From Halogeometricum sp. S3BR5-2 (GTDB lineage: Archaea; Halobacteriota; Halobacteria; Halobacteriales; Haloferacaceae): 64,000 nt of DNA. Below the pieces are notes generated by a model. The model was given only the letters and a program-made list of their open reading frames with translations. It ran no database searches and was not told the origin of the DNA. Of this stretch, positions 1 to 64,000 are shown in pieces (within the stretch, counting starts at the first letter, position 1; every line of letters begins with the position of its first letter). The position numbers and the translations under genes were made by a program. Location: NCBI RefSeq assembly GCF_031624635.1, contig NZ_JAMQOQ010000002.1, positions 806,001-870,000 on the forward strand. The letters are read 5' to 3'.

Positions 1-57
1 GGCGTCGACGGCCGGGACTCGGAGGAGTACGACGTGGTGCTCCCGGAGGCGCGCTGA
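1..57 (+). CDS. C-terminal end of an unidentified protein (partial)
   Basis: Only the last 18 codons of an open frame are inside the window, ending at TGA 55-57. The residues are acidic, as in the rest of the genome. Nothing identifies the family. The frame assignment rests on the following gene lying on the same strand about 100 bases later and on haloarchaeal codon usage (C or G in third positions). Confidence 0.4.
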   Translation, partial: GVDGRDSEEYDVVLPEAR

Positions 58-154
58 GCGGCCCCGTTCTCAGTCCCGACGCCGGCACCGGCCAGACGTA
101 CCGACGCCGCGACCGTCGCGAACCGTTTTTGTTCCGTCCAACCTACGTATCCGT

Positions 155-841
155 ATGTCGCAGACAGGGCTGCGTAGCGTCGTCGAGAGTCAGCGGGTCA
201 ACACGATCCTCTCGTGGCTTCTCGTCAGCTTTCTGCTCGTCGCCGCCGCGGGTCAGTTCGCCGACGGCGAACTCCAGTGGGCGGGGTTCACCCTCGCCGT
301 CGCCGCCGTCGCCCTCGTTCCGGCGATAGCGCTCAGAAACCCCACGTCGATGCTGCCGTGGGAGGTGCTGTTCCTCGCCGCCCTCCCCATCATCGCCCGC
401 GCCCTCGTCACCGGCGAGACGGTGGGCGGGATGACGTTCACCGGGCGCGTCGCCACCTACCTCGCCGTCGCCGCCGTCGCCCTCATCGTCGCCGTCGAAC
501 TGGACGTGTTCACCTCCATCCGGATGAACCACTCCTTCGCCGTCGCGTTCGTCGTCGTCACGACGATGGCCGCCGCGGGCGTCTGGGCCGTCGTCCGCTG
601 GGCCTCCGACACGCTGGTCGGCACCGCGTTCCTCTACGACGGCCGGGCCGAGGCGGTCATCGAGGAGGCGCTGATGTGGGACTTCGTCGCCGCCACCGTC
701 GCCGGCGTCTTCGCGGGCGTCCTCTTCGAGTACTACTTCCGGCGCCTCGCCCGCCTGCACAGTCGCCTTCCCGAGGGGGACGCGGGAGCGCGCCCCGCCG
801 CGGAGGCGTCGAACGAGAGGGAAACGGAGGCGCGACGGTGA
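155..841 (+). CDS. Multi-pass membrane protein of unknown function
   Basis: A 228-residue protein with about five hydrophobic segments (roughly residues 18-35, 42-60, 66-84, 98-118, 128-148) and one more near 185-205 before a charged, Ala/Glu-rich tail. No catalytic motif is visible and I do not recognise the family. The stop codon overlaps the GTG start of the next gene (GTGA), so the two are almost certainly co-transcribed and may act together in the membrane. The ATG at 155 follows a T-rich stretch near 126-133 that may be the promoter, which would give a nearly leaderless transcript. Confidence 0.8.
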   Translation: MSQTGLRSVVESQRVNTILSWLLVSFLLVAAAGQFADGELQWAGFTLAVAAVALVPAIALRNPTSMLPWEVLFLAALPIIARALVTGETVGGMTFTGRVATYLAVAAVALIVAVELDVFTSIRMNHSFAVAFVVVTTMAAAGVWAVVRWASDTLVGTAFLYDGRAEAVIEEALMWDFVAATVAGVFAGVLFEYYFRRLARLHSRLPEGDAGARPAAEASNERETEARR

Positions 842-1494
842 AGCTCAGAGACGCCCTCCACATCTCCGCGAAGCGACAGCGACAGGCGAGCCGAGTCATG
901 CAGGCGCTGTTGGGGCTGATGGTCGTCGTCGGTCTGGTCTCGCGGAACGGGGGCGTCGTCGTCAACGCCCTCGTCGCCTTCGCCGTCACCTTCCTGCCCG
1001 GCGTCCTCGAACACGACTACGACATCCCGATGGACGCCGGGTTGACGCTGTGGCTGACGCTGGCCGTCTTCCTGCACGGCCTCGGCACCGTCGCCCTCCC
1101 GTTCGTCGGGACTCCCTACGCCGACGTCTGGTGGTGGGACCACCTCACGCACGCCCTCTCGGCGAGCATCGTCGCCGCCGTCGGCTACGCCACCGCCCGC
1201 GCGTTCGACCTGCACAGCGAGGCGGTGTCTCTCCCGTCCCGATTCATGTTCGTGTTCATCCTCACGTTCACCATCGCGTTCGGCGTGTTCTGGGAGGTCA
1301 TCGAGTTCCTCATCTCGCTGGCGGCGGCGGCGTTCGGCGTCGGCACCGTCCTCACCCAGTACGGCCTCGGCGACACGATGATGGACCTCCTGTTCAACAC
1401 CCTCGGCGCCGTCGTCGTCGCGGTGTGGGGCGGCGGGCAGTTGAGCGGCGTGGTGACGGCGCTGACGACGCGGTTCGACCGGTCGCGGGTGTGA
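838..1494 (+). CDS. Membrane protein, DUF2238/YjdF-like
   Basis: The GTG start at 838 overlaps the upstream stop and gives 218 residues. Five or so membrane segments are visible, with a conserved-looking polar/aromatic patch (DVWWWDHLTHALS near residue 100) and an acidic motif inside a membrane segment (FGVFWEVIEF near 150), both typical of the DUF2238 (YjdF) membrane family. An upstream in-frame extension to about 214 exists but reads as Arg-rich shadow sequence of the previous gene, so I rejected it. The biochemical role of the family is not known; the assignment is from remembered motif style, not a search. Confidence 0.75.
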   Translation: MKLRDALHISAKRQRQASRVMQALLGLMVVVGLVSRNGGVVVNALVAFAVTFLPGVLEHDYDIPMDAGLTLWLTLAVFLHGLGTVALPFVGTPYADVWWWDHLTHALSASIVAAVGYATARAFDLHSEAVSLPSRFMFVFILTFTIAFGVFWEVIEFLISLAAAAFGVGTVLTQYGLGDTMMDLLFNTLGAVVVAVWGGGQLSGVVTALTTRFDRSRV

Positions 1495-1600
1495 GCCGTC
1501 CCCCTCCCCGTCGCCGCCGCCAACTACATGATAATTCGGGCCCTCGTCCCCGTACGGGCAATTCGCGGACGAAGACTGCCCGCAACAGCGGACTATCCCA

Positions 1601-1807
1601 ATGGTATACAAGAAGATCACACTCATCGGGCACAGCGACGAGAGTTTCGACGCGGCCGTCGACAACGCCGCCGACCGCGCCGAGGAGACGCTCGACAACG
1701 TCCACTGGATCGAAGTCGAGAGCATGGGAATGGAGATAGCCAGCGTCGAGGGACGCCAGTACCAGGCCGAAGTGGAAGTCGCCTTCCAACTCGAAGACGA
1801 CGAGTAA
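1601..1807 (+). CDS. Dodecin (flavin-binding protein)
   Basis: A 68-residue protein matching haloarchaeal dodecin along its full length. Dodecins form hollow dodecamers that store riboflavin or FMN, with two isoalloxazine rings stacked between symmetry-related tryptophans. The key residues are visible: Trp36 (VHWIEVE) for ring stacking, and Gln53/Gln55 ([10 protein letters not shown]), of which Gln55 hydrogen-bonds the flavin in the Halobacterium protein. The N-terminal [15 protein letters not shown] strand-helix is also typical. The gene stands alone between a membrane operon and a nucleotidase, and a short AT-rich element near 1528-1536 could be its promoter. Confidence 0.93.
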
Positions 1808-1854
1808 CCACCGGACCGACGGGTTCATCTTCTCCGCGGCGTCACGACCGGTGT

Positions 1855-3240
1855 ATGCCGCGTCTCCTCCACTACTCCGACATCGAGAACGTCTACGACG
1901 ACCCCAGCCGCGCGGGGCGTCTCGCGGGCCTCCTCCGCGCACTCGACGGCGACGACGCCCTCGTCTGCGGCACGGGCGACACCACCGCGCCGGGCGTCCT
2001 CTCGCTCATCGAACGCGGCCGCCAGTCGCTGGAGTTCTTCGAGGCGGTCGGCGCCGACTTCGACACGTTCGGCAACCACGACTTCGACTACGGCCCCGAC
2101 GCGACGCGCGGTATCGTCGCCGACTCCCCGCAGACGTGGGTGTCTGCGAACGTCCGCGACGAGGACGGCGAGCGGTTCGCGGGGACGGTGCCGCACGCGG
2201 TCCGCGAGGTGGACGGCGCGCGCGTCGGGTTCGTCGGCGTCACCGACCCCGCGACGCCGTCGTTGAACCCGATGGCAGCCGACTTGACGTTCGAGGACCC
2301 CTACGAGGCCGCCGAGCGCGAAGCGGAGGCGCTCCGCGCGGCGGGCGTCGACCACGTGGTCGCGCTCTCGCACCTCGGCGGCGGCGACGACGAACTCGCC
2401 CGGCGCGTCGACGCCGACGCGATTCTCGGCGGACACGTCCACTCGGAGCGGCGCGAGTACGTCGACGGAACGCTGCTCCTGCGCCCCGGCGCGAACGGGC
2501 ACGTCGTCTTCGAGGTGGAACTGGGCGCGGGCGGCGAGGGGAGCGCACGAGCGACGGCGACGCGCCACGAGACGGCCGACGCCCCCGTCCACGAGGCGCT
2601 GGCGGAGCGACTCCGGGGGCGCGTCGACGACGCCGGGTTGGACGAGGTGGTCGCCGTCGCCGACGAGCCGATGGACCGCTCGGAGGAGACGGTGTTCGGC
2701 GGCGAGTGCGCCGTCGGCAACTTCGTCGCCGACGCCTACCGCTGGTCGATGGACGCCGACGTGGGCCTGCAGAACAGCGGCGGCATCCGGAACGGCCCGC
2801 CCCTCGACGGCGAGGTGACCGTCGCGGACCTCGTGAGCGTCATCCCCTTCGAGGAGCGCGTCGTCCTCGCGGAACTGACCGGCGCGGAACTCCTCGCGGT
2901 CCTGCGCGAGTGCGCCGCCGCGACGGTCGACTTCGGCGAACCCGACTGGTGGCAGGGGCACCTCAGCGGCGTCGAACTCGTCTGGGACGACAGCGACGCC
3001 GACATCGTCTCCGCGCGCGTCGGCGGCGAACCGATCGACCCCGATGCGACGTACGAGGTGGCGACGGCCGACTACCTGCTCCACAGCGACCACGAGTTCC
3101 CGACCGTCGAACCGCGCCACCGGGCCGCCGAGGGGCGAATCCAACACGAGGTGCTGGCCGACTACGCCCGCGAGTTCGGTCTCGACGCCGGCGTCGACGG
3201 GCGAATCAGGCGCGTCTCGGGGCGCGCCGCGAACGACTGA
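1855..3240 (+). CDS. 5'-nucleotidase / cyclic phosphodiesterase-like metallophosphoesterase
   Basis: A 461-residue UshA-type protein with an N-terminal metallophosphoesterase domain (about 1-220) and a C-terminal 5'-nucleotidase domain (about 240-450). Visible motifs are GTGDTT, FGNHDFDYG, ALSHLG and GGHVHS for the dimetal site, then GNFVADAYR, NSGGIR and VIPFEERV for substrate binding. It would hydrolyse nucleotides or other phosphoesters. There is no signal peptide, unlike periplasmic UshA, so it is probably cytoplasmic. An oddity is that the first metal motif reads YSDIEN rather than the usual D-x-H, so one ligand is replaced by Glu. I chose the ATG at 1855 over an upstream in-frame start because the metal motif begins right after it. 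Confidence 0.85.
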   Translation: MPRLLHYSDIENVYDDPSRAGRLAGLLRALDGDDALVCGTGDTTAPGVLSLIERGRQSLEFFEAVGADFDTFGNHDFDYGPDATRGIVADSPQTWVSANVRDEDGERFAGTVPHAVREVDGARVGFVGVTDPATPSLNPMAADLTFEDPYEAAEREAEALRAAGVDHVVALSHLGGGDDELARRVDADAILGGHVHSERREYVDGTLLLRPGANGHVVFEVELGAGGEGSARATATRHETADAPVHEALAERLRGRVDDAGLDEVVAVADEPMDRSEETVFGGECAVGNFVADAYRWSMDADVGLQNSGGIRNGPPLDGEVTVADLVSVIPFEERVVLAELTGAELLAVLRECAAATVDFGEPDWWQGHLSGVELVWDDSDADIVSARVGGEPIDPDATYEVATADYLLHSDHEFPTVEPRHRAAEGRIQHEVLADYAREFGLDAGVDGRIRRVSGRAAND

Positions 3241-3345
3241 CTGGAGTCGACCGACGCCGACCGGAGCCACCTCGACGCCCCGCGCCGCCGGCGGACCGTG
3301 CCGAAGGGGAAACGTTCAGGCGGGCGGGCGTCGTCTCCTTCGACG

Positions 3346-3765
3346 ATGACGCGAGTGGTGGTCCCCGTCAGGTACCCGCTGACGAAGCACTCGAAAGCAA
3401 CGCTCTCGGAAGCCGTGCGCATCTCTGAGGAACGCGAGGCCGAACTCACGATTCTCCACGTCGACCTGTACCAGGAGAACCGCGGCGTGACGAGAGCCGA
3501 GTTGAAACGCGCGATAGAGCGGGAGTTCGGACGACTCGAACGGACGCGGTACGTTATCCGCCGCGGCTTCCTCGTCGAGGAGACTATCCTCGAGGAGGCG
3601 GCCGCCGAGGAGGCGGACATCGTCGTCATCGGGTCGAAGCAGGCGAGTCGCTGGCGGCGGATGCTGCGGCGCTTCCTCGACGACCCCGACATCGAGACGT
3701 ACCTCAGACAGAAACTCGACTGCACGGTCATCACGGTCCGCCCGGACCAGAAGAGCGAGGCCTGA
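3346..3765 (+). CDS. Universal stress protein (UspA family)
   Basis: A 139-residue single-domain protein. It starts with a hydrophobic strand (RVVVPVRYPL), has a helix rich in charges, a second strand (ELTILHVDLY) and ends with a strand ending CTVITVR, the usual UspA alpha/beta fold. The nucleotide-binding signature is partial (VVIGSKQASRWRRMLRR instead of the usual G-x2-G-x9-G-S/T), so ATP binding is doubtful. The ATG at 3346 was preferred over an upstream ATG at 3298, whose extension is arginine-rich and not UspA-like. It lies between two unrelated genes and its regulation is not visible. Confidence 0.85.
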   Translation: MTRVVVPVRYPLTKHSKATLSEAVRISEEREAELTILHVDLYQENRGVTRAELKRAIEREFGRLERTRYVIRRGFLVEETILEEAAAEEADIVVIGSKQASRWRRMLRRFLDDPDIETYLRQKLDCTVITVRPDQKSEA

Positions 3766-3807
3766 GGGTTCCTTGCTGAGGCCGGACGACGGGGTACCGG
3801 CCGGGTT

Positions 3808-4797
3808 TCAGTTCCGCTCGCCGTCGCGGCCGCGTCGGTCGATCCGCCCGCCGGCGTCGGACCACGACTCGTCGGGTCGCTCTCCCACCTCCGCGCGGAG
3901 CGACCCGCTGGTGTCGTCGAAGACGTGGTGTCTGTGCGGGTACGCCGCCTCCACGTCGGGTTCGTCTTCGAGCAGTCGGTACAGTTGCGACTGCACCCGC
4001 GAGCGAACGGTGAGAAGTTTGTACGGCTTCTTCGCCCAGTAGCGCAGGGTCACGAGGATGCCGCTGTCGCCGTACTCGTCGATGTACGCCGTCGGCCTCG
4101 CGGGGTAGCGCGCGCTCCCGACCCGGATGTCCGGCCCTCCCTCCACCACCATGTCGACGTCGCTGGCGGCCCGTTCGAGCAGTTCGCGCGTCCGCGGGAT
4201 GTCCGACTCGTACGTCGCCAGAAAGCCGAGGCGGAGGCGGACGCGTTCGTCCTCCGCCGAGTAGTTCGTCACCAGACTGTCGCGGATGGTGGCGTTGGGG
4301 ATGACGAGGAAGGTGTTGTCGAGCGTGAACATCTTCGTGTAGCGGATGGTTATCTCGTCGACGAACCCCTTCCGGCCGTCCTCGAGTTCGATCATGTCGC
4401 CGACCTCGTACGGTTGGTCGGCGAGGATGAACAGGCCGTTAATGGCGCTCCCGACGATGGGAGCGAGGACGATACCGACCACCGCGGAGAACACCCCGAC
4501 GGAGATGGCGATGTTGCCGAACTGGAACCCGGCGACGACGGCGGCCGCGACGGCCGAGAGGAACAGCATCGTCGAGCGGACGAGGCGGAGGACGACCTGC
4601 GCGACGCTCTGCCGGCGGAATCGCCGCGCGACGGGCCGGCCGACGAGTCGGACGACGTACCCGGAGAGAGCGTAGCCGAGGAGGAAGATGAGCACGGCGG
4701 CGACGTAGTGTGCGCCGGGGAAGAACAGGACGTCGGGGAGCAGTTGTCGAACGAACTCCTCGCCCTCCGTAGGTGTCGGCGTCGGCGTCCCCTGCAT
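3808..4797 (-). CDS. Small-conductance mechanosensitive channel (MscS family)
   Basis: A 329-residue protein with hydrophobic segments at about 35-55, 75-95 and 100-145 (counted from the ATG at 4797), followed by the MscS beta-domain (GWVDEIT-like GFVDEITIRYTKMFTLDN, then VIPNATI and NYS) and a C-terminal alpha/beta domain. MscS channels open on membrane tension during hypo-osmotic shock and release solutes, which matters for a halophile moved to low salt. A GTG four codons upstream (4809) is an alternative start. It is divergent from the PAC2 gene. A second, truncated MscS lies at the right end of the window. Confidence 0.88.
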   Translation of the reverse strand: MQGTPTPTPTEGEEFVRQLLPDVLFFPGAHYVAAVLIFLLGYALSGYVVRLVGRPVARRFRRQSVAQVVLRLVRSTMLFLSAVAAAVVAGFQFGNIAISVGVFSAVVGIVLAPIVGSAINGLFILADQPYEVGDMIELEDGRKGFVDEITIRYTKMFTLDNTFLVIPNATIRDSLVTNYSAEDERVRLRLGFLATYESDIPRTRELLERAASDVDMVVEGGPDIRVGSARYPARPTAYIDEYGDSGILVTLRYWAKKPYKLLTVRSRVQSQLYRLLEDEPDVEAAYPHRHHVFDDTSGSLRAEVGERPDESWSDAGGRIDRRGRDGERN

Positions 4798-4901
4798 ACG
4801 CCGGACCACGACGGGGTCCGAGAAAAAGGGTCCCCACTCGGTGCCGTCGCGGCGTCGGACGCGGGTGAAGCGATAAGTCCCCGCCGGCCTTCGCCCCGAA
4901 C

Positions 4902-5642
4902 ATGCTCGGCCGCTTTAGACGGACGCCCGATTTCACCATCTCCTCCGACCAGTCGCCCGGAGAGACGCTGCTCGCCGGCTTCTCCACGTTCGGCCTCGCC
5001 GGACTGACGGCCGCGGACTTCGTCGTCGACCAACTCGAACTCGAAGAGATAGGCCACCTCACCGTCGACGGCCTGCCCGCGGTGACCCCCTTCGAGAACG
5101 GCCGGCCGCGACACCACACCCGACTGTTCTCGCGGCCGGACCTCGACGTGACCGTCCTCGTCGGCGAACTGTTCGTGCCGGCCGCCGCGGGCGGCCCGTT
5201 CGCCGACGCCGTCCTCGAGTGGACCGAGCAGCGGGGAGTCGACGAGATAGCCGTCCTCTCGGGCGTTCCCATCCCCCACAGCCACGCCGACCACGAGACG
5301 TACTTCGTGGCCACCGACGACTACCGGGAGCGACGGCTGTCGGACGTCGACATCCCGCCGATGGGTCGCGGCTTCTTCGACGGCACGAACGCCGCTCTGG
5401 TCGAACGGGGCGTCGACTCCTCGCTCGGCGTCTGCGTCTACGTCACGCCCGTCCACGCGCAGGTGCCCGACGTGGACGCCGCCGTCCGCCTCGTCGAGGC
5501 CGCCGAGGCGGTGTACGGGCTGGGACTCGACGCGGATCCCTTGGAGGCGTTCGCCGGCGAGGTGCGACAGCACTACGCCGAACTCGCCGAGCGACTCGAA
5601 GCGCGCGAGGAGGAGATGCCCGAGGACCGGATGTACATGTAA
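4902..5642 (+). CDS. PAC2 family protein (proteasome-assembly-chaperone-like)
   Basis: A 246-residue protein with the PAC2 pattern: an N-terminal LLAGFSTFGLAGLTAADFVVDQL segment, the central strand VDEIAVLSGVPIPH, and a C-terminal acidic coiled segment ending in EEEMPEDRMYM. Family members are structural relatives of proteasome assembly chaperones. In archaea a role in proteasome assembly has been proposed but is not established. The gene has its own promoter in the divergent spacer with the MscS gene and is followed at once by strong inverted repeats that probably end transcription. Confidence 0.85.
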   Translation: MLGRFRRTPDFTISSDQSPGETLLAGFSTFGLAGLTAADFVVDQLELEEIGHLTVDGLPAVTPFENGRPRHHTRLFSRPDLDVTVLVGELFVPAAAGGPFADAVLEWTEQRGVDEIAVLSGVPIPHSHADHETYFVATDDYRERRLSDVDIPPMGRGFFDGTNAALVERGVDSSLGVCVYVTPVHAQVPDVDAAVRLVEAAEAVYGLGLDADPLEAFAGEVRQHYAELAERLEAREEEMPEDRMYM

Positions 5643-5643
5643 C

Positions 5644-5741
5644 TCCAGCTTTTTGCAACGAGCGGGTCGCGTAGCGACCCCGAGTCAGCAAAAAGCTGGA
5701 CCAAAAAGACGCCGCGAGGCTCGCGTTCGCTCGCCTCGCGG
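5644..5741. repeat. Compact block of nested inverted repeats
   Basis: Starting two bases after the PAC2 stop, a 13-base arm (TCCAGCTTTTTGC, 5644-5656) pairs perfectly with 5688-5700. Inside it a second perfect stem, GGGTCGC (5664-5670) with GCGACCC (5674-5680), has a 3-base loop. A third hairpin, CCGCGAGGC (5712-5720) with 5733-5741, follows. It could terminate the PAC2 transcript, since the T5 run sits inside the arm, or it could be a copy of a dispersed haloarchaeal intergenic repeat. The sequence alone cannot separate these. Confidence 0.7.
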
Positions 5742-5831
5742 TGCGAACCCTTGGAACGGCCCCGCAGTCGGCAACGCCGCGAGTCGTCCCGTCGCCGGCG
5801 GACGAGTTGCCGTGTTTAGGACGTTCGTGCA

Positions 5832-5878
5832 TTATATACCACCGGTTTCCGAAGGACAGTGCTACTCAATTAATAGTA
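5832..5878 (+). promoter_or_regulatory. trmB promoter with an exact TrmB operator motif
   Basis: A TATA-like TTATATA lies at 5832-5838. About 25 bases later, where transcription should start, is the 16-mer TACTCAATTAATAGTA (5863-5878). Its complement reads TACT-N7-GAGTA, which is exactly the cis-motif published for Halobacterium salinarum TrmB (TACT-N7-8-GAGTA). An operator at or just after the start site would block polymerase, so TrmB would repress its own gene. A purine-rich ribosome-binding sequence (GGGGTGA, 5902-5908) precedes the ATG at 5912. Confidence 0.75.
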
Positions 5879-5911
5879 AACATCAAGGGGGTCCACGGAG
5901 AGGGGTGAGAT

Positions 5912-6973
5912 ATGGCAGACGAACTGCGGACGACGATGGAGAGCGTCGGGGAGCGGTTCAACCTCGGGGAGTACGAGATAGAGGCGTACCTCGCCGTCCT
6001 CGAACACGGGGAACTCACCGCCTCGGAGATAGCCGACCGGACGGACATCCCGCAACCCCGCGTGTACGACACGGTCCGGAGTCTCTCGGACCGCGGCCTC
6101 GTCGAACTCCGCGAGTCGCGCCCGATGAAAATCGTCGCCGTCGACCCCGACGACGCGTTCGCGAACGTGAAGACCTCCTTGGACGACCTCATCTCCGAAC
6201 TGGAGGCGCGCTACACCGCACCCGCCCGCGACACCGAGGCCGTCTCCCTCGTGAAGTCGCGTTCGACCATCCTCCGCTACATCGAAGAGATAATCGAGAA
6301 CGCCGAGTACGAACTCGTCCTGTCGCTGACGCCGGACCTCCTGCGTCGCTTCCACGACGAACTCGCCTCGGCCATCGACGACGGCGTGAGCGTCGACCTC
6401 CTCATCACGCCGCTCTCGCGCGCCCCCGACCCGGCCGAGTTCGACTACCTCGAAGTCGCCACCATCGCGCGCGGCCGGCGGGGCATCACGACGCCCGTCC
6501 TCGCCGTCGCCGACGGCGAGTACTCCGTGTACGCGACGCAGGACGCCCTCCGCGACGACAAGGACCGCTACGGCGTCATCTTCAACCGCTCGGCGCTGGG
6601 CTTCCTCGTCAGCGGCTTCTTCGGCACCGTCCTCTGGACGACGGCCGAGACGCTGGCGGCCAACGGCAAGCGCCGCCCGTTCCCCCGTCGCTACGCCTCC
6701 ATCCGCCGCGCCGTCAAGGACGTGCGCGAACTCGGCGGCGAGTTCTACGCCTCCGTCTCCGGCCGGCACGTCGAGTCCGGCGACGCCATCGTCGTCGAGG
6801 GGCGCGTCAGCAGGACCACGTTCGAGGAGTCCGAAGAGGTCGCCTCCTTCGAGATGGAAACCGAGGACGGCGTCCTCGAAATCGGCGGTCTCGTCTCCGC
6901 GCTCGAAGACGTGGAGGCTCAAGAGATCATCCTCGGCCGCGACGAGGTTCCGGACCGAAAACAGTTCGTCTGA
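5912..6973 (+). CDS. trmB: TrmB-family sugar-responsive transcriptional regulator
   Basis: A 353-residue protein with a winged helix-turn-helix at about 15-80 ([19 protein letters not shown], then [14 protein letters not shown] as recognition helix) and a long C-terminal TrmB domain (about 110-350) that in relatives binds glucose, maltose or trehalose. In Halobacterium TrmB governs sugar transport, glycolysis and gluconeogenesis. Here it is next to and convergent with a complete sugar ABC transporter/dehydrogenase cluster, which suggests local control. Its own promoter carries an exact TrmB motif (5863-5878). It could be a TrmB paralog with another ligand. Confidence 0.92.
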
Positions 6974-6977
6974 ACGG

Positions 6978-7844
6978 TTACCGCGCGGCGTCGGTGCCCG
7001 AACCGGCGCCCGCGTCCTCCCCGCCCGCTTCGTCCTCCGCCTCCTCCTCGAAGACGTACAGCGTCTCCCCGCAGTCCGCGCAGACCAACACCTCGTCTTC
7101 GGGGTCGTCGTACACGCCCATCGTCCCGCCGCAGCAGTTCAGCACCGTCCTCGTCTCCTCGGTCTGACCCCCGCAGAGCGGGCAGGATTCGAGGAACATC
7201 CGGAGCGGCGCCGTCGCCGGCGCGCGGACCGACTCGGGCACGTCGAACGCCGTCATCGCCCGCACCGCGGCGGCGTCGCTGACGGCGTGCGCCCGGGAGA
7301 GCCAGATGGAGTTTCGCTCGCCGTCGACGGTGATGCCGCCGTAGTCGACGCCGCCCTCGGCGTCGAACGGCGCGGCCTCGGCGACGGCGGCCGCCACGCT
7401 CTCGTCGTCTCGGTCGCGCAGCGACGCCATCTCCGCCTCCCACGCCGACCGGAACTCCTCGGAGAGGTAGAGCGCCCCCGCGTCGTCCTCGCGGAGGACG
7501 CGCGCCTCGAACAGTGCGAACAGCACTTCCTCGCCGTCCTCGTCGCCCAGTTCGTCCGACTGACGGACCTCGCCGCCGTCGGGGACGTGCTCGAAGAGGT
7601 GCGACAGACCGAGTCGGGAGACCACGCGGGGTGCGAACTCGGGCGTGCCGGGGACGACGTACCCCCGGAGGTAGACCAACGCCCCGCCGCCGACGGCGGT
7701 CAGGAGGGCGACGGTCGTCGAGAGCGGCCAGAGGACGACGGCGACGACGAGGAGCAACGCGGCGTTGACGGCCGTGCAGGGCCAACAGCGCCGCTCGCCC
7801 GTGTAGTCGGGGCGACGAATCGCGTCGAGAAGCGACGGTGACAT
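6978..7844 (-). CDS. Membrane-anchored zinc-ribbon protein, function unknown
   Basis: A 288-residue protein. An N-terminal CWPC pair (residues 20-23) precedes two adjacent membrane segments (about 25-62). The long soluble part ends with CPLCGG, a CC pair and CADCGE, which together look like a zinc ribbon in the last third. The C-terminus is a Glu/Gly/Ala-rich disordered tail. I do not recognise the family. It is convergent with trmB (4 bases apart) and upstream of nothing obvious on its strand, so context says little. Confidence 0.8.
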   Translation of the reverse strand: MSPSLLDAIRRPDYTGERRCWPCTAVNAALLLVVAVVLWPLSTTVALLTAVGGGALVYLRGYVVPGTPEFAPRVVSRLGLSHLFEHVPDGGEVRQSDELGDEDGEEVLFALFEARVLREDDAGALYLSEEFRSAWEAEMASLRDRDDESVAAAVAEAAPFDAEGGVDYGGITVDGERNSIWLSRAHAVSDAAAVRAMTAFDVPESVRAPATAPLRMFLESCPLCGGQTEETRTVLNCCGGTMGVYDDPEDEVLVCADCGETLYVFEEEAEDEAGGEDAGAGSGTDAAR

Positions 7845-7943
7845 AGCGTACTCTGGTGGCGAGACCGACTTATGGCTTTCTCGATGAATCGGACTCGACG
7901 CCGGGACCGGTTCGGGGTGGAATCGGGACGGGACCGGGACCGC

Positions 7944-9047
7944 TCAGTTCTCGGGCGAGGAGTTCTCGACGGGCGAGTCCACCTCGGCCAACTGGACGGC
8001 CCGCCCCGTCTCCGAGGAGCGGTAGATGGCGTCGATGACGCGTTGGACCTGCAACCCCTCGGCGACGGTGTTCATGCCGGGGTGCTCCTCGGTGCGCACG
8101 GCCTCCAAGAACAGCTTCTGTTCGGACTTGTGGGTGTCGTTGGCCTCCGTCTCCACGTCCGTGTCGGTGAGGTGGTTGTTGCCGCCGACGCCGGACTCGT
8201 AGAACGTCAGGTCGTGGCTCGCGCGGTCGTAGCGGGCGCCCGCCTCGGTGCCGAGGACGTAGAACTCGTCGTTCGTCGGGCGGTTCGACGCCCACGCGAC
8301 TTCGAGCGAGACGGTTCGGCCGTCCGCACAGCGGATGAACGCCGTCGCGGAGTCGTCGACGTCGAAGCCCTCCGGGCCGATGTCCTCGCCCCACATCTCG
8401 ACGAAGGCGTAGTCGTCGCGGTTGCCGAAGTCCGCGCGGGTGACGGCCGACACCTCTTCGACGGTCGGGTAGTCCAGGAAGTACAGCGAGAGGTCGATGG
8501 CGTGGACGCCGATGTCGATGACGGACCCGCCGCCGGCGACGTCCTTCGAGGTGAACCACGACCCGCGGCCCGGGATGCCGCGGCGGCGGACGTAGTTCGC
8601 CTCGATGTGTTGAACCTCGCCGAAGCGACCCTCGGCCTGGTAGCTCTTCAGGATGCGGACGGGGTTGCCGAAGCGGTTGTTGAACCCGACCATGCAGACG
8701 CCGTCGGCGTCTTCGGCGGCGGCGGCGATTCGCTCCGCGGACTCCAGAGAGTGCGCCAGCGGTTTCTCCAGGAGGACGTGCAGACCCGCCTCGAGGGCGG
8801 CGACGGCGTACTCCTCGTGGAAGCGGTTCGGCGTCGTGATGATGACGGCGTCGACCTCCTCGAACATCTCCTCTTTCTCCTCGTAGGTGGCGACGCCGTA
8901 CTTCTCGGTGAAACGGTTTCGAGCGTCCGGTTGGATGTCGAGGCCGCCGCCGAGGTTCGCACCGATTTCGAGCAGGCGGTCGGCGTGGTAATGTCCGATG
9001 TTGCCGAGGCCGACGATGCCGACGCGCGTTTGGGTCCCGGAGGTCAT
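7944..9047 (-). CDS. Gfo/Idh/MocA-family NAD(P)-dependent sugar dehydrogenase
   Basis: A 367-residue oxidoreductase. The N-terminal Rossmann fold shows VGIVGLGNIGHYHADRL (GxGxxG near residues 13-18), followed by the family motif EKPLAHS, in which the Lys is catalytic. The C-terminal alpha/beta domain carries the expected DIGVHAIDLSLYFLDYP helix with Asp and His. Members oxidise or reduce sugars, inositol or pseudoaldoses using bound NAD(P). It is the last gene of the minus-strand sugar transporter cluster, so it probably acts on the imported sugar. The exact substrate (glucose, fructose, inositol or other) cannot be read from sequence. Confidence 0.9.
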   Translation of the reverse strand: MTSGTQTRVGIVGLGNIGHYHADRLLEIGANLGGGLDIQPDARNRFTEKYGVATYEEKEEMFEEVDAVIITTPNRFHEEYAVAALEAGLHVLLEKPLAHSLESAERIAAAAEDADGVCMVGFNNRFGNPVRILKSYQAEGRFGEVQHIEANYVRRRGIPGRGSWFTSKDVAGGGSVIDIGVHAIDLSLYFLDYPTVEEVSAVTRADFGNRDDYAFVEMWGEDIGPEGFDVDDSATAFIRCADGRTVSLEVAWASNRPTNDEFYVLGTEAGARYDRASHDLTFYESGVGGNNHLTDTDVETEANDTHKSEQKLFLEAVRTEEHPGMNTVAEGLQVQRVIDAIYRSSETGRAVQLAEVDSPVENSSPEN

Positions 9048-9119
9048 ATCTTTTAAATTACTATCGGGGTTGTTAAGTTTCTCGTTGCGGCATCGTTCCC
9101 GGGCTCGAAACTGTCACGT

Positions 9120-9323
9120 TCAGTACAGCTGGCGTTCGCGTTCCTCGCGTTCGCTCTCCTCTTCCTCCTGTTGTTTCAGCCGACGACGGCCGCGGACGTA
9201 CTGTCTGGTCTTCGGGATGATGACGTTCTTCAGGTCGAGGAGGAACGAGACGATGCCGTACGCCCAGAAGAAGAACAGCAGGGTCATCCCGCCGATGTAG
9301 AACCAGCCGAGTTCGGTGACCAT
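9120..9323 (-). CDS. Small single-pass membrane protein in the sugar transport cluster
   Basis: A 67-residue protein with one or two hydrophobic segments (about residues 6-30) followed by a very basic then very acidic helix (KTRQYVRGRRRLKQQEEEES onward). It sits between the transporter ATPase and the dehydrogenase, with gaps of about 70-80 bases on each side, on the same strand. I do not know a function. The topology fits a small accessory subunit of the permease complex, but that is only inference from position. Confidence 0.7.
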   Translation of the reverse strand: MVTELGWFYIGGMTLLFFFWAYGIVSFLLDLKNVIIPKTRQYVRGRRRLKQQEEEESEREERERQLY

Positions 9324-9405
9324 ACCGGCTCAAGGACGTGGCGGCACTTAGGTCCCATGCAGAACTCCGAATCCTCGCGAAACGGCCGCGGAGGCGACTG
9401 CGAGA

Positions 9406-10596
9406 CTAGTCGTCGCTCTCGGCGGACGCGCCGCTGTCGGCGCCCGAGGGCGGCGCCGTGGTGAGGCCGTGCTGAATCGCCTCGCCCGTCTCGGTGTCGA
9501 ACAGGTGGACCTTCGAGCGGTCGAGGACGACGGACATCGACTCGTCCTCGGAGATGTCGGAGTCGGGGTCGACGCTCATCAGCAGTTGGTCGGACATCGC
9601 GCCGCGGGCGTCCTCGTCGAGGCTCACCGTCGCGTCCTCGTTGAGGAGGAGGTAGACGAATATCTCGTCGCCCATCGGTTCGAGGACGTCGGTGACGGCC
9701 TCTATCTCCTTCGTCGGCGTGCCGAGACCGTTGGTGTCGTCCACCGGGTAGACGTCTTCGGGGCGGATTCCCAGCGTCACCTCGTCGCCGACGGTGGCGC
9801 CGACGGAAGCGGGGTCGAAGTCGACTTCGATCCGCTCGTTTCTGAACCCGTTCTCGGTTATCTCGCCGTCGACGAAGTTCATCGCCGGAGAGCCGATGAA
9901 GCCCGCGACGAACAGGTTCGAGGGCTCGTTGTAGCAGACCAGCGGCGGGTCTATCTGCTGGAGTTGACCGGAGTCGATGACGGCGATTCTGTCGCTCATC
10001 GTCATCGCCTCCGCCTGGTCGTGCGTCACGTAGACGATGGTCGTGTCCAGTTCCTTGTGCAGGCGCTGGAGTTCCGTACGCATGTGGACGCGGAGTTTGG
10101 CGTCCAGATTCGCGAGCGGTTCGTCCATCAGGAACACTTCGGGGTTCCGGACGATGGCCCGAGCGATGGCGACGCGCTGACGCTGTCCGCCGGACATCTC
10201 GTCGGGCATCCGGTCGAGCATCCCCTCCAACTGGACGATGTCGGCCGCGCGTTCGACGCGGCGGTCTATCTCCTCTTGGTCGTACTTGCGGAGGCGCAGG
10301 CCGAAGGAGACGTTGTCGTAGACGTCCATGTGCGGGAACAGCGCGATGTTCTGGAACACCATCGCCACCCCGCGGTCCTTCGGCGGCAGGTTCGTCACGC
10401 GCCGGCCGCTGATGAACACCTCGCCGTCGGAGGGCATCGTCAGGCCGGCTATCATCTCCATCGTGGTCGACTTGCCGCACCCCGAGGGTCCGACGAGGCA
10501 GACGAACTCCCCGTCCCGAATCTCGAGGTTCATCTCGTCGACCGCCGTTACGTCTTCGTATCGTTTCGTCACGTCTTCGAGTGTAACTTCTCCCAT
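9406..10596 (-). CDS. Sugar ABC transporter ATP-binding protein (MalK/UgpC type)
   Basis: A 396-residue ATPase. Walker A GPSGCGKST is at residues 36-44, the Q-loop follows, the signature is MSGGQRQRVAIARA, and Walker B is VFLMDEPLANLD. The C-terminal 150 residues form the TOBE/OB regulatory domain typical of the carbohydrate CUT1 subfamily. It would energise uptake through the two permeases directly upstream (4-base spacing from the nearer). The C-terminal tail is Ser/Ala/Asp rich. A single ATPase gene implies a homodimer. Confidence 0.95.
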   Translation of the reverse strand: MGEVTLEDVTKRYEDVTAVDEMNLEIRDGEFVCLVGPSGCGKSTTMEMIAGLTMPSDGEVFISGRRVTNLPPKDRGVAMVFQNIALFPHMDVYDNVSFGLRLRKYDQEEIDRRVERAADIVQLEGMLDRMPDEMSGGQRQRVAIARAIVRNPEVFLMDEPLANLDAKLRVHMRTELQRLHKELDTTIVYVTHDQAEAMTMSDRIAVIDSGQLQQIDPPLVCYNEPSNLFVAGFIGSPAMNFVDGEITENGFRNERIEVDFDPASVGATVGDEVTLGIRPEDVYPVDDTNGLGTPTKEIEAVTDVLEPMGDEIFVYLLLNEDATVSLDEDARGAMSDQLLMSVDPDSDISEDESMSVVLDRSKVHLFDTETGEAIQHGLTTAPPSGADSGASAESDD

Positions 10597-10600
10597 TGGT

Positions 10601-11584
10601 TTACTCCTTGAGTGCTCCCGCGGTGAGTCCGCTGACGATTCGTTCCTGCGCGATGATGACGAGAATCGCGACGGGGAGAACCCCGACGATGCTCGCCGCC
10701 GCCATCAGGTTGTACGGCGTGTCGAACTGCCCCTGGTACTGGAGGATGCCCGCGACGATGGGCGCCCAACTGTCCGCCTGCCCGTTGTTCATCAGGAACG
10801 AGAAGAAGAACTCGTTGTACACGCTGATGAACGTGAGCACGCCCGCCGTGGCGACGCCGGGCGCCGACAGCGGGATGATGACGCGGAACAGCGCGCCGAG
10901 TCGGGTCGTCCCCTCGACGCGCGCCGCGTCCTCCAATCCGTCCGGAATCTGCCCGTAGAACGTCGTGAGGATGAAGATGGACAGCGGCATGAACAGCGCG
11001 CTGAACGGCAACACCATCGGGACGGGCGTGTTGAACAGGTCGGGTGAGGACACCGTCACCGGACCCATCACGATGTCGAGACCGCCGGTGAACAGCTCGA
11101 ACAGCGGCAGCAGGAACGCCGCCGGCGGGAAGTACGAGATGGCGAGAATCGCCAGCATGAGCGCTCCCTTACCGGGGAACGTCAGCCGTCCGAAGACGTA
11201 GCCCGCGAGGCTCGCCAACAGGAGGACGATGATGGTCGTCGTGATGGCGAGCACGAAACTGTTGAACATGAAGTAGTGGAACGGCACCCGCTGGAACATG
11301 GTGACGAACACCTCGACGTTGAACCCCTTCGGCAGCAGCCCCATGTTGGAGATGAGCCGGTCGGGCGTCAGCGCCAGCACGAACAGCCAGTAGAACGGGA
11401 ACAGCGTCGTCACGACGAAGAACACCGTGGCGACGTAGAACATCGCTTTGTACACCCGCTCGGGGCTCTGGATGGACCGGTCGACCCAGCGGCCGAGCGG
11501 TCCGCGTTTCATCTCCGCGTCGCCGCGGAACGGGTTCTCGCTCTCGTTGGCCGTCCCGCCGTCGGTCATAGTCTCTCTCGACAT
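10601..11584 (-). CDS. Sugar ABC transporter permease (MalG/UgpE type)
   Basis: A 327-residue inner permease with about six membrane segments (the first near residues 48-70) after a charged N-terminal tail. The EAA loop that contacts the ATPase is visible as DGLEDAARVEGTTRLGALFR about 100 residues from the end. The start ATG at 11584 is one base after the stop of the upstream permease, so translation is coupled. An in-frame ATG five codons later is an alternative start. It pairs with the other permease to form the channel for the sugar bound by the lipoprotein at 12659-14209. Confidence 0.94.
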   Translation of the reverse strand: MSRETMTDGGTANESENPFRGDAEMKRGPLGRWVDRSIQSPERVYKAMFYVATVFFVVTTLFPFYWLFVLALTPDRLISNMGLLPKGFNVEVFVTMFQRVPFHYFMFNSFVLAITTTIIVLLLASLAGYVFGRLTFPGKGALMLAILAISYFPPAAFLLPLFELFTGGLDIVMGPVTVSSPDLFNTPVPMVLPFSALFMPLSIFILTTFYGQIPDGLEDAARVEGTTRLGALFRVIIPLSAPGVATAGVLTFISVYNEFFFSFLMNNGQADSWAPIVAGILQYQGQFDTPYNLMAAASIVGVLPVAILVIIAQERIVSGLTAGALKE

Positions 11585-11585
11585 A

Positions 11586-12617
11586 TCAGAAGCCTCCCTC
11601 CGCGCTCGCGAACTTCACGATGTACACCGAGACGACGACGCCGATGATGGCCGCGGTGACGAACGCGATGGTGGCCGACGTGCCGTACAGCGGTGCGTTG
11701 AACGTCTGAACGACCATACACGACAGCGACGGAACGACGGCGCATCCCGACATCGTCTCGATGATGCCGTACACCCGCATCGACGCGATGGTGCGGAACA
11801 GCATCGCCACCAGCACCGTCGGCAGGATGAGGGGGAACGTTATCATCTTGAACTGCTGCCAGTTCGACGCGCCCGCGACTTTCGCCACGTCGTACAGCGA
11901 GCGGTCGATGCTCTGCAGTCCCGCGAGGATGAGAAGCGCCATGAACGCCGACGTCTTCCACACGTCGGCGACGACGATGAGGAACAGCGAGTCCTGCGTG
12001 CTGGCCAGCGGCGTCGTCCCGATGAGACCGAGTTGGTTGAGAATCGCCGGGTTCTGCGCGTTCCCGACGAGGAAGCCGATGTTCGGCTGGAACAGCAGGT
12101 AGAAGATCATCCCCTGGATGACGATGGGCACCGCCCACGGGATGATGATGGCGACGCGGACCCAGCGGCGGCCGCGGAAGTCCTGGTTGAGGACGAGCGC
12201 CTGCCCGAAGCCGACGATGGTCTCGAAGATGACGCTCACCACCGTGAAGATAAGCGTCACCATCAGCGCGCTCCCGAGCACGTTCGTGACGTACGGGAAC
12301 GACGAGGAGAACCCCGGCAGGAAGTTCGCCGGGAGCAGCGGGTCTTTCTGACCGGTCAGTAGCTGTACGTAGTTCTGTAGGCCGACGAACTCACCGAGGC
12401 GCGCCGCGCCCGTGAGTCGGTCGGCGAACAGAGACATCCTGAACGTCGAAAGGAGGGGGTAGATCGCGATGACGAGCAACAGCAGTAGCGCCGGTATCAA
12501 CAGCAGATACGCGTACTGCGCCTCCGACAACATCTCCATGCGCCGGACGATGGAGAGGCCTGCCCCGGAGCGCTCGCTGTCACGGATACTCCCCGAAGAA
12601 TCCTGTTCTGTACTCAT
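11586..12617 (-). CDS. Sugar ABC transporter permease (MalF/UgpA type)
   Basis: A 343-residue permease with six predicted membrane segments, the first at about residues 38-60 (a long leucine-rich run after AQYAYLL). The EAA loop is DRSLYDVAKVAGASNWQQFK. It is the first permease after the binding-protein gene (41 bases apart) and is followed directly by the second permease. The N-terminal 35 residues are polar and cytoplasmic. Family knowledge places it in the CUT1 group (di- and oligosaccharides, glycerol phosphate, glucose in archaea). Confidence 0.94.
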   Translation of the reverse strand: MSTEQDSSGSIRDSERSGAGLSIVRRMEMLSEAQYAYLLLIPALLLLLVIAIYPLLSTFRMSLFADRLTGAARLGEFVGLQNYVQLLTGQKDPLLPANFLPGFSSSFPYVTNVLGSALMVTLIFTVVSVIFETIVGFGQALVLNQDFRGRRWVRVAIIIPWAVPIVIQGMIFYLLFQPNIGFLVGNAQNPAILNQLGLIGTTPLASTQDSLFLIVVADVWKTSAFMALLILAGLQSIDRSLYDVAKVAGASNWQQFKMITFPLILPTVLVAMLFRTIASMRVYGIIETMSGCAVVPSLSCMVVQTFNAPLYGTSATIAFVTAAIIGVVVSVYIVKFASAEGGF

Positions 12618-12658
12618 GATAAACGATGATGTTCGGTGTTGTTAAGCGTATTGCCCCG

Positions 12659-14209
12659 TCAGACGCTCTGTTCGATCTGTTCGAGCGAGCTCTTGAGGTC
12701 GGACATCGCTTGCTCGGGCGTCTTGTTCTGGGCGTACGCCGCGTTGACTTCGCTGGCGATGCGGTCGGACTGCTGCGGCCAGACGACCGTCACCGGGCGC
12801 GGCACCGCGTTCTCGCCGGCCACGCGGAGCTGTTCGACGTAGCGGCCCATGACCGGGACCTGGCTCGCGCGGTCGGACTGCAGCAGTTCCGGGCGCGGGG
12901 GAATCCAGCCCATGACCTCGAACATCCGAAGCTGGAAGTCCTCGGACATCATGGCGCGCATGACCTGCGCCGCGGCGCTCTTCTGCTGGGAGCTCGAGTT
13001 CGGGTTCATCGTGATGTGCCAGCCGCCGAGGGCCGCCACGGGACCGCCCGTACCCTCGTACTGCGCTTCCTCCTGGGTGACGCCGTACGGGATGGGCATC
13101 ACGCCGAGGTCCTCGCCGAAGTACTCCTCGGAGCCGTTCTGCGCGATGGCGTACGGCCAGTTGCGGAGCGCCACGGCGTTGCCGTTCGCGAAGGGGGCCA
13201 TCGAGGGGTCCTCCACCCACTGGAGCACCGCGTCCGGCGAGATGTTCTGGTAGCCTTCCAACCCGTGCTGGTCGGGGCCCTCGCCGTGGATGAACGAGCG
13301 AATCATCCGGATGGACTGGAGCACTCCCTCCTCCTCGACGGTGATGGGTCGGTCGCCGACGGGGCCGAACAGGTTGTCGTGCGACCCGAAGTAGGCGCCG
13401 CCCCACGAGGTCATGAACTCGTTGAAGTCACAGCAGGACAGCCCCTCGTAGACGCTGGCCTGGAAGTTGAAGCCGAACTGGAGGTCGTTCTGCTGTTGGA
13501 CGTCGGCGACCATCTCGGAGAACGCCTGCCACTGCATCGACTCGGTCGCCCAGTTCTCGCCCTCGGGGTCGTAACCCGCCTGCTCGACGAGGTCTTTCCG
13601 GTACTGGACGGTCGGGAAGTCCGGGAACAGCGGGATGCCGTACAGGTCGCCGGAGTCCGGGCTCTGCGCCGTCTGGACGCTGGCCTGGAAGTACGTGTCC
13701 TCGACCTCCGAAATCCACTCGGAGGGCAGCGCCGCCGAGAGGTTCTGGATCTGCTCGCGCGCGATGAACGGAATCGTCCACCCGCTGTCCATCATCAGGA
13801 GCGCGGGCTCCTCGCGGCCGCCGTTGAGCCACGTCTGATACTGGCTCTGCCGGTTGTCCGTCACCTGCGACCCGGAGAGAATCTCCACGGAGATGCTGTC
13901 CGGGAGACCGGCGTCTCGGAGCGCCTGCCTCAGCGCGTCGGCGTTGTCCGCCGCGCGGGAGTCCGCCGCCCACTGGATGGTGATATCTTCGGACGGCGCG
14001 GAGGTGTCGATCTGCTCGCCGTTGCCGTTTCCGGAACCGGTCCCGCCGCCGCTGCCGCCCTCGGTGCCCTCACCGTCGCCGCCGTTCGTGCTGCTGATGC
14101 AACCCGCCAGACCGACAGCAACACCGGAGGCCCCGGCCGCCTTCACGAAGCGTCGTCGCGAAACGCCGCTGAGCTTCCGCCTACCTTCGGATGAATCAGT
14201 ATCAACCAT
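12659..14209 (-). CDS. Extracellular sugar-binding lipoprotein (Tat-exported)
   Basis: A 516-residue solute-binding protein. The N-terminus has a twin-arginine signal (SRRRFVK, residues 17-23), a hydrophobic core and a lipobox LAGC with Cys37, as usual for haloarchaeal lipoproteins exported folded. A Gly/Ser/Asn-rich linker of about 30 residues follows, then the type-1 binding-protein fold. It delivers the sugar to the two permeases downstream. It is the first gene of the cluster and has its own TATA box 27-36 bases upstream, just beyond which lie GTAG/CTAC repeats. Confidence 0.93.
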   Translation of the reverse strand: MVDTDSSEGRRKLSGVSRRRFVKAAGASGVAVGLAGCISSTNGGDGEGTEGGSGGGTGSGNGNGEQIDTSAPSEDITIQWAADSRAADNADALRQALRDAGLPDSISVEILSGSQVTDNRQSQYQTWLNGGREEPALLMMDSGWTIPFIAREQIQNLSAALPSEWISEVEDTYFQASVQTAQSPDSGDLYGIPLFPDFPTVQYRKDLVEQAGYDPEGENWATESMQWQAFSEMVADVQQQNDLQFGFNFQASVYEGLSCCDFNEFMTSWGGAYFGSHDNLFGPVGDRPITVEEEGVLQSIRMIRSFIHGEGPDQHGLEGYQNISPDAVLQWVEDPSMAPFANGNAVALRNWPYAIAQNGSEEYFGEDLGVMPIPYGVTQEEAQYEGTGGPVAALGGWHITMNPNSSSQQKSAAAQVMRAMMSEDFQLRMFEVMGWIPPRPELLQSDRASQVPVMGRYVEQLRVAGENAVPRPVTVVWPQQSDRIASEVNAAYAQNKTPEQAMSDLKSSLEQIEQSV

Positions 14210-14235
14210 TACAGTCAGTACTGTTAGAATCAGGA

Positions 14236-14277
14236 TTATTTATAGTTTTGGTAGCAGTAACTACGGGAGTTGTAGTA
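14236..14277 (-). promoter_or_regulatory. Sugar transporter promoter with repeated GTAG/CTAC operator
   Basis: On the minus strand a TATA box (TATAAATAA, 14236-14244) stands about 27 bases before the binding-protein ATG, giving a very short leader. Directly upstream of it is the array GTAG-N6-CTAC-N7-GTAG (14251-14275). It includes the 16-mer TACGGGAGTTGTAGTA (14262-14277), which matches the exact trmB-promoter site at TAC...AGTA with the same length. A TrmB site upstream of the TATA box would be placed for activation. The match is degenerate, so this is a candidate only. Confidence 0.55.
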
Positions 14278-14317
14278 ATCTGGTTGTCACTATTCGAGAA
14301 CGTCGAGACACCGCGAA

Positions 14318-14405
14318 CGCGGTCCGATTCGGACCGCGCCGGAACCGCACGACCACACGGACGGGGATAAGGAGCTCTCGGCCATAACGCTTACCAATTG
14401 TTGGT
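14318..14405. promoter_or_regulatory. Hairpin and palindrome in the spacer before priS
   Basis: In the 318-base spacer between the transporter and priS there is a perfect 10-bp inverted repeat with a one-base centre (CGCGGTCCGA 14318-14327 and 14329-14338) and, closer to priS, the 13-base palindrome ACCAATTGTTGGT (14393-14405). The palindrome is AT-rich and lies about 120 bases before the priS start, so it could be an operator for a divergently placed regulator. I see no open frame and no further feature in the rest of this spacer. Confidence 0.45.
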
Positions 14406-14527
14406 TATCGAGTTCGTCGTTCGTTCGAACGGCTCGGTTCGTTCGGCGGGCCGTCCGGACCCGGCGGGCGTCCGCCCCGACGAAGACGCAACCGCTTTAC
14501 TCCCGCCTTCGTTATCACCGCAGAGCT

Positions 14528-15682
14528 ATGGAGGCACGAACGCGGGAGTACCTGGAGGGGCGGTTCGGCGACTACTACCGCCGTGCGGCCGTCTCCCTCC
14601 CGCCCGCCTCGGAGCGGCGCGAGTGGGGGTACATCCCGTGGAGCGCCGGCGGGACGACGATGGTCCGCCACCAGTCCATCCTCGACCTCGGGGACGTGAG
14701 CGACTTCCTCGCGCGGACGGCCCCCCGGCACGTCTACTTCTCCTCGGCGCGATTCGACGACCCCGGCGCGGGGACGATGGACGAGAAGGGCTGGCGGTCG
14801 GCCGACCTCGTGTTCGACCTGGACGCCGACCACCTGCCGGGCGTCGACCCCGAGACGACCCCGTACGCGGAGATGCTCGCGGCCTGCAAGGAGGACCTGC
14901 TGAAGCTTCTGGACTTCCTGGACGAGGACTTCGACTTCCGGGAGACGCAGGTCGTCTTCTCCGGCGGCCGCGGCTACCACGTTCACGTGCGCGACGAATC
15001 GGTGCGCGGACTCGACAGCGAGGCGCGCCGCGAAATCGTCGACTACGTCCGCGCCATCGACCTCGACGTGGAGGGTCTGGTCGGCACGGAGTCGAACCGC
15101 GGGACGACCCGGCGCGTCCTCCGCCGCCGCGGCGGGTGGGGCGCGCGCGTGCACGACAGGCTTCTGACGCTCGCCTCCGACCTCCGCGAGATGGACGAGG
15201 CGTCGGCGCTGGAGCGACTGCAGGAACTACAGGGTATCGGCGAGGGGCGCGCACAGACTATCCTCGGACAGATTCACGACAACTTCGACGCCATCCGCGA
15301 GGGTAACGTCGAGGCCGGCGGTCCGGGGACGCGAATCCTCGTGGACGCCCTGGCGCGCGAGGCCGTCGAGGCGGAGACGGCGCCCATCGACGAACCGGTG
15401 ACGACGGACACGAAGCGGCTCATCCGCCTGCCGGGGAGCCTCCACGGCGGGTCGTCGCTGCGGGTGAAGGCGCTCGACCGCGACGAGGTCGACGGCTTCG
15501 AACCGCTCGAAGACGCCGTCGTCGACCGGTTCCGCGGGAACGACATCGACGTCCGCGTGACGGACCCGGGGCCGGTCGAGTTCGACGGCGATAGTTTTAC
15601 ACTTAGCGAAGGCGACCAGTCTCTGGAAGAGTGCCTCGGAGTCTTTCTCATGGCCCGAGGGCGCGCGGAGAAGATCAGATAA
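14528..15682 (+). CDS. priS: DNA primase small (catalytic) subunit PriS
   Basis: A 384-residue archaeo-eukaryotic primase. The catalytic acidic motif FDLDADH is at residues 96-102 (Asp97 and Asp99 bind metal) and the nucleotide-binding motif [10 protein letters not shown] is at 145-154. It makes RNA/DNA primers for replication together with the large subunit, which is not in this window. Pyrococcus PriS has a Cys/His zinc knuckle; here only Cys120 and one near the C-terminus exist, so no zinc site is visible. The stop TAA overlaps the start of the GINS gene by one base, a replication operon known from other archaea. Confidence 0.95.
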
Positions 15683-16704
15683 TGGATTTAGACGAGTTAC
15701 GGAGCGTCCGACGGACGGAACGGCAGAAGGACAGCCTCCAGCATCTCCGGGACTCGTTCTACGAGGACGTGGCCGACTACATCGCACAGCAGAAGGCCGA
15801 GCGGAAACGGGCCGCCGACCGCGCGGACGACCCGTTCTCCGACCCCGAGGTCGGTCGTCTCACGGACGAGATAGAGACCGCCGAAGACGTCGTCGAGGCC
15901 GTCTACGAACGCCGCGTCGGCAAGGTGGTCAAACTCGCCTCCTTCGCCGCGGCGGACATGAGCGCCGACACCAACGGCCTCACCGCCGAGGAGCGGAACC
16001 TGTTCGACGGGTTGGTCGACCGCATCAAGCGGAACCGCGAGACCGTTCTGGACGTCCTCGCGGGCAAACGCTCCGGCGCGGCGTCCGACTCCGACTCCGA
16101 CGCTGTCTCCGCCGACCCCGTCGGACCGGCCGGCGAGGGGCCGACGCCGGAGGCGGACGTGGCGGACCCGGCCGACGGGTCCTCCGCGACCCGCGGGACG
16201 GGCGAGGAGACGGCCGCCGACCCGGCCGACGACGCGCCCCCGACCCCGCCGGACGTGAGCCCCGACGCGCCGACGGGCGGGTCGGGCGACGTGCTCGCGG
16301 ACGCGATGGGCGGCGGGACGGACGCCGACGGAGCGGAGGGGGCGGGCGCGGAGGGCGCCACGGACGCCGCTTCGACGGGGAGGGACGTCGAGAGCGACGC
16401 CCCGGACGCGCCCGCCGACTCACGGCAGGCGGCCGCCGACCGTCCCGCGACCGAGGCGGACGCCGTCGCCGGCGACGGGGACGGTAACGAGGCGGATTCT
16501 GAGACCGAACCGGAACCTGACGACGCGGCGGGCGACGCCGACGCGGACACCGACCGCGTCACCCTCCGCATCACCCGCGACGTGGGACAGATACTCGGCG
16601 TCGACGAACGCGAGTACGACCTCGCCACGGAGGACGTGGTCACCCTGCCGGCGACGAACGCCGGTCCCCTCGTCGAACGCGGCGCGGCCGAACGGCTCGA
16701 CTGA
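15682..16704 (+). CDS. GINS complex subunit (Gins51-like)
   Basis: A 340-residue protein. Residues 1-120 form the helical GINS A-domain ([19 protein letters not shown] start), and residues about 290-340 form the small beta B-domain (VTLRITRDVGQILGVDEREY and a final GAAERLD). Between them lie about 170 residues of Asp/Ala/Gly/Pro/Ser-rich, surely disordered linker. GINS joins Cdc45/RecJ-like protein and MCM into the replicative helicase. The one-base overlap with priS supports a joint role at the fork. The long acidic linker is an unusual expansion compared with the roughly 190-residue proteins of thermophiles. Confidence 0.88.
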   Translation: MDLDELRSVRRTERQKDSLQHLRDSFYEDVADYIAQQKAERKRAADRADDPFSDPEVGRLTDEIETAEDVVEAVYERRVGKVVKLASFAAADMSADTNGLTAEERNLFDGLVDRIKRNRETVLDVLAGKRSGAASDSDSDAVSADPVGPAGEGPTPEADVADPADGSSATRGTGEETAADPADDAPPTPPDVSPDAPTGGSGDVLADAMGGGTDADGAEGAGAEGATDAASTGRDVESDAPDAPADSRQAAADRPATEADAVAGDGDGNEADSETEPEPDDAAGDADADTDRVTLRITRDVGQILGVDEREYDLATEDVVTLPATNAGPLVERGAAERLD

Positions 16705-16805
16705 CCTCGGTCCCGAATCTGTCGGCCCGACCAGTCCGACCCGACCCGCCCGACCGCTTCGCCGCGACCGGCGCCGTTTTGACGCTCCCGGCCGACGGAC
16801 GAGAC

Positions 16806-17273
16806 ATGCTCAGCGTCGGCGACGAGGCGCCGGATTTCGAGTTGGAGAATCAGGACGGCGAGACGGTGTCGCTCTCGGAGTTCGAGGGCGAGTACGTCGT
16901 CGTCTACTTCTACCCCCGCGCGAACACGCCGGGGTGCACCACCGAGGCCTGCGAGTTCCGCGACGCCTACGACGAGTTCGGAGACCGCGGCGTCACCGTC
17001 CTCGGAATCAGCGACGACCCCATCTCGGACCTCAAGGCGTTCGAGGACGACCACGACCTGCCGTTCCCCCTCCTCTCCGACGAGGACGGGTCGGTCGCCT
17101 CGGCGTACGACTCCTACGGCGAGAAGAACATGTTCGGCGACACCTTCGACGGCGTCTTCCGCAACACGTACGTCGTCGGACCGGACGGAGAGATAGCGTT
17201 CGCCTACGAAGGCGTCTCCCCGGAGGGACACGCCGAGCAGATTCTCTCGGACCTCGACGAAGCGGGCGCGTAA
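16806..17273 (+). CDS. Thioredoxin-dependent peroxiredoxin (Bcp/PrxQ)
   Basis: A 155-residue peroxiredoxin. The peroxidatic cysteine is Cys44 in the motif YPRANTPGCTTEACEFRD, and Cys49 five residues later is the likely resolving cysteine, as in the PrxQ type that forms an intrahelical disulfide. It reduces hydrogen and organic peroxides using thioredoxin. The ATG at 16806 starts the canonical LSVGDEAPDFEL; a longer in-frame start at 16779 only adds non-conserved residues. It stands alone between the priS-gins pair and the convergent cdc48 gene. Confidence 0.93.
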   Translation: MLSVGDEAPDFELENQDGETVSLSEFEGEYVVVYFYPRANTPGCTTEACEFRDAYDEFGDRGVTVLGISDDPISDLKAFEDDHDLPFPLLSDEDGSVASAYDSYGEKNMFGDTFDGVFRNTYVVGPDGEIAFAYEGVSPEGHAEQILSDLDEAGA

Positions 17274-17544
17274 GGCGCCGACGCGGGGTTTCCGCCCGAC
17301 GTTCGAATTCGGTGGATTCGGTCGCCCCCGTCGGTCGGTTCGTCGAATCGCTCGCCGAACACACCGTATTTCCGGTAAAATAAACTCTCAACTGGTGGAT
17401 TTCGTCTCTTCCCGGGAGAACGTATCTCTACGTAGCGGTGGGGTGCGCTAAAAGGTCGTCGGTCGGCCGGTCGAATCGTCGGGGAAAAACGGCGTCGAAC
17501 GGCGGCGAGCGCGGTACGGCTTCGAGTTCGAGGGGTAGCGTCCC

Positions 17545-19809
17545 TTACTGGAACGTCCGGCCGACCTCGGCCTCGGGTTCGCGCTCCACGTCGCTCTTCT
17601 GGAACCGCTCTTCGATCTCCTCGTAGCGGCGGCGCGTCTCCTCCGTGACGCTCGGGGGAACCTCGTCGAGGGCCGTCTCGAAGTGCTCCATCGTGACGCG
17701 AACGTTGCCGATGGACTCCGTGACCTCCTCGCGACTCACGCTGCGGATGAACTCGCGGCTGGCGGCCATCGACGCCTCGCGGCAGACCGCCTCGATGTCG
17801 GCGCCGACGTAGCCCTCCGTCTTCCGCGCGAGTTTGTCGAGGTCGACGTCGTCCGCGAGCGGTTTGTGCTCGGTGTGGACGCCGAAGATGGCGCGACGGG
17901 CCTCCTCGTCGGGCACCGGCACGTGGACGTGCCGGTCGAGTCGGCCGGGGCGGAGCAGGGCCGAGTCGATGAGGTCGGGTCGGTTCGTCGTCGCGATGAC
18001 GACCACGTCCTCGAGCGATTCGAGGCCGTCGAGTTCGGTCAGGAGTTGCGAGACGACGCGCTCGGAGACGCCCGAGTCGCCCGAGTTACGACCGCGTTCG
18101 GTGGCGATGGAGTCTATCTCGTCGAAGAACACCACCGTCGGGGCGTTCTCGCGTGCCTTCTTGAATATCTCGCGGACGCCCTTCTCGGACTCGCCGACGT
18201 ACTTGTTGAGCAGTTCCGGCCCCTTCACGGAGATGAAGTTGGACTCGGACTCGTTGGCGACGGCCTTCGCGAGCAGGGTCTTCCCCGTCCCCGGCGGGCC
18301 GTACAGCATCACGCCCTTGGCGGACTGCATGTCCATCTGCTCGAACACCTCGGGGTACTCCAGCGGCCACTGGATGGTCTCGCGGAGGCGCTCTTTGGTG
18401 GCTTCGAGGCCGCCCACGTCCTCCCACGTCACGTCGGGGACTTCGACGAACACCTCGCGGAGCGCGGAGGGCTCGATGCCCTTCATCGCGTCCTTGAAGT
18501 CGTCGTCGCGGACCTCTAAGGACTCCAGCACCTCGGTGTCTATCTCGTCGGAGTCGAGGTCCAACTGCGGGCGGATGCGCCGCAGGGCGTTCATCGCGGC
18601 CTCCTTGGCGAGGCTCTCGACGTCGGCGCCGACGAAGCCGTGCGTGATGTCGGCGTACTCGTCGAGGTCGACGCCCTCGGCGGTGGGCATGCTGCGCGTG
18701 TGGACCTGCAGTATCTCCTTGCGGCCCTCGCGGTCCGGCACGCCGATTTCGATCTCGCGGTCGAACCGGCCGCCGCGGCGGAGGGCGGGGTCGATGGCGT
18801 CGACGCGGTTGGTCGCGCCGATGACGACGACCTCGCCGCGTTCGTCGAGCCCGTCCATCAGGCTGAGCAACTGCGCGACGACGCGTCGCTCCACGTCGCC
18901 GCCCGCTTCACCGCGCTTCGGCGCGATGGAGTCTATCTCGTCGATGAAGACGATGGCGGGGGCGCTCTCCTCGGCCTCCTCGAATATCTCGCGGAGCTGC
19001 TCCTCCGATTCGCCGTAGTACTTCGACATGATCTCCGGGCCGGAGATGGTGTGGAAGCTGGCGTCTATCTCGTTGGCGACGGCCTTGGCGATGAGCGTCT
19101 TCCCGGTGCCCGGCGGGCCGTGCAGGAGCACACCCTTCGGCGGTTCGATGCCGAGGCGCTTGAACAGTTCCGGGTGGCGCATCGGGAGCTCGATCATCTC
19201 TCTGACCTGCTCCAGTTCGCGGTCGAGGCCGCCGATGTCCTCGTAGGTGACCGACGGGCCCTCGCCGCTGCCGCCCTCGCCGGAGCCGTGAATCTCCTCG
19301 GCGGGCTTCTGGCTGATCTGGACCTCCGTGGAGTCGGTGATGACGACCGTCCCCTGCGGCTGCGTGGAGGCGACCTTCACCGGGACCGACTGGTTCGAGG
19401 AGGTCATGAAGCCGAACCCGAGGGGAAGCTGGATGCTCTGGCCCTTCGTGACGGGCTGACCCGAGAGCTTATCGCGGATGTACGTCCCGACGTTGCCGCC
19501 GATGCGGAGGTTCTGCGGGAGCGCGATGGAGACCGTCTTGGCGGGCTTGACGTCCGCGCGCTCGACCTGCACGCGGTCGTCGATGCCGACGTTCGCCTGC
19601 TGGCGGAGTCGGCCGTCGATGCGGATGACGCCCGTCTCGCGGTCCTCGGGGTAGCCCGGCCACACGCGCGCGATGGCGGTGCCGCCGTCGCCGTCGATGC
19701 GGATGTAGTCGCCGCCCTCTAAACCGAGCTCTTCGGCGGCCTCGCGGTCGATAGCCGCGAGTCCGCGTCCGGCGTCCTTCTGCTTCAGTGGTTTGACGAT
19801 GAGTTTCAT
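17545..19809 (-). CDS. AAA+ ATPase CDC48/VAT (double-ring unfoldase)
   Basis: A 754-residue CDC48-type protein: N-domain (about 1-180, double-psi barrel plus four-stranded domain), then two AAA modules. Walker A GPPGTGKT occurs at 231-238 (D1) and 504-511 (D2). The Walker B motifs are IVFIDEID and VVFFDEID, each followed by sensor and arginine-finger regions. It uses ATP to extract and unfold proteins, feeding the archaeal proteasome. The start overlaps the stop of the Hsp20-like gene (ATGA), so both are translated from one message. Its C-terminal tail is Glu/Arg rich and lacks an obvious HbYX proteasome-docking motif. Confidence 0.95.
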
Positions 19810-20054
19810 TTTTGAACGGTGATGGTGAGTACGCCGTTGTTCGTGGCGACCGCTACGTCCTCACCGGGGAGTTCGAATTCCGTCTCGGTAATTGTATCGC
19901 CCGATTCGGCGACGACGATGGCGGTCGTTCCGACCACGTCGACGCTCACGTCGCCGTCGAACGCGCCCGTGTCGGCGGCGATGACCCACTCGTTCTCGTA
20001 CTCGTAGCGGCGGAGGAACCGCTCGTCTCCGCCGGCGAACTGTTGCGTACTCAT
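19806..20054 (-). CDS. Small Hsp20-like beta-sandwich protein
   Basis: An 82-residue protein with strand-rich sequence that ends [24 protein letters not shown], the pattern of the last strands of alpha-crystallin/Hsp20 domains (L-P followed by a GVLTI-type strand). It lacks the N- and C-terminal extensions of true small heat-shock proteins. It is the first gene of a two-gene operon with cdc48, overlapping by 4 bases, so a substrate-recruiting or adaptor role for CDC48 is a reasonable guess. The ATG at 20054 sits 10 bases after the expected transcription start; longer upstream starts would lie in the promoter. Confidence 0.75.
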
Positions 20055-20060
20055 GTTGGG

Positions 20061-20094
20061 ACCTAACCATAGGTAATCTGCGAAAGAATATAAA
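20061..20094 (-). promoter_or_regulatory. Promoter of the Hsp20-like/cdc48 operon with start-site palindrome
   Basis: Reading the minus strand, a TATA element (TTTATATT, centred near 20091) lies about 38 bases before the ATG. At the predicted start of transcription is the inverted repeat ACCTA-ACCA-TAGGT (20061-20074). A palindrome there fits repressor binding, as seen for archaeal heat-shock regulators, but no regulator is identified here. Confidence 0.5.
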
Positions 20095-20218
20095 TGTTTC
20101 GTCGAAGAATCGGGGTACGGCAGCCGCTTCCCGACTGAACGGTCGTATTGTGGTTCACGGCCGAGCGGTGTGCGGGTCCCGCGCGGGCCTTTATCAGCGG
20201 CCGGCGTCAACGGTGGCT

Positions 20219-20995
20219 ATGGATACCGTCACGCACCACGGCCGGGAGACGGCGTACCGGGTCACCGACCGCGGGGGGACCGGACCGACGCTCCTGTTCG
20301 TCCACGGCAGCGGGGGGACGCACGCCGTCTGGAAGTCCCAGTTCCGCCTCGCCGACGAGACGCCCGTCGCCGCCCTCGACCTGAGCGGACACGGCGAGAG
20401 CGGCGACGTGAACGCCGACTCGGGGTACGAGGCGCTGTCGGCGTACGCGGACGACGTCGTCGCCGTCGCCGAGGCGACGGGCGCGTCGGTGCTGGTCGGC
20501 AACTCGCTCGGCGGCGCCGTGGCGCTCACCGTCGCCCTCGAACGCGAGATTCCGCTCGACGGCCTCGTCCTCGCGGGCACGGGCGCGAGGTTGCGGGTTC
20601 TCGACGACCTGCTGCGGTGGCTCTCGGAGGACTTCGACCGCGCCGTGGAGTTCCTCCACCAGCCCGAACTGCTGTTCGCCGACCCGGACAGCGAGTACGT
20701 CGAGTTCTCGCGGGAGGCGATGCGGTCGGTCGGTCGCGCCGTCACCGAACGCGACTTCCGCACCTGCCACGCGTTCGACGTGCGCGAGGACCTCGGAGAG
20801 ATTTCGACGCCGGCGCTGGCGCTGGTCGGCGAACACGACCGGCTCACGCCGCGGCGCTACCACGAGTACCTCGCCGAGGAGATGCCGGACTGCGAACTCG
20901 GCGTCGTCGAGGGCGCCGCCCACCTCGCGATGCTGGAGCGACCGGAGGCGTTCAACGCCGCCGTCAGCGACTTCGCGGAGCGGCGAGTGGAGTAG
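20219..20995 (+). CDS. Alpha/beta-fold hydrolase
   Basis: A 258-residue hydrolase with all parts of the fold: oxyanion region LLFVHGSGGTHAVW, the LDLSGHGESG turn, nucleophile elbow GNSLGG with Ser96, acid GEHDRLTP and catalytic His in GAAHLAMLERPE. The family includes esterases, lactonases and C-C hydrolases, and nothing in the sequence fixes the substrate. It is convergent with panB, 4 bases away. The ATG at 20219 was chosen because the upstream frame to 20150 runs through the putative promoter zone. Confidence 0.9.
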   Translation: MDTVTHHGRETAYRVTDRGGTGPTLLFVHGSGGTHAVWKSQFRLADETPVAALDLSGHGESGDVNADSGYEALSAYADDVVAVAEATGASVLVGNSLGGAVALTVALEREIPLDGLVLAGTGARLRVLDDLLRWLSEDFDRAVEFLHQPELLFADPDSEYVEFSREAMRSVGRAVTERDFRTCHAFDVREDLGEISTPALALVGEHDRLTPRRYHEYLAEEMPDCELGVVEGAAHLAMLERPEAFNAAVSDFAERRVE

Positions 20996-20999
20996 GAGG

Positions 21000-21809
21000 C
21001 TAGTACAACTCGTCCAGTTCGTCGGCGGTGTGGCCGTGCTCCTCGGCCGGGAACTCGCCGGACTCGACCGCCTCGCGGTACTCCGAGACGGCGTCGAGCA
21101 TCTCGCTTCTGAGGTCGCCGAACTGCTTCGAGAACGGCGGCGACCGCTCGGAGAGACCGAGGACGTCGTCGACGACGAGCACCTGCCCGTCGCAGTCCCC
21201 GCCCGCGCCGATGCCGATGGTGGGAATCGAGAGCGCGTCGGTCACCTGCGCGGCGAGGTTGGCGGGGACGTGTTCGAGCACCAGGGCGAACGCCCCGGCG
21301 TCCTCGTGTCTGCGGGCCAAATCGAGTATCTCGTGGGCCTCGTCGCGAGTCGTCCCCTGCCGGCCGTAGCCCGTCTCCTTCACCCGTTGGGGCGTGAGGC
21401 CGAGGTGCGCCATCACGGGAACGCCGAGTTCGACGAGTCGTTCCGTGAGGTCGACCGTGCGGGGGCCGGACTCCAACTTCACCGCGTCGGCCTCGGCCTC
21501 CTTCAGCATCCGACCGCAGTTCCGAACGCTCTCGGCGTCGTCGACGCCGACGGAGAGGAAGGGCATGTCGGCGACGACGAGGGCGTCGTCGGCGCCGCGC
21601 GCGACGGCCGCCGTCCGCGACGCTATCTCGTCGACGGTGACCGGGAGCGTCGACTCGTAGCCGAGGTCGGTGTTGCCGACGCTGTCGCCGACGAGGAGCA
21701 CGTCGATACCCGCGTCGTTCGCCACTCGGGCGGTCGTCGCGTCGTAGGCGGTCAGCATCGTGATGGGCGTCGCGCCCGCCATCTCGCGCACGTCGCGTAC
21801 CGTCGTCAT
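21000..21809 (-). CDS. panB: 3-methyl-2-oxobutanoate hydroxymethyltransferase
   Basis: A 269-residue enzyme, the usual length. It transfers a hydroxymethyl group from methylene-tetrahydrofolate-type donors to 2-oxoisovalerate, giving ketopantoate, the first step to pantothenate and CoA. Visible motifs are LTAYDATTARVANDAGIDVL, LVGDSVGN (metal Asp), VPVMAHLGLTPQ, and GIGAGGDCDGQVLVVDD. No other CoA gene is nearby. It is divergent from a pilin-like small gene, with a 69-base spacer between the two starts. Confidence 0.95.
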   Translation of the reverse strand: MTTVRDVREMAGATPITMLTAYDATTARVANDAGIDVLLVGDSVGNTDLGYESTLPVTVDEIASRTAAVARGADDALVVADMPFLSVGVDDAESVRNCGRMLKEAEADAVKLESGPRTVDLTERLVELGVPVMAHLGLTPQRVKETGYGRQGTTRDEAHEILDLARRHEDAGAFALVLEHVPANLAAQVTDALSIPTIGIGAGGDCDGQVLVVDDVLGLSERSPPFSKQFGDLRSEMLDAVSEYREAVESGEFPAEEHGHTADELDELY

Positions 21810-21878
21810 GCCCTATCCGACTCCGCTTTCCGTGTTAAGCGTCCCGTTGTCACTCATTCAATGAACTCGTTATGTTGG

Positions 21879-22145
21879 ATGAGCGTGACTGACAGCTCGA
21901 TGTCCCCGCTCGCGCGGACGACGGACCGCGGCGTCTCCCCCCGTTCTCGGGGGACGCTGATGCTCCTCGTCGTCGTCCTTCTGGCCGCCGTCCTGGGCGG
22001 TATCGCCTTCGGATTTCAGGACTTCCTCGTCGAACCCGGCCCCCGGGTCGCGTTCGACGTCGAGTACCACGCCGACGGGTCGACGTCGACGCTCCGCGAG
22101 ATACCGATTCCGCGCGAACCCGTCTCGAAATCCGCCGACTGCTGA
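21879..22145 (+). CDS. Small type IV pilin-like secreted or anchored protein
   Basis: An 88-residue protein whose N-terminus reads TDRGVSPRSRGTLMLLVVV: a positively charged stretch with a VSP-like motif directly before a 20-residue hydrophobic helix, the arrangement of haloarchaeal type IV pilins (usual RAVSPVIG). After the helix only about 45 residues remain. The pilin-type site is degenerate (SPRSRG rather than SPVIG), so processing by PibD is uncertain. In-frame starts at 21861 and 21900 are equally possible; the last gives the short n-region usual for pilins. The family is not firmly identified. Confidence 0.6.
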   Translation: MSVTDSSMSPLARTTDRGVSPRSRGTLMLLVVVLLAAVLGGIAFGFQDFLVEPGPRVAFDVEYHADGSTSTLREIPIPREPVSKSADC

Positions 22146-22193
22146 GGCGCGGAAACCGGCACGCATTACTCGCTCGCCCCGAAGGGCTACACC

Positions 22194-22469
22194 GTGTCAC
22201 GCGTCGAACGGACCAACCCCGACGGAGTCGACTACGGGTGGGTGATGCAGACGACGTTTGTCGTCACCATCCTCACCGGGTCGCCCACCGTCGCCGCCCT
22301 CTCGGTCGCCTACGACCTCCCGACGTGGGCCGCGCGCGTCTCCTTCGCCGTCCGGGTCGGGGCGGTCATCTGGATTCTCACCGCCGTCGCCGTCTTCCTC
22401 TACGCGAAGCGGACGGACGCCGGGGACGGCGGCACCCCACCGGAGGCGGCGGTGGACGCCGACGACTGA
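22194..22469 (+). CDS. Small two-helix membrane protein (possibly DUF5822)
   Basis: A 91-residue protein with a GTG start. It has a conserved-looking polar head (VERTNPDGVDYGWVMQ), two hydrophobic segments (about 17-40 and 50-70) and an acidic tail. It resembles a small haloarchaeal family annotated DUF5822, but I state that from memory only. It lies between the pilin-like gene and the eIF2B-like gene on the same strand with gaps of 48 and 76 bases. No function can be assigned. Confidence 0.7.
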   Translation: MSRVERTNPDGVDYGWVMQTTFVVTILTGSPTVAALSVAYDLPTWAARVSFAVRVGAVIWILTAVAVFLYAKRTDAGDGGTPPEAAVDADD

Positions 22470-22545
22470 GTCCGCGCGCCGCGTCCGCAAATCGCCCGCG
22501 GGCGATGCCCGGAAACTCTTTGTCCCGACTCCGTGACCTGCGGGT

Positions 22546-23400
22546 ATGATTGACGACACGATAGAGGAAATCAGGGAGATGCAGACGCACAGTTCCTCGG
22601 TCGTCGCCATCAAAGCCGCGCGCGCGCTGACGGACCTCCTCGACCGCGACCACGCGACGGTCGAGGAGTTCGAACGCGACCTCGAACGCAACGTGGGCGC
22701 GCTGAAGCGTGCGAATCCGTCGCACGCGTCCCTGTACAACGCGATGCAGGAGATCGTCGACCGGGTGAAGGGGGAGGCGTCGTCGGTCGAGGAGGCGAAG
22801 GCGCTCACCGAGGAGTCCATCGAACGGGTCGTCGACGACGTCGAACAGGGGAAGTCCCGCGCGGCCGCCCACGCCGCGGATACGTTCGCGGACGGCGAGA
22901 CGTTCCTCACGCACGACTACTCCTCGACGGTGCTCGACGCCGTCAAGGGCGCCGCGTCGGCCGGGACGAACCTCACCGCCTACGTGACGGAGGCCCGTCC
23001 GCGCTACCTCGGACGGAAGTCGGCGCGGACGCTCGCGGACATCGACCGGGTCGAACCGCACCTTCTCGTCGACGGCGCGGCGGGCATCTTCCTCGAAAAG
23101 TGCGACCGGGTCGTCGTGGGGATGGACTGCATCGTCGGCAACACCCTGTACAACCGCGTCGGCACGTTCCCCATCGCCGCCACTGCCAACGAACTCGACG
23201 TGCCCGTCACCGTCGTCGGGTCGGGCGCGAAGGTGGTCGAGAGCGGCTTCGTCTTCGAGAACGAGATTCGCTCCTCGGCGGAGGTGTCGCTGGAACCCGT
23301 CGAGAACGTCTACATCGAGAACCCCGCCTACGACGCCACGCCGATGACGCTCGTCGACCAGGTCATCACCGACGACGGCGTCCTCCACTTCGAGGTCTGA
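22546..23400 (+). CDS. eIF2B-alpha/R15P-isomerase family protein
   Basis: A 284-residue member of the family that contains eIF2B regulatory subunits, ribose-1,5-bisphosphate isomerase and MtnA. Visible motifs are FLTHDYSSTVLDAVK (121-135), VTEARPRYLGRKSA, GMDCIVGN (Asp of the sugar site) and an ENPAYDATP C-terminus. True R15P isomerases and MtnA carry a catalytic Cys directly after TH (THC); here it is Asp124, as in eIF2B-type proteins (TH[SGD]xS). I therefore favour a translation-factor-like or regulatory protein over the isomerase that automatic annotation often assigns. It is a single gene with its own spacer. Confidence 0.8.
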   Translation: MIDDTIEEIREMQTHSSSVVAIKAARALTDLLDRDHATVEEFERDLERNVGALKRANPSHASLYNAMQEIVDRVKGEASSVEEAKALTEESIERVVDDVEQGKSRAAAHAADTFADGETFLTHDYSSTVLDAVKGAASAGTNLTAYVTEARPRYLGRKSARTLADIDRVEPHLLVDGAAGIFLEKCDRVVVGMDCIVGNTLYNRVGTFPIAATANELDVPVTVVGSGAKVVESGFVFENEIRSSAEVSLEPVENVYIENPAYDATPMTLVDQVITDDGVLHFEV

Positions 23401-23463
23401 CCCCGTTCTCTCTCGTGATAGACGGGACCGAGGGTTATTTCTCCGGGGCGGCGTCGAGGGCGT

Positions 23464-23850
23464 ATGTCTATCGCAGAGCTGGTCGAGCGCCTCCGGGCGG
23501 AACTCCGCGGGGACCTGCGGTGCTGCGTGGAGTACGCGGACGCGGAGGTACACCCGCACTACCTCCGGTCGGACGTGGACCCCGCGACGGCGCGCGAGCA
23601 CGCGCACCTCCTCCGACGGTTCTACATCGGACAGGAGTCCATCCGGCGCCACGAGATGCTACCGAGCGCCCCGGGCGAGCACCGAGGGTCGGTGCACTAC
23701 TTCGAGGAACTCGTCGCGCTCATGGTCCCCGTGTCGGCGGGCGTCACCGTCGGCGTCTTCTTGGACGGCGACTCCACGGCGCTGCCGGAACCGCGACTCT
23801 CGCGGTGGTCGAGCGAGTGGTCCGCGGCGGCGGCCGACGAGACCCCGTGA
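23464..23850 (+). CDS. Haloarchaeal protein of unknown function
   Basis: A 128-residue soluble protein that starts with a charged helix (AELVERLRAELRGDLRCCVEY), has His/Arg-rich middle sequence and a hydrophobic strand pair near residues 82-97 (LVALMVPVSAGVTVGVFLDGD). It looks like an intact, expressed haloarchaeal gene by its codon use and composition, but I do not recognise it. It follows the eIF2B-like gene by 63 bases and is convergent with a Gfo/Idh/MocA gene. Confidence 0.7.
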   Translation: MSIAELVERLRAELRGDLRCCVEYADAEVHPHYLRSDVDPATAREHAHLLRRFYIGQESIRRHEMLPSAPGEHRGSVHYFEELVALMVPVSAGVTVGVFLDGDSTALPEPRLSRWSSEWSAAAADETP

Positions 23851-23866
23851 ACGGTCCGGCGCCCGC

Positions 23867-24976
23867 TCAGGGCTCGACCCACTCGCCGCTCTCGTCGGAG
23901 CGCTCGACGGCGTCGAGAACCCGCTGGACCTCGTAGCCGTCCCCGAAGGACGGGTGGAACTCCTCGCCGTCGCGCACCGCCGAGAGGAACTCGTAGTTCT
24001 CGTGGACGAACGTGTGCTCCCAGCCGAGGACGTGCCCCGGCGGCCACCAGTGGTCGAGGTACGGGTCGTCGCCGTCCGTGACGAGAATCGTCTCGTACCC
24101 CCGTCCGTCGCCGCGCTTGTACTCCAGTTCGTTCAGTCGCTCCAAGGAGAACTTCAGGCTCCCCTCCGTCCCGTGGACCCGAATCGTGTGGTCGTTCTTG
24201 TGGCCGTCGGCCACCCGAGAGGCCTCGAACGTGCCCATCGCGCCGTTCTCGTACTCCACCTGCGCCGTGTAGGCGTCGTCGACGGTCACCGCTCTGGTCT
24301 CGTCTTCGCCCTCGACCGGTCGCTCGTCGACGAACGTCCGGAGGTGGCCGGAGACGCGGTCTATCTCGCCCGCACGCTCGCCGACGAGGAAGCGCGCGAG
24401 GTCGACCGTGTGCGCGCCCAGGTCACCGAGGGCGCCGCTCCCGGCCAGTTCCTTCGAGTTGCGCCACGACCACGGCGCCTCGGGGTCGACGAGCCAGTCC
24501 TGTAGGTAGCGTCCGTTTATCTCCCGAATCTCGCCGAGTTCGCCGTCGTCGATGAGTCCTTTCGCGTACCGAATCGCGGGGACGAAGCGGTAGTTGAACG
24601 CGTTGCCCGCGGGGACGCCGGCGTCGGCGGCGGCGTCGCGCATCTCCTCCGCAGTTTCGAGGGTGGGCGCGAGCGGTTTCTCGCAGAAGACGGGCGTGCC
24701 GGCCTCCAGCGCCGCGATGGAGGGTTCGGCGTGGACGTGGTTGGGGCCGAGGTTGTAGAAGGCGTCCACCTCGTCTATCACCGACTCCCACTCGGTCGAG
24801 GTGTGCTCGAAGCCGAGTTCGTCGGCGGCGTCGGCGAGTGCCTCCTCGTCGCGGCCGACGAGGGTGTGTCGATTTATCTCCGGTGCGTCGGGGAAGAACA
24901 TCGGCAGTCGCGCCAATGCGTTCGAGTGGGCTTTACCCATGAACCGGTAGCCGAGGATTCCGATGTCGAGCGCCAT
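23867..24976 (-). CDS. Gfo/Idh/MocA-family oxidoreductase
   Basis: A 369-residue dehydrogenase. The Rossmann motif is ILGYRFMGKAHSNAL and the catalytic-lysine motif is CEKPLAPT. The second domain holds GALGDLGAHTVDLARFLVG, with the Asp and His expected at the sugar site. It lies 68 bases downstream of a TIM-barrel sugar isomerase on the same strand, so the two form a catabolic pair, as in inositol or aldose-oxidation pathways (2-keto intermediate made here, then isomerised). It is only distantly similar to the other family member at 7944-9047, so a different substrate is likely. Confidence 0.9.
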   Translation of the reverse strand: MALDIGILGYRFMGKAHSNALARLPMFFPDAPEINRHTLVGRDEEALADAADELGFEHTSTEWESVIDEVDAFYNLGPNHVHAEPSIAALEAGTPVFCEKPLAPTLETAEEMRDAAADAGVPAGNAFNYRFVPAIRYAKGLIDDGELGEIREINGRYLQDWLVDPEAPWSWRNSKELAGSGALGDLGAHTVDLARFLVGERAGEIDRVSGHLRTFVDERPVEGEDETRAVTVDDAYTAQVEYENGAMGTFEASRVADGHKNDHTIRVHGTEGSLKFSLERLNELEYKRGDGRGYETILVTDGDDPYLDHWWPPGHVLGWEHTFVHENYEFLSAVRDGEEFHPSFGDGYEVQRVLDAVERSDESGEWVEP

Positions 24977-25044
24977 GCCGGCGCTTCACGCGGCGGCGGT
25001 TTAGCGTTTCATATCCGTCGGGTCCCCGACGCTTTGCGCGCCCC

Positions 25045-26013
25045 TCACTCCGCCCAGTAGGCCTCGCCCGGTTGCGTGTCGAACACGGCGCGGTCGAGGA
25101 TGTCGACGGCCTTCTCCAGTCCCTCGTTCGAGGAGGTCAGCGAGTCCTCGTGTTCGATGGAGAGCGCCCCCTCGTAGCCCACCATTCGGAGCGTCGACAC
25201 CACGTCCTTCCAGTGGCTCTCGCCGTGGCCGTAGCCGATGGAGCGGAACAGCCACGAACGGTTCGACTCGTCGGTGTAGTCGGTGGTGTCGAGGACGCCT
25301 TTCAATCTCGAGTTCCACGTGTACACCTTCGTGTCCTTCGCGTGGAAGTGGTGGATGGCGTCCTTCTCGCCGAGGAAGCGGATGGCGTGGCAGACGTCGA
25401 TGTCCTGCCAGTAGAGGTGCGAGGGGTCGAAGTTCGCGCCGATGCGCTCGTTGGTCGCCTCCCGCAGTCGCATCATGCCCGAGGGCTCGTAGACGAGCAT
25501 GTTCGGGTGCATCTCGATGCCGACGTTCACGCCGTGGTCGTCGGCGAACTCGGCCAGTTCGGACCAGTAGTCGACGGCCACCTCCCACTGGTAGTCGTGC
25601 GCGTCGGCGTGCTCCGTCGGCCACGGCGCGGTGATCCAGTTGGGCACCTCGTCGTTCGGCCCGCCCGCGGGAAGGCCGGAGAAGCCGGTGACCGTGTCCA
25701 CGTCGAGGGCGTCCGCGAGTTCGATGGCCTCGCGCAGTTCCGTGTCGGCCTCCTCGGCCTGCTCTTCGTCGGGGTGCAGCGGGTTGTTATGCGTCGCCAG
25801 CGCGCTAATCTGCATGTCGTGTTCGTCGACCAAATCGAGCAGTTCCTCCTGTTTCTCCTCGTCGTCGAGGGTCGCCCGCCGGTCGACGTGGTCGTCGCCG
25901 GGGAAGCCGCCGACGCCGAGTTCGACGCCGTCGACGCCGATGTCGTCGAGGTACGAGAGCGCGTCGGGGAGCGATTCGCCGCCGAGCGGAACCGTGAGTA
26001 CGCCGATGTACAT
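25045..26013 (-). CDS. Sugar phosphate isomerase/epimerase (xylose-isomerase-like TIM barrel)
   Basis: A 322-residue AP_endonuc_2-type TIM barrel. Metal ligands are recognisable: Glu in NVGIEMHPN, Asp/His in NFDPSHLYWQ, His in HFHAKDTK, and Glu in LSIEHED. The family includes IolE/IolH, hydroxypyruvate isomerase and tagatose epimerase; the exact reaction cannot be told. It is the first gene of the pair with the Gfo/Idh/MocA protein at 23867-24976. An AT-rich sequence (GATTAAAGG) about 20-30 bases before the ATG is a likely TATA box, making the message nearly leaderless. Confidence 0.88.
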   Translation of the reverse strand: MYIGVLTVPLGGESLPDALSYLDDIGVDGVELGVGGFPGDDHVDRRATLDDEEKQEELLDLVDEHDMQISALATHNNPLHPDEEQAEEADTELREAIELADALDVDTVTGFSGLPAGGPNDEVPNWITAPWPTEHADAHDYQWEVAVDYWSELAEFADDHGVNVGIEMHPNMLVYEPSGMMRLREATNERIGANFDPSHLYWQDIDVCHAIRFLGEKDAIHHFHAKDTKVYTWNSRLKGVLDTTDYTDESNRSWLFRSIGYGHGESHWKDVVSTLRMVGYEGALSIEHEDSLTSSNEGLEKAVDILDRAVFDTQPGEAYWAE

Positions 26014-26117
26014 ACGCGGACCAAGAGGCGGCGTTCGATTAAAGGTTGAGGATGGGGCGGAAAGAGGACGGCGGCGGTACGCACAGCCTTTTGTTCCTTC
26101 GGCGTCCAGTGGGAATT

Positions 26118-26405
26118 ATGCCGACGTATATCGCGCACGTCGACGTCGACGAGATGGAGTACCAGAACCCGCAGGAGTTCGCGTCCATCTGGGGCTCGAT
26201 CCGCGAAGACGTCGAACAGGCCGGCGGCGAACTCCTCGACACGCACGCCGTCCTCGGCCCGTACGACTTCGACGTTCGCTTCCGCGTCGACGGCGACGAC
26301 GAGGCGTTCGAGGTGACGCAACTCATCGAGCGTCACGGCCTCGACACCGAGACGTACCAGGCGCTCCCGGTCGACCGTCTCGGCGAAATCGTCGACGACG
26401 TGTAG
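26118..26405 (+). CDS. GYD-domain protein
   Basis: A 95-residue protein, PTYIAHVDVDEMEYQNPQEF at the start and VLGPYDFDVRFRVDGDDEAFEV in the centre. The layout (short ferredoxin-like fold with a conserved G-x-Y-D) fits the GYD domain family, small alpha+beta proteins of unknown activity common in haloarchaea. The ATG at 26118 was chosen because the protein then begins with the first strand of the domain; an upstream in-frame start at 26046 adds unrelated residues. It is convergent with the GNAT gene, 2 bases apart. Confidence 0.8.
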   Translation: MPTYIAHVDVDEMEYQNPQEFASIWGSIREDVEQAGGELLDTHAVLGPYDFDVRFRVDGDDEAFEVTQLIERHGLDTETYQALPVDRLGEIVDDV

Positions 26406-26407
26406 GG

Positions 26408-26884
26408 CTACCGTCGGAACAGGTCCGAGAACTTCTCGCGGATGCTCGCTTTCTCGCCGAGGCGGAGGTAGTAGGCGTCGCCGCCGTCCTCGTAGTAGCT
26501 CGTTATCTCCCGTTTGACCTCGAAGCCGATGTTCTTGTAGAACGCCAACGCGCCCTCGTTCGTCGTCCGGGCGTGACAGGAGACCGACCGGTGGTCGCGG
26601 GCCACCTCGGCGACGAGTCGTTCGCCGTAGCCCTGCCCGCGCGCCTCGGGCGCGACGGCGAGAAAGAGGATGTAGCCGTCGCGCCGCGTCGAGGCGAAAC
26701 CGATGAGCGTCTCGTCCTCGAAGTACAGGTGCGTCGTCGCGCGGCGGTAGGCGTCGATGAAGAAGCCGCGACGCTGCTTCAGCACGCCCTCGGACCGCCG
26801 GATGCGCTCTTTCAGCTCCCACGCCTGTTCGGCGTGTTCCGCGGACCCCGGTTGATCCACCCGTTTCTCCACGTTGACGCTCAC
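26408..26884 (-). CDS. GNAT-family N-acetyltransferase
   Basis: A 158-residue acetyltransferase, starting at GTG 26884. The acetyl-CoA loop is in the segment LAVAPEARGQGYGERLVAEV (R/Q-x-x-G-x-G/A), preceded by the strand GYILF and followed by CHARTTNEGALAFYKNIGF, the usual motif-B helix. The C-terminal 30 residues are basic and acidic and not part of the fold. The target could be a protein N-terminus, an amine or an antibiotic; sequence does not tell. An upstream ATG (27025) would add 47 unconserved residues through the divergent promoter. Confidence 0.85.
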   Translation of the reverse strand: MSVNVEKRVDQPGSAEHAEQAWELKERIRRSEGVLKQRRGFFIDAYRRATTHLYFEDETLIGFASTRRDGYILFLAVAPEARGQGYGERLVAEVARDHRSVSCHARTTNEGALAFYKNIGFEVKREITSYYEDGGDAYYLRLGEKASIREKFSDLFRR

Positions 26885-27027
26885 GCCACCCGATAGAATG
26901 GTCACGAATATAACTCCTCCGTCGGGGGAACCGCCGTCGAGCGGAATCTCTCTCCTCGACGATACGTCGGGAACGGACGGGCCACGAACGTTTTGTACGG
27001 CTACCGCGAACGCGGCCTCGTACACCG

Positions 27028-28212
27028 ATGTCCGAGACCGAAGGCGGCGTCTCGCGGGTGAAGCGCGTCCGCGGGTCGCTGCGGGCCCTGTTCAGGGAGG
27101 CGCTCATCAGCGGCATCGCCGTCATCGTCCCCCTCGTCGTCACCGCCGTCGTCGTCCTCTTCCTGTTCAACGCCATCTACCGCTACCTGAACCTCCTCTC
27201 GGACGTCGTCGTGGAGACGCCCGCCGTCACGGTCATCCCGGGCGTGCTGAACGTCTCCCGCGAGACGATGGTCGAACTGCTCGCGCCCGCTCTCCTGTTC
27301 GTCTTCGTCCTGTTCGTCGGCCTCGTCGTCAACAGTTCGCGGTACGGCGAACGGGCGGTCGGCCACTTCGACTACGTGATGACGCAGATTCCCGGCGTCG
27401 GGTCGGTCTACGACAGTTTTCGGCGCATGAGCGACGTGATGCTCGACAGCGACGCCCAGAACTTCCGCGAGGTGAAACTGGTCGAGTTCCCCCACGAGGG
27501 CGCGTACACGCTGGGGTTCGTCACCACCGACACGCCGGACGTGCTCAGCACGCCCGTCGGCCACCCCGACATGAAGACGCTGTTCCTCCCGTTGGCGCCG
27601 AACCCCGTGATGGGCGGCCACCTCGTCCACCTCCCCGCGGACCGCGTCATCGACGTGGACATGACCGTCGAGGAGGGCATCCGAACCGTCGTGACCAGCG
27701 GCGTCGCCGTCTCCGACTCGGGCGCCGGGTCGGACGCCGGCCTCTCGGAGTCCCAACTCCGCGATATCGCGGGCGCCGCCGCCGCCGACGGGCGGGCGCG
27801 TTCGACGCCCGAAGGCGACTACGGCCACCGGCGCGACCCCGTCGACACCGACAGGACGACGGCGTACGACCGGCAAGTCGACCCCGAGCACACCGACACC
27901 CCGAACCACCTCGCGGCGCGGGAGGGGGCCGACGCGGGTGCGGGGGCCGGCGAACCGCACGGCCCGCGCGACCCCCCGGAGGCGCGCTCCCGGCCGCCGG
28001 AAGAGCGGGAGTCCACCGCGGGGACGCCCGCGGAGATGGCGGGTCGGTCCGCCGACGAGGCCGAGGGGACGGACCGCACCCCGGCCGGCGTGACCGCCGA
28101 CGACGCCCGCGAGCGAGCGAGCAACGACGCCCGCGACCGCTCGACCGACGACGCTCGCCCGCCCGCCGACCGAAAGCGGGACGGGGACGGCGACGAGGAA
28201 CCCACGGCATGA
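27028..28212 (+). CDS. DUF502 membrane protein with long acidic tail
   Basis: A 394-residue protein. Two membrane segments (about 27-52 and 85-105) flank a loop; a soluble DUF502 domain follows (PGVGSVYDSFRRMSDVMLDSD, then GFVTTDTPD and PNPVMGGHLVHLP). From about residue 240 the chain is low-complexity Asp/Ala/Gly/Arg and surely disordered, an extension not seen in bacterial DUF502 proteins. Function is unknown. Its stop overlaps the archease start (ATGA), so it heads an operon that leads to the RNA ligase system, possibly by chance. Confidence 0.85.
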   Translation: MSETEGGVSRVKRVRGSLRALFREALISGIAVIVPLVVTAVVVLFLFNAIYRYLNLLSDVVVETPAVTVIPGVLNVSRETMVELLAPALLFVFVLFVGLVVNSSRYGERAVGHFDYVMTQIPGVGSVYDSFRRMSDVMLDSDAQNFREVKLVEFPHEGAYTLGFVTTDTPDVLSTPVGHPDMKTLFLPLAPNPVMGGHLVHLPADRVIDVDMTVEEGIRTVVTSGVAVSDSGAGSDAGLSESQLRDIAGAAAADGRARSTPEGDYGHRRDPVDTDRTTAYDRQVDPEHTDTPNHLAAREGADAGAGAGEPHGPRDPPEARSRPPEERESTAGTPAEMAGRSADEAEGTDRTPAGVTADDARERASNDARDRSTDDARPPADRKRDGDGDEEPTA

Positions 28213-28622
28213 GCTTCGAACTCCGCGACCACACCGCCGACGTGGCCGTCGCCGCGTCCGCACCGTCGCTGTCGGACCTGTTCGCCGCCGTCGCCGACGG
28301 CCTCGCCGCCGCCGGGTGCGAGGAGATTCCGGATGCCGGCGGGGAGCGCTTTCCGATAGAAGTGCGCGCCGAGGGCGTCGAGGCCCTCCTGTTCGACTAC
28401 CTCGACCAACTGGTGTACGAACGCGACGTGCGCGCGGTCCTCCCCGTCGACAACGAGGCCGAAGTGAGAAGCGAGGGCGAGGAGTGGACGCTCTCGGGGT
28501 CCGCGCGCGGCGTCCACCTCGCGGACGTGGACGCCCGAGAGGTGAAGGCCGTGACGTACTCGGAGATGCGCGTCGCGGAGACGGACGACGGCTGGGAGGC
28601 GTACGTCGTCTTCGACGTGTAG
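28209..28622 (+). CDS. Archease, RtcB activator
   Basis: A 137-residue archease. The N-terminus SFELRDHTADVAVAA contains the metal-binding Asp residues (Asp7, Asp11), and the end VTYSEMRVAETDDGWEAYVVFDV holds the strand with the third acidic ligand. Archease accelerates guanylylation of RtcB and allows multiple turnover in tRNA splicing and RNA repair. It lies 86 bases before the rtcB gene, which gives a strong functional link. It overlaps the preceding DUF502 gene by 4 bases. Confidence 0.93.
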   Translation: MSFELRDHTADVAVAASAPSLSDLFAAVADGLAAAGCEEIPDAGGERFPIEVRAEGVEALLFDYLDQLVYERDVRAVLPVDNEAEVRSEGEEWTLSGSARGVHLADVDAREVKAVTYSEMRVAETDDGWEAYVVFDV

Positions 28623-28707
28623 CGCCGGTGGTTATCGAACCCGTCGCCCGTGACCCGCGCGACCCGCGGACGGAATCCTATTCACCCGCCCCGTCGAACT
28701 CACATCC

Positions 28708-31602
28708 ATGACCGACGACGACGTGAAGGAGTTCGGCGACATTCGCCTCGAACGCGTCCGCGAGCACGTCTGGGAGATGCCGCGCGAAGGGGAGATGCGG
28801 GTCCCCGCGCGCGTCCTCGCCAGCGAGCAACTGCTCGAACAGATCCGACAGGACAAGACGCTCGAACAACTGCGGAACGCGACGCACCTGCCGGGGATGA
28901 CGAAGTACGCCATCTGCATGCCCGACGGACATCAGGGGTACGGCTTCCCCGTCGGCGGCGTCGGCGCGACCGACACGGAGAACGGCTGTATCTCGCCCGG
29001 ATCGGTGGGCTACGACATCAACTGCCTTTCGGGCGACTCGGAGGTGCTCTTGGAGTTCGGTCGCCGCCGTCCGATCCGGGAGTTGTGGCGGGACTTCGAG
29101 GAGCAACGAGCCGTCGTCGCCGCCGACGAGGACGCTCGCTCTCGGATTCGGCTGTTCACCGAGGAGGGAGACAAGACCGTCTACGAGGTGCGGACGAACG
29201 CGGGCGACGAGATAGAGGCGACGGCCGACCATCCGTTCTCGACGCCCGAGGGGATGCGGACGCTCGACTCACTCGAAGTCGGGGAGACGGTACGCACTCG
29301 CCCGTTCGTCGGACTGCCGGACGAGGACCCGCCGGAGTTCGTCGTTCTCGACGAGGACGACTTCGCGGGCGAGGACCCGCAACTCGTTCGCGGGCTGAAA
29401 GACCGCGGTCTGTTGCCCCTGAAGTCGACCGACGACGCGTTCAATCGCCTCCTGAAGCTGGTCGGGTTCCATACGGGCGACGGGTCGTTCAGCGGCAATC
29501 AGTCCTGGTTCTACGGGTCTCCCGAGGACCTCGAATCGATTCGAGCGGACATCGAAGCGGTCGGCTACACCGCCTCGAGAATCTACGAACGGGACCGCGA
29601 ACACGAGATAGACGGGAATCGGTTCGAGCGAACCGAGTACAGCACTCGCGGGTCAGCGAAGGGATTCAAACAGTTGCTCGTCCGCCTCGGTGCGCCCGAC
29701 GGGCGAAAGACGGAATCGGCGTTCACCGTCCCCGACTATCTCGACAGGCTCGCAGACTGGCAGAAGGCGCTCTACTTTTCGGCGTTCTTCGGCGCGGAGA
29801 TGAGCGCGCCGGCCGCGATGGCGGCGAAGAACCTGTACTGCCCGTCGGTCTCTCACAATCGGGTCGCCGACCTCGAAGAGCACGGCGAAGCGTTCGTGCG
29901 GGGGTTGATGCGTCACCTGAACGAACTCGGCGTCCGGACGAACGCGCTGGAGGAGGTCGAGCGAACCGAGACGACGGCCGGCGAGACCGTTCGGTTCCGG
30001 TTCGGCGTTCAGAACGACTCCGAGAACCTCGTTCGGTTCTTCAGCCGCATCGGGTACCGATACAATCGACAGAAGGCGAAACGCGCGGCGCTGGCGACGG
30101 CGTACCTCCGACGGAAAGAACGCGTCATCGAAGAGCGAGCGCGAATCGCAGAGGAAGCCCGCGCGTTGGCCGACGGCGGCGTCGCACCGAAAGAGATCAA
30201 AGCGCGGTTCGACGTGAACGAGCGATTCGTCGAACGGAGTCTGTACGGCGGGCGTGAGGGGCGTCCGCGACCCCCAGCTGACTTCCCCGACTACGAAGCG
30301 TTCTGTTCGCAGCGAACCGTTCGAGACGACCTGACGGTCGAAGCCGAAATCGAGACCATCCGGGAGAAGGGTCGGAAAACGGTGTACGATATCGGCGTCA
30401 CACACGACGCTCACAACTTCGTCGCCAACGGATTCGTCGTCTCCAACTGCGGCGTGAGAATGATGAAGACGAACCTCACGTACGCCGAGTTGGAGGGGAA
30501 GGAGGAGGAACTCGTCGACTCGTTGTTCGCCAACGTCCCCTCGGGTCTCGGCGGCGGCGGCATCGTGCAGGGCGACGTGGACGCCGTCGAGGGCGTCCTC
30601 GACCGCGGCGTGGACTGGGCGTTGGAGCACGGCCACGCCGTCGAGGACGACTTGGCCCACTGCGAGGACGAGGGCCGACGACCGGACGCCGACTCCGACG
30701 CCGTCTCGCAGAAGGCCAAGGACAGGGGGAAGAACCAACTCGGCAGCCTCGGGTCGGGCAACCACTTCCTCGAAGTCCAGCGCGTGACCGACGTCTTCCG
30801 GGAGGACGTGGCGGGCGAGTTCGGTCTGGAGGAAGACCAGATAGTCGTGCTCATCCACTGCGGGTCGCGGGGACTGGGCCACCAGGTGTGCTCGGACTAC
30901 CTGCGGAAGATAGAGAAGGAGCACGGGGACCTCTTGGAATCGCTCCCGGACAAGGAACTGGCCGCCGCGCCGGCCGGGTCCCGACTCGCGGAGGAGTACT
31001 ACGGCGCGATGTGCGCCGCCATCAACTTCGCGTGGGTGAACCGCCAACTCATCATGCACCGGACGCGGCGGGTGTTCGAGCGGGTGTTCGGCCGCGACTG
31101 GGAGGCGATGGAGATGGACCTGCTGTACGACGTGGCGCACAACATCGCCAAGAAGGAGGTGCACGACGTGGGGGGCGAGGAGCGCGAACTGTACGTCCAC
31201 CGGAAGGGGGCGACGCGCGCGTTCCCGGCCGGGCGACCGGAACTCCCCTCGGCGTACCGCGACGTGGGCCAACCCGTCATCATCCCGGGGAGCATGGGCG
31301 CCGGGAGCTACGTCCTGCGCGGCGGCGAGCGCTCCTTGGAGCAGACGTTCGGGTCGACGGCGCACGGCGCGGGCCGGACGATGAGTCGGACGCAGGCCAA
31401 ACAGGAGTACTGGGGCGAGACGGTGCGGGACGAACTCCGCGACCAGCAGAAGATATACGTCAAGGCGCAGTCGGGCGCCACCGTCGCGGAGGAGGCGCCG
31501 GGCGTCTACAAGGACGTGGACGAGGTGGTGCGCGTCTCGGACGAACTCGGAATCGGGGACAAGGTGGCCCGGACGTTCCCGGTGTGCAACATCAAGGGCT
31601 GA
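28708..31602 (+). CDS. rtcB: RNA 3'-P/5'-OH ligase RtcB, interrupted by an intein
   Basis: A 964-residue precursor. Residues 1-105 and 581-964 give a mature ligase of 489 residues, close to Pyrococcus RtcB (481). Catalytic signatures are GYDIN|CGVRM (the Cys is the Mn ligand), LIHCGSRGLGHQV, LLYDVAHNIAK, and STAHGAGR, whose His886 (411 in the mature protein) is the guanylylated residue. It seals tRNA halves after intron excision and other 2',3'-cyclic-phosphate ends, using GTP. Archease is just upstream. Splicing of the intein must restore the Cys that both starts the extein and binds metal, so enzyme activity depends on splicing. Confidence 0.95.
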   Translation: MTDDDVKEFGDIRLERVREHVWEMPREGEMRVPARVLASEQLLEQIRQDKTLEQLRNATHLPGMTKYAICMPDGHQGYGFPVGGVGATDTENGCISPGSVGYDINCLSGDSEVLLEFGRRRPIRELWRDFEEQRAVVAADEDARSRIRLFTEEGDKTVYEVRTNAGDEIEATADHPFSTPEGMRTLDSLEVGETVRTRPFVGLPDEDPPEFVVLDEDDFAGEDPQLVRGLKDRGLLPLKSTDDAFNRLLKLVGFHTGDGSFSGNQSWFYGSPEDLESIRADIEAVGYTASRIYERDREHEIDGNRFERTEYSTRGSAKGFKQLLVRLGAPDGRKTESAFTVPDYLDRLADWQKALYFSAFFGAEMSAPAAMAAKNLYCPSVSHNRVADLEEHGEAFVRGLMRHLNELGVRTNALEEVERTETTAGETVRFRFGVQNDSENLVRFFSRIGYRYNRQKAKRAALATAYLRRKERVIEERARIAEEARALADGGVAPKEIKARFDVNERFVERSLYGGREGRPRPPADFPDYEAFCSQRTVRDDLTVEAEIETIREKGRKTVYDIGVTHDAHNFVANGFVVSNCGVRMMKTNLTYAELEGKEEELVDSLFANVPSGLGGGGIVQGDVDAVEGVLDRGVDWALEHGHAVEDDLAHCEDEGRRPDADSDAVSQKAKDRGKNQLGSLGSGNHFLEVQRVTDVFREDVAGEFGLEEDQIVVLIHCGSRGLGHQVCSDYLRKIEKEHGDLLESLPDKELAAAPAGSRLAEEYYGAMCAAINFAWVNRQLIMHRTRRVFERVFGRDWEAMEMDLLYDVAHNIAKKEVHDVGGEERELYVHRKGATRAFPAGRPELPSAYRDVGQPVIIPGSMGAGSYVLRGGERSLEQTFGSTAHGAGRTMSRTQAKQEYWGETVRDELRDQQKIYVKAQSGATVAEEAPGVYKDVDEVVRVSDELGIGDKVARTFPVCNIKG
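29023..30447 (+). mobile_element. Intein with LAGLIDADG-type homing endonuclease domain inside rtcB
   Basis: Precursor residues 106-580 (475 residues). Block A is CLSGDSEVLLE at the start. Block B is GDEIEATADHPF, with His at precursor residue 175. The end HNFVANGFVVSN is blocks F and G; the last residue is Asn, followed by extein Cys581. The penultimate residue is Ser, not the usual His. The centre holds a LAGLIDADG-like helix (LLKLVGFHTGDGSF, about 248-261), a second one (ALYFSAFFGAEM) and a helix-turn-helix-like KEIKARFDVNERFVERSLYG. Codon use is somewhat richer in A and T than the flanks, consistent with transfer. Confidence 0.92.
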
Positions 31603-31629
31603 ATCGGGGTTCGACCCCGAATCCGCGAC

Positions 31630-31992
31630 TCACGCGCGAGTCGGGTTCGCCGGCGCGTCGGCGCGGTCCTCGCGGCGCTTGTAGAAGTAGTACGCGAGGG
31701 CCGCGAGACCGACGAACAGGGCGGCGACGCCCTCCTGCGGGACGCCGCCCGCGAGGAGCGTCGTCGTCACGTCGGCGAGACCGAGGGCCGCGAGCAGGAG
31801 GCCGCCGCCGAGTACCCACGCGCGGTTGTCGTTTCTGAGCTGCTGGTACTCGCCGGCCTCGATGAGCGCCATCTCCTTTTCGTGTTCGAGGCGGGTGAGG
31901 TAGAAGGCGAGGCCGAGAGCGCCGAGGGCGAAGACGGCGAACGGAACGAAGAACGCGGCGTCGCCGACGATGGACTGGATGATGAGAGTCAT
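31630..31992 (-). CDS. Small three-helix membrane protein, function unknown
   Basis: A 120-residue protein with three hydrophobic segments (about 10-34, 60-77 and 85-104), separated by a charged loop (TRLEHEKEMALIEAGEYQQLRNDN) and ending in a basic tail. The E-x-x-x-L/I-E-x-G loop is typical of small DUF6249-like haloarchaeal membrane proteins, but I cannot name the family with confidence. It is convergent with rtcB, 27 bases apart. Confidence 0.75.
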   Translation of the reverse strand: MTLIIQSIVGDAAFFVPFAVFALGALGLAFYLTRLEHEKEMALIEAGEYQQLRNDNRAWVLGGGLLLAALGLADVTTTLLAGGVPQEGVAALFVGLAALAYYFYKRREDRADAPANPTRA

Positions 31993-32050
31993 ATCGCACT
32001 CTCAGACGCGCGCCGAGGAGATATACCCCGCGTGAGCGGTGCTGACTCCC

Positions 32051-32458
32051 CTACGGTCCGTTCGGTCCCTTCGGTCCGCTCGGCCCCCGCGGTCCCGACC
32101 GCGGTCCGCTCCCGATGTCGACGTACTCGGACTCGGGGACGGGGTCGACCTCTTGGCCGTCCTCGAAGCGGACGAACGAGAGGTAGAAGGGGCTCCCGCA
32201 GGGCGACTCCAGCGCCGGGTTCTCCACGTCGTCGGCCCCGCTCACCTCGCCCGTCCAGCGCAGGCCGTCGGCGTCGCTCTCGCCGCAGACGAGGCGGACG
32301 CCGTCGGCGTCCCCGTCCTCGAACGACTCGCCGGGGTCGGCGTACTCCCACCCCGTCAGCGGGTACGGCGTGACGGACTTATCGGAGAGGTAGCCGTCGC
32401 GTTCGAGTTCGACGACGGCCCCGCAGTGCGGGCAGTAATACCTGACCGGATAACTCAT
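32051..32458 (-). CDS. Zinc-finger protein of unknown function
   Basis: A 135-residue protein that begins SYPVRYYCPHCGAVVELERDGYLSDKSVTPY. The C-x2-C near residue 9 and two later Cys (LVCGES and SPCGSPF) may bind a zinc ion. The rest is acidic, ending in a low-complexity Gly/Pro/Ser tail (SGPRGPSGPKGPNGP). A very long open frame continues upstream to 34072 but reads as antisense to serine acetyltransferase; I took the ATG at 32458, where zinc-ribbon sequence begins. Confidence 0.75.
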   Translation of the reverse strand: MSYPVRYYCPHCGAVVELERDGYLSDKSVTPYPLTGWEYADPGESFEDGDADGVRLVCGESDADGLRWTGEVSGADDVENPALESPCGSPFYLSFVRFEDGQEVDPVPESEYVDIGSGPRSGPRGPSGPKGPNGP

Positions 32459-32541
32459 CGCCGGAGGTTGGCGCGTCAGCGACTTAACGCCCTCGTCGGC
32501 GCGGCGGGGCGCGAGGAAGTTCGACGCTCGGCGGCCGAAAC

Positions 32542-33108
32542 TCAGACCTCGGACGGCCCGCCGTCGACGTAGCGGAAGGCGACGTTCGCCCGTTCGGCGG
32601 TCACCTCGTCGCGCCGCGAGTCGCCGACGAACACGGCGTCCGCGGGGTCGGCGTCTATCCGTCGGAGCGTCTCCAAGAGCGGTTCGGGGTCGGGCTTCCG
32701 CGTCGCCACGGTGTCGCGGCCGACGACGGCGTCGACGCCCGCCGTCAGGTCGTGCGCGTCGAGGGCGAGGCGACAGGCGTCCTCGCAGTTGAGCGAGCAG
32801 ACGCCCTCCCGGTCGAACGCGCCGACTCGGTCGGCCGACGCGAGGCGCGCCGAGCGCCGCGCCCCGTCGCGTTCGTGGTCGGCGACGACCGCCTCGACGT
32901 CGTCCCGCATCCCGTGTTCGTCCGCGAGGTCGAGCATCGCCCACAGGTCCATCCCGCCGGCGTCGACGCCCGCCGCCCGGAAGGTCTCTTCCGCCTCCGC
33001 GGCGACGGCGTCCCAGTTCACGGCGAGGTGGACGAGCGTTCCGTCGAGGTCCCAGACGACCGCGTCGTACTCCGCCGAGAGTCCGAGCGGTCCCGTTTCG
33101 TTCGACAT
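32542..33108 (-). CDS. HAD-superfamily phosphatase
   Basis: A 188-residue HAD hydrolase. Motif I is VVWDLDGTLV with nucleophile Asp20 and Asp22, motif III is RKPDPEPLL and motif IV is FVGDSRRDEV. The cap is a short helical one between residues 40 and 100. It is likely to act on a small phosphorylated metabolite such as phosphoglycolate or a sugar phosphate; the substrate is unknown. The ATG at 33108 gives a protein starting just before motif I. It is divergent from the CysE gene. Confidence 0.85.
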   Translation of the reverse strand: MSNETGPLGLSAEYDAVVWDLDGTLVHLAVNWDAVAAEAEETFRAAGVDAGGMDLWAMLDLADEHGMRDDVEAVVADHERDGARRSARLASADRVGAFDREGVCSLNCEDACRLALDAHDLTAGVDAVVGRDTVATRKPDPEPLLETLRRIDADPADAVFVGDSRRDEVTAERANVAFRYVDGGPSEV

Positions 33109-33337
33109 GCCCGAACTGTCGGCCCCCGCGCGAAAGACCGCTTCGGTCGGACTTTTCAGTGTGGGTCCCCCACGTAGGGTATGACCGAACTCGCCGGTCA
33201 ACACGAACGGACCGCGTCCGACCGCCTCGACGCTCAGCGGCCGCGTTGCCGCCGATGCGGACGCCGTCCGGCGAGTTCCGACCCCCGGACCCGACCGCCG
33301 AACCGAACGGCGCCGACCGACCGACGAGCGGGGAATC

Positions 33338-34090
33338 ATGGCTCGGCGTAGCGGACGCGAACGCGGACTGTTCGGCCGCCTCCGCGACGCCGTCGCCCGC
33401 GTCCGCGAGGACGTGGCGGCGATTCAGGAACGCGACCCCGCCGCGGGCGGGACGCTCGACGTACTCCTCTTCTACCCCGGCATGACGGCGGTGTGGACCC
33501 ACCGGGTCGCACACGCCCTCTGGAAGCGGGACCGCCGATTCGCCGCGCGCCTGCTGTCGCACTCGGCCCGCCTCCTCACGGCCGTCGAGATACACCCCGG
33601 CGCGGAACTCGGCCGCCGCGTCACCATCGACCACGGCGCGGGCGTCGTCGTCGGCGAGACGGCCGACGTCGGCGACGACGTACACTTCTATCACGGCGTG
33701 ACGCTCGGCGCGAACCAACCGCACGCCGGGAAGCGACATCCGACCGTCGAAGACGACGTCGTTCTCGGCGCGGGCGCGACGCTCGTCGGCGCCATCACCG
33801 TCGGGGAAGGCGCCTCTATCGGCGCCAGCGCCGTCGTCAGCAAGGACGTGCCGCCGGGCGCGACGATGGTCGGTAACCCCGCGCGGCGCGTCGACGAGGC
33901 GGACGAAGCCGAGGAAGCGGACCCCGAGGAGACGGACGGACCGCTGGAGAACGGCGAGTGCGCCGACGAGGCGGTGAGCGAGGGACACGCGGACGGAAGT
34001 GGGAAGGGAGACGACGGCGGGAGCGAGACCGAGTGCGGCGACGACTCCGAGGCGGACGCGGAGACGGCCCACTCCCGACAGCCCTGCTGA
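33338..34090 (+). CDS. cysE: Serine O-acetyltransferase
   Basis: A 250-residue enzyme. Residues 1-70 form the helical N-domain (LFYPGMTAVWTHRVAHALWKR). Residues 75-185 are the left-handed beta-helix of hexapeptide repeats, with IHPGAELGRRVTIDHGAGVVVGE (catalytic His and Asp), FYHGVTLGA and GNPARRV at its end. It makes O-acetylserine for cysteine synthesis. About 65 residues at the C-terminus are acidic low-complexity sequence ending in a Cys, an expansion beyond the usual 180-200 residues. No cysteine synthase gene is nearby. Confidence 0.9.
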   Translation: MARRSGRERGLFGRLRDAVARVREDVAAIQERDPAAGGTLDVLLFYPGMTAVWTHRVAHALWKRDRRFAARLLSHSARLLTAVEIHPGAELGRRVTIDHGAGVVVGETADVGDDVHFYHGVTLGANQPHAGKRHPTVEDDVVLGAGATLVGAITVGEGASIGASAVVSKDVPPGATMVGNPARRVDEADEAEEADPEETDGPLENGECADEAVSEGHADGSGKGDDGGSETECGDDSEADAETAHSRQPC

Positions 34091-34139
34091 GTAGCCTAAG
34101 TAGCGTCGTCCGCGACCCGTCCGCGTCTCCCGGGAGCGG

Positions 34140-35285
34140 TCAGTCGAGGACGCCGCGCGCGATGATGTCCTTCTGTATCTCGCTGGTCCCCTCGTAGATG
34201 GTCGTTATCTTCGAATCGCGGTACATCCGCTCGACGTCGAAGTCGGTCGTGTAGCCGTAGCCGCCGTGAACCTGGACGGCCTCGTTCGTCACGTCGACGG
34301 CCGCCTCGCTGGCGAAGTACTTCGCCATCGCGGCCGCGGTGCGCGGGTCCTCCCCCGCGTCGTCCTGCCGGGCCGCCTCGCGGACCATCAGGCGCGCGGC
34401 CTGTATCTGCGTCGCCATCTCGGAGAACTTGTGGCGGACGGCCTGGATGTCCGAGATGGGGCCGCCGAACTGCTCTCGGTCGCCCGCGTACGCCTTCGCC
34501 TCGTCGAACGCCGACTGCGCGAGGCCGACGGCCTGCGCGGCGATGCCGACGCGCCCGCCGGTGAGGATGTGAAATGCGGCTGAGAGCCCCTTTCCCTCCT
34601 CGGTGAGTCGGTTCTCGGCGGGGATGCGCACGTCGTCGAAGACGAGCGCCGTCGTGTCTGAGGCGCGGAGGCCGAGTTTGTGCTCCTTCTTGCCCACCTC
34701 GATACCGGCGTCCTTCGGGACGAGGAACTGCGTGACCGACCCGGGGTCCTCGCGGTCCGTCTTGGCGAAGAGGATGCACACCTCTCCCCGTTCGCCGTTC
34801 GTGATCCACTGCTTCTTCCCGTCGATGACGTACTCGTCGCCCTCGCGGCGCGCGACGGTGGACATCTCCGCGGGGTTCGACCCGGCGTCGGGTTCCGACA
34901 GCGCGAACATCCCCACGGGGCGGCCGTCGACCATCTCCGGCAACCACGTCTCCTTCTGCTCGTCGCTTCCGAACTCCGCGATACACGAGGTGGCGAGACA
35001 GTGGACGGACAGCGCCGTCGCCACCGCGAGTTGGCCGTAGGCCACCTGCTCGTTCACGAGGGCGTACGTCGCCCGGTCGGCGTCGAAGCCGCCGTACTCC
35101 TCGGGGACGGTCAGGCCCGTCAGGTCGAGGTCGGCGAGGCCGTCCCACACCTCCTCGGGGAACTCCTCCGTCTCGTCGGCCTCCCGCGCCGTCGGGCGAA
35201 TCTCCTCGACGGCGAACTCCCGGACCACGTCCCGAATCGCTCGCTGCTCGTCGGTGAGGGCCGAATCCGCGCCTGCGAGTGTCAT
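34140..35285 (-). CDS. Acyl-CoA dehydrogenase
   Basis: A 381-residue flavoenzyme of the usual length. It shows the acyl-CoA dehydrogenase signatures: VGMFALSEPDAGSNPAEM, KKQWITNGERGEVCILFAKT and, near the C-terminus, VQVHGGYGYTTDFDVERMYRDSKI with the catalytic-base region IYEGTSEIQKDIIARGVL. FAD would take electrons from the acyl thioester and pass them to ETF. The ETF, FixC and ferredoxin cluster at 49-54 kb could be its electron acceptor. Substrate chain length cannot be told. It stands alone on its strand. Confidence 0.93.
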   Translation of the reverse strand: MTLAGADSALTDEQRAIRDVVREFAVEEIRPTAREADETEEFPEEVWDGLADLDLTGLTVPEEYGGFDADRATYALVNEQVAYGQLAVATALSVHCLATSCIAEFGSDEQKETWLPEMVDGRPVGMFALSEPDAGSNPAEMSTVARREGDEYVIDGKKQWITNGERGEVCILFAKTDREDPGSVTQFLVPKDAGIEVGKKEHKLGLRASDTTALVFDDVRIPAENRLTEEGKGLSAAFHILTGGRVGIAAQAVGLAQSAFDEAKAYAGDREQFGGPISDIQAVRHKFSEMATQIQAARLMVREAARQDDAGEDPRTAAAMAKYFASEAAVDVTNEAVQVHGGYGYTTDFDVERMYRDSKITTIYEGTSEIQKDIIARGVLD

Positions 35286-35588
35286 GGCTCTCGTTTCGGT
35301 CTATGATGGAAAAAGGTGAGCGAATCGTCGCGGGGGAGATGCGACTTCGTCCGCCGAAGAGCCTTAGACGGTTGACAGCATATCGATGGCCGTGTTCACC
35401 TACGCCCTCCTCTGGACCGCGACACACGCCGCGGAACTCTGGTGTCTGCTCTGCTCGCTCTCGGTGTGAGAAGGTCGACTCCGTCCGTCGACGGCGTCAC
35501 CGCGAGACGGAGGCCCGCGACCGCTGCCCATGTGACTGGCCGACACACCTGCGGCAGCGTTAGGTGCGCGCGCGACACTCATCGGCCC
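35286..35588. other. Spacer between acyl-CoA dehydrogenase and the next gene; one tiny open frame
   Basis: This 303-base stretch has no gene I can support. It holds a 27-codon frame on the plus strand (35386-35469) starting ATG-GCC and rich in Leu, Trp and Ala with two Cys. It follows GACAGCATATCG, which could be read as a weak TATA element. The peptide looks like a hydrophobic micro-protein or chance frame. No repeats or obvious hairpins are visible in the rest. Confidence 0.3.
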
Positions 35589-35951
35589 ATGACGGAGATT
35601 TCGCTGGATGGCCGGACGCTCGCGGGCGTCGCCAACGGGGAGGACGGCGAGGTGAGCGCGGAGACGAGGTTCCGATTCGAACAGGACGGCGAGCGCATCT
35701 CCGCGACGTACGCGGGGGGAGACGTGGCTGACGGCTATCTGGTCGGCACGCTCGACGGCGGGGAGTGGGACGTTCGGTACGTACAGATGAACGCCGACGG
35801 CGAGACGGCCACCGGGCACTCGGTGGGAACGGTCACGCTCCTCGACGACGGACGCGTCCGCGTCGAAGACGTCTGGGAGTGGGAGTCGAGGGACGGCGCT
35901 GGCGAGTCGGTGTTAGAGGAGGTAGACGGCGCCCAACGGTCTCGCCGGTAG
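35589..35951 (+). CDS. N-acetylglutamate-synthase-annotated small protein (function unproven)
   Basis: A 120-residue protein that matches a widespread small family often labelled 'N-acetylglutamate synthase' in bacterial genomes, with no GNAT motif. It has the characteristic order GRTLAGVANGEDGEVSAET, RISATYAGGDVADGYLVG, VRYVQMNADGETATGHS and a W-E-W ending (VEDVWEWESRDGAGESVLEE). The fold is probably a small beta barrel. I therefore doubt the enzyme name. It stands alone with its own spacer and faces the AlaX gene. Confidence 0.7.
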   Translation: MTEISLDGRTLAGVANGEDGEVSAETRFRFEQDGERISATYAGGDVADGYLVGTLDGGEWDVRYVQMNADGETATGHSVGTVTLLDDGRVRVEDVWEWESRDGAGESVLEEVDGAQRSRR

Positions 35952-35999
35952 TCGCCGGTAGCCGGTCCGCCGCTGAACGGCGACGCGGCGCGAGCGAAC

Positions 36000-37208
36000 T
36001 CAGACGTCTCGCAGGAACGCCGTCACGTCCACCGGGTCGGCGTCGAGGCCGCCGCCCTGCGCGAACGGCGGGCCGCCGCCTCCGCCGCCGCCGAACTCGT
36101 CGGTCGCTCCCTCGACGACGTCGCCGGCGTGGACGCCGCTCTCCCCGTCGGCGGTGACGACGACGTACGGTCGTTCGCCCGCGCCGACGACGGCCACCAC
36201 GTCGGCGCCGCCCGCCTCGCCGACGGCCGACTTCGCCGCCTCGCCCGCGCGGTTGGCGTCGAAGCCGTCGAGGACGCCGACGCGCCACGTCGCCCCCTCC
36301 TTCGTGACCGTCTCGAACTCCGCGATTCGGTTCTCCAGCAGTTCGGATTCGAGTTCGCGGACCTCTCGCTCTAACCGCTCGTTGTCCGCCCGGAGCGACG
36401 CCGCCGCTTCGCCGACGTCCGCGACGCCGGTTTCGAGTTCGCGGGCGGCGTCGAGGGCCGCGCGGTGGACCGCCGCGCGCCGGTCGATGCCCGCCGCGCC
36501 GACGGCGAACTCCACGCGGGTGAGTCCCTCGCCGGGGTTCGAGCGTCCGAGGACGGTGACGGGGCCTATCTCCGCGGTGTTCGAGACGTGCGTCCCGCCG
36601 CAGGCGGCCACGTCCCAGCCGTCGACGGTGACGAGACGAACCGTGTCGGCGTCGTCCATCACGCCCTCCTCGGTCTTGGTGTTAAACGCCACCTCCGCCC
36701 GGTCGAGGGCCTCCTCGGTCGGAACCTCCTCCCACGAGACGCCGCGGGACTCCCAGACGGTGCGGTTGACGAGGCGTTCGAGTTCGACCAGCACCTCGTC
36801 GTCGATGTCGGTGGAGGTGACGAAGTCGACGCGCACCTTCTCGGGCGAGATGTCGAACCCGCCGTAGCCGAGGTCCGAGAGCACCTCCCGACCGGCACCG
36901 TAAAGAACGTGACTAGCCGTGTGTGCGCGCATGCAGTACGTCCGGAACTCGTCGTCGACGACGCCGGTCACCCGGTCCCCCGGCGAGAAGTCGGGGTCGG
37001 ATTCGAGCGTGTGAACCACAGACTCCGTCCCCGCGTCCGTCTGCACGTCTTCGACCGGGACGCCGTCGAGCGTCCCCCTGTCGGCGGGTTGGCCGCCGCT
37101 CTCGGCGTAGAAGTACGTCCGGTCGAGCGTCACCGCGCGGCCGTCGACGCCCGTCACCTCGGCTTCGAACTCGCGAATCGTCGGCTCCGCGGGAGCACGC
37201 GTCAGCAT
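36000..37208 (-). CDS. Alanyl-tRNA editing protein (AlaX-type, long form with DHHA1)
   Basis: A 402-residue protein that resembles the C-terminal half of alanyl-tRNA synthetase. The editing site residues are His96 and His100 in HTASH and Cys203 and His207 in CGGTH, all four zinc ligands being present. A coiled coil (about 250-300) and a DHHA1-like Gly-rich domain (FGGGGGGGPPFAQGGG near 375-390) follow. It would hydrolyse Ser-tRNA(Ala) or Gly-tRNA(Ala) in trans. It has no aminoacylation domain, so it is not AlaRS. The ATG at 37208 matches the start of the family. Confidence 0.9.
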   Translation of the reverse strand: MLTRAPAEPTIREFEAEVTGVDGRAVTLDRTYFYAESGGQPADRGTLDGVPVEDVQTDAGTESVVHTLESDPDFSPGDRVTGVVDDEFRTYCMRAHTASHVLYGAGREVLSDLGYGGFDISPEKVRVDFVTSTDIDDEVLVELERLVNRTVWESRGVSWEEVPTEEALDRAEVAFNTKTEEGVMDDADTVRLVTVDGWDVAACGGTHVSNTAEIGPVTVLGRSNPGEGLTRVEFAVGAAGIDRRAAVHRAALDAARELETGVADVGEAAASLRADNERLEREVRELESELLENRIAEFETVTKEGATWRVGVLDGFDANRAGEAAKSAVGEAGGADVVAVVGAGERPYVVVTADGESGVHAGDVVEGATDEFGGGGGGGPPFAQGGGLDADPVDVTAFLRDV

Positions 37209-37276
37209 GCTTCACCCGTGCGCCGCCGGCCGACAAAAGTGGTGTCGTCGCGTCAATCGAGGGCCGGAGGGGTCGC

Positions 37277-37795
37277 CTACTCGTCGACGAGTGTCACGCC
37301 CAGTCGCTCTTCGAGGGCGCGGACGAGCGACCCGCCGACGTCCGCGCGGGTGGCCCGCCCCTGTTCGACGGCGTCGACGTCGGACTCCTCGGCGTCGAGT
37401 TCCGCCGCGAGTTCCTCGACGGTCAGACCCGCCTCCTGGCGGGCGTTCGCCACCACGTCGCCGTAGTCGGAGACGAGGTAGGGGAGTCGGTCCTTCTCGT
37501 AGTTCGTCCCCTGCTCCCAGTGCTTGGAGTCGCCCTTCGCCTGGTCGTACATCTTCGCCTGCCGCTGGGCGGCGCGTTTCTTCCGGTTCGGCTCCCCGTC
37601 CGAGGAGGACGAACCGCCGGACGACGACCCGCCGCCCTCGTGCCGGGAGTCGTCGTGCGGCGCGCAGTCCGGGCAGACCAAGAGGTCGGCGCCGGCGACG
37701 TTGGCGCGGCGGAGTTTCGGCGTCGAACGACCGCAGAGTTCGCAGCTATCGCCGTCGTTCCCGCCTCCCCCGCCTCCGGTGGAGTACTTCGGCAT
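37277..37795 (-). CDS. Multiprotein-bridging-factor-1-like transcription factor (MBF1)
   Basis: A 172-residue protein: Gly-rich leader, zinc ribbon CELCG ... CPDC (about residues 18-45), a Ser/Gly-rich linker, and a helix-turn-helix of the Cro/XRE type (about 110-165: DYGDVVANARQEAGLTVEEL). This is the archaeal MBF1 architecture. In archaea its role is thought to involve translation or transcription, as it associates with ribosomes in Sulfolobus. The gene lies between AlaX and a tRNA gene on the same strand. Confidence 0.9.
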   Translation of the reverse strand: MPKYSTGGGGGGNDGDSCELCGRSTPKLRRANVAGADLLVCPDCAPHDDSRHEGGGSSSGGSSSSDGEPNRKKRAAQRQAKMYDQAKGDSKHWEQGTNYEKDRLPYLVSDYGDVVANARQEAGLTVEELAAELDAEESDVDAVEQGRATRADVGGSLVRALEERLGVTLVDE

Positions 37796-37933
37796 ACACC
37801 CACGTACCCGCTCTATCCTTTTAAAATGGTGGACGGTGGACGGAGTGTCGGCGGCGTGTGCAGACGCGAGTGAGACGTCCGGTTACGGAACGGAGAACTC
37901 TCTCCGGAAGTAGTGTCGGAAGGATTGTGCGTG

Positions 37934-37987
37934 GGTGATGTCCCGGAAGGGAATCACCTGCATCGATGTGAAGGTTCGTTGGAACCT
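37934..37987. repeat. Two tight hairpins downstream of tRNA-Leu
   Basis: Hairpin 1 pairs GGTGAT and TCCC (37934-37944, one bulged G) with GGGA and ATCACC (37949-37958) around a GGAA loop. Hairpin 2 pairs AGGTTC (37972-37977) with GAACCT (37982-37987) around GTTG. Both lie within 65 bases of the 3' end of the tRNA, on its downstream side. They could be tRNA trailer structure, a terminator or a small RNA. No T-run follows. Confidence 0.55.
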
Positions 37988-37997
37988 CCCGTGCGAT

Positions 37998-38081
37998 GCG
38001 TGGGACCGGATTTGAACCGGCGGACTCCTACGAGACAGCGCCCTCAACGCTGCGCCGTTGGCCTGGCTTGGCTACCCACGC
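37998..38081 (-). tRNA. tRNA-Leu, anticodon GAG
   Basis: The 84-base minus-strand sequence folds as a class II tRNA. The acceptor stem is GCGTGGG paired with CCCACGC, the anticodon loop is TTGAGGG (anticodon GAG, reading CUC and CUU), a long variable arm follows the anticodon stem, and the T-loop is TTCAAAT. The long variable arm and the anticodon identify leucine. CCA is not encoded. A TATA-like sequence lies about 40 bases upstream of the tRNA 5' end (38120-38127). Confidence 0.95.
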
Positions 38082-38119
38082 TCGCTGTGTCGTGTTGCAC
38101 TCCATCGTTGTTCGGGGTA

Positions 38120-38127
38120 ATTTAAAT
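38120..38127. promoter_or_regulatory. Palindromic TATA element between tRNA-Leu and DUF420 gene
   Basis: The 8-mer ATTTAAAT lies about 40 bases upstream of the tRNA-Leu 5' end, a distance that allows a short leader. It is a perfect palindrome, so it could also drive the divergent DUF420 gene starting at 38215 with a longer leader. No other TATA-like element is visible in the spacer. Confidence 0.5.
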
Positions 38128-38214
38128 GAGTTTCCTTTCGCCGCCCACGTGTCGGGCGTTCGCAGGCGCCACGCGGTCGGTACGGTTTTGGCCGCCGAGG
38201 CTCCCCCTTCGGAC

Positions 38215-38775
38215 ATGGAACTCCGCGCTCGAAACCACGTCCCCGCGGTGACGGCGGCGCTGAGCGCCGTCTCGCTGGCGCTCGTCTTCGGCACCGTGCT
38301 CGGCTACGTCCCGGAGTCGTCGCTCCCCCGCGCCTCCGAACGCACGCTGGCCGCCATCCCGCACCTGAACGCGGTGCTCAGCACGACGGCCATCGGAACC
38401 ATCCTCCTCGGCGTGCGCGCGATACGCCGCGGCGACGTGAGCCGGCACCGGACGCTGATGCTCACCACGCTGGCGCTGTTCGTCGCCTTCCTCGTCTGCT
38501 ATCTCTACCGTATCGCGCTCGTGGGAACGGCCGAGTTCCCCGGCCCCGCGGCGGTGTACCGCTTCGTCTACCTCCCGACGCTGGCTATCCACATCCTCCT
38601 GGCCATCGCCTGTATCCCGCTGGTCTACTACGCCGTCCTCGTCGCCGTGACCCGACCGGTCGCGGAGATATACGACAGCGCGCACAGGCGGGTCGGCCGC
38701 GTCGCGGCGTCGCTGTGGCTCGTCTCCTTCTTCCTCGGCGACGTGGTGTACCTCCTGCTGTACCACGTCTACTGA
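38215..38775 (+). CDS. DUF420 membrane protein (CtaM-like)
   Basis: A 186-residue protein with five membrane segments (about 12-30, 45-65, 80-100, 120-140, 155-178). Conserved histidines sit near membrane edges (IPHLNAVLST, SRHRTLML, LAIHILLAI). This pattern fits DUF420, whose Bacillus member CtaM (YozB) helps assemble cytochrome aa3 oxidase. A role in terminal oxidase assembly is therefore possible, though no oxidase genes are in the window. The ATG at 38215 avoids an upstream frame that runs through the tRNA. Confidence 0.85.
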   Translation: MELRARNHVPAVTAALSAVSLALVFGTVLGYVPESSLPRASERTLAAIPHLNAVLSTTAIGTILLGVRAIRRGDVSRHRTLMLTTLALFVAFLVCYLYRIALVGTAEFPGPAAVYRFVYLPTLAIHILLAIACIPLVYYAVLVAVTRPVAEIYDSAHRRVGRVAASLWLVSFFLGDVVYLLLYHVY

Positions 38776-38843
38776 CTGCTGGTCCGGCGGTTCGGGGGAC
38801 GACGTCGATTAAGAAACGAATCGCGGGGCGGGCGTTCGAGCGT

Positions 38844-39347
38844 CTACAGCAGGTTCCGGATGGCCTTCTTGATGCTCGAACCCTTCTGTATCTTCTCGAG
38901 CGACCGCAGCGTGTCCTTCTCCTCGTCGAGGTTCGCTTCGAGCGGCCCCTTCACGTCGCCCTCGAACTCGAGTTCGTTGGCGAGCGTGATGAGCGACTGG
39001 TACGCCGTTATCTCCACGCGCTCGGTCTTGATGCCCGCCGTGAGGTTGAACGGCGTCTTGAGGTCGTCCGACCCCACCTCCCGCTCGAACTCCTCGCGGT
39101 CGCGCAGCAGACCGTCGAGGACGCCGCTCTCGGCCTCCTCCGGCGTCTCGCCGAGTTCTCGGAACACCCGTTCGAGGCGTTCCACCTGCTGCCGCGTCTC
39201 GTCGCGGTGAGACGAGAAGCCCTTCGCGAGTTTCTCGTCCGGCGTCTCGGCGGCGAGTTCGTCCAGCACGTCGACGAGTCGGTTCTCCACGTAGTACATC
39301 TGCTTGAGTTCGTGCACGAACAGGTCGCGTGACGTTTCGAGGACCAT
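38844..39347 (-). CDS. DUF892 ferritin-like protein (YciF/YciE type)
   Basis: A 167-residue four-helix protein, typical of DUF892 in length and order. Conserved acidic and His residues lie on the helices (LFVHELKQMYYVENRLVDVL, then SSHRDETRQQVERLE, and the third helix VEITAYQSLI). These could form a di-iron site. Family members respond to osmotic or desiccation stress; the reaction is unknown. The start at 39347 begins with the first helix; longer frames upstream are Arg-rich shadow. Confidence 0.85.
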   Translation of the reverse strand: MVLETSRDLFVHELKQMYYVENRLVDVLDELAAETPDEKLAKGFSSHRDETRQQVERLERVFRELGETPEEAESGVLDGLLRDREEFEREVGSDDLKTPFNLTAGIKTERVEITAYQSLITLANELEFEGDVKGPLEANLDEEKDTLRSLEKIQKGSSIKKAIRNLL

Positions 39348-39490
39348 CGTAGTACGGACGTGTCGCGCGACGCGGATAAGCAGCACCGGCCGCGAGGCAG
39401 ACTGTCGGTCACAGTCTGGTATCGGGGCGACACTGTCGTCTCGGAGCGATTCGTCTCGGACCGGTGGCGGGCGAACGCGAACCGGTCGCG

Positions 39491-41044
39491 TCAGTCGTCG
39501 GCGAGCGTCGCGTCCTCGGAGATGGCGGGTCGGGAGACGTCGCGGTCCGTCGCCTCCCCGTCGATGTCGTAGGGGTACTCGCCGGTGACGCACCCGAGAC
39601 AGAGGTCCGTCCGCGACTCGCCGAGCACCTCGCTGATGGCGTCGATGGAGAGGTACGAGAGGCTGTCGGCGCCGATGTCGTCGCGTATCTCCGCCGTGGT
39701 CTTATCCGAGGCGATGAGTTCCTCGCGCGTGGCCATGTCGATGCCCATGTAGCAGGGGGCGACGATGGGCGGCGCGCCGATGCGGACGTGCACCTCCTCC
39801 GCGCCGGCGTCGCGGACGAGTTGGACGAGTTGTCGGGAGGTGGTGCCGCGGACGATGCTGTCGTCGATGATGGTGACCGAACGCCCCTCGATGGTGCTCT
39901 TTATCGGATTGAGCTTCAGGCGGACGGCGCGTTCGCGTTCGTCCTGCGTCGGCATGATGAACGTCCGACCGACGTAGCGGTTCTTCATCAGGCCCTCGGC
40001 GAACTCGACGCTGTCCTCGCCCTCGCGGGGGTCGCCGTCGGGCGTCGTCTCGTTGGCCGCCTCGGCGTACCCGGAGGCGAACGCGCGGCCGGAGTCGGGG
40101 ACGGGCATCACCACGTCGGACTCGACGCCGGACTCCTCCCAGAGCTTTCGACCCAGGTCGCGGCGGGCCTCGTAGACGAGGGTGTCGTCGATGACGGAGT
40201 CGGGGCGGGCGAAGTAGACGTGCTCGAAGAAACAGTGGGCGGTGTCCTCCCGTTCGACGAGTTGGTAGGTGTCGTAGCCGGAGCCGTCGGCGTCGAGGAC
40301 GACGAGTTCGCCCGGTCGCACGTCGCGGACGAGTTCGCCGTCGAGGGTGTCGATGGCCGCGGACTCGCTGGCGAGGACGTAGCCGTCCTCCAGTTCGCCG
40401 ATGCAGAGCGGCCGGTTGCCTTCGGGGTCCCGGACGCCGAGCACCGTCTCGTCGTGCATGATGGTCAGCGAGTAGGAGCCGTGGATGCGCGTCATCGTGT
40501 GTTTGACGGCGCGGACGAGGTCCTCTTCTAAGAGATTCCGAGCGAGTTCGTGGGCGATGACCTCCGTGTCGCCCGCCGAGGTGAACGCGTGCCCGAGGTC
40601 CTCCAGTTCCGCGCGTATCTCGTCGGCGTTCACGAGGTTGCCGTTGTGCGCGAGGCCGAGCGACCCCGACTTGAACGAGACGGAGAACGGTTGGGCGCAA
40701 CAGGAGCCGAGACCCCCGGAGGTGGGGTAGCGGACGTGCCCGATGCCCGTCGCCCCCGCCAGCGAGTCGAGGTCGGACTCGCCGAACACGTCGCCGACGA
40801 GTCCCGTCTCGACGTGGCTGTGCTGTTGGAACCCGTCGTGGGTGACGATTCCCGCCGACTCCTGCCCGCGGTGCTGAAGCGCGTACAGGGAGTAGTACAG
40901 GGGCCGCGCGGCGGCGCGGTCCGAGAGGGCGACGCCGACGACGCCGCACTTCTCGGTGGGCCCCGAGAGGTCCGCGGCGGTCGGTTGCTGTCGGCCCGCG
41001 TCGCGTCCGGGTGTGGGGGTCTGAGCGTCCCGCCCGTCTGACAT
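39491..41044 (-). CDS. purF: Amidophosphoribosyltransferase PurF
   Basis: A 517-residue enzyme that makes phosphoribosylamine from PRPP and glutamine, the first step of purine synthesis. The N-terminal nucleophile is Cys33 (EKCGVVGVALS), which implies removal of a 32-residue propeptide, longer than the roughly 10 residues in Bacillus. The PRPP loop is VTIIDDSIVRGTTSRQL. Cysteines corresponding to the four that bind the 4Fe-4S cluster in Bacillus PurF are present: HCFFEHVYFARP, APCYMGID, and the LCLGC pair. It lies alone on its strand. Confidence 0.95.
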   Translation of the reverse strand: MSDGRDAQTPTPGRDAGRQQPTAADLSGPTEKCGVVGVALSDRAAARPLYYSLYALQHRGQESAGIVTHDGFQQHSHVETGLVGDVFGESDLDSLAGATGIGHVRYPTSGGLGSCCAQPFSVSFKSGSLGLAHNGNLVNADEIRAELEDLGHAFTSAGDTEVIAHELARNLLEEDLVRAVKHTMTRIHGSYSLTIMHDETVLGVRDPEGNRPLCIGELEDGYVLASESAAIDTLDGELVRDVRPGELVVLDADGSGYDTYQLVEREDTAHCFFEHVYFARPDSVIDDTLVYEARRDLGRKLWEESGVESDVVMPVPDSGRAFASGYAEAANETTPDGDPREGEDSVEFAEGLMKNRYVGRTFIMPTQDERERAVRLKLNPIKSTIEGRSVTIIDDSIVRGTTSRQLVQLVRDAGAEEVHVRIGAPPIVAPCYMGIDMATREELIASDKTTAEIRDDIGADSLSYLSIDAISEVLGESRTDLCLGCVTGEYPYDIDGEATDRDVSRPAISEDATLADD

Positions 41045-41240
41045 ACACGAGAGTCCGGCGCCGAAGCGTAAAAAACCCGTCCTTGTGCCTTCTTTGCCGG
41101 TTCTAGAGGCGATTATGTGCACATTCGTGCATTATCTGACGCGGTCGGACTGGAGGGGTTACTCGACGGCGAGTCGATGATACGGACGGCACTGCTGCTC
41201 GGGGAAAGGAGAGAAGAGACGAGAGAGAGGAGAGGCCGCT

Positions 41241-41423
41241 TCAGTTACCGTGGTCGCCCGACTTCGACTGCCACTCGTAGTCGCGGCGTTTGGCGGACTT
41301 GCCGAACCCGCACGAGGAGCACTGCTTCTTCTTCACGTGGTAGGACTTCTCACCGCAGCGACGGCACTTCACGTGCGTCGTCTTGTTCTTCTTTCCTTGG
41401 CTCGGGGTTCCTGCTCCCGTCAT
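41241..41423 (-). CDS. rpl37e: Ribosomal protein L37e
   Basis: A 60-residue zinc-ribbon protein of the large subunit. C-x2-C pairs CRRC (about residues 20-23) and CSSC (35-38) form the Zn site, within [21 protein letters not shown]. It is a basic protein bound to 23S rRNA. It is co-transcribed with the Lsm gene, which it overlaps by 4 bases (ATGA). This Lsm-L37e pairing is widespread in archaea and suggests joint control of RNA handling and ribosome making. Confidence 0.97.
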
Positions 41424-41653
41424 GCTTTGATCGTGACGACGTTATCGCCGCGTATAATGGTTGTGTCTTCCACCGGCGTCACTTCTATCTCGCCGAGGAT
41501 GGTCTCCTCTTCGTCGGCCGGCGCCTCGAGGACAACGTTCATGTGCTGGTCGTAGCCCGCCAGAGTTCCGTGGTAGGAGCTCCCGTCTTTCAGGTTGACG
41601 GTCACGGATTCTTCCAGCGAAGCCTCGAGTACGTCGAGGGGTCGTCCGCTCAT
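41420..41653 (-). CDS. Sm-like RNA-binding protein (Lsm)
   Basis: A 77-residue Sm-fold protein. Sm1 is [20 protein letters not shown] followed by [10 protein letters not shown], and Sm2 is [14 protein letters not shown], so both motifs are intact. Archaeal Lsm forms heptameric rings that bind U-rich RNA and, in Haloferax, influence sRNA networks and motility. A TATA-like TATTAAA lies about 25-30 bases before the ATG (41677-41683), so the transcript is leaderless. It is followed by rpl37e with a 4-base overlap. Confidence 0.95.
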
Positions 41654-41707
41654 GGCAACAACGCATCGGGTTTCGGTATTAAAGGTGCCGAACGCACGTC
41701 CGATTCC

Positions 41708-42760
41708 TCATCGGTCGTTGACAGCTCCGACCGAGGCGACGGGCACTCGCACCGTCACGACGCTGCCCTCCCCGTCGGCGGCGTCGCCGACGTCGAGTTC
41801 GCCCCCGAGACGCCGGACGACCGTGCGGACCAGCCAGAACCCCAGTCCGCTCCCGTGGACGAGCGACGTCTCCTCGCCGTCCCGCAGCACCGCGCGCTCG
41901 TGGTCGGGGATGCCGGGCCCCTGGTCGGTCACGGTCACCTCGACCCACTCCCCCTCGCGCGTCGCGGCGACGGTGACCGTCGGACGCTCCCGTTCGGCGT
42001 GTTTGACGCCGTTCTCGCACAGTTCTTCGAGGGCGACGCCGAGGCGCGAGGAGACGGGGACGTCGTCGTCGGCCGGGCGTCCGATCCGAACGGTCGCCGA
42101 CGGCCGCGCGAGTTCGACCGTCGTCTGCGTCTCCCGCAGCAGCGCCGACAGCGGCGTCGACCGGGTGGGAAACTCCTCGAAGGCGCGCTCTATCTCCGCG
42201 ACTTTCTCCGCCAGCGACAGCCAGTGCTCGACGGTTCGGCCGATCACCCGCGCCGACGCCGCCACCGCCTCGTCCTCGTGTCGGGCGAGCGTCGTCGCGT
42301 GGCCGTGCAGCAGGTTCAGGTCGTTTCGGATGTTGTGCCGCAGCACGCGGTTGAGAACCTTCACCTGCTGTTCGCGCCACTTCTGTCTCGTCACGTCGAC
42401 GTACACCGCGACGACGCCGACCACCGTCCCGTCGACGCGGCGCGGCGTCGCGCGGACGACGGTGGAGACGACGTTGCCGTCGGCGGTGAGAAAGTCCCGC
42501 TCCTCGCGGTCGTACGTCCCCTCGCGGGCGCGTTCGTACCCGCCGTTCCGGTGTCGCTCCGCGGAGTCGGCGGTGTAGAACGCCGCGACGCGGCGCCCGA
42601 CAACTTCCTCGCGGGCGTAGCCGAGTCGGTCGAGGAACCGCCCGTTGCAGTCCTCCACGACGGGGTGGCCCGCCTCGTCGGGACGCGTCACGAGCAGCAT
42701 CACCGGCAGATACTCGAAGGGGTCCGCCTCCACCTCCGCCGCGAGTCTGCTCGTGTCCAT
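41708..42760 (-). CDS. PAS-domain sensor histidine kinase
   Basis: A 350-residue cytosolic kinase. A PAS domain occupies about 15-125 (LGYAREEVVGRRVAAFYTADS). The phospho-accepting H-box is RHNIRNDLNLLHGHA at about 142-156. The ATPase domain has the N-box EELCENGVKHA, G1 DQGPGIPDHE and G2 GSGLGFWLV. No membrane segment is present, so the signal is cytoplasmic. No response regulator lies nearby; it may signal to an unlinked partner. It shares its upstream spacer with RNase J, divergent. Confidence 0.92.
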   Translation of the reverse strand: MDTSRLAAEVEADPFEYLPVMLLVTRPDEAGHPVVEDCNGRFLDRLGYAREEVVGRRVAAFYTADSAERHRNGGYERAREGTYDREERDFLTADGNVVSTVVRATPRRVDGTVVGVVAVYVDVTRQKWREQQVKVLNRVLRHNIRNDLNLLHGHATTLARHEDEAVAASARVIGRTVEHWLSLAEKVAEIERAFEEFPTRSTPLSALLRETQTTVELARPSATVRIGRPADDDVPVSSRLGVALEELCENGVKHAERERPTVTVAATREGEWVEVTVTDQGPGIPDHERAVLRDGEETSLVHGSGLGFWLVRTVVRRLGGELDVGDAADGEGSVVTVRVPVASVGAVNDR

Positions 42761-42882
42761 ACGTGTCCGGAACAGGACACCTTCGATATTTAATCTTTCT
42801 TATGAGTTGACTAGACCCCGCGAGGTCGGCGCGGAGGCCGCCGGACGCGGCGAGGGTCGGACGAGCGGCGTAACCCACGTAG

Positions 42883-43103
42883 TTTTTAATACCCCAGTGT
42901 GTAGCCCCACTTACTGCTACACCCGCGGGTAAGTGTGACGGCGCCGGGCCGTCGCACGCGGGGCCGACGACCGACGTGCTGTAAGATGCCGGGGCCGTTC
43001 AGTCCCGTGACGCGGACGCGCCTTCGCCGGCGCGTCCGGGAATCGGCGGGGCGTTTGAGTGAGCACCTTCGCCACAGTTGTGGCTTTCAATGCTCGGAAA
43101 ACC
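42883..43103 (+). ncRNA. Long structured 5' leader (or small RNA) upstream of RNase J
   Basis: A TATA box (TTTTTAAT, 42883-42890) puts the RNA start near 42913, so about 190 bases precede the RNase J ATG with no open frame. Perfect or near-perfect helices follow one another: CACTTAC 42908-42914 with 42929-42935 (its 5' arm may lie before the start), a 10-bp stem 42933-42942 with 42948-42957 (one G-U), a 9-bp stem GGACGCGCC 43014-43022 with 43029-43037, and GCCAC 43071-43075 with 43080-43084, 19 bases before the ATG. Alternatives are a riboswitch-like leader or a target of RNase J itself. Confidence 0.55.
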
Positions 43104-44456
43104 ATGGAAATCGAAATCGCAACCATAGGCGGATACGAAGAAGTCGGTCGCCAGATGACGGCGGTACGTGCGGGCGACGACGTCGTCGTCTTCGACATGG
43201 GCCTGAACCTGAGTCAGGTCCTCATCCACGACAACGTGGAGACCGAAAAGATGCACAGCCTCGACCTGATCGACATGGGCGCCATCCCGGACGACCGGGT
43301 CATGTCCGAACTCGAGGGCGACGTGAAGGCCATCGTGCCGACGCACGGCCACCTCGACCACATCGGCGCCATCTCGAAACTCGCCCACCGCTACGACGCG
43401 CCCGTCGTGGCGACGCCGTTCACCATCGAACTGGTGAAACAGCAGGTCGAAGGGGAGAACAAGTTCAACGTCGGCAACGACCTCGTGAAGATGAGCGCCG
43501 GCGAGACGATGTCCATCGGGGACTCCGGCAACGTCGAACTGGAGTTCGTCCACGTCACACACTCCATCATCGACGCCATCAACCCCGTCCTCCACACCCC
43601 CGAGGGCGCCGTGGTCTACGGCCTCGACAAGCGCATGGACCACTCGCCGGTCCTCGAAGACCCCATCGACATGGAGCGCTTCCGAGAGATCGGTCGCGAG
43701 GGCAACGGCGTCCTCGCCTACATCGAGGACTGCACGAACGCCGGCCGGAAGGGGCGCACCCCCTCCGAGTCCGTCGCGCGGCGCCACCTGAAGGACGTGA
43801 TGACCTCCGTCGAGGACTACGACGGCGGCATCGTGGCGACGACGTTCTCCTCGCACATCTCCCGCGTCTCCTCCATCGTCGAGTTCGCCAAGGATATCGG
43901 CCGACAGCCCGTTCTCTTGGGCCGTTCGATGGAGAAGTACTCCGGCACCGCAGAGCGCCTCGGCTTCGTCGACATCCCCGACGACGTGGGGATGTACGGC
44001 CACCGAAAGTCCGTCGACCGGACGTTCAAGCGCATCATGAAGGAGGGCAAGGAGAACTACCTCCCCATCGTCACGGGTCACCAGGGCGAACCGCGCGCGA
44101 TGCTCACCCGCATGGGCCGCGGCGAGACGCCGTACGAACTGGACGACGGCGACAAGGTCATCTTCTCCGCGCGGGTCATCCCGGAACCGACCAACGAGGG
44201 CCAGCGCTACCAGTCCGAACGCCTGCTGAAGATGCAGGGCGCGCGCATCTACGACGAGATTCACGTGTCGGGCCACCTCCGCGAGGAGGGCCACTACCAG
44301 ATGCTCGACGCGCTCCAGCCGCAGCACGTCATCCCCGCTCACCAGAACCTCAAGGGCTTCGCGCCGTACGTGGACCTCTGTGAGTCGCAGGGGTACGCGC
44401 TGGGGCGCGACCTCCACGTGACGCGGAACGGCAACATGATCCAACTGGTGGAGTGA
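43104..44456 (+). CDS. rnj: Ribonuclease J (archaeal, beta-CASP)
   Basis: A 450-residue metallo-beta-lactamase nuclease. The metal motif is THGHLDHIG (80-88), followed by VTHSIIDA and later the beta-CASP motifs [24 protein letters not shown] and IPAHQN. Archaeal RNase J is a 5'-3' exoribonuclease, here with the compact RNase J type I length. It lies directly before GGPP synthase (2-base gap), and in other haloarchaea this pair follows isoprenoid genes, which are absent here. The ATG at 43104 was chosen; a GTG at 43059 would fall inside the last hairpin of the leader. Confidence 0.95.
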
Positions 44457-44457
44457 G

Positions 44458-45504
44458 ATGAACTCGGAAGCGACGGAGGAGCGGGTGCTCGAAGCCGTCC
44501 AAGAGCGGCGGCAGCTCGTCAACGACGCGCTCGACGAGGACGTGCCGATGGCGGAACCCGAACGGCTGTACGAGGCCACGCGGTACCTCCTGCAGGCGGG
44601 CGGCAAGCGGCTCCGCCCGACGGTGACGCTTCTCACCGCCGAGGCGCTCGCGGACGTCGAACCGCTCTCGGAGGAGTACCGGGCGTTCCCGGGCGTCGAC
44701 GGCACGACGGTCGACGTGATGGCCGCCGCCGTGAGCATCGAGGTCATCCAGTCGTTCACCCTCATCCACGACGACATCATGGACGACGACGACCTCCGTC
44801 GCGGCGTCCCCGCGGTGCACAAAGAGTACGACACCGAGACGGCCATCCTCGCCGGCGACACGCTGTACGCGAAGGCGTTCGAGCTGATGACCGACACCGG
44901 CGCGGACCCCGCCAACGGCCTCGAAGCCGTCCGACTGCTCGCCACCACCTGCACCAAGATCTGCGAGGGACAGGCGCTGGACGTGGAGTTCGAGCGCCGG
45001 ACGGAGGTGGTGCCCGACGAGTACCTCGACATGGTCGAACTGAAGACGGCGGTGCTGTACGGCGCCGCCACCGCGACGGCCGCGGTGCTGATGGGCGCCG
45101 ACGACGAGACGGTCGAGGCGCTCTACCGCTACGGCATCGACTCGGGGTGCGCCTTCCAGATTCAGGACGACGTGCTCGACCTGACCGTCCCCTCGGAGAA
45201 ACTGGGGAAACAGCGCGGGTCGGACCTCGTCGAGGACAAGGAGACGCTCATCACCCTCCACGCGCGCCAGCAGGGCGTCGACGTGGACGGACTCGTCGAA
45301 GCCGACACCGTCGACGGCGTCACCGAAGACGAGATAGACGCCGCCGTCGCCGAACTGGAGGCGGCCGGCTCCATCGACTACGCCCGCGAGACCGCACAGG
45401 AACTCACGGACCGGGCGAAGCGCCACCTCGAAGTCCTCCCGGACAACGAGGCGCACTCGCTGCTGGAAGACATCGCCGACTACCTCATCACCCGCGGCTA
45501 CTGA
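44458..45504 (+). CDS. Geranylgeranyl diphosphate synthase (polyprenyl synthase)
   Basis: A 348-residue trans-prenyltransferase. The first aspartate-rich motif is DDIMD (105-109) preceded by FTLIH, and the second is FQIQDDVLDL near 235. It condenses IPP with allylic substrates to C20, for archaeol lipids, carotenoids and menaquinone tails. Chain-length specificity cannot be fixed, but C20 is expected for an archaeon. The start is 2 bases after the RNase J stop, so it is coupled to it. Confidence 0.93.
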   Translation: MNSEATEERVLEAVQERRQLVNDALDEDVPMAEPERLYEATRYLLQAGGKRLRPTVTLLTAEALADVEPLSEEYRAFPGVDGTTVDVMAAAVSIEVIQSFTLIHDDIMDDDDLRRGVPAVHKEYDTETAILAGDTLYAKAFELMTDTGADPANGLEAVRLLATTCTKICEGQALDVEFERRTEVVPDEYLDMVELKTAVLYGAATATAAVLMGADDETVEALYRYGIDSGCAFQIQDDVLDLTVPSEKLGKQRGSDLVEDKETLITLHARQQGVDVDGLVEADTVDGVTEDEIDAAVAELEAAGSIDYARETAQELTDRAKRHLEVLPDNEAHSLLEDIADYLITRGY

Positions 45505-45640
45505 CGCCCCGGACGCGGCGCTGATGCGGCGCGGACGCCGCGCCGACTTCTCCGATTTCTCCCGACCTGCAGTTGCGCTCTCACACTGCACGGCCGCGAA
45601 AGCGATATATGCTATCCGTGCCAAGAGTTAACGCACCCCT

Positions 45641-45669
45641 ACCCGTGTGCCCGCGGCGTGGGTGCGGGT
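45641..45669 (+). repeat. Strong hairpin in the spacer before gltX
   Basis: ACCCG (45641-45645) pairs with CGGGT (45665-45669), and the interior CCC/GGG arms extend the stem with some G-U pairs. Upstream is a TATA-like ATATAT at about 45605-45610, so a short RNA beginning near here is conceivable. The 284-base spacer shows no open frame. A second TATA-like GTTTTTAG near 45758-45766 sits about 25 bases before the GluRS start, giving that gene a leaderless message. Confidence 0.4.
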
Positions 45670-45788
45670 CGCGTCGTCGCCGCGTCGCCGCCGGTCGAAC
45701 GAGGCCGTCCGGCCGGGGGCGGACGCGGGCGGCGCGCGCGTGCCCCAATCCGGGCCTGTTTTTAGGCGGCGGGCGGAAGCGGACGGTA

Positions 45789-47504
45789 ATGGACGACGAG
45801 TTACGAGCGCGCGTCGAAGAGGAGGCGGAGAAGCACGCTCTCCTCAACGCGGTCAAGTACGACAGCGACGCCGACGTGGGGGCGGTCATGGGACCGCTGA
45901 TGGGCGAGAACCCGGATTTCAGACCCCACGGCGACGAGATTCCGGGCGTCGTCGGCGGCGTCGTCGGGCGCGTGAACGACCTCCCGCCGGACGAGAAACG
46001 CGCCCGACTGGAGGAGTTGGCCCCCGAGGAACTCGCCGAGATGGAGGCCGAGGAGGAGGCCGACGACCGGACGCTGCCGGACCTGCCGAACGCCGACGAC
46101 TACGAGGAGGTCAGGATGCGCGCCGCGCCGAACCCGAACGGCCCGTGGCACATCGGCCACGCGCGGATGCCCGCCGTCATCGGCACCTACAAGGAGATAT
46201 ACGACGGGTCGTTCGTCGTCCGCTTCGACGACACCGACCCCGAGACGAAGCGGCCCGACTTGGACGCCTACGACGCTATCTTAGAGGACATCGACTACCT
46301 CGGCTTCGAACCGGACGAGGTCATCCGCGCCTCCGACCGCGTGGAGACGTACTACGACCACGCCCGCGAGGTCATCGAGATGGGCGGGGCGTACACCTGC
46401 TCCTGTTCGGGCGAGGCGTTCTCGGAGTTGAAGAACGCGGGGGAACCCTGCCCGCACCGCGACAAGGACGCCGAGACGACCCGCGAGGAGTTCGAGGCGA
46501 TGGTCGACGGGGAGTTATCCTCCGGGGAGATGGTGCTCCGAATCAAGACGGACATCGAGCACAAGAACCCCGCCCTGCGCGACTGGGTGGCGTTCCGCAT
46601 GATAGACACGCCGCACCCGCGCGAGGAAGCGAGCGAGTACCGCTGTTGGCCGATGCTCGACTTCCAGTCCGGCGTCGACGACCACCTCACGGGCGTCACG
46701 CACATCATCCGCGGCATCGACCTGCAGGACTCGGCGAAGCGACAGCGGTTCCTCTACGACTACTTCGGCTGGCAGTACCCCGAAGTCGTCCACTGGGGGC
46801 ACGTGCAGGTGGACGCCTACGACGTGAAGATGTCCACCTCTACGATAAAGGAGAAGATAGACGCCGGCGAACTCGACGGCTGGGACGACCCGCGCGCGCC
46901 GACCATCAAGAGCCTCCGCCGCCGGGGGATTCGAGGGTCGGCCATCGTCGACGCGATGCTCGAACTCGGCACCTCCACCTCCGACGTCGACCTCTCGATG
47001 TCGGCCATCTACGCGAACAACCGCGATATCGTCGACGACGAGGCGGCCCGCTACTTCCTCGTCCGCGAGGGCGAACGGTTCGCCGTCGAGGGCGGCCCCG
47101 AGGCGGGTCATCCGGCGATTCATCCGGACCACGAGGACAGAGGGGACAGAACCGTCCCCGCCGCGGACGGCGTCGTCGTCGAACCCGCGGACGTCCCCGA
47201 AGAAGGCGAACGCGTCTGGCTGAAAGGATTCGGCTGCGTCCGCCGCGAGGACGACTCCTTGGTCCACACCGACGACGCCATCGAGGCCGTCCGCTCGGGC
47301 GACGTGGACGTGGTTCACTGGGCGCCCGCCGAGGACAACGTTCCCGTCCGGATGCGGACGATGGACGGCGACGTGACGGGCGTCGCCGAACCCGACTTCG
47401 CCGACTCGAAGGTGGACGACGTGGTGCAGTTCGAGCGCATCGGATTTGCGAGAGTCGACTCGCAGGGACCCGACGAGTCCGTCGTCTACTGGGCGCACGA
47501 GTAG
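45789..47504 (+). CDS. gltX: Glutamyl-tRNA synthetase (archaeal class I)
   Basis: A 571-residue enzyme. The HIGH signature is PNPNGPWHIGHAR (HIGH at 121-124) and the KMSKS counterpart is VKMSTSTIK. The N-terminal 110 residues are a helical, acidic extension that archaeal and eukaryotic GlxRS share. The C-terminal barrel domains are those of the archaeal type, so it probably charges both tRNA-Glu and tRNA-Gln, the latter corrected by amidotransferase. It lies downstream of GGPP synthase, a synteny known in haloarchaea, with its own promoter. Confidence 0.95.
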   Translation: MDDELRARVEEEAEKHALLNAVKYDSDADVGAVMGPLMGENPDFRPHGDEIPGVVGGVVGRVNDLPPDEKRARLEELAPEELAEMEAEEEADDRTLPDLPNADDYEEVRMRAAPNPNGPWHIGHARMPAVIGTYKEIYDGSFVVRFDDTDPETKRPDLDAYDAILEDIDYLGFEPDEVIRASDRVETYYDHAREVIEMGGAYTCSCSGEAFSELKNAGEPCPHRDKDAETTREEFEAMVDGELSSGEMVLRIKTDIEHKNPALRDWVAFRMIDTPHPREEASEYRCWPMLDFQSGVDDHLTGVTHIIRGIDLQDSAKRQRFLYDYFGWQYPEVVHWGHVQVDAYDVKMSTSTIKEKIDAGELDGWDDPRAPTIKSLRRRGIRGSAIVDAMLELGTSTSDVDLSMSAIYANNRDIVDDEAARYFLVREGERFAVEGGPEAGHPAIHPDHEDRGDRTVPAADGVVVEPADVPEEGERVWLKGFGCVRREDDSLVHTDDAIEAVRSGDVDVVHWAPAEDNVPVRMRTMDGDVTGVAEPDFADSKVDDVVQFERIGFARVDSQGPDESVVYWAHE

Positions 47505-47515
47505 GGGGCGCGACG

Positions 47516-48148
47516 ATGACCCACCTGGTCGACCTCACGCGCCGCGTCGAATCGGGGATGCCGACGTACCCCGGCGACCCCGCCGTCGACGTGACGCCGC
47601 ACGCGACGCACGGGGCGGACGGCTACCGCGTCTCGCGCCTCGAACTCGGCACGCACGCGGGGACGCATATCGACGCCCCCGCGCACACCGAGGCGGACGG
47701 AGCGACGCTCGGGTCGTTCGACGTCGACCGGTTTCGTTTCGACGCCCGCCTCGTCGACTGCCGCGGCGTCGGCGCGAACGGAGAGATAGGCCCGAACGCG
47801 GTGCCCGAGAGGGACGGGAACGGAGATGAAGAGAGGGAGATGCTCGTCTTCCGCACCGGGTGGGAGACCGAGTGGGGCACCGACCGGATGACCGACCACC
47901 CCTACCTCGCCCCGAAGACGGCCGAACGGTGCGCCGACCGGGGGTTCCACGTCGGCACCGACGCGCTGAGTCCGGACCCGACGGGCGCGGAGTCGGTGCC
48001 CGCGCACCGCGCGCTCCTCGGGTCGGAGAGGCTGATAGTCGAGAACCTGTGTAACCTGGGTTCGGTTCCCGAGCGGTTCGAGTTGCTTGCGCTCCCCCTC
48101 CGCGTCGACGCCGACGGCGCGCCGGTGCGGGCCGTCGCGCGGGCGTGA
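47516..48148 (+). CDS. Cyclase family protein (kynurenine formamidase-like)
   Basis: A 210-residue protein with the metal motif of the PF04199 cyclase family, HAGTHIDAPAH (His/Asp ligands), and SRLELGTH just before it. The end holds ENLCNLGSVPERFELLALPLRV, the typical second half. Members hydrolyse N-formylkynurenine, isatin or similar cyclic amides; the substrate here is unknown. It starts 11 bases after the GluRS stop and is probably co-transcribed, with no obvious functional link. Confidence 0.85.
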   Translation: MTHLVDLTRRVESGMPTYPGDPAVDVTPHATHGADGYRVSRLELGTHAGTHIDAPAHTEADGATLGSFDVDRFRFDARLVDCRGVGANGEIGPNAVPERDGNGDEEREMLVFRTGWETEWGTDRMTDHPYLAPKTAERCADRGFHVGTDALSPDPTGAESVPAHRALLGSERLIVENLCNLGSVPERFELLALPLRVDADGAPVRAVARA

Positions 48149-48310
48149 CTACCCGAGGTCCGAGACGAGAGCGGCCGAGAGGAACACCGGCAGCATCGCG
48201 GCGACGCCGAACGCCGTCGAGACGCCCGCGAACCGGTAGGCCGTCGTCACCCACTCCGCGAGGAGGAAGAGGAGCACCGCGGACAGCAGCGAGTCGGTCG
48301 AGTGCGACAC
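48149..48310 (-). CDS. Possible 53-residue hydrophobic protein
   Basis: From GTG 48310 a 53-codon frame encodes a short polar start (VSHSTDSLLSA), two hydrophobic stretches (LLFLLAEWVTTAYRFAG and GVAAMLPVFLSAALV), and a stop one base after the cyclase-family gene on the other strand. It has the composition of a small membrane protein. The start is uncertain and there is no SD-like sequence, so this may be a spurious frame. I keep it because the frame is open, hydrophobic and fills the spacer. Confidence 0.35.
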   Translation of the reverse strand: MSHSTDSLLSAVLLFLLAEWVTTAYRFAGVSTAFGVAAMLPVFLSAALVSDLG

Positions 48311-48333
48311 GGAGCCGAATATCTGACCCGTGA

Positions 48334-49308
<975 letters not shown>

Positions 49309-49332
49309 GCGCCGCACGCTCACTCTATCAAG

Positions 49333-49376
49333 AATAATTGTTAAGGAATCGGTAGTCCATCGTCACCTAGTGGTGA
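49333..49376 (+). promoter_or_regulatory. Promoter and start-site hairpin of the ETF/fix cluster
   Basis: A TATA-like AATAATT (49333-49339) lies about 45 bases before the ETF-beta ATG. Near the expected transcription start is the perfect repeat TCACC-TAGT-GGTGA (49363-49376), which ends 7 bases before the ATG. It may be an operator or an RNA hairpin that controls access to the start codon. Confidence 0.5.
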
Positions 49377-49383
49377 GTCAACG

Positions 49384-50262
49384 ATGCACACACTCACGCT
49401 GACGAAGGGCGTCCCCGACTTCCGGGAGGGGAAGGTGTCGTTCGACGAGGACGGCCACCTCGAACGCGGGAAGACGCCGACGGTGATGAACCCGAACGAC
49501 GCGTACGCGCTGAACGCCGCGTTGCAGACGCGGGTCAGACACGGCGGGCGCGTCTCGGTGATGAGCATGGGCCCGCCGGGGTACAAGGAGGTGCTCCGGG
49601 AGGCGATGGCGACGACGTACGCCGACGACCTCTACTTGATATCGGACCGCGAGATGGCCGCCGCCGACACGTGGGCGACGGCCATCACGCTCAGCGCCGC
49701 CATCGAGGAGATGGGCGTCCCCGACCTCGTGTTCGCGGGGTTCAAGACGGCCGACGGGGAGACGGGCCACACCGGCCCGCAGACGTGCTGGTGTCTCGAT
49801 ATGCCCGTCGTGACCCACGTCACCGCTCTCGACATCGACGAGGAGGAAGAGCGGCTCCGCGCGCGGCGGCTGGTGGAGGGCGACCTCTCGGAGACGGAGA
49901 CGGTGGAGACGGACCTCCCGGCGTTCGTCGTCGTCGACCCGGAGTTCGAGCCGTCCTATCGGACCGCGCGACACCGCCTGACGCTGAAGGACCTGCGCGA
50001 GACGGCGCGCGAACGCGCCGAGAGCTACGAGGACGCGTTGACCGTGTGGGACCACGCCGACATCAACGTCGACCCCGACTACATCGGCCTCGACGGGTCG
50101 CCCACCATCGTCTCCTCCGTCGACCCGATTCCGAAACCGCCGGCCGAACGCGAGGCGACGATGGTCGACCCGACCGACGCCGAGGAGATGCGCGACGTCC
50201 TCGACGCGATGCGACCGCTGGCGGGCGACGCGGGCGACGCCGCGGCCGCGGGGGGTGACTGA
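49384..50262 (+). CDS. Electron transfer flavoprotein beta subunit (FixA-like)
   Basis: A 292-residue ETF-beta/FixA. It starts HTLTLTKGVPDFREGKV, and has the typical central NPNDAYALNAALQ with the ETF-beta GFKTADGETGHTGPQT motif and HVTALDIDEEE. The subunit carries AMP or a second flavin and with ETF-alpha moves electrons from dehydrogenases. The C-terminus is Ala/Gly/Asp rich. It is the first of four tightly packed genes, with ETF-alpha starting 2 bases later. Confidence 0.93.
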   Translation: MHTLTLTKGVPDFREGKVSFDEDGHLERGKTPTVMNPNDAYALNAALQTRVRHGGRVSVMSMGPPGYKEVLREAMATTYADDLYLISDREMAAADTWATAITLSAAIEEMGVPDLVFAGFKTADGETGHTGPQTCWCLDMPVVTHVTALDIDEEEERLRARRLVEGDLSETETVETDLPAFVVVDPEFEPSYRTARHRLTLKDLRETARERAESYEDALTVWDHADINVDPDYIGLDGSPTIVSSVDPIPKPPAEREATMVDPTDAEEMRDVLDAMRPLAGDAGDAAAAGGD

Positions 50263-50264
50263 CC

Positions 50265-52025
50265 GTGACGCTCGACCCCGGCGAGTACGACATCTCCGAA
50301 CTCGGTCCGGCGATAAAGGACGTAGACGACGTCGAGGAACTCCGCGAGATTCTGGAGGCCGAGCAGTCCGGCGAGAACCGCGCGGGCGCGGTCGCCCTCG
50401 TCGAGAGCCGCATCGAGAAGTTCTCCGAGGACGACGAGGAGGGCGTCGAGGAAATCGACCTCTCGGCGATGTCCGCCGCGGAGGTCGGCAACGCCCTCCA
50501 ACGCGTCGACGAGGCGAACGAACTCGAACGCCTCCTGCGGGAGGAGACGGAGGGAGAGGACCGCAGCGCGGTGAAGCGCCTGATTCAGCGCCGACTCGAC
50601 GCCGTGCAGGGGAGCGAGGAGGGAGAGGGCGAGGAGACGGAGGTGGACGACCGTCCGCCCGAGGAGCGACATCCGGAGCTCTCGCACCCGACGCGCGACA
50701 AGCGGCACGTTCGGTCGCTCCGGGACGGCCGCTACCGCGACATGTGGGTGTACTGCGAGACGCAGGGCGGCGAACTCGTCTCGGTGTCGAAGGAGATGCT
50801 CGGGAAGGCCCGCGAGTTGATGGACGGCTACAACGACCGCTACGCGGGCGGCGAGGGCGGGGACGATGGAGACGAGGAGGAAGAACGCGTCGTGGCGGTC
50901 CTCGTCGGCGACGACGTGCGGAGGCACGCCGACGACTGCATCGCCCTCGGTGCGGACGTCGTCGTCGTCCGCGAGGACGACCGCCTCGAACGCTTCCGGC
51001 ACAAGCCGTACGCCGAAATCGTCGCGGACATGGCCCGCGCCGGGGCGGAGCACGCGGGCGGCGAAGCCGTCGGCGGCCGCGAGGAGGCGTGGCGCGACTA
51101 CGACAAGCCCCGCTACTTCCTCTTCCCGGCGACGAACAACGGCCGGGACCTCTCGGCGCTGGTGCAGGCCGAACTCGACTCCGGCCTCGCCAGCGACTGC
51201 TCGGGGCTCTACATCGACGAGGAGGTCATCTCGAACCCGGTGAAGACCGGCGCCGCGGGCGAGAAGCGGACGTTCGACCGCGTCCTGCACATGAAGCGCC
51301 CGGACTTCTCGGGCTTCGAGTACTCGACCATCCTCTGTCTGGACAACCCCCGACGCGAGTTCCACCCGCAGAGCGCGTCGGTCATCCCCGGCAGTTTCGA
51401 CGTGCCCGACCCGGACCCCGAACGCGAGGGACTCGTCGTCGACCACGAACTCGGCCTCGACGAGGCGTGGTTCCGCGTCGCCGTCACCGACCACGAGCGC
51501 TTGGACGAGGGCGTCGACCTGTCCGGCCGCGACGTCGTCGTCGCCGTCGGACGCGGCATCGGCGCCGACCCGACCCGCGGGATGGAACTGGCGCTGGACC
51601 TCGCGGAGGCCTTCGAGGACGCCGACGTCGGCGTCTCCCGCGGCATCGTCACCGGGTCGTACGCCTTCGAACCCCACGTCGAGCGGTACGCCCGCGAGGA
51701 GCGACAGATAGGCGAGACGGGGCAGGTCGTCGCGCCGAAACTGTACGTCGCCGCGGGCATCTCCGGGGCGGTCCAGCACAAGGTCGGCATGGACGAGTCC
51801 GACACCGTCGTCGCGGTGAACACCGACCCCGAAGCCCGCATCCGCGATTTCTCGGACTTCTTCGTCGAGGGCGACCTGTTCGAGGTGCTCCCGGCGCTGA
51901 CAGAGGCGGTCCGCGGAGGGACGTTCGAGGCCGGCGCCGTCGCGGGAGACGCGGCGGCGACGGACGGCGGGAGAGTCTCAAAATCACCCGATACCGACGC
52001 GGCGACGGGAGGTGAGGGCGAATGA
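50265..52025 (+). CDS. Electron transfer flavoprotein alpha subunit with duplicated N-terminal extension
   Basis: A 586-residue ETF-alpha, roughly twice the usual 310-330. The C-terminal FAD domain is classical: PKLYVAAGISGAVQHKVGM then DTVVAVNTDPEARI. The N-terminal 150 residues are extra and hold two helical repeats, about 13-52 (VDDVEELREILEAEQSGENR) and 74-113 (VDEANELERLLREETEGEDR), each ending in a basic helix. A further acidic linker follows. I do not know the role of the extension. GTG start at 50265; it overlaps fixC by 4 bases. Confidence 0.92.
   Translation: MTLDPGEYDISELGPAIKDVDDVEELREILEAEQSGENRAGAVALVESRIEKFSEDDEEGVEEIDLSAMSAAEVGNALQRVDEANELERLLREETEGEDRSAVKRLIQRRLDAVQGSEEGEGEETEVDDRPPEERHPELSHPTRDKRHVRSLRDGRYRDMWVYCETQGGELVSVSKEMLGKARELMDGYNDRYAGGEGGDDGDEEEERVVAVLVGDDVRRHADDCIALGADVVVVREDDRLERFRHKPYAEIVADMARAGAEHAGGEAVGGREEAWRDYDKPRYFLFPATNNGRDLSALVQAELDSGLASDCSGLYIDEEVISNPVKTGAAGEKRTFDRVLHMKRPDFSGFEYSTILCLDNPRREFHPQSASVIPGSFDVPDPDPEREGLVVDHELGLDEAWFRVAVTDHERLDEGVDLSGRDVVVAVGRGIGADPTRGMELALDLAEAFEDADVGVSRGIVTGSYAFEPHVERYAREERQIGETGQVVAPKLYVAAGISGAVQHKVGMDESDTVVAVNTDPEARIRDFSDFFVEGDLFEVLPALTEAVRGGTFEAGAVAGDAAATDGGRVSKSPDTDAATGGEGE
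52008..52015 (+). promoter_or_regulatory. Strong Shine-Dalgarno sequence before the FixC fusion
   Basis: GGAGGTGA sits 6 bases before the ATG at 52022, an optimal SD match in a genome where many genes are leaderless. It lies inside the end of the ETF-alpha coding region and supports efficient internal re-initiation within the operon. Confidence 0.7.
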
Positions 52026-53689
52026 CCGAGCGCGAACGCTACGAGGCGGTGGTCGTCGGCGCCGGTCCCGGCGGGGCCGCGGCGGCCGCGACCCTAGCCA
52101 GATACGGCGTCGAGACGCTCGTCTTAGAGCGCGGCGCCGAGGCCGGGTCGAAGAACGTCTCGGGCGGTCTCATCTACGCCGAGACGTCCGCCCCGGTGAC
52201 GATAGACGACCTGTTCCCGGACTTCCGCGCGGAGGCCGCGGAGCGTCCGGTGACGCGCTACTACCTCCACAACGTCGCGGGCGACCGGGTGGAGACGTTC
52301 GACTTGGGGGCGCTCCACGAGCACGACACCGAGTGGGCCGACGCCGTCCTCCGGCGGAAGATGGACGCGTGGCTGGCGGACCGCGTCCACGAGATGACCA
52401 GAGAGACGGGCGGCGGCCTGCTGACGGGCGTCCGCGCGAACGGCCTGCTCCGAAGCGAGAGGGGGGAGGTCGTCGGCGTCACGACGGACGAACTCGACCC
52501 CATCGAGGCCGACGTGATAATCGCCGCTGACGGCGTCAACTCGGAGTTGGCGCGCGACGCCGGCCTGATGGACTGGGCGGACCCCGACGAGTGGTTCCAA
52601 GGGGTGAAAGCGGTCGTCGACGTGCCCGCCGAGGCGGTGAACGACCGCTTCGCCATCGACGAGGACGAGGGCGCGGCGCACCTGTTCTCCGGCGACCTGT
52701 TCTCGGACGTCCGCGGCGGCGGCTTCCTCTACACGAACGAGGACTCCCTCTCCGTCGGGACGGTGTTCCACCTCGACAGCCTCGTCGCCGAGCGGGCGGA
52801 ACCGCACGAACTGCTCGACGCCCTGCTGACGCACCCCCTGCTGGCGCAGTGGTTCGGTGACGACTACCGGGAGAGAGAGTACGCCGCGAAACTCGTCCCC
52901 GACTCGAAGAAGGCGGCGCTGCGCGAACCTCACGCCGGGCGACTGCTCGTCGTCGGCGACGCCGCCGGGCAGATGCAGGCGCAGGGCCCCATCATCAAGG
53001 GGATGAACCACGCCGTCACCGCGGGGGCGCTGGCCGGCGAGGCGTTCGCGCAGGCGCGGGGGCGCGGGCGGCCCGAGGACGCCGGCCGCCTGTACGCCGA
53101 GAAACTCCGCGACGAGGGCGTGATGCGCAAGCTCAGACCGCGCGGCTACGACCTCGTCCGGACCGTCGCGGAGCGGGACGGCGTGACCGACACCGTCGAC
53201 TCCCTCCTCACTTCCCGTCTGGGCCGCCTCGGTATTCGTGCGCTGAGCGGTAGCCTCGAAGGCTTGTACGGGTCTCCCCGGCTCTCCGCCGTCGTGCCGG
53301 ACACCCGGACGCCGTACGTGACGCTCCCGACGGTCATCGCCGAGGAACTGGGGACGCGCGTCGCGGACGAGAGCGGCGTCGAACCGCCGAGTCTGGAGGA
53401 GCGCATCGGCGAACTGACGTACGACACCGACGTGGGCAACCCCCACATCACGCTGCGCGACGACTCCTACGCGGCCAGCGGCGCCGCCGTCACCGCCTGT
53501 CCCGTCAGCGCGAAGGACTTCGGCGGGGGCTGTTACCGCGAGGAGGTCGTTCGGACGAACGGGAGCGAGGAGCGCGTGGTGAGCCTCGACACGCAGCCCT
53601 GCGTGGAGTGCGGGACGTGCGCCGTCGTCGCCGACACCGAGTGGCGCCACCCGCGCGGCGGCAAGGGGGTGGCGTTCGACCAGGGATGA
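52022..53689 (+). CDS. FixC-like FAD oxidoreductase with C-terminal FixX-like FeS domain (ETF:quinone oxidoreductase type)
   Basis: A 555-residue flavoenzyme. The FAD fold begins VVVGAGPGGAAAAATLARYG near residue 10 and continues with GDAAGQMQAQGPIIKGMNHA. The C-terminal 70 residues hold the iron-sulfur module (TACPVSAKDFGGGC, then CVECGTCAVV, then a W-x2-P-x-GGKG end) as in ETF:quinone oxidoreductases, whose FeS domain is a fused FixX. It would move electrons from ETF to menaquinone at the membrane. It starts in the 4-base overlap with ETF-alpha. Confidence 0.92.
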   Translation: MTERERYEAVVVGAGPGGAAAAATLARYGVETLVLERGAEAGSKNVSGGLIYAETSAPVTIDDLFPDFRAEAAERPVTRYYLHNVAGDRVETFDLGALHEHDTEWADAVLRRKMDAWLADRVHEMTRETGGGLLTGVRANGLLRSERGEVVGVTTDELDPIEADVIIAADGVNSELARDAGLMDWADPDEWFQGVKAVVDVPAEAVNDRFAIDEDEGAAHLFSGDLFSDVRGGGFLYTNEDSLSVGTVFHLDSLVAERAEPHELLDALLTHPLLAQWFGDDYREREYAAKLVPDSKKAALREPHAGRLLVVGDAAGQMQAQGPIIKGMNHAVTAGALAGEAFAQARGRGRPEDAGRLYAEKLRDEGVMRKLRPRGYDLVRTVAERDGVTDTVDSLLTSRLGRLGIRALSGSLEGLYGSPRLSAVVPDTRTPYVTLPTVIAEELGTRVADESGVEPPSLEERIGELTYDTDVGNPHITLRDDSYAASGAAVTACPVSAKDFGGGCYREEVVRTNGSEERVVSLDTQPCVECGTCAVVADTEWRHPRGGKGVAFDQG

Positions 53690-54102
53690 CGGGCGAACGC
53701 GCGGAGGGCGGGAACGCGGGGTCGGAAGCCGCCGAGCGGTCGCCCTATCACCGGGAGATTCGGGCGCTGGCCGCGGCGGCCCGCGCCGAGCGTCTGCGGT
53801 TCGAACCGCCGGCGGACGGGGAGGAGACGGAGCGAGCGCTGTCGTACGTCCGGGGGGGCGTCGCGCCCGTGACCGGCGTCTACCTCGAAGCGCACACCGG
53901 CGGGCGGAACGTCCGCTTCTCGGCGGCGGAACTCGACTCGCTCCACCGCGCGCTGAACGACTGGCTGACGCTGTACGCGCGGTGCTACGGCGTCCGAATC
54001 GACCCCGACGCGACGGTCCGAACGGCGGCTGAGATTCTGCTCCAGACGCACGACGCCCGAGAGGTGGCGCGACTGCTCACCGACGCGCCGCCGCGACGGT
54101 GA
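53686..54102 (+). CDS. Unknown haloarchaeal protein in the fix cluster
   Basis: A 138-residue soluble protein, acidic at its start and Arg-rich elsewhere. It has one recognisable segment: YVRGGVAPVTGVYLEAHTGGRNVRFSA, then a helical C-terminal domain of about 50 residues (LHRALNDWLTLYARCYGVR). It overlaps the FixC stop by 4 bases (ATGA), so it is tightly coupled to the ETF/FixC genes and might be an accessory or assembly protein. I do not recognise the family. Confidence 0.75.
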   Translation: MTGERAEGGNAGSEAAERSPYHREIRALAAAARAERLRFEPPADGEETERALSYVRGGVAPVTGVYLEAHTGGRNVRFSAAELDSLHRALNDWLTLYARCYGVRIDPDATVRTAAEILLQTHDAREVARLLTDAPPRR

Positions 54103-54197
54103 GCGAACGAAGAGGATGGAACCGGCCCCGACGACGCCGCAACCGGAACCGCGTTTGCTCCCGGACGATGCTGTTCGGCGCTCGAACGTTCAAACAA

Positions 54198-54207
54198 TAA
54201 TTAAAAA
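54198..54207 (+). promoter_or_regulatory. TATA box of the wHTH-GNAT gene
   Basis: TAATTAAAAA at 54198-54207 stands in an AT-rich island of about 35 bases (54190-54218) in otherwise GC-rich DNA and lies about 35 bases before the ATG at 54240, giving a leader of about 10 bases. Confidence 0.55.
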
Positions 54208-54239
54208 ACATTAACTTTCGGTGCGTGGTAGTCGCTGGC

Positions 54240-54977
54240 ATGGACGTAACGAAGTCGCTCGCGTTCGACCACGCGGACCGCAAAGACATCTACGACTACA
54301 TCGAGAGCCACGGCATCGTCCGCGAGGACGACGTCCGCCGCGCGCTCAACTTCGAACCCGGCGCGCTCGGCGCGCACCTGAGCGTCCTGCGACGGGAGGG
54401 GTATATCCGGAAAGTCGACGACAAGGTGCAGGTGGCCTACGAGAAGGACGACGCGGAGGTGTTCGAGACGGACGACGGCGAGGGGTTCACCATCCGGACG
54501 GCCCAGCAGGTGGACTTGGAGGCCCTCGTCGAGGCGATTCGCGAGGTGGCCGAGGAGGGGACGTACATCGAGGCGGAGACGGTGGGAGACATGATAGACC
54601 ACGAGGAGGTCGTCCTCCGGCACAACGACGCGCGCTCGCGGATGGTGTTCGTCGCCACCGTCGACGACGAACTCGCCGGGTGGTGTCACCTCGACCTGCC
54701 GGAGACGGCGAAACTCCGTCACACGGCCGTCCTCACCGTCGGTCTCCGACCGGAGTTCCGCGGGCGCGGGATGGGGAGTCGCCTCCTCGAACGCGGCGTC
54801 GAGTGGGCGCGCGAACGCGGGTTCGAGAAGCTGTACAACTCCGTCCCGGCGACGAACGAGGACGCCATCGCCTTCCTGGAGAGTCACGGCTGGGGCACCG
54901 AGGCCGTCCGCGCGGATCACTACAAAATCGGCGACGACTACGTCGACGAGATGATGATGGCGGTCCGCATCCGCTGA
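54240..54977 (+). CDS. Winged-helix / GNAT acetyltransferase fusion
   Basis: A 245-residue protein. Residues 1-70 are a winged helix (DRKDIYDYIESHGIVREDDV, then ALGAHLSVLRREGYIRKVDD); residues 85-245 are a GNAT domain with the acetyl-CoA loop in VGLRPEFRGRGMGSRLLERG and the VPATNEDAIAFLESHGW helix. The combination suggests a DNA-bound acetyltransferase or an acetyl-CoA-sensing regulator. The ATG at 54240 starts the DNA-binding domain. Targets are unknown. Confidence 0.88.
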   Translation: MDVTKSLAFDHADRKDIYDYIESHGIVREDDVRRALNFEPGALGAHLSVLRREGYIRKVDDKVQVAYEKDDAEVFETDDGEGFTIRTAQQVDLEALVEAIREVAEEGTYIEAETVGDMIDHEEVVLRHNDARSRMVFVATVDDELAGWCHLDLPETAKLRHTAVLTVGLRPEFRGRGMGSRLLERGVEWARERGFEKLYNSVPATNEDAIAFLESHGWGTEAVRADHYKIGDDYVDEMMMAVRIR

Positions 54978-54993
54978 GTCCGGTCCTCCTCTC

Positions 54994-55158
54994 TCACCGC
55001 CAGTCGTCGCCCGCCCCCTCCAAGGGTTCGGCGACGACGCCGTCTTTCTGAACTAGCGCTCGCGCGTGACCCGTGCAGACGTCTCTGTCCTCGTCCCACG
55101 GTACGTAGACGCGGACGGCCGCCGGGTCCGAGCAGCCGTCTTCGGCGCACTGCGTCAT
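54994..55158 (-). CDS. Small putative zinc-binding protein
   Basis: A 54-residue protein, CAEDGC (residues 4-9) and DVCTGHA (about 27-33), giving a C-x4-C...C-x-H set for one zinc ion. Haloarchaea have many such small zinc-finger proteins. It lies downstream of tmcA on the same strand (53 bases), and could be co-transcribed with it. Function is unknown. Confidence 0.7.
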   Translation of the reverse strand: MTQCAEDGCSDPAAVRVYVPWDEDRDVCTGHARALVQKDGVVAEPLEGAGDDWR

Positions 55159-55211
55159 GGTCGAGAGAGGTCGGCGGGCGACTTCGAGGTGTCGCCCGTC
55201 GGCTTCGCCGC

Positions 55212-57485
55212 CTACCCCTCGAACCGCCGCCGCTCCGAAGCGACCGCGTCGGCGTCCGCGCCGTATCGCTCGACGACCGAGGCGTAGGCGTCTCCGAGCG
55301 CCTTCATCGCGTTCCGCGGCGAGTGGTGGCCGAGTTCGTCCGCCACTGTCGGCCACGGGTGACCCTGCAATACCTTCCGCACGAGCAGTCGCTCTTCTCG
55401 CTCGGTACAGGGCGGGTCGTCGTCGTTCAGGGCGCGGAGGGCGAGTTTCCTGAACGCGTCGGGCGCGGTGGTGTACATCCCCGGTCCGAACGACGCGCCG
55501 ACGACGACGCGCCACTCGCGGTCCGACAGGTCGACCGGCGGGACGGCGCCGCAGGCCCGCACCGCCGCCCGGACCACGTCCGGGTCGGCGTCGCGCAGGG
55601 GGTCCGCGAGAACGCCCGAGAGGCGGCCGAGGAACCACCCGGCGTGCCTGTCGCGCAGGTCCGTTCCGGCGTCGGTGAGTGGGTCGAGCATCAGCGCGGA
55701 GTACTCCCCGCTGGTGTCGTTGCGGGTCGTCGAGAGGTGGACCGCCGAGTAACCGTTCTCGCGCCAGAAGGAGAGGAGTTCGGGCGTCGCGCCGTAGCCG
55801 ACGCCGAGGTAGTCCACGGTCTCTTCGCCCTCCTGCACCTCCGCGCGAATCTCGGCGAGCAGTTTCGAGCCGAGACCCGAAGAGCGGGCGGCGTGGTGCG
55901 TGGCGATGCGGACGACGCGGTAGCCGACGGGCACGGCGGCCTCCTCGTCGCGCAGTTGGCTCGTGAACACGTCCGGCAGCATGTTGCCTCGCACTCGCTC
56001 GCCCTCGTACATCGACCGGCGGGTGTCGGCGTCGAGGCCCCCCTCGCGTGCGAGGAGGGCGACGCTGACGACGTGGCCCTCGTGGGTCAGCGCCCGCACG
56101 GAGAGGTTCGGCGCGTCGAGGAGGCGGGCCAGGTCGTCCGGTTCGGTCCGGTAGTGCGCGAGGACGAGGAGGCCGAACGCCTCGTGCAGGAGATGGTCGT
56201 CGTCCGCGAGTTCGTCCTTCGAGCACGCGCGGTACTCGGTCGATTCGGGCGTCGCGTCGGCGACGAGGGGGTCGACGGCGGGCCGGGCGTCCAGCAGGAG
56301 GGCGCGGAACGACCACGACTCGACGGGGTCGCCGCGGGCGTAGCGGATGGGGTCGTCCATCCGCACGTCCGTCGCCGACAGGTCGCTCTCGGAAAGGCGG
56401 TCCCGGAAGCGCACGGAGAACCCCCGCCCCGCCCCTTCGTAGCCGTGGACGGTGGTGAAGAAGCCGACGGACGGCGCGTCGAGGAAGGACGAGAGGAGAC
56501 GGACCGGGAGCGCCGCCGCCTCGTCGACGAGGACGACGTCGGGGTCCTCGGGGAGCGTCGCGGCCGTCGGCGGGTCCGCGAAGCGGACGCGGCCGCCGTC
56601 GACGGCGCGGACGACGTGCGCCGCCTCGTCGTGCGCGTCGAGCGACCCTATCTCGTCCAAGAGCGCCGCGGACCGGACGAACGCCTCGCGCGCGTTGGCG
56701 TAGCCGGGGGCGGTCACCAGCACGTCCCGCCCCGCGGCGGCGAGACTGCCCGCGGCGAGGCCGGCGGCGCTCGACTTTCCTCTCCCTCTGTCAGCCTCGA
56801 CGACGACCGCTTCGCCGGGGTCGCGGAGGCGTTCGAGCGTCGAGAGCGCGCGCGACTGGTCGGTCGTCAGGCACGCCTCGTAGGCGGCGCGGGGGAACCG
56901 GTGGTTCCGCGGCGGGGCGGGCCGGCGGTCGGCGCGCGCGGAGTCGTCGCCGACCCCCGGCCCGCCGTCGTCGTCCGAGCCGTCGCGTTCGACCGTTCCC
57001 GATTCGAGGTCGGCTATCGCGACGCCGGGGTGCGTCCGGAGCGTCTCGGCGAGTCGGGCGCGGAAGCGCCCGCCCACGTCGGCGCGGGAGAACGGCGGAA
57101 CGGCCAGCGACCCCTCGAAGGAGCCGTCGGTCTCGGGCCACTCGTCCAAGGGCGGCGTCAGGAGGACGAACAGGCCGCCGCCGTCGACGACGCCCGCGAG
57201 GCGGCCGACGACGTTCGCCGAGAACTCCTCGTGGGCGTCGCAGACGACGACCGTTCTGGTGGTGCCGAGGAGGTTTCCGGCGCGTTTCGGTCGGACGCGC
57301 TCGAATCGAAACCCCTCGCGGGCGGTGACGAACGTCACCTCGTCGTCCGGCGCCTCGGCGCCGGCCACCGCGTCGAAGGCGGCGTCGAGGCCGGCGTCGC
57401 GGGGGCCGGCGAGGACGAGGAGTCGGCGCTGGTCCGTCCGTCGCGCCGCCGACCGAAGAGTCCGGGCGAGAGCCGCGATGTCCAT
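55212..57485 (-). CDS. tmcA: tRNA(Met) cytidine acetyltransferase TmcA
   Basis: A 757-residue helicase-acetyltransferase fusion. The ATPase (RecD-like) part holds Walker A EADRGRGKSSA (about 230-240) and DVVLVDEAAALPVRLL (Walker B). The GNAT part holds the acetyl-CoA loop ARSSGLGSKLLAEI and a C-terminal tRNA-binding domain. It acetylates cytidine N4 in tRNA and, in archaea, also many rRNA sites. The ATG at 57485 gives the family start DIAALARTLRSAA. It is divergent from the L7Ae leader. Confidence 0.95.
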   Translation of the reverse strand: MDIAALARTLRSAARRTDQRRLLVLAGPRDAGLDAAFDAVAGAEAPDDEVTFVTAREGFRFERVRPKRAGNLLGTTRTVVVCDAHEEFSANVVGRLAGVVDGGGLFVLLTPPLDEWPETDGSFEGSLAVPPFSRADVGGRFRARLAETLRTHPGVAIADLESGTVERDGSDDDGGPGVGDDSARADRRPAPPRNHRFPRAAYEACLTTDQSRALSTLERLRDPGEAVVVEADRGRGKSSAAGLAAGSLAAAGRDVLVTAPGYANAREAFVRSAALLDEIGSLDAHDEAAHVVRAVDGGRVRFADPPTAATLPEDPDVVLVDEAAALPVRLLSSFLDAPSVGFFTTVHGYEGAGRGFSVRFRDRLSESDLSATDVRMDDPIRYARGDPVESWSFRALLLDARPAVDPLVADATPESTEYRACSKDELADDDHLLHEAFGLLVLAHYRTEPDDLARLLDAPNLSVRALTHEGHVVSVALLAREGGLDADTRRSMYEGERVRGNMLPDVFTSQLRDEEAAVPVGYRVVRIATHHAARSSGLGSKLLAEIRAEVQEGEETVDYLGVGYGATPELLSFWRENGYSAVHLSTTRNDTSGEYSALMLDPLTDAGTDLRDRHAGWFLGRLSGVLADPLRDADPDVVRAAVRACGAVPPVDLSDREWRVVVGASFGPGMYTTAPDAFRKLALRALNDDDPPCTEREERLLVRKVLQGHPWPTVADELGHHSPRNAMKALGDAYASVVERYGADADAVASERRRFEG

Positions 57486-57604
57486 GCGCTCGTTATCGGA
57501 GGCGCCGTAAGGAGTGTTCCGCTCGCGTCCGACGGTCGTTCGACCGCGGTGAATGTGCCGATAACGGCCGTGCGGACGGGTAACACGCCAGGGGAGCATT
57601 GAAA

Positions 57605-57747
57605 GCGTTTTTATGGGGTCCTGAGCTAACTGACTGTACAGCCTGCCCGGGGTTGATGAACGCTCCTCGCCGAGAGGGAACGACCGCGACCAGCAGTGGT
57701 CCGCCGGCGAGGATGTCGAGCCCGCGAGCAGGAATTAGGTGAACAAC
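57605..57747 (+). promoter_or_regulatory. L7Ae promoter and structured leader
   Basis: A TATA-like TTTTTATG (57608-57615) predicts an RNA start near 57637, so the ribosomal gene has a leader of about 110 bases. Within it TCCTCGCCG (57664-57672) pairs perfectly with CGGCGAGGA (57705-57713), enclosing a hairpin ACCA-GCAG-TGGT (57689-57700). Just outside the stem are GA-rich strands: TTGATGAACGC (57653-57663) on the 5' side and TGTCGAG (57714-57720) on the 3' side, followed by GGG/CCC pairing. Such a loop resembles a kink turn, the motif L7Ae binds. Confidence 0.5.
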
Positions 57748-58110
57748 ATGGCAGTATACGTAGAATTCGACGTCCCAGCCGACCTCGCAGAGGACGCCCT
57801 CGAGGCGCTCGAGGTCGCACGAGACACAGGCACGGTAAAGAAAGGTACGAACGAGACGACCAAGTCCGTCGAGCGCGGCAACGCCGAACTCGTCCTCGTC
57901 GCCGAGGACGTCTCGCCGGAAGAGATCGTGATGCACCTCCCCGAACTCGCAGAGGAGAAGGGCATCCCGTACATCTTCATCGAGACGCAGGACGAAGTCG
58001 GCCACGCGGCCGGTCTCGAAGTCGGCTCCGCCGCCGCCGCCATCGTCGACGCGGGCGAGGCACAGGAGCAGGTCGAAGACATCGCCGCGAAGGTCGAGGA
58101 ACTTCAGTAA
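57748..58110 (+). CDS. rpl7ae: Ribosomal protein L7Ae
   Basis: A 120-residue L7Ae/L30e-fold protein that binds kink turns in 23S rRNA, C/D and H/ACA guide RNAs and archaeal RNase P. Typical motifs are [25 protein letters not shown] and [16 protein letters not shown]. It heads an operon with S28e, L24e and Ndk. An in-frame GTG three codons upstream was rejected in favour of the ATG at 57748. Its leader contains a kink-turn candidate, so autoregulation is likely. Confidence 0.97.
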
Positions 58111-58116
58111 TCGACC

Positions 58117-58341
58117 ATGAGCGCAGAAGAGACCGCCAGCGACTCGACTTCGGCTGAAGTCATCGAGATCGTTGGCAAGACCGGGATGCACGGCGAGGCC
58201 ATGCAGGTCAAGTGCCGCATCCGAGAGGGGTCGAACCAGGGCCGCATCATCACGCGGAACGTGCTGGGCCCCGTCCGCGAGGGCGACGTCCTCCAGTTGC
58301 GCGAGACCCAGCGCGACGCGGACTCCATCGGAGGTCAGTAA
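58117..58341 (+). CDS. rps28e: Ribosomal protein S28e
   Basis: A 74-residue small-subunit protein. Its OB-like core reads [23 protein letters not shown] and [20 protein letters not shown], which is the S28e signature; the N-terminal 12 residues are Ser/Thr/Glu rich. It follows rpl7ae by 6 bases and precedes rpl24e by 3. Confidence 0.97.
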
Positions 58342-58344
58342 CCA

Positions 58345-58551
58345 ATGGTAGAGACGCGAACCTGCGATTACACGGGTGAAGAGATCGAGCCCGGAACGGG
58401 CACGATGTACGTTCGGAACGACGGCACCATCCTCCACTTCAAGGACTCGAAGGCCGAGAAGAACTACTTCCTCGGCCGCGAGGCGCGCGACCTGGAGTGG
58501 ACCGCCGAAGGACAGGCCGCCAGCGGTCCCGCCGGAGGCGACGAGCAGTGA
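58345..58551 (+). CDS. rpl24e: Ribosomal protein L24e, zinc cysteines mostly lost
   Basis: A 68-residue protein, clearly L24e by [18 protein letters not shown] and [12 protein letters not shown]. The Haloarcula protein has four Cys ligands (CDYC ... CSSKC). Here only Cys7 remains; the other three positions are Thr (CDYT), Lys (HFKDSKA) and Ala, so zinc cannot be bound in the usual way. The fold must be held by other contacts. It overlaps ndk by 4 bases (GTGA). Confidence 0.95.
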
Positions 58552-59027
58552 GCCACCACGACGAGCGCACGTTCGTGATGGTCAAGCCCGACGGCGTCCA
58601 GCGCGGACTCGTGGGCGACATCGTCTCCCGCTTCGAGGAGCGCGGCCTCAAACTGGTCGCCGGCAAGTTCATGCAGATAGACCGGGACCTCGCCGAGGAG
58701 CACTACGGCGAACACGAGGACAAGCCGTTCTTCGACGACCTCGTCGGCTTCATCACGTCCGGCCCCGTCTTCGCGATGGTCTGGCAGGGCGCCGACGCGA
58801 CCCGACAGGTCCGTTCGATGGTCGGCGAGACCGACCCCGCCGAGTCCGCGCCGGGTACCATCCGCGGCGACTACGGACTCGACCTCGGCCGCAACGTCAT
58901 CCACGCCTCGGACCACGAGGACGAGGGCTCGAACGAACGCGAAATCGACCTCTTCTTCGACGACGACGAACTCGTCGACTACGACCGCGTCGACGAGACG
59001 TGGCTGTACGAAGAAGAGGACCACTGA
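58548..59027 (+). CDS. ndk: Nucleoside diphosphate kinase
   Basis: A 159-residue enzyme that equilibrates nucleoside di- and triphosphates. The catalytic His is in the motif GRNVIHASD. The GTG start at 58548 overlaps the L24e stop. Compared with bacterial Ndk the Haloarchaeal C-terminus is a little extended (acidic, [19 protein letters not shown]). Coupling to three ribosomal genes is conserved in haloarchaea and links nucleotide supply with ribosome synthesis. Confidence 0.97.
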
Positions 59028-59039
59028 GTTCCGACGCAG

Positions 59040-59050
59040 TTTTCGTTTTT
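59040..59050 (+). terminator. T-rich terminator after ndk
   Basis: TTTTCGTTTTT begins 13 bases after the ndk stop. In archaea a short run of T residues in the coding strand suffices to terminate transcription, so this probably ends the L7Ae-S28e-L24e-Ndk message. Confidence 0.6.
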
Positions 59051-59127
59051 CGTCACTCCCGTCAGCGACGCCGACGGTCCGCCCCACCGCGAGCAACCGC
59101 TATATCGTCCGTGAGCCAACGTCTCGC

Positions 59128-59694
59128 ATGGAACTCGACCTCCTGCTGTGGCTCCTCGGCGCGTTCTTCCTCGCGGCCGCCGTCTTCGGCGTCGGCCTCC
59201 TCGCCGTGACGGCGTGGACCGCGACGCGCGTCGCAGAGCGCCTGTTCGCGGCCGTCGCTCCCGTCCGCACCGGACCCCCGGCGTCGATACGCGAGGTGGA
59301 GGCGCGCCTCGGCGCCCTCGTCGCCGCCCCGCACGTCGATTCGGGCGTCGTCCGCGCCGTCGTTCCCGAGTCGCGTCGCGGACGCGCGTCTGGCCGACTG
59401 CACCGCCTCCGACGGACGCCGGGCGTCCGCTTCGACGTGGTGCTCCCGTTGGAGGGCCGCGACGCGACGCTGCCCGTCTGGACGCCGGTGCCGACGCGTC
59501 TGACCGGGCGGACGGAGTTCGAACGCGTCGCGGCCGCCTGCGGCGTCGCCCCCGAGCGAATCTCCGACGCCGTCGGCGAGGAGGTGTCCGTGCGGCGCGT
59601 CGGCGACGACTGGGTGCTCGGGGCGGCCGGAGCGGCGGACACGGCGGGCGTCGAAACCCGGCGCGCGCGGAGCGTCGAGACGGACCGGATCTGA
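59128..59694 (+). CDS. Membrane-anchored protein of unknown function
   Basis: A 188-residue protein with a single N-terminal hydrophobic segment (about residues 4-30, LLLWLLGAFFLAAAVFGVGLL) and an otherwise soluble Arg/Val-rich domain. No motif is recognised. It may be a membrane-attached domain on the inner or outer side. It is separated from ndk by a terminator-like T-run. Confidence 0.75.
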   Translation: MELDLLLWLLGAFFLAAAVFGVGLLAVTAWTATRVAERLFAAVAPVRTGPPASIREVEARLGALVAAPHVDSGVVRAVVPESRRGRASGRLHRLRRTPGVRFDVVLPLEGRDATLPVWTPVPTRLTGRTEFERVAAACGVAPERISDAVGEEVSVRRVGDDWVLGAAGAADTAGVETRRARSVETDRI

Positions 59695-59728
59695 GCCCGG
59701 TATCTGCTCCGCCCGCGTCTCGACGGAC

Positions 59729-60151
59729 TCAGGGCGGTTCGAGCAGCGTCGACACGCGCGCGTTCTCCTTTAGTCGGAGGCCGCCGCTCGGGACCGACAG
59801 CGGGACCGTCCCGAGCGAGTCGGTGAACAGCGTCGGGTGCGAGCCGCCGCGTTCGCGCAGTTCCGTCCGCGGTTGGAGGACGAGGGGGTCACCGTCCGTC
59901 AGCGTCTCGTTGTACGAGAGCAGGTACGTTCCTTCTGTCAGATTCCACCAGCCGTAGTCGTCCTCGGCGTTCCGCTTCCCCGTCTCCACCGGCGAGGACT
60001 CGGCGGCGGTCAGTTCGCCGCCGCCGAAGTCGATGCGACCGGGTTCCTCCACGACCGAAATCTCCGCGGCGGTGAGGTCGACGCCGCGCACCGTGACCTG
60101 CGTGTCCGCGTGGACGATACCCTCGAGTCGGTCGGCGACCGAATCGGTCAT
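59729..60151 (-). CDS. dUTPase/dCTP-deaminase-like protein
   Basis: A 140-residue protein with the beta-barrel pattern of the dUTPase/dCTP deaminase superfamily: GTYLLSYNETLTDGDPLVLQPRTELRERG and GLRLKENARVSTLLEPP. The usual dCTP deaminase catalytic Glu and the AGWIDPGF-type motif of the family are not visible, so activity is uncertain. The start at 60151 begins the first conserved strand; longer frames are Arg-rich shadow. Confidence 0.65.
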   Translation of the reverse strand: MTDSVADRLEGIVHADTQVTVRGVDLTAAEISVVEEPGRIDFGGGELTAAESSPVETGKRNAEDDYGWWNLTEGTYLLSYNETLTDGDPLVLQPRTELRERGGSHPTLFTDSLGTVPLSVPSGGLRLKENARVSTLLEPP

Positions 60152-60222
60152 GGTGAGTGGTGGAGCGCAATCGCGGAAAAAGGTCCGGGCGGGGAGGGCA
60201 CCCGAGCGGCGTCCGTCGACCC

Positions 60223-60612
60223 CTACCGCGGCGGTCCCCGAGCGACGGCGCGGTCCGACCGCCGGAACCAGAGGACGGCGCCGACGGCGGCGGCGACGCC
60301 GACGGCCACAGCGACCGGGAGCGCCCGCGAGTTGCGGAACCCGGCGAGGGCGACGAGCGAGAGGAGCGTTCCGAGGAAGAACACGCCGAACCCCGCGAAT
60401 CCGACGCCGCGGCGCCGCACTCCGGCGTCCTCGTCCCCGAGCCACCGATAACAGAGCAGTCCGAGTACGCCGCCGGCGACGAGTCCCGCGGGCAGGCCGA
60501 GCAGCAGGGAGAACTCGATAGCGTCGGCCAGCAGTTCCGTCACGGCCGCCGTCACGACGACGAATCCGGCGACGGCGACGACTGCTCCGAGGAGGCCGTC
60601 TCCGAGGCGCAT
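60223..60612 (-). CDS. Four-helix membrane protein, function unknown
   Basis: A 129-residue protein with four hydrophobic segments (about 5-25, 33-55, 72-92, 98-116), no charged motif inside the membrane, and a short basic tail. I do not recognise the family. Its neighbours on the same strand are the dUTPase-like gene and the MetE pair, 71 and 59 bases away, so it may be co-transcribed but without evident functional link. Confidence 0.7.
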   Translation of the reverse strand: MRLGDGLLGAVVAVAGFVVVTAAVTELLADAIEFSLLLGLPAGLVAGGVLGLLCYRWLGDEDAGVRRRGVGFAGFGVFFLGTLLSLVALAGFRNSRALPVAVAVGVAAAVGAVLWFRRSDRAVARGPPR

Positions 60613-60671
60613 GTCCGGGTCGACGCCGGTGCGGGACTAAGCGATTGGGGCCGGAGGGGAGACCGGAACGC

Positions 60672-61745
60672 TCAGTCGGCCTTCGGCGTCGGCGCGGTGA
60701 CGTCTATCTCGCCGGCGTCGAGTTCGGCCTCGACTTCGCGGGCGGCCTCTACCATGTTCTCCATCTTCCGGCGCGCCACCTCGCGCGGGAGGAGTTTCAC
60801 GCCGCAGTCCGGCGAGACGGTGAGTCTCTCCGGCGGGACGACTTTGAGTCCTTCGAGGATGTTCTCCTTTATCTCCTCGACCGATTCGACCTCGGCGGTG
60901 TGGACGTCGACGACGCCGAGAGCGAGGTCCGGTTCGAACTCGGGGTCGGTGAACACGTCTATCTGCTCGTAGCCGCCGTTGCAGAGTTCCACGTCGAACT
61001 CGTCGATGGGGAACTCGTTTATCTCGGGGTAGATGCGCGAGTAGTCGCCGTAGCAGACGTGCAGACCGATACGGACGTCCTCGGGGATGCCGTCGACGAT
61101 GCGTTCGAGACACTCGCCGACGATCGCGTGGTCGTCCGGCGTCGTGGCGAGGGCGGGTTCGTCTATCTGGACGTACTTCGCGCCCGCCTCGACCAACTTC
61201 TCGACTTCCTGATTCACGAGGTCCGCGAGGTCGTAGGCGAGGTCGGCCTCCGTGTCGTAGGCCTCGTTGAACGACCAGCGCGCGAGCGTGTACGGACCCG
61301 TGATGGGAACTTTGACGGGCTTCTCGGCGACGTTCGAGGTGAACTCGAACTCGTCCACTAACCAGGGTTCGTCGTACTCGACTTCGCTGGCGACGGAGGG
61401 CTTGTCGAAGTAGTTGTGCCCCCATACCTTCACCGGGCCGTTGAACTCGTAGCCGGGGATGCGGTGGGCGAAGTACTCCACCATCTCCTCGCGGCGCATC
61501 TCGCCGTCGACGACGGTATCGAGGCCGGCGTTCTCGTGTTCGTGCGTGATGACGCGCGCGGCGTCGTCGTACGCCTCCTCCAAGTCGTCGTCGTCGAACT
61601 TCGACTCCTCGTCGGCCGCGAGTTCCTTCGAGCGGTTGAGCCACTTCGGTTTGGGGTAGCTTCCGACGACGGTGGTGAGCAGGAAGTGGTCGGTCTCCAG
61701 TCCGTTCGGGCGGAACTGCTCGCGGTTCTCGGCGTTCCGGGACAT
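60672..61745 (-). CDS. Core methionine synthase (MetE C-terminal type)
   Basis: A 357-residue zinc-dependent methyltransferase domain. Zinc ligands are His229 and Cys231 (IGLHVCYG) and Cys314 (SPDCGVKLLP). The protein starts HFLLTTVVGSYPKPKWL, the start of the MetE catalytic barrel. It is half of classic MetE (about 750 residues) and matches archaeal short MetE. It forms methionine from homocysteine; the methyl donor may be methyl-tetrahydrofolate or a corrinoid. It overlaps the partner gene by one base (TAATG). Confidence 0.9.
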   Translation of the reverse strand: MSRNAENREQFRPNGLETDHFLLTTVVGSYPKPKWLNRSKELAADEESKFDDDDLEEAYDDAARVITHEHENAGLDTVVDGEMRREEMVEYFAHRIPGYEFNGPVKVWGHNYFDKPSVASEVEYDEPWLVDEFEFTSNVAEKPVKVPITGPYTLARWSFNEAYDTEADLAYDLADLVNQEVEKLVEAGAKYVQIDEPALATTPDDHAIVGECLERIVDGIPEDVRIGLHVCYGDYSRIYPEINEFPIDEFDVELCNGGYEQIDVFTDPEFEPDLALGVVDVHTAEVESVEEIKENILEGLKVVPPERLTVSPDCGVKLLPREVARRKMENMVEAAREVEAELDAGEIDVTAPTPKAD

Positions 61746-62752
61746 TACGCCTCCACCTCCGATTCGAGGTCGGCGGCCGCCGCCAACGCGGCGAGTTTCT
61801 CCTTGTGCTTGTTCACGGGCAGGTAGAACGGTTCGGTGTTGGTCGTCACGTAGGCGGTGTCGAACTCCGAGGCCTGAATCTGGCCGTTCACCCAGTCGAC
61901 GCGTTCGCGGACGGTCTCGGGGTCTTCGACGAGGGTGTTCTGACCGTCGGCGAGGCCGAGGGCAACGTCGTCTTTCGCACCGTACTCGTTGAGGTTGTAC
62001 AGCGTCTCTTCCCTTCCCCCGGCGACGAAGTCGAGGCCGATAGCCTCGACGTCGGCGTCCATCAGGTGCGCGTACGTCTTCTCGTCGATGGCGCCCCAGT
62101 AGGTGTGGACGACCACGTCGGCGTCAGTCGCGCCGGCGACGGCGTCGATGGCCTCGGGGACGAGTTCCGCGAGGTCCTCGTCGGGCGCGTCCGTCACGAG
62201 GGAGGGGTCGAGGAGGAACAGCGTCTCGTGTTCCGGGAACGCCTCCACCTCGCCGGCGAGGAAGTCGCCGACGGCCGAGAGGAACTCGGCGTCGTCGCCG
62301 TAGTGCTCGTCGCTGGCGAGTTCGGCCAGCGAGTACGGGCCGGGGAGGACGGCCTGAAGCGGCGTCTCGCCCGCGAGGTCCGCGGCCGCCTCCAGTTCCG
62401 CGGCCACGTCGCCGGAGAAGTCGAGTTCGCCGACGACGCGCGGGTCGCGGTAGAAGTTGTTGTTGTCGTAGTAGCGGACGATGCCACCCGTTTCGACGTT
62501 GTCGTGGACGGTCAGGGGGTGTGCGAGCATGTCGTCCCAGCGGAGTTGGCCCTCGACCACCCGGTCGAGGCCCGCGTCGAGTTGGTCCGAGACGACTTCC
62601 TCGCGCGCCTCCTCGTAGACGCCGACGATGGCGTCCGACTCGTCGCCGGAGATGAGGTCGTCCTTCTGGTGCCCTTTGAGGTCTGAGAGGTCCGACTTCG
62701 CCCAGTCCGGGAGGGGAAAGAGCCCGGGCGAGGTCGCTACCAGTTCGGTCAT
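61745..62752 (-). CDS. MetE-like barrel lacking zinc ligands
   Basis: A 335-residue paralog of the preceding protein. It has the same barrel layout (PLPDWAKSDLSDLKGH near the start, LQAVLPGPYSLAELAS), but at the zinc site HxC has become His216-Thr-Tyr218 (VVVHTYWGAIDE), and the second Cys is absent (TTNTEPFYLP). It cannot bind zinc the usual way, so it probably acts as a binding or regulatory partner of the active barrel, taking the place of MetE's N-terminal domain. It is the first gene of the pair. Confidence 0.85.
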   Translation of the reverse strand: MTELVATSPGLFPLPDWAKSDLSDLKGHQKDDLISGDESDAIVGVYEEAREEVVSDQLDAGLDRVVEGQLRWDDMLAHPLTVHDNVETGGIVRYYDNNNFYRDPRVVGELDFSGDVAAELEAAADLAGETPLQAVLPGPYSLAELASDEHYGDDAEFLSAVGDFLAGEVEAFPEHETLFLLDPSLVTDAPDEDLAELVPEAIDAVAGATDADVVVHTYWGAIDEKTYAHLMDADVEAIGLDFVAGGREETLYNLNEYGAKDDVALGLADGQNTLVEDPETVRERVDWVNGQIQASEFDTAYVTTNTEPFYLPVNKHKEKLAALAAAADLESEVEA

Positions 62753-62811
62753 CAGCCACGGCTACGAAATGCCGACGCTTAATATTTGCTGATGCGTTCT
62801 ATTACCTATAG

Positions 62812-63417
62812 TTATTTCAGTTCGAGCACCGACAGCACCTCGAACGGGTAGGACTCCTGCACCACCGTCTCGTGGGCGAACCCCCGCGCCTCGACGCGCG
62901 CGACGACTTCGTCGTACCCGGTGAGCGAACTGACGAGGAGGAGGACGCGCCCGCCGTCGGCGAGCACGCGCCCCACGCTGTCGACGAACGGGTCGAGGAA
63001 CTTTCGACCGGTCTCGCCGCCCGAGAGCGCCTGCTCCATCCAGTCGTCCCACTCGTTGTCGGGGTCCGTGGGCAAGTAGGGCGGGTTGAACGCCACCGTG
63101 TCGAACGCGTCGTCGGCGAAGGGGTCCACGAGGTTCGCGCGCACCGCCTCGATAGCGAGGTGGCCCTCGTCCGCCGAGCGTTCGCCGCGTTCGCGGGCGC
63201 TCTCGCAGGCGTGCGGGTTGACGTCGCTGGCGACCACTTCCGTCACGTCCGCCTCTCGGGCGGCCCGTTCGGCGACCCACCCCGACCCGGTGCCGACTTC
63301 GAGGAACCGGCCGCTCGCGCGGTCGACGACGGCCTCCGCGAGGAGCGCGGAGTCCTCGGCGGGTTGGTAGACGTTCGTCTCCATCCCGCGGCGCTCGGCC
63401 AAGTCGCGCCCCGTCAC
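62812..63417 (-). CDS. HemK-type N5-glutamine or lysine methyltransferase (HemK2-like)
   Basis: A 201-residue SAM-dependent methyltransferase. Motif I is FLEVGTGSGWVAERAA and the catalytic motif is AFNPPYLP (NPPY 111-114). It begins ETNVYQPAEDSALL, as do archaeal HemK2 proteins, which methylate the GGQ of release factor aRF1 or other targets. The GTG start at 63417 overlaps the MscS stop (GTGA); an ATG at 63384 is the alternative. Confidence 0.88.
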   Translation of the reverse strand: MTGRDLAERRGMETNVYQPAEDSALLAEAVVDRASGRFLEVGTGSGWVAERAAREADVTEVVASDVNPHACESARERGERSADEGHLAIEAVRANLVDPFADDAFDTVAFNPPYLPTDPDNEWDDWMEQALSGGETGRKFLDPFVDSVGRVLADGGRVLLLVSSLTGYDEVVARVEARGFAHETVVQESYPFEVLSVLELK

Positions 63418-64000
63418 GAGTCCTCACCGTCCGGGGAGTCGCCGCCGTCGCCCTCGGGCGTCTCCGCCCCTTCGTTCTCTTCGCTCTCCGCGCTCTCTGC
63501 ACTCTCGTCCTCGCCGTCCCCGCCGTCGGTCGTCGCCGTCGGCGAGTCCGGCGCCGGACTCCGGTCCCGCGGGGCGGCCGCTCGCTCGCCGCCCGAGACG
63601 ACGAACCCGTTCTCCTCCTCTCGACCCATGAGTTCGCGTTGCGGGTAGGGTATCTTGATACCCTCCGATTCGAACGCCTCCTTTATCGCGGAGATGACCG
63701 CCGTCTGCGTCCGCCACTTGCGGCGCGCGCTGGGGCGGTCGATCCAGACGCGGACGCCGAGCACGACGGCCGAGTCGGCGAAGCGCTTCAGCACCACCTG
63801 CGGCGTGGGGACGCTCAGCGGTTCGTCCAACCGCTCGACGGCTTCCAGCGCCACGTCGGCCGCGCGCTTCGGGTCCGCGTCGTAGTCGGCGCCCACGTCG
63901 ACCTCGATGCGGAGGCGCCCCTTCCGACTGCGGTTGACGAGGCTCTCCGAGGAGACGACGTCGTTCGGCACCATCACGTACTCGCCGTCGAACGTCTGGA
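63414..64000 (-). CDS. MscS-family mechanosensitive channel (C-terminal part, cut by window end)
   Basis: Only the C-terminal 194 residues are in the window, entering from the right end as QTFDGEYVMVPNDVVSSESL, the MscS beta-domain motif, then the alpha/beta domain (RLRIEVDVGADYDADPKRA). The tail (about residues 125-194 of what is visible) is Ser/Glu/Asp/Gly-rich and disordered. It overlaps HemK2 by 4 bases. It differs clearly from the MscS at 3808-4797 and represents a second paralog. Confidence 0.88.
   Translation of the reverse strand, partial: QTFDGEYVMVPNDVVSSESLVNRSRKGRLRIEVDVGADYDADPKRAADVALEAVERLDEPLSVPTPQVVLKRFADSAVVLGVRVWIDRPSARRKWRTQTAVISAIKEAFESEGIKIPYPQRELMGREEENGFVVSGGERAAAPRDRSPAPDSPTATTDGGDGEDESAESAESEENEGAETPEGDGGDSPDGEDS

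Follow-up and report, generated by a model that had tools for sequence, protein, structure and literature searches.

The closest described relatives of this locus are the TrmB systems of Hbt. salinarum, Har. hispanica, and P. furiosus. The motif TACT-N(7-8)-GAGTA has been published for Hbt. salinarum TrmB (VNG1451C) in the accessible parts of PMC3794607 and of the review PMC4158304, and the latter reports that this protein binds its own promoter. According to the available text of PMC10817205, Har. hispanica TrmB binds mainly in the absence of glucose, activates gapII and fbp, and represses a sugar porter; the motif of the repressed genes lies over the BRE, and no TrmB peak is described at trmB itself, the in vivo data suggesting no autoregulation. 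For P. furiosus TrmB and TrmBL1, the accessible part of PMC4158304 describes TACT half-sites for TrmB, repression from the BRE/TATA region, and activation from upstream positions.

The present study analyzed a window of 64,000 nucleotides from Halogeometricum sp. S3BR5-2, which includes trmB and a sugar transporter cluster. The TrmB of this window belongs to the same family as the Hbt. salinarum protein, and its locus carries the same TACT-N7-8-GAGTA motif; unlike the Hbt. salinarum account, a fixed composite architecture and an overlap with the BRE are described here from alignment. TACT half-sites are shared with P. furiosus TrmB, but the spacing is TACT-N8-AGTA rather than TACT-N3-AGTA or the TGM. 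The genome resembles Har. hispanica, as far as its regulon is covered by the text consulted (PMC10817205), in that gapII and universal stress protein genes are predicted targets, whereas trmB lacks autoregulation in Har. hispanica, and the operator is absent from Haloarcula.

The gene starting 34 nt past the 5863-5878 site is trmB. Its product scored 588.5 bits against the haloarchaeal TrmB model NF047392 of NCBIfam (curated cut-off, 500) and comprises a PF01978 winged helix (residues 15-79) and a PF11495 Regulator_TrmB sugar domain (residues 110-343). The structural-database match was the TrmB entry PDB 3qph (E 1.6e-26). On the basis of the 3qph alignment and the residue table in the accessible part of PMC4158304, Y52 and D53 correspond to the DNA-contact pair Y50 and D51 of P. 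furiosus TrmB, and G326 and E332 to the sugar-binding residues G320 and E326. TrmB was present in 249 of 292 genomes of the class (E 1e-60). The features of the trmB region are as follows:

5832..5838, plus strand: TTATATA, the TATA box of the sequence-only reading, 24 bp before the site
5841..5860, no strand assigned: second palindrome AC-N4-TTCCGAAG-N4-GT, one mismatch to the AC-N4-TTYCGRAA-N4-GT of relatives, based on column conservation
5859..5881, plus strand: predicted TrmB operator GTGCTACTC-N6-TAGTAAAC with the core 16-mer at 5863-5878, based on the exact motif and the fixed position
5873..5887, plus strand: predicted BRE/TATA region within the conserved core promoter, alignment columns +10 to +24
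5912..6973, plus strand: trmB, haloarchaeal sugar-sensing TrmB regulator of 353 aa (PF01978 and PF11495, NF047392, PDB 3qph)

The core at 5863-5878 reads TACTCAATTAATAGTA on the plus strand and TACTATTAATTGAGTA on the minus strand, an exact TACT-N7-GAGTA. This was the single exact occurrence in the window, in which 0.06 would be expected by chance. The extended form GTGCTACTC-N5-ATAGTAAA also had one match in the window at up to three mismatches, compared with a mean of 0.00 in 100 shuffles. The whole genome (4.66 Mb, 22 contigs) contained 26 strand matches to the exact motif at 19 places and 5 to the reversed pattern; we place no weight on this count because CTCGAG-like coding palindromes may inflate it.

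We then compared 132 trmB loci, a nonrandom set that contains many close relatives, near copies from one genus (g7), and two copies from each of two genomes. TACTC-N7-AGTA, with at most one mismatch, was found within 120 nt of the ATG in 77 of the 132 loci, and the reversed pattern in none. With up to two mismatches allowed, 78 promoters carried the site between -56 and -44, and it began at -48, -49, or -50 in 74 of them. The operators lying elsewhere among the 77 were those of genus g8 (-62) and family f8 (-33 and -82) and one of family f6 (-27). Under the one-mismatch limit, the operator occurred in 2/31 loci of family f3, including 0/6 of the Haloarcula-like genus g27 inside it, and in 0/11 of family f2. 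Among the 80 named loci, none of the 14 from Haloarcula, Halomicroarcula, and Halomicrobium had the operator, compared with 49 of 53 from other genera (the misses were three Haladaptatus and one Halomicrococcus); these counts exclude 13 unclassified or metagenome rows, 8 of which had the site at up to two mismatches. In a quickly built tree of 95 TrmB proteins, operator presence required four state changes, and the operator and the palindrome showed no demonstrable covariation over four independent pairs. Within family f1, the operator was absent from its usual place in two genera, g14 (L278, L282, L287, and L289) and g8 (L273, L275, and L281). Those of their TrmB proteins that were in the tree branched apart from the main family clade, and they are likely another TrmB copy.

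The lack of the operator in Haloarcula fits the published lack of autoregulation in Har. hispanica. The 11 f2 genes, which we assume to be from Halobacteriaceae, have no site within 120 nt, in contrast to the own-promoter binding reported for Hbt. salinarum. Because Haloarcula-type genomes without the site still have TrmB, autoregulation is dispensable.

To describe the promoter, we aligned one row per genus, using 40 rows picked for having the site, so that the site columns are conserved by construction. Outside these columns, three elements were conserved: AC-N4-TTYCGRAA-N4-GT at -22 to -3, TAAATNNTTTA where the site ends, and GTGC immediately upstream of it. The palindrome was present in 55 of the 78 promoters; in 54 of these, its core started 16 bp upstream of the TrmB site. 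It lies upstream, its dyad 20 bp (approximately two helical turns) from that of the TrmB site. Of 13 genomes scanned in full, 12 contained one to five exact copies of the TTYCGRAA palindrome and none had the reversed control; among 25 gapII promoters, the palindrome was found in one (L162). In four genomes (G287, G126, G272, and G064), the trmB copy is the sole exact one. TARTAAAT starts 38 nt upstream of the ATG; gapII promoters carry CGAAA, the haloarchaeal BRE, at this distance, which indicates that the operator overlies the BRE with its right half. The conserved core promoter is probably leaderless, as are 72% of the coding transcripts of Hfx. volcanii in the accessible text of PMC4983044.

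A strong hairpin lies farther upstream at 5644-5700, after the PAC2 gene and ahead of trmB; its arms are CCAGCTTTTTGC and GCAAAAAGCTGG, and its energy, flanks included, is -41 kcal/mol (z -5.2). The window holds no second copy of its arm, and the hairpin is perhaps a terminator. An Rfam scan of 5600-5980 returned no match.

The presence of the trmB site, its conservation and spacing, the code that it has in common with gapII and pyk, and its absence in some lineages are features of the sequences themselves. The gapII promoters carry TTACTCG-N6-AGTTAATT approximately 74 nt before the ATG, and the gapII, pyk, and trmB sites share AC-TCR-N6-AGTWA. A matrix built from the sites of 23 of 25 gapII promoters exceeded the 99% shuffle level in 39 of 54 trmB promoters of family f1 and 14 of 16 of family f4. 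At pyk, the site occurred at -56 to -64 in 12/25 promoters, and the reversed pattern in 0/25. The triplet after AC was TCG or TCT in 22 of the 23 gapII sites (from 25 promoters), the exception being AAC in the Haloarcula-like L159; it was TCG or TCA in all nine skeleton matches among 25 pyk promoters and in all 62 among 70 trmB promoters of families f1 and f4. The gapII site is in an activating place, whereas those of pyk and trmB adjoin or cover the promoter.

Exact TACTCG-N6-AGTWAAT occurred twice in the genome, at gapII and at a universal stress protein gene, both promoters reading TACTCG-N6-AGTTAAT, but the pyk promoter of the same genome differs from this sequence by two mismatches and lacks the code. 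A perfect TrmB-type site lies directly before a universal stress protein gene in L203 (1501-1519), a match to the target type published for Har. hispanica. Among 30 fbp loci examined, fbp closely follows another reading frame in many, and no site is therefore expected at many fbp genes; the Haloarcula-like L169 carries CACTCGAAATGTAGTAAAT upstream of fbp. In the genome of the window, gapII and the GAPDH I gene are located approximately 2 kb apart (C6:104702-108733; L142 and L389).

We consider it probable that 5841-5887 is the trmB control region, through which TrmB would exert negative autoregulation by way of the BRE-overlapping operator, with release by sugar and with the second palindrome also bound. 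We infer binding, the direction of control, the sugar response, and the factor acting at the second palindrome. Under glucose scarcity, TrmB would bind the TACTC-N7-AGTA operator, and the right half of this operator being the BRE of the trmB promoter, TFB/TBP assembly would be blocked and trmB kept low. Sugar would then release TrmB. The second palindrome, two turns upstream on the same face, would be occupied either by a further TrmB dimer or by a partner protein. In our estimate, binding of TrmB at this site is very probable, and repression of trmB, given that binding, would follow with a similarly high likelihood. The earlier proposal that TrmB represses itself is thus well supported by the fixed position of the site and its overlap with the BRE, although probably by a mechanism other than the downstream block proposed at the time.

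Three other explanations of the trmB site were weighed against this one. The motif is short, and 87 places in the window match it with up to two mismatches (49 expected), so that a chance match could be suspected. However, the exact form is expected only 0.06 times and its register is kept over most of the genera examined; this conservation rules out chance for practical purposes and upholds the earlier identification of an exact TrmB motif. A different geometry had been proposed, in which the TTATATA at 5832-5838 drives transcription from near 5863 and TrmB bound at +1 blocks the polymerase. TTATATA is real, is also found in Halogeometricum limi, and lies at a fitting 24 bp before the site. 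Nevertheless, a TATA box occupied this zone in only 5 of 78 promoters, it is missing in Halogeometricum pallidum (L346) despite an identical operator, and the AT fraction over the 78 promoters was 0.49 there and 0.80 in the core-promoter zone, which lies at and just after the site. In L066 and L067, moreover, the palindrome starts a few bases past the apparent stop codon of the preceding gene, leaving little space for an upstream promoter. The window itself has a poor sequence at the conserved TATA place (ACATCAAGG), so that TTATATA could serve in this species; we regard a start near 5863 as improbable. A BRE-adjacent site could also activate rather than repress, with TrmB recruiting TFB/TBP under sugar scarcity and thereby creating a positive feedback. 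At gapII, an activated gene in the accessible text of PMC10817205, this code precedes the promoter, and at trmB the start of the site precedes the TATA zone. By contrast, the right half of the trmB site is on the BRE, closer to the ATG by approximately 24 bp than in the gapII promoters, and the repressed targets in the same source have BRE-overlapping motifs. Activation of trmB is therefore unlikely, and self-repression is favored since an operator over the BRE has the published position of TrmB-repressed genes.

The sequence-only reading had also assigned an activating TrmB site to the sugar transporter. The features of this cluster are as follows:

7944..9047, minus strand: Gfo/Idh/MocA-family dehydrogenase (PF01408, PF22725)
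9058..9073, minus strand: element ACAACCCCGATAGTAA, of related form, within the Gfo/Idh/MocA dehydrogenase promoter, missed by the sequence-only reading, based on skeleton conservation
9406..12617, minus strand: two permeases and the MalK-type ATPase of the same transporter (PF00528 twice, PF00005 and PF17912)
12659..14209, minus strand: substrate-binding protein of a CUT1-type sugar ABC transporter (PF13416/PF01547)
14235..14246, minus strand: transporter TATA box ACTATAAATAAT, conserved in relatives
14258..14278, minus strand: conserved transporter-promoter element TTACTACAACTCCCGTAGTTA (AC-AAC-N6-AGTTA), aligned in 13/13 loci of family f1 with the transporter

Another gene (6978-7844, minus strand), which many relatives have beside trmB or their sugar cluster, encodes a 288-aa protein with cysteine pairs near the C terminus, for which no Pfam or NCBIfam family scored above the cut-off.

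The 16-mer originally indicated at 14262-14277, TACGGGAGTTGTAGTA, is present but has two mismatches to TACT-N7-8-GAGTA and does not match the motif; belonging to the two-mismatch class with 87 hits in the window, it provides no evidence alone. TACTC-N7-AGTA with at most one mismatch was found at only 2 of 13 transporter promoters. Instead, a TTNACTACAAC-N4-GTAGT-like element was present in all 13 f1 loci that have the transporter near trmB, 67-70 nt before the ATG and directly before the TATA box; its half-sites, read as TACT...AGTA, are 11 bp apart in 13/13. The skeleton AC-N9-AGTWA (14258-14273 in the window) was found in 11 of the 13, with the same geometry as the TrmB sites. The earlier transporter claim is partly right: the position agrees with an activator, but the conserved unit is 14258-14278, offset from the 16-mer. 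At the dehydrogenase, AC-N9-AGTWA (at most one mismatch) and TTAAC-N9-AGTWAA were each found in 12/12 f1 loci; in all 12, the element starts 26-30 nt upstream of the ATG and either directly follows or falls inside a TATA-like TTAAC, a repressing place.

The element at 14258-14278 may be read by TrmB or by another regulator. That TrmB itself reads it, and 9058-9073, as weaker or differently tuned sites is a tentative possibility to which we give somewhat less than even chances. The skeleton AC-N9-AGTWA is common to the trmB, gapII, and pyk sites, and the gapII matrix placed 9058 at rank 2 and 14255 (score 7.5) at rank 5, within the five best places of the window, with the trmB site itself (5.4) at rank 11. 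Together, these findings weakened the view in which the transporter element counted as an altogether separate palindrome. The AAC-form gapII site of the Haloarcula-like L159 is also consistent with TrmB as the reader, gapII being a bound target in that genus (PMC10817205, accessible text). On the other hand, the triplets never swap: AAC was found in 11/11 transporter skeleton matches, and TCG or TCA in 62/62 at trmB. Furthermore, the 15 peaks given in that text do not include the ABC transporter that neighbors trmB in Har. hispanica, although this transporter may not be orthologous, and activation of uptake without sugar would be odd, the TrmB-controlled sugar porter described there being repressed.

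We lean slightly toward a different sugar regulator, either GfcR or a TrmB paralogue. The code is specific to the cluster: the AAC of the 11 transporter matches contrasts with TCR at trmB, pyk, and nearly all gapII sites, three bases differ between the transporter unit and the TrmB class in every skeleton-fitting relative, and the long transporter form (at most one mismatch) occurs once in the genome, at this promoter. For GfcR, however, the accessible text of PMC11519228 describes activation of both the GAPDH I gene and pyk in H. volcanii, and inspection by eye found the element in just one GAPDH I promoter out of 16 and in none of 25 pyk promoters; GfcR as the reader is thus unsupported by these promoters. 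The sole case, the GAPDH I promoter of G259 (L390), reads ACAACAGGGGTAGTC, an ACAAC-N4-GTAGT near the transporter element.

More tentatively, with somewhat less than even confidence, we propose that most haloarchaeal trmB promoters may be two-factor switches, in which TrmB and another regulator, or a second TrmB dimer, would occupy two palindromes two turns apart, the second over the BRE, while the sister code AC-AAC-N6-AGTWA would steer the transporter and dehydrogenase of the same cluster. No description of the composite operator was found in the literature searched; this search did not reach PMC11023807 (TbsP/TrmB in Hfx. volcanii) or the original Hbt. salinarum paper, and the novelty of the operator is uncertain. 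The conflict in the literature between own-promoter binding and a lack of autoregulation would become a rule, by which trmB is autoregulated where the operator is present and not where it is absent. The conserved palindrome is a candidate second input at the gene for a main regulator of gluconeogenesis. If the two-factor switch is true, trmB output would integrate a second signal, and loss of the module in the Haloarcula-type and f2 lines would uncouple TrmB from self-control.
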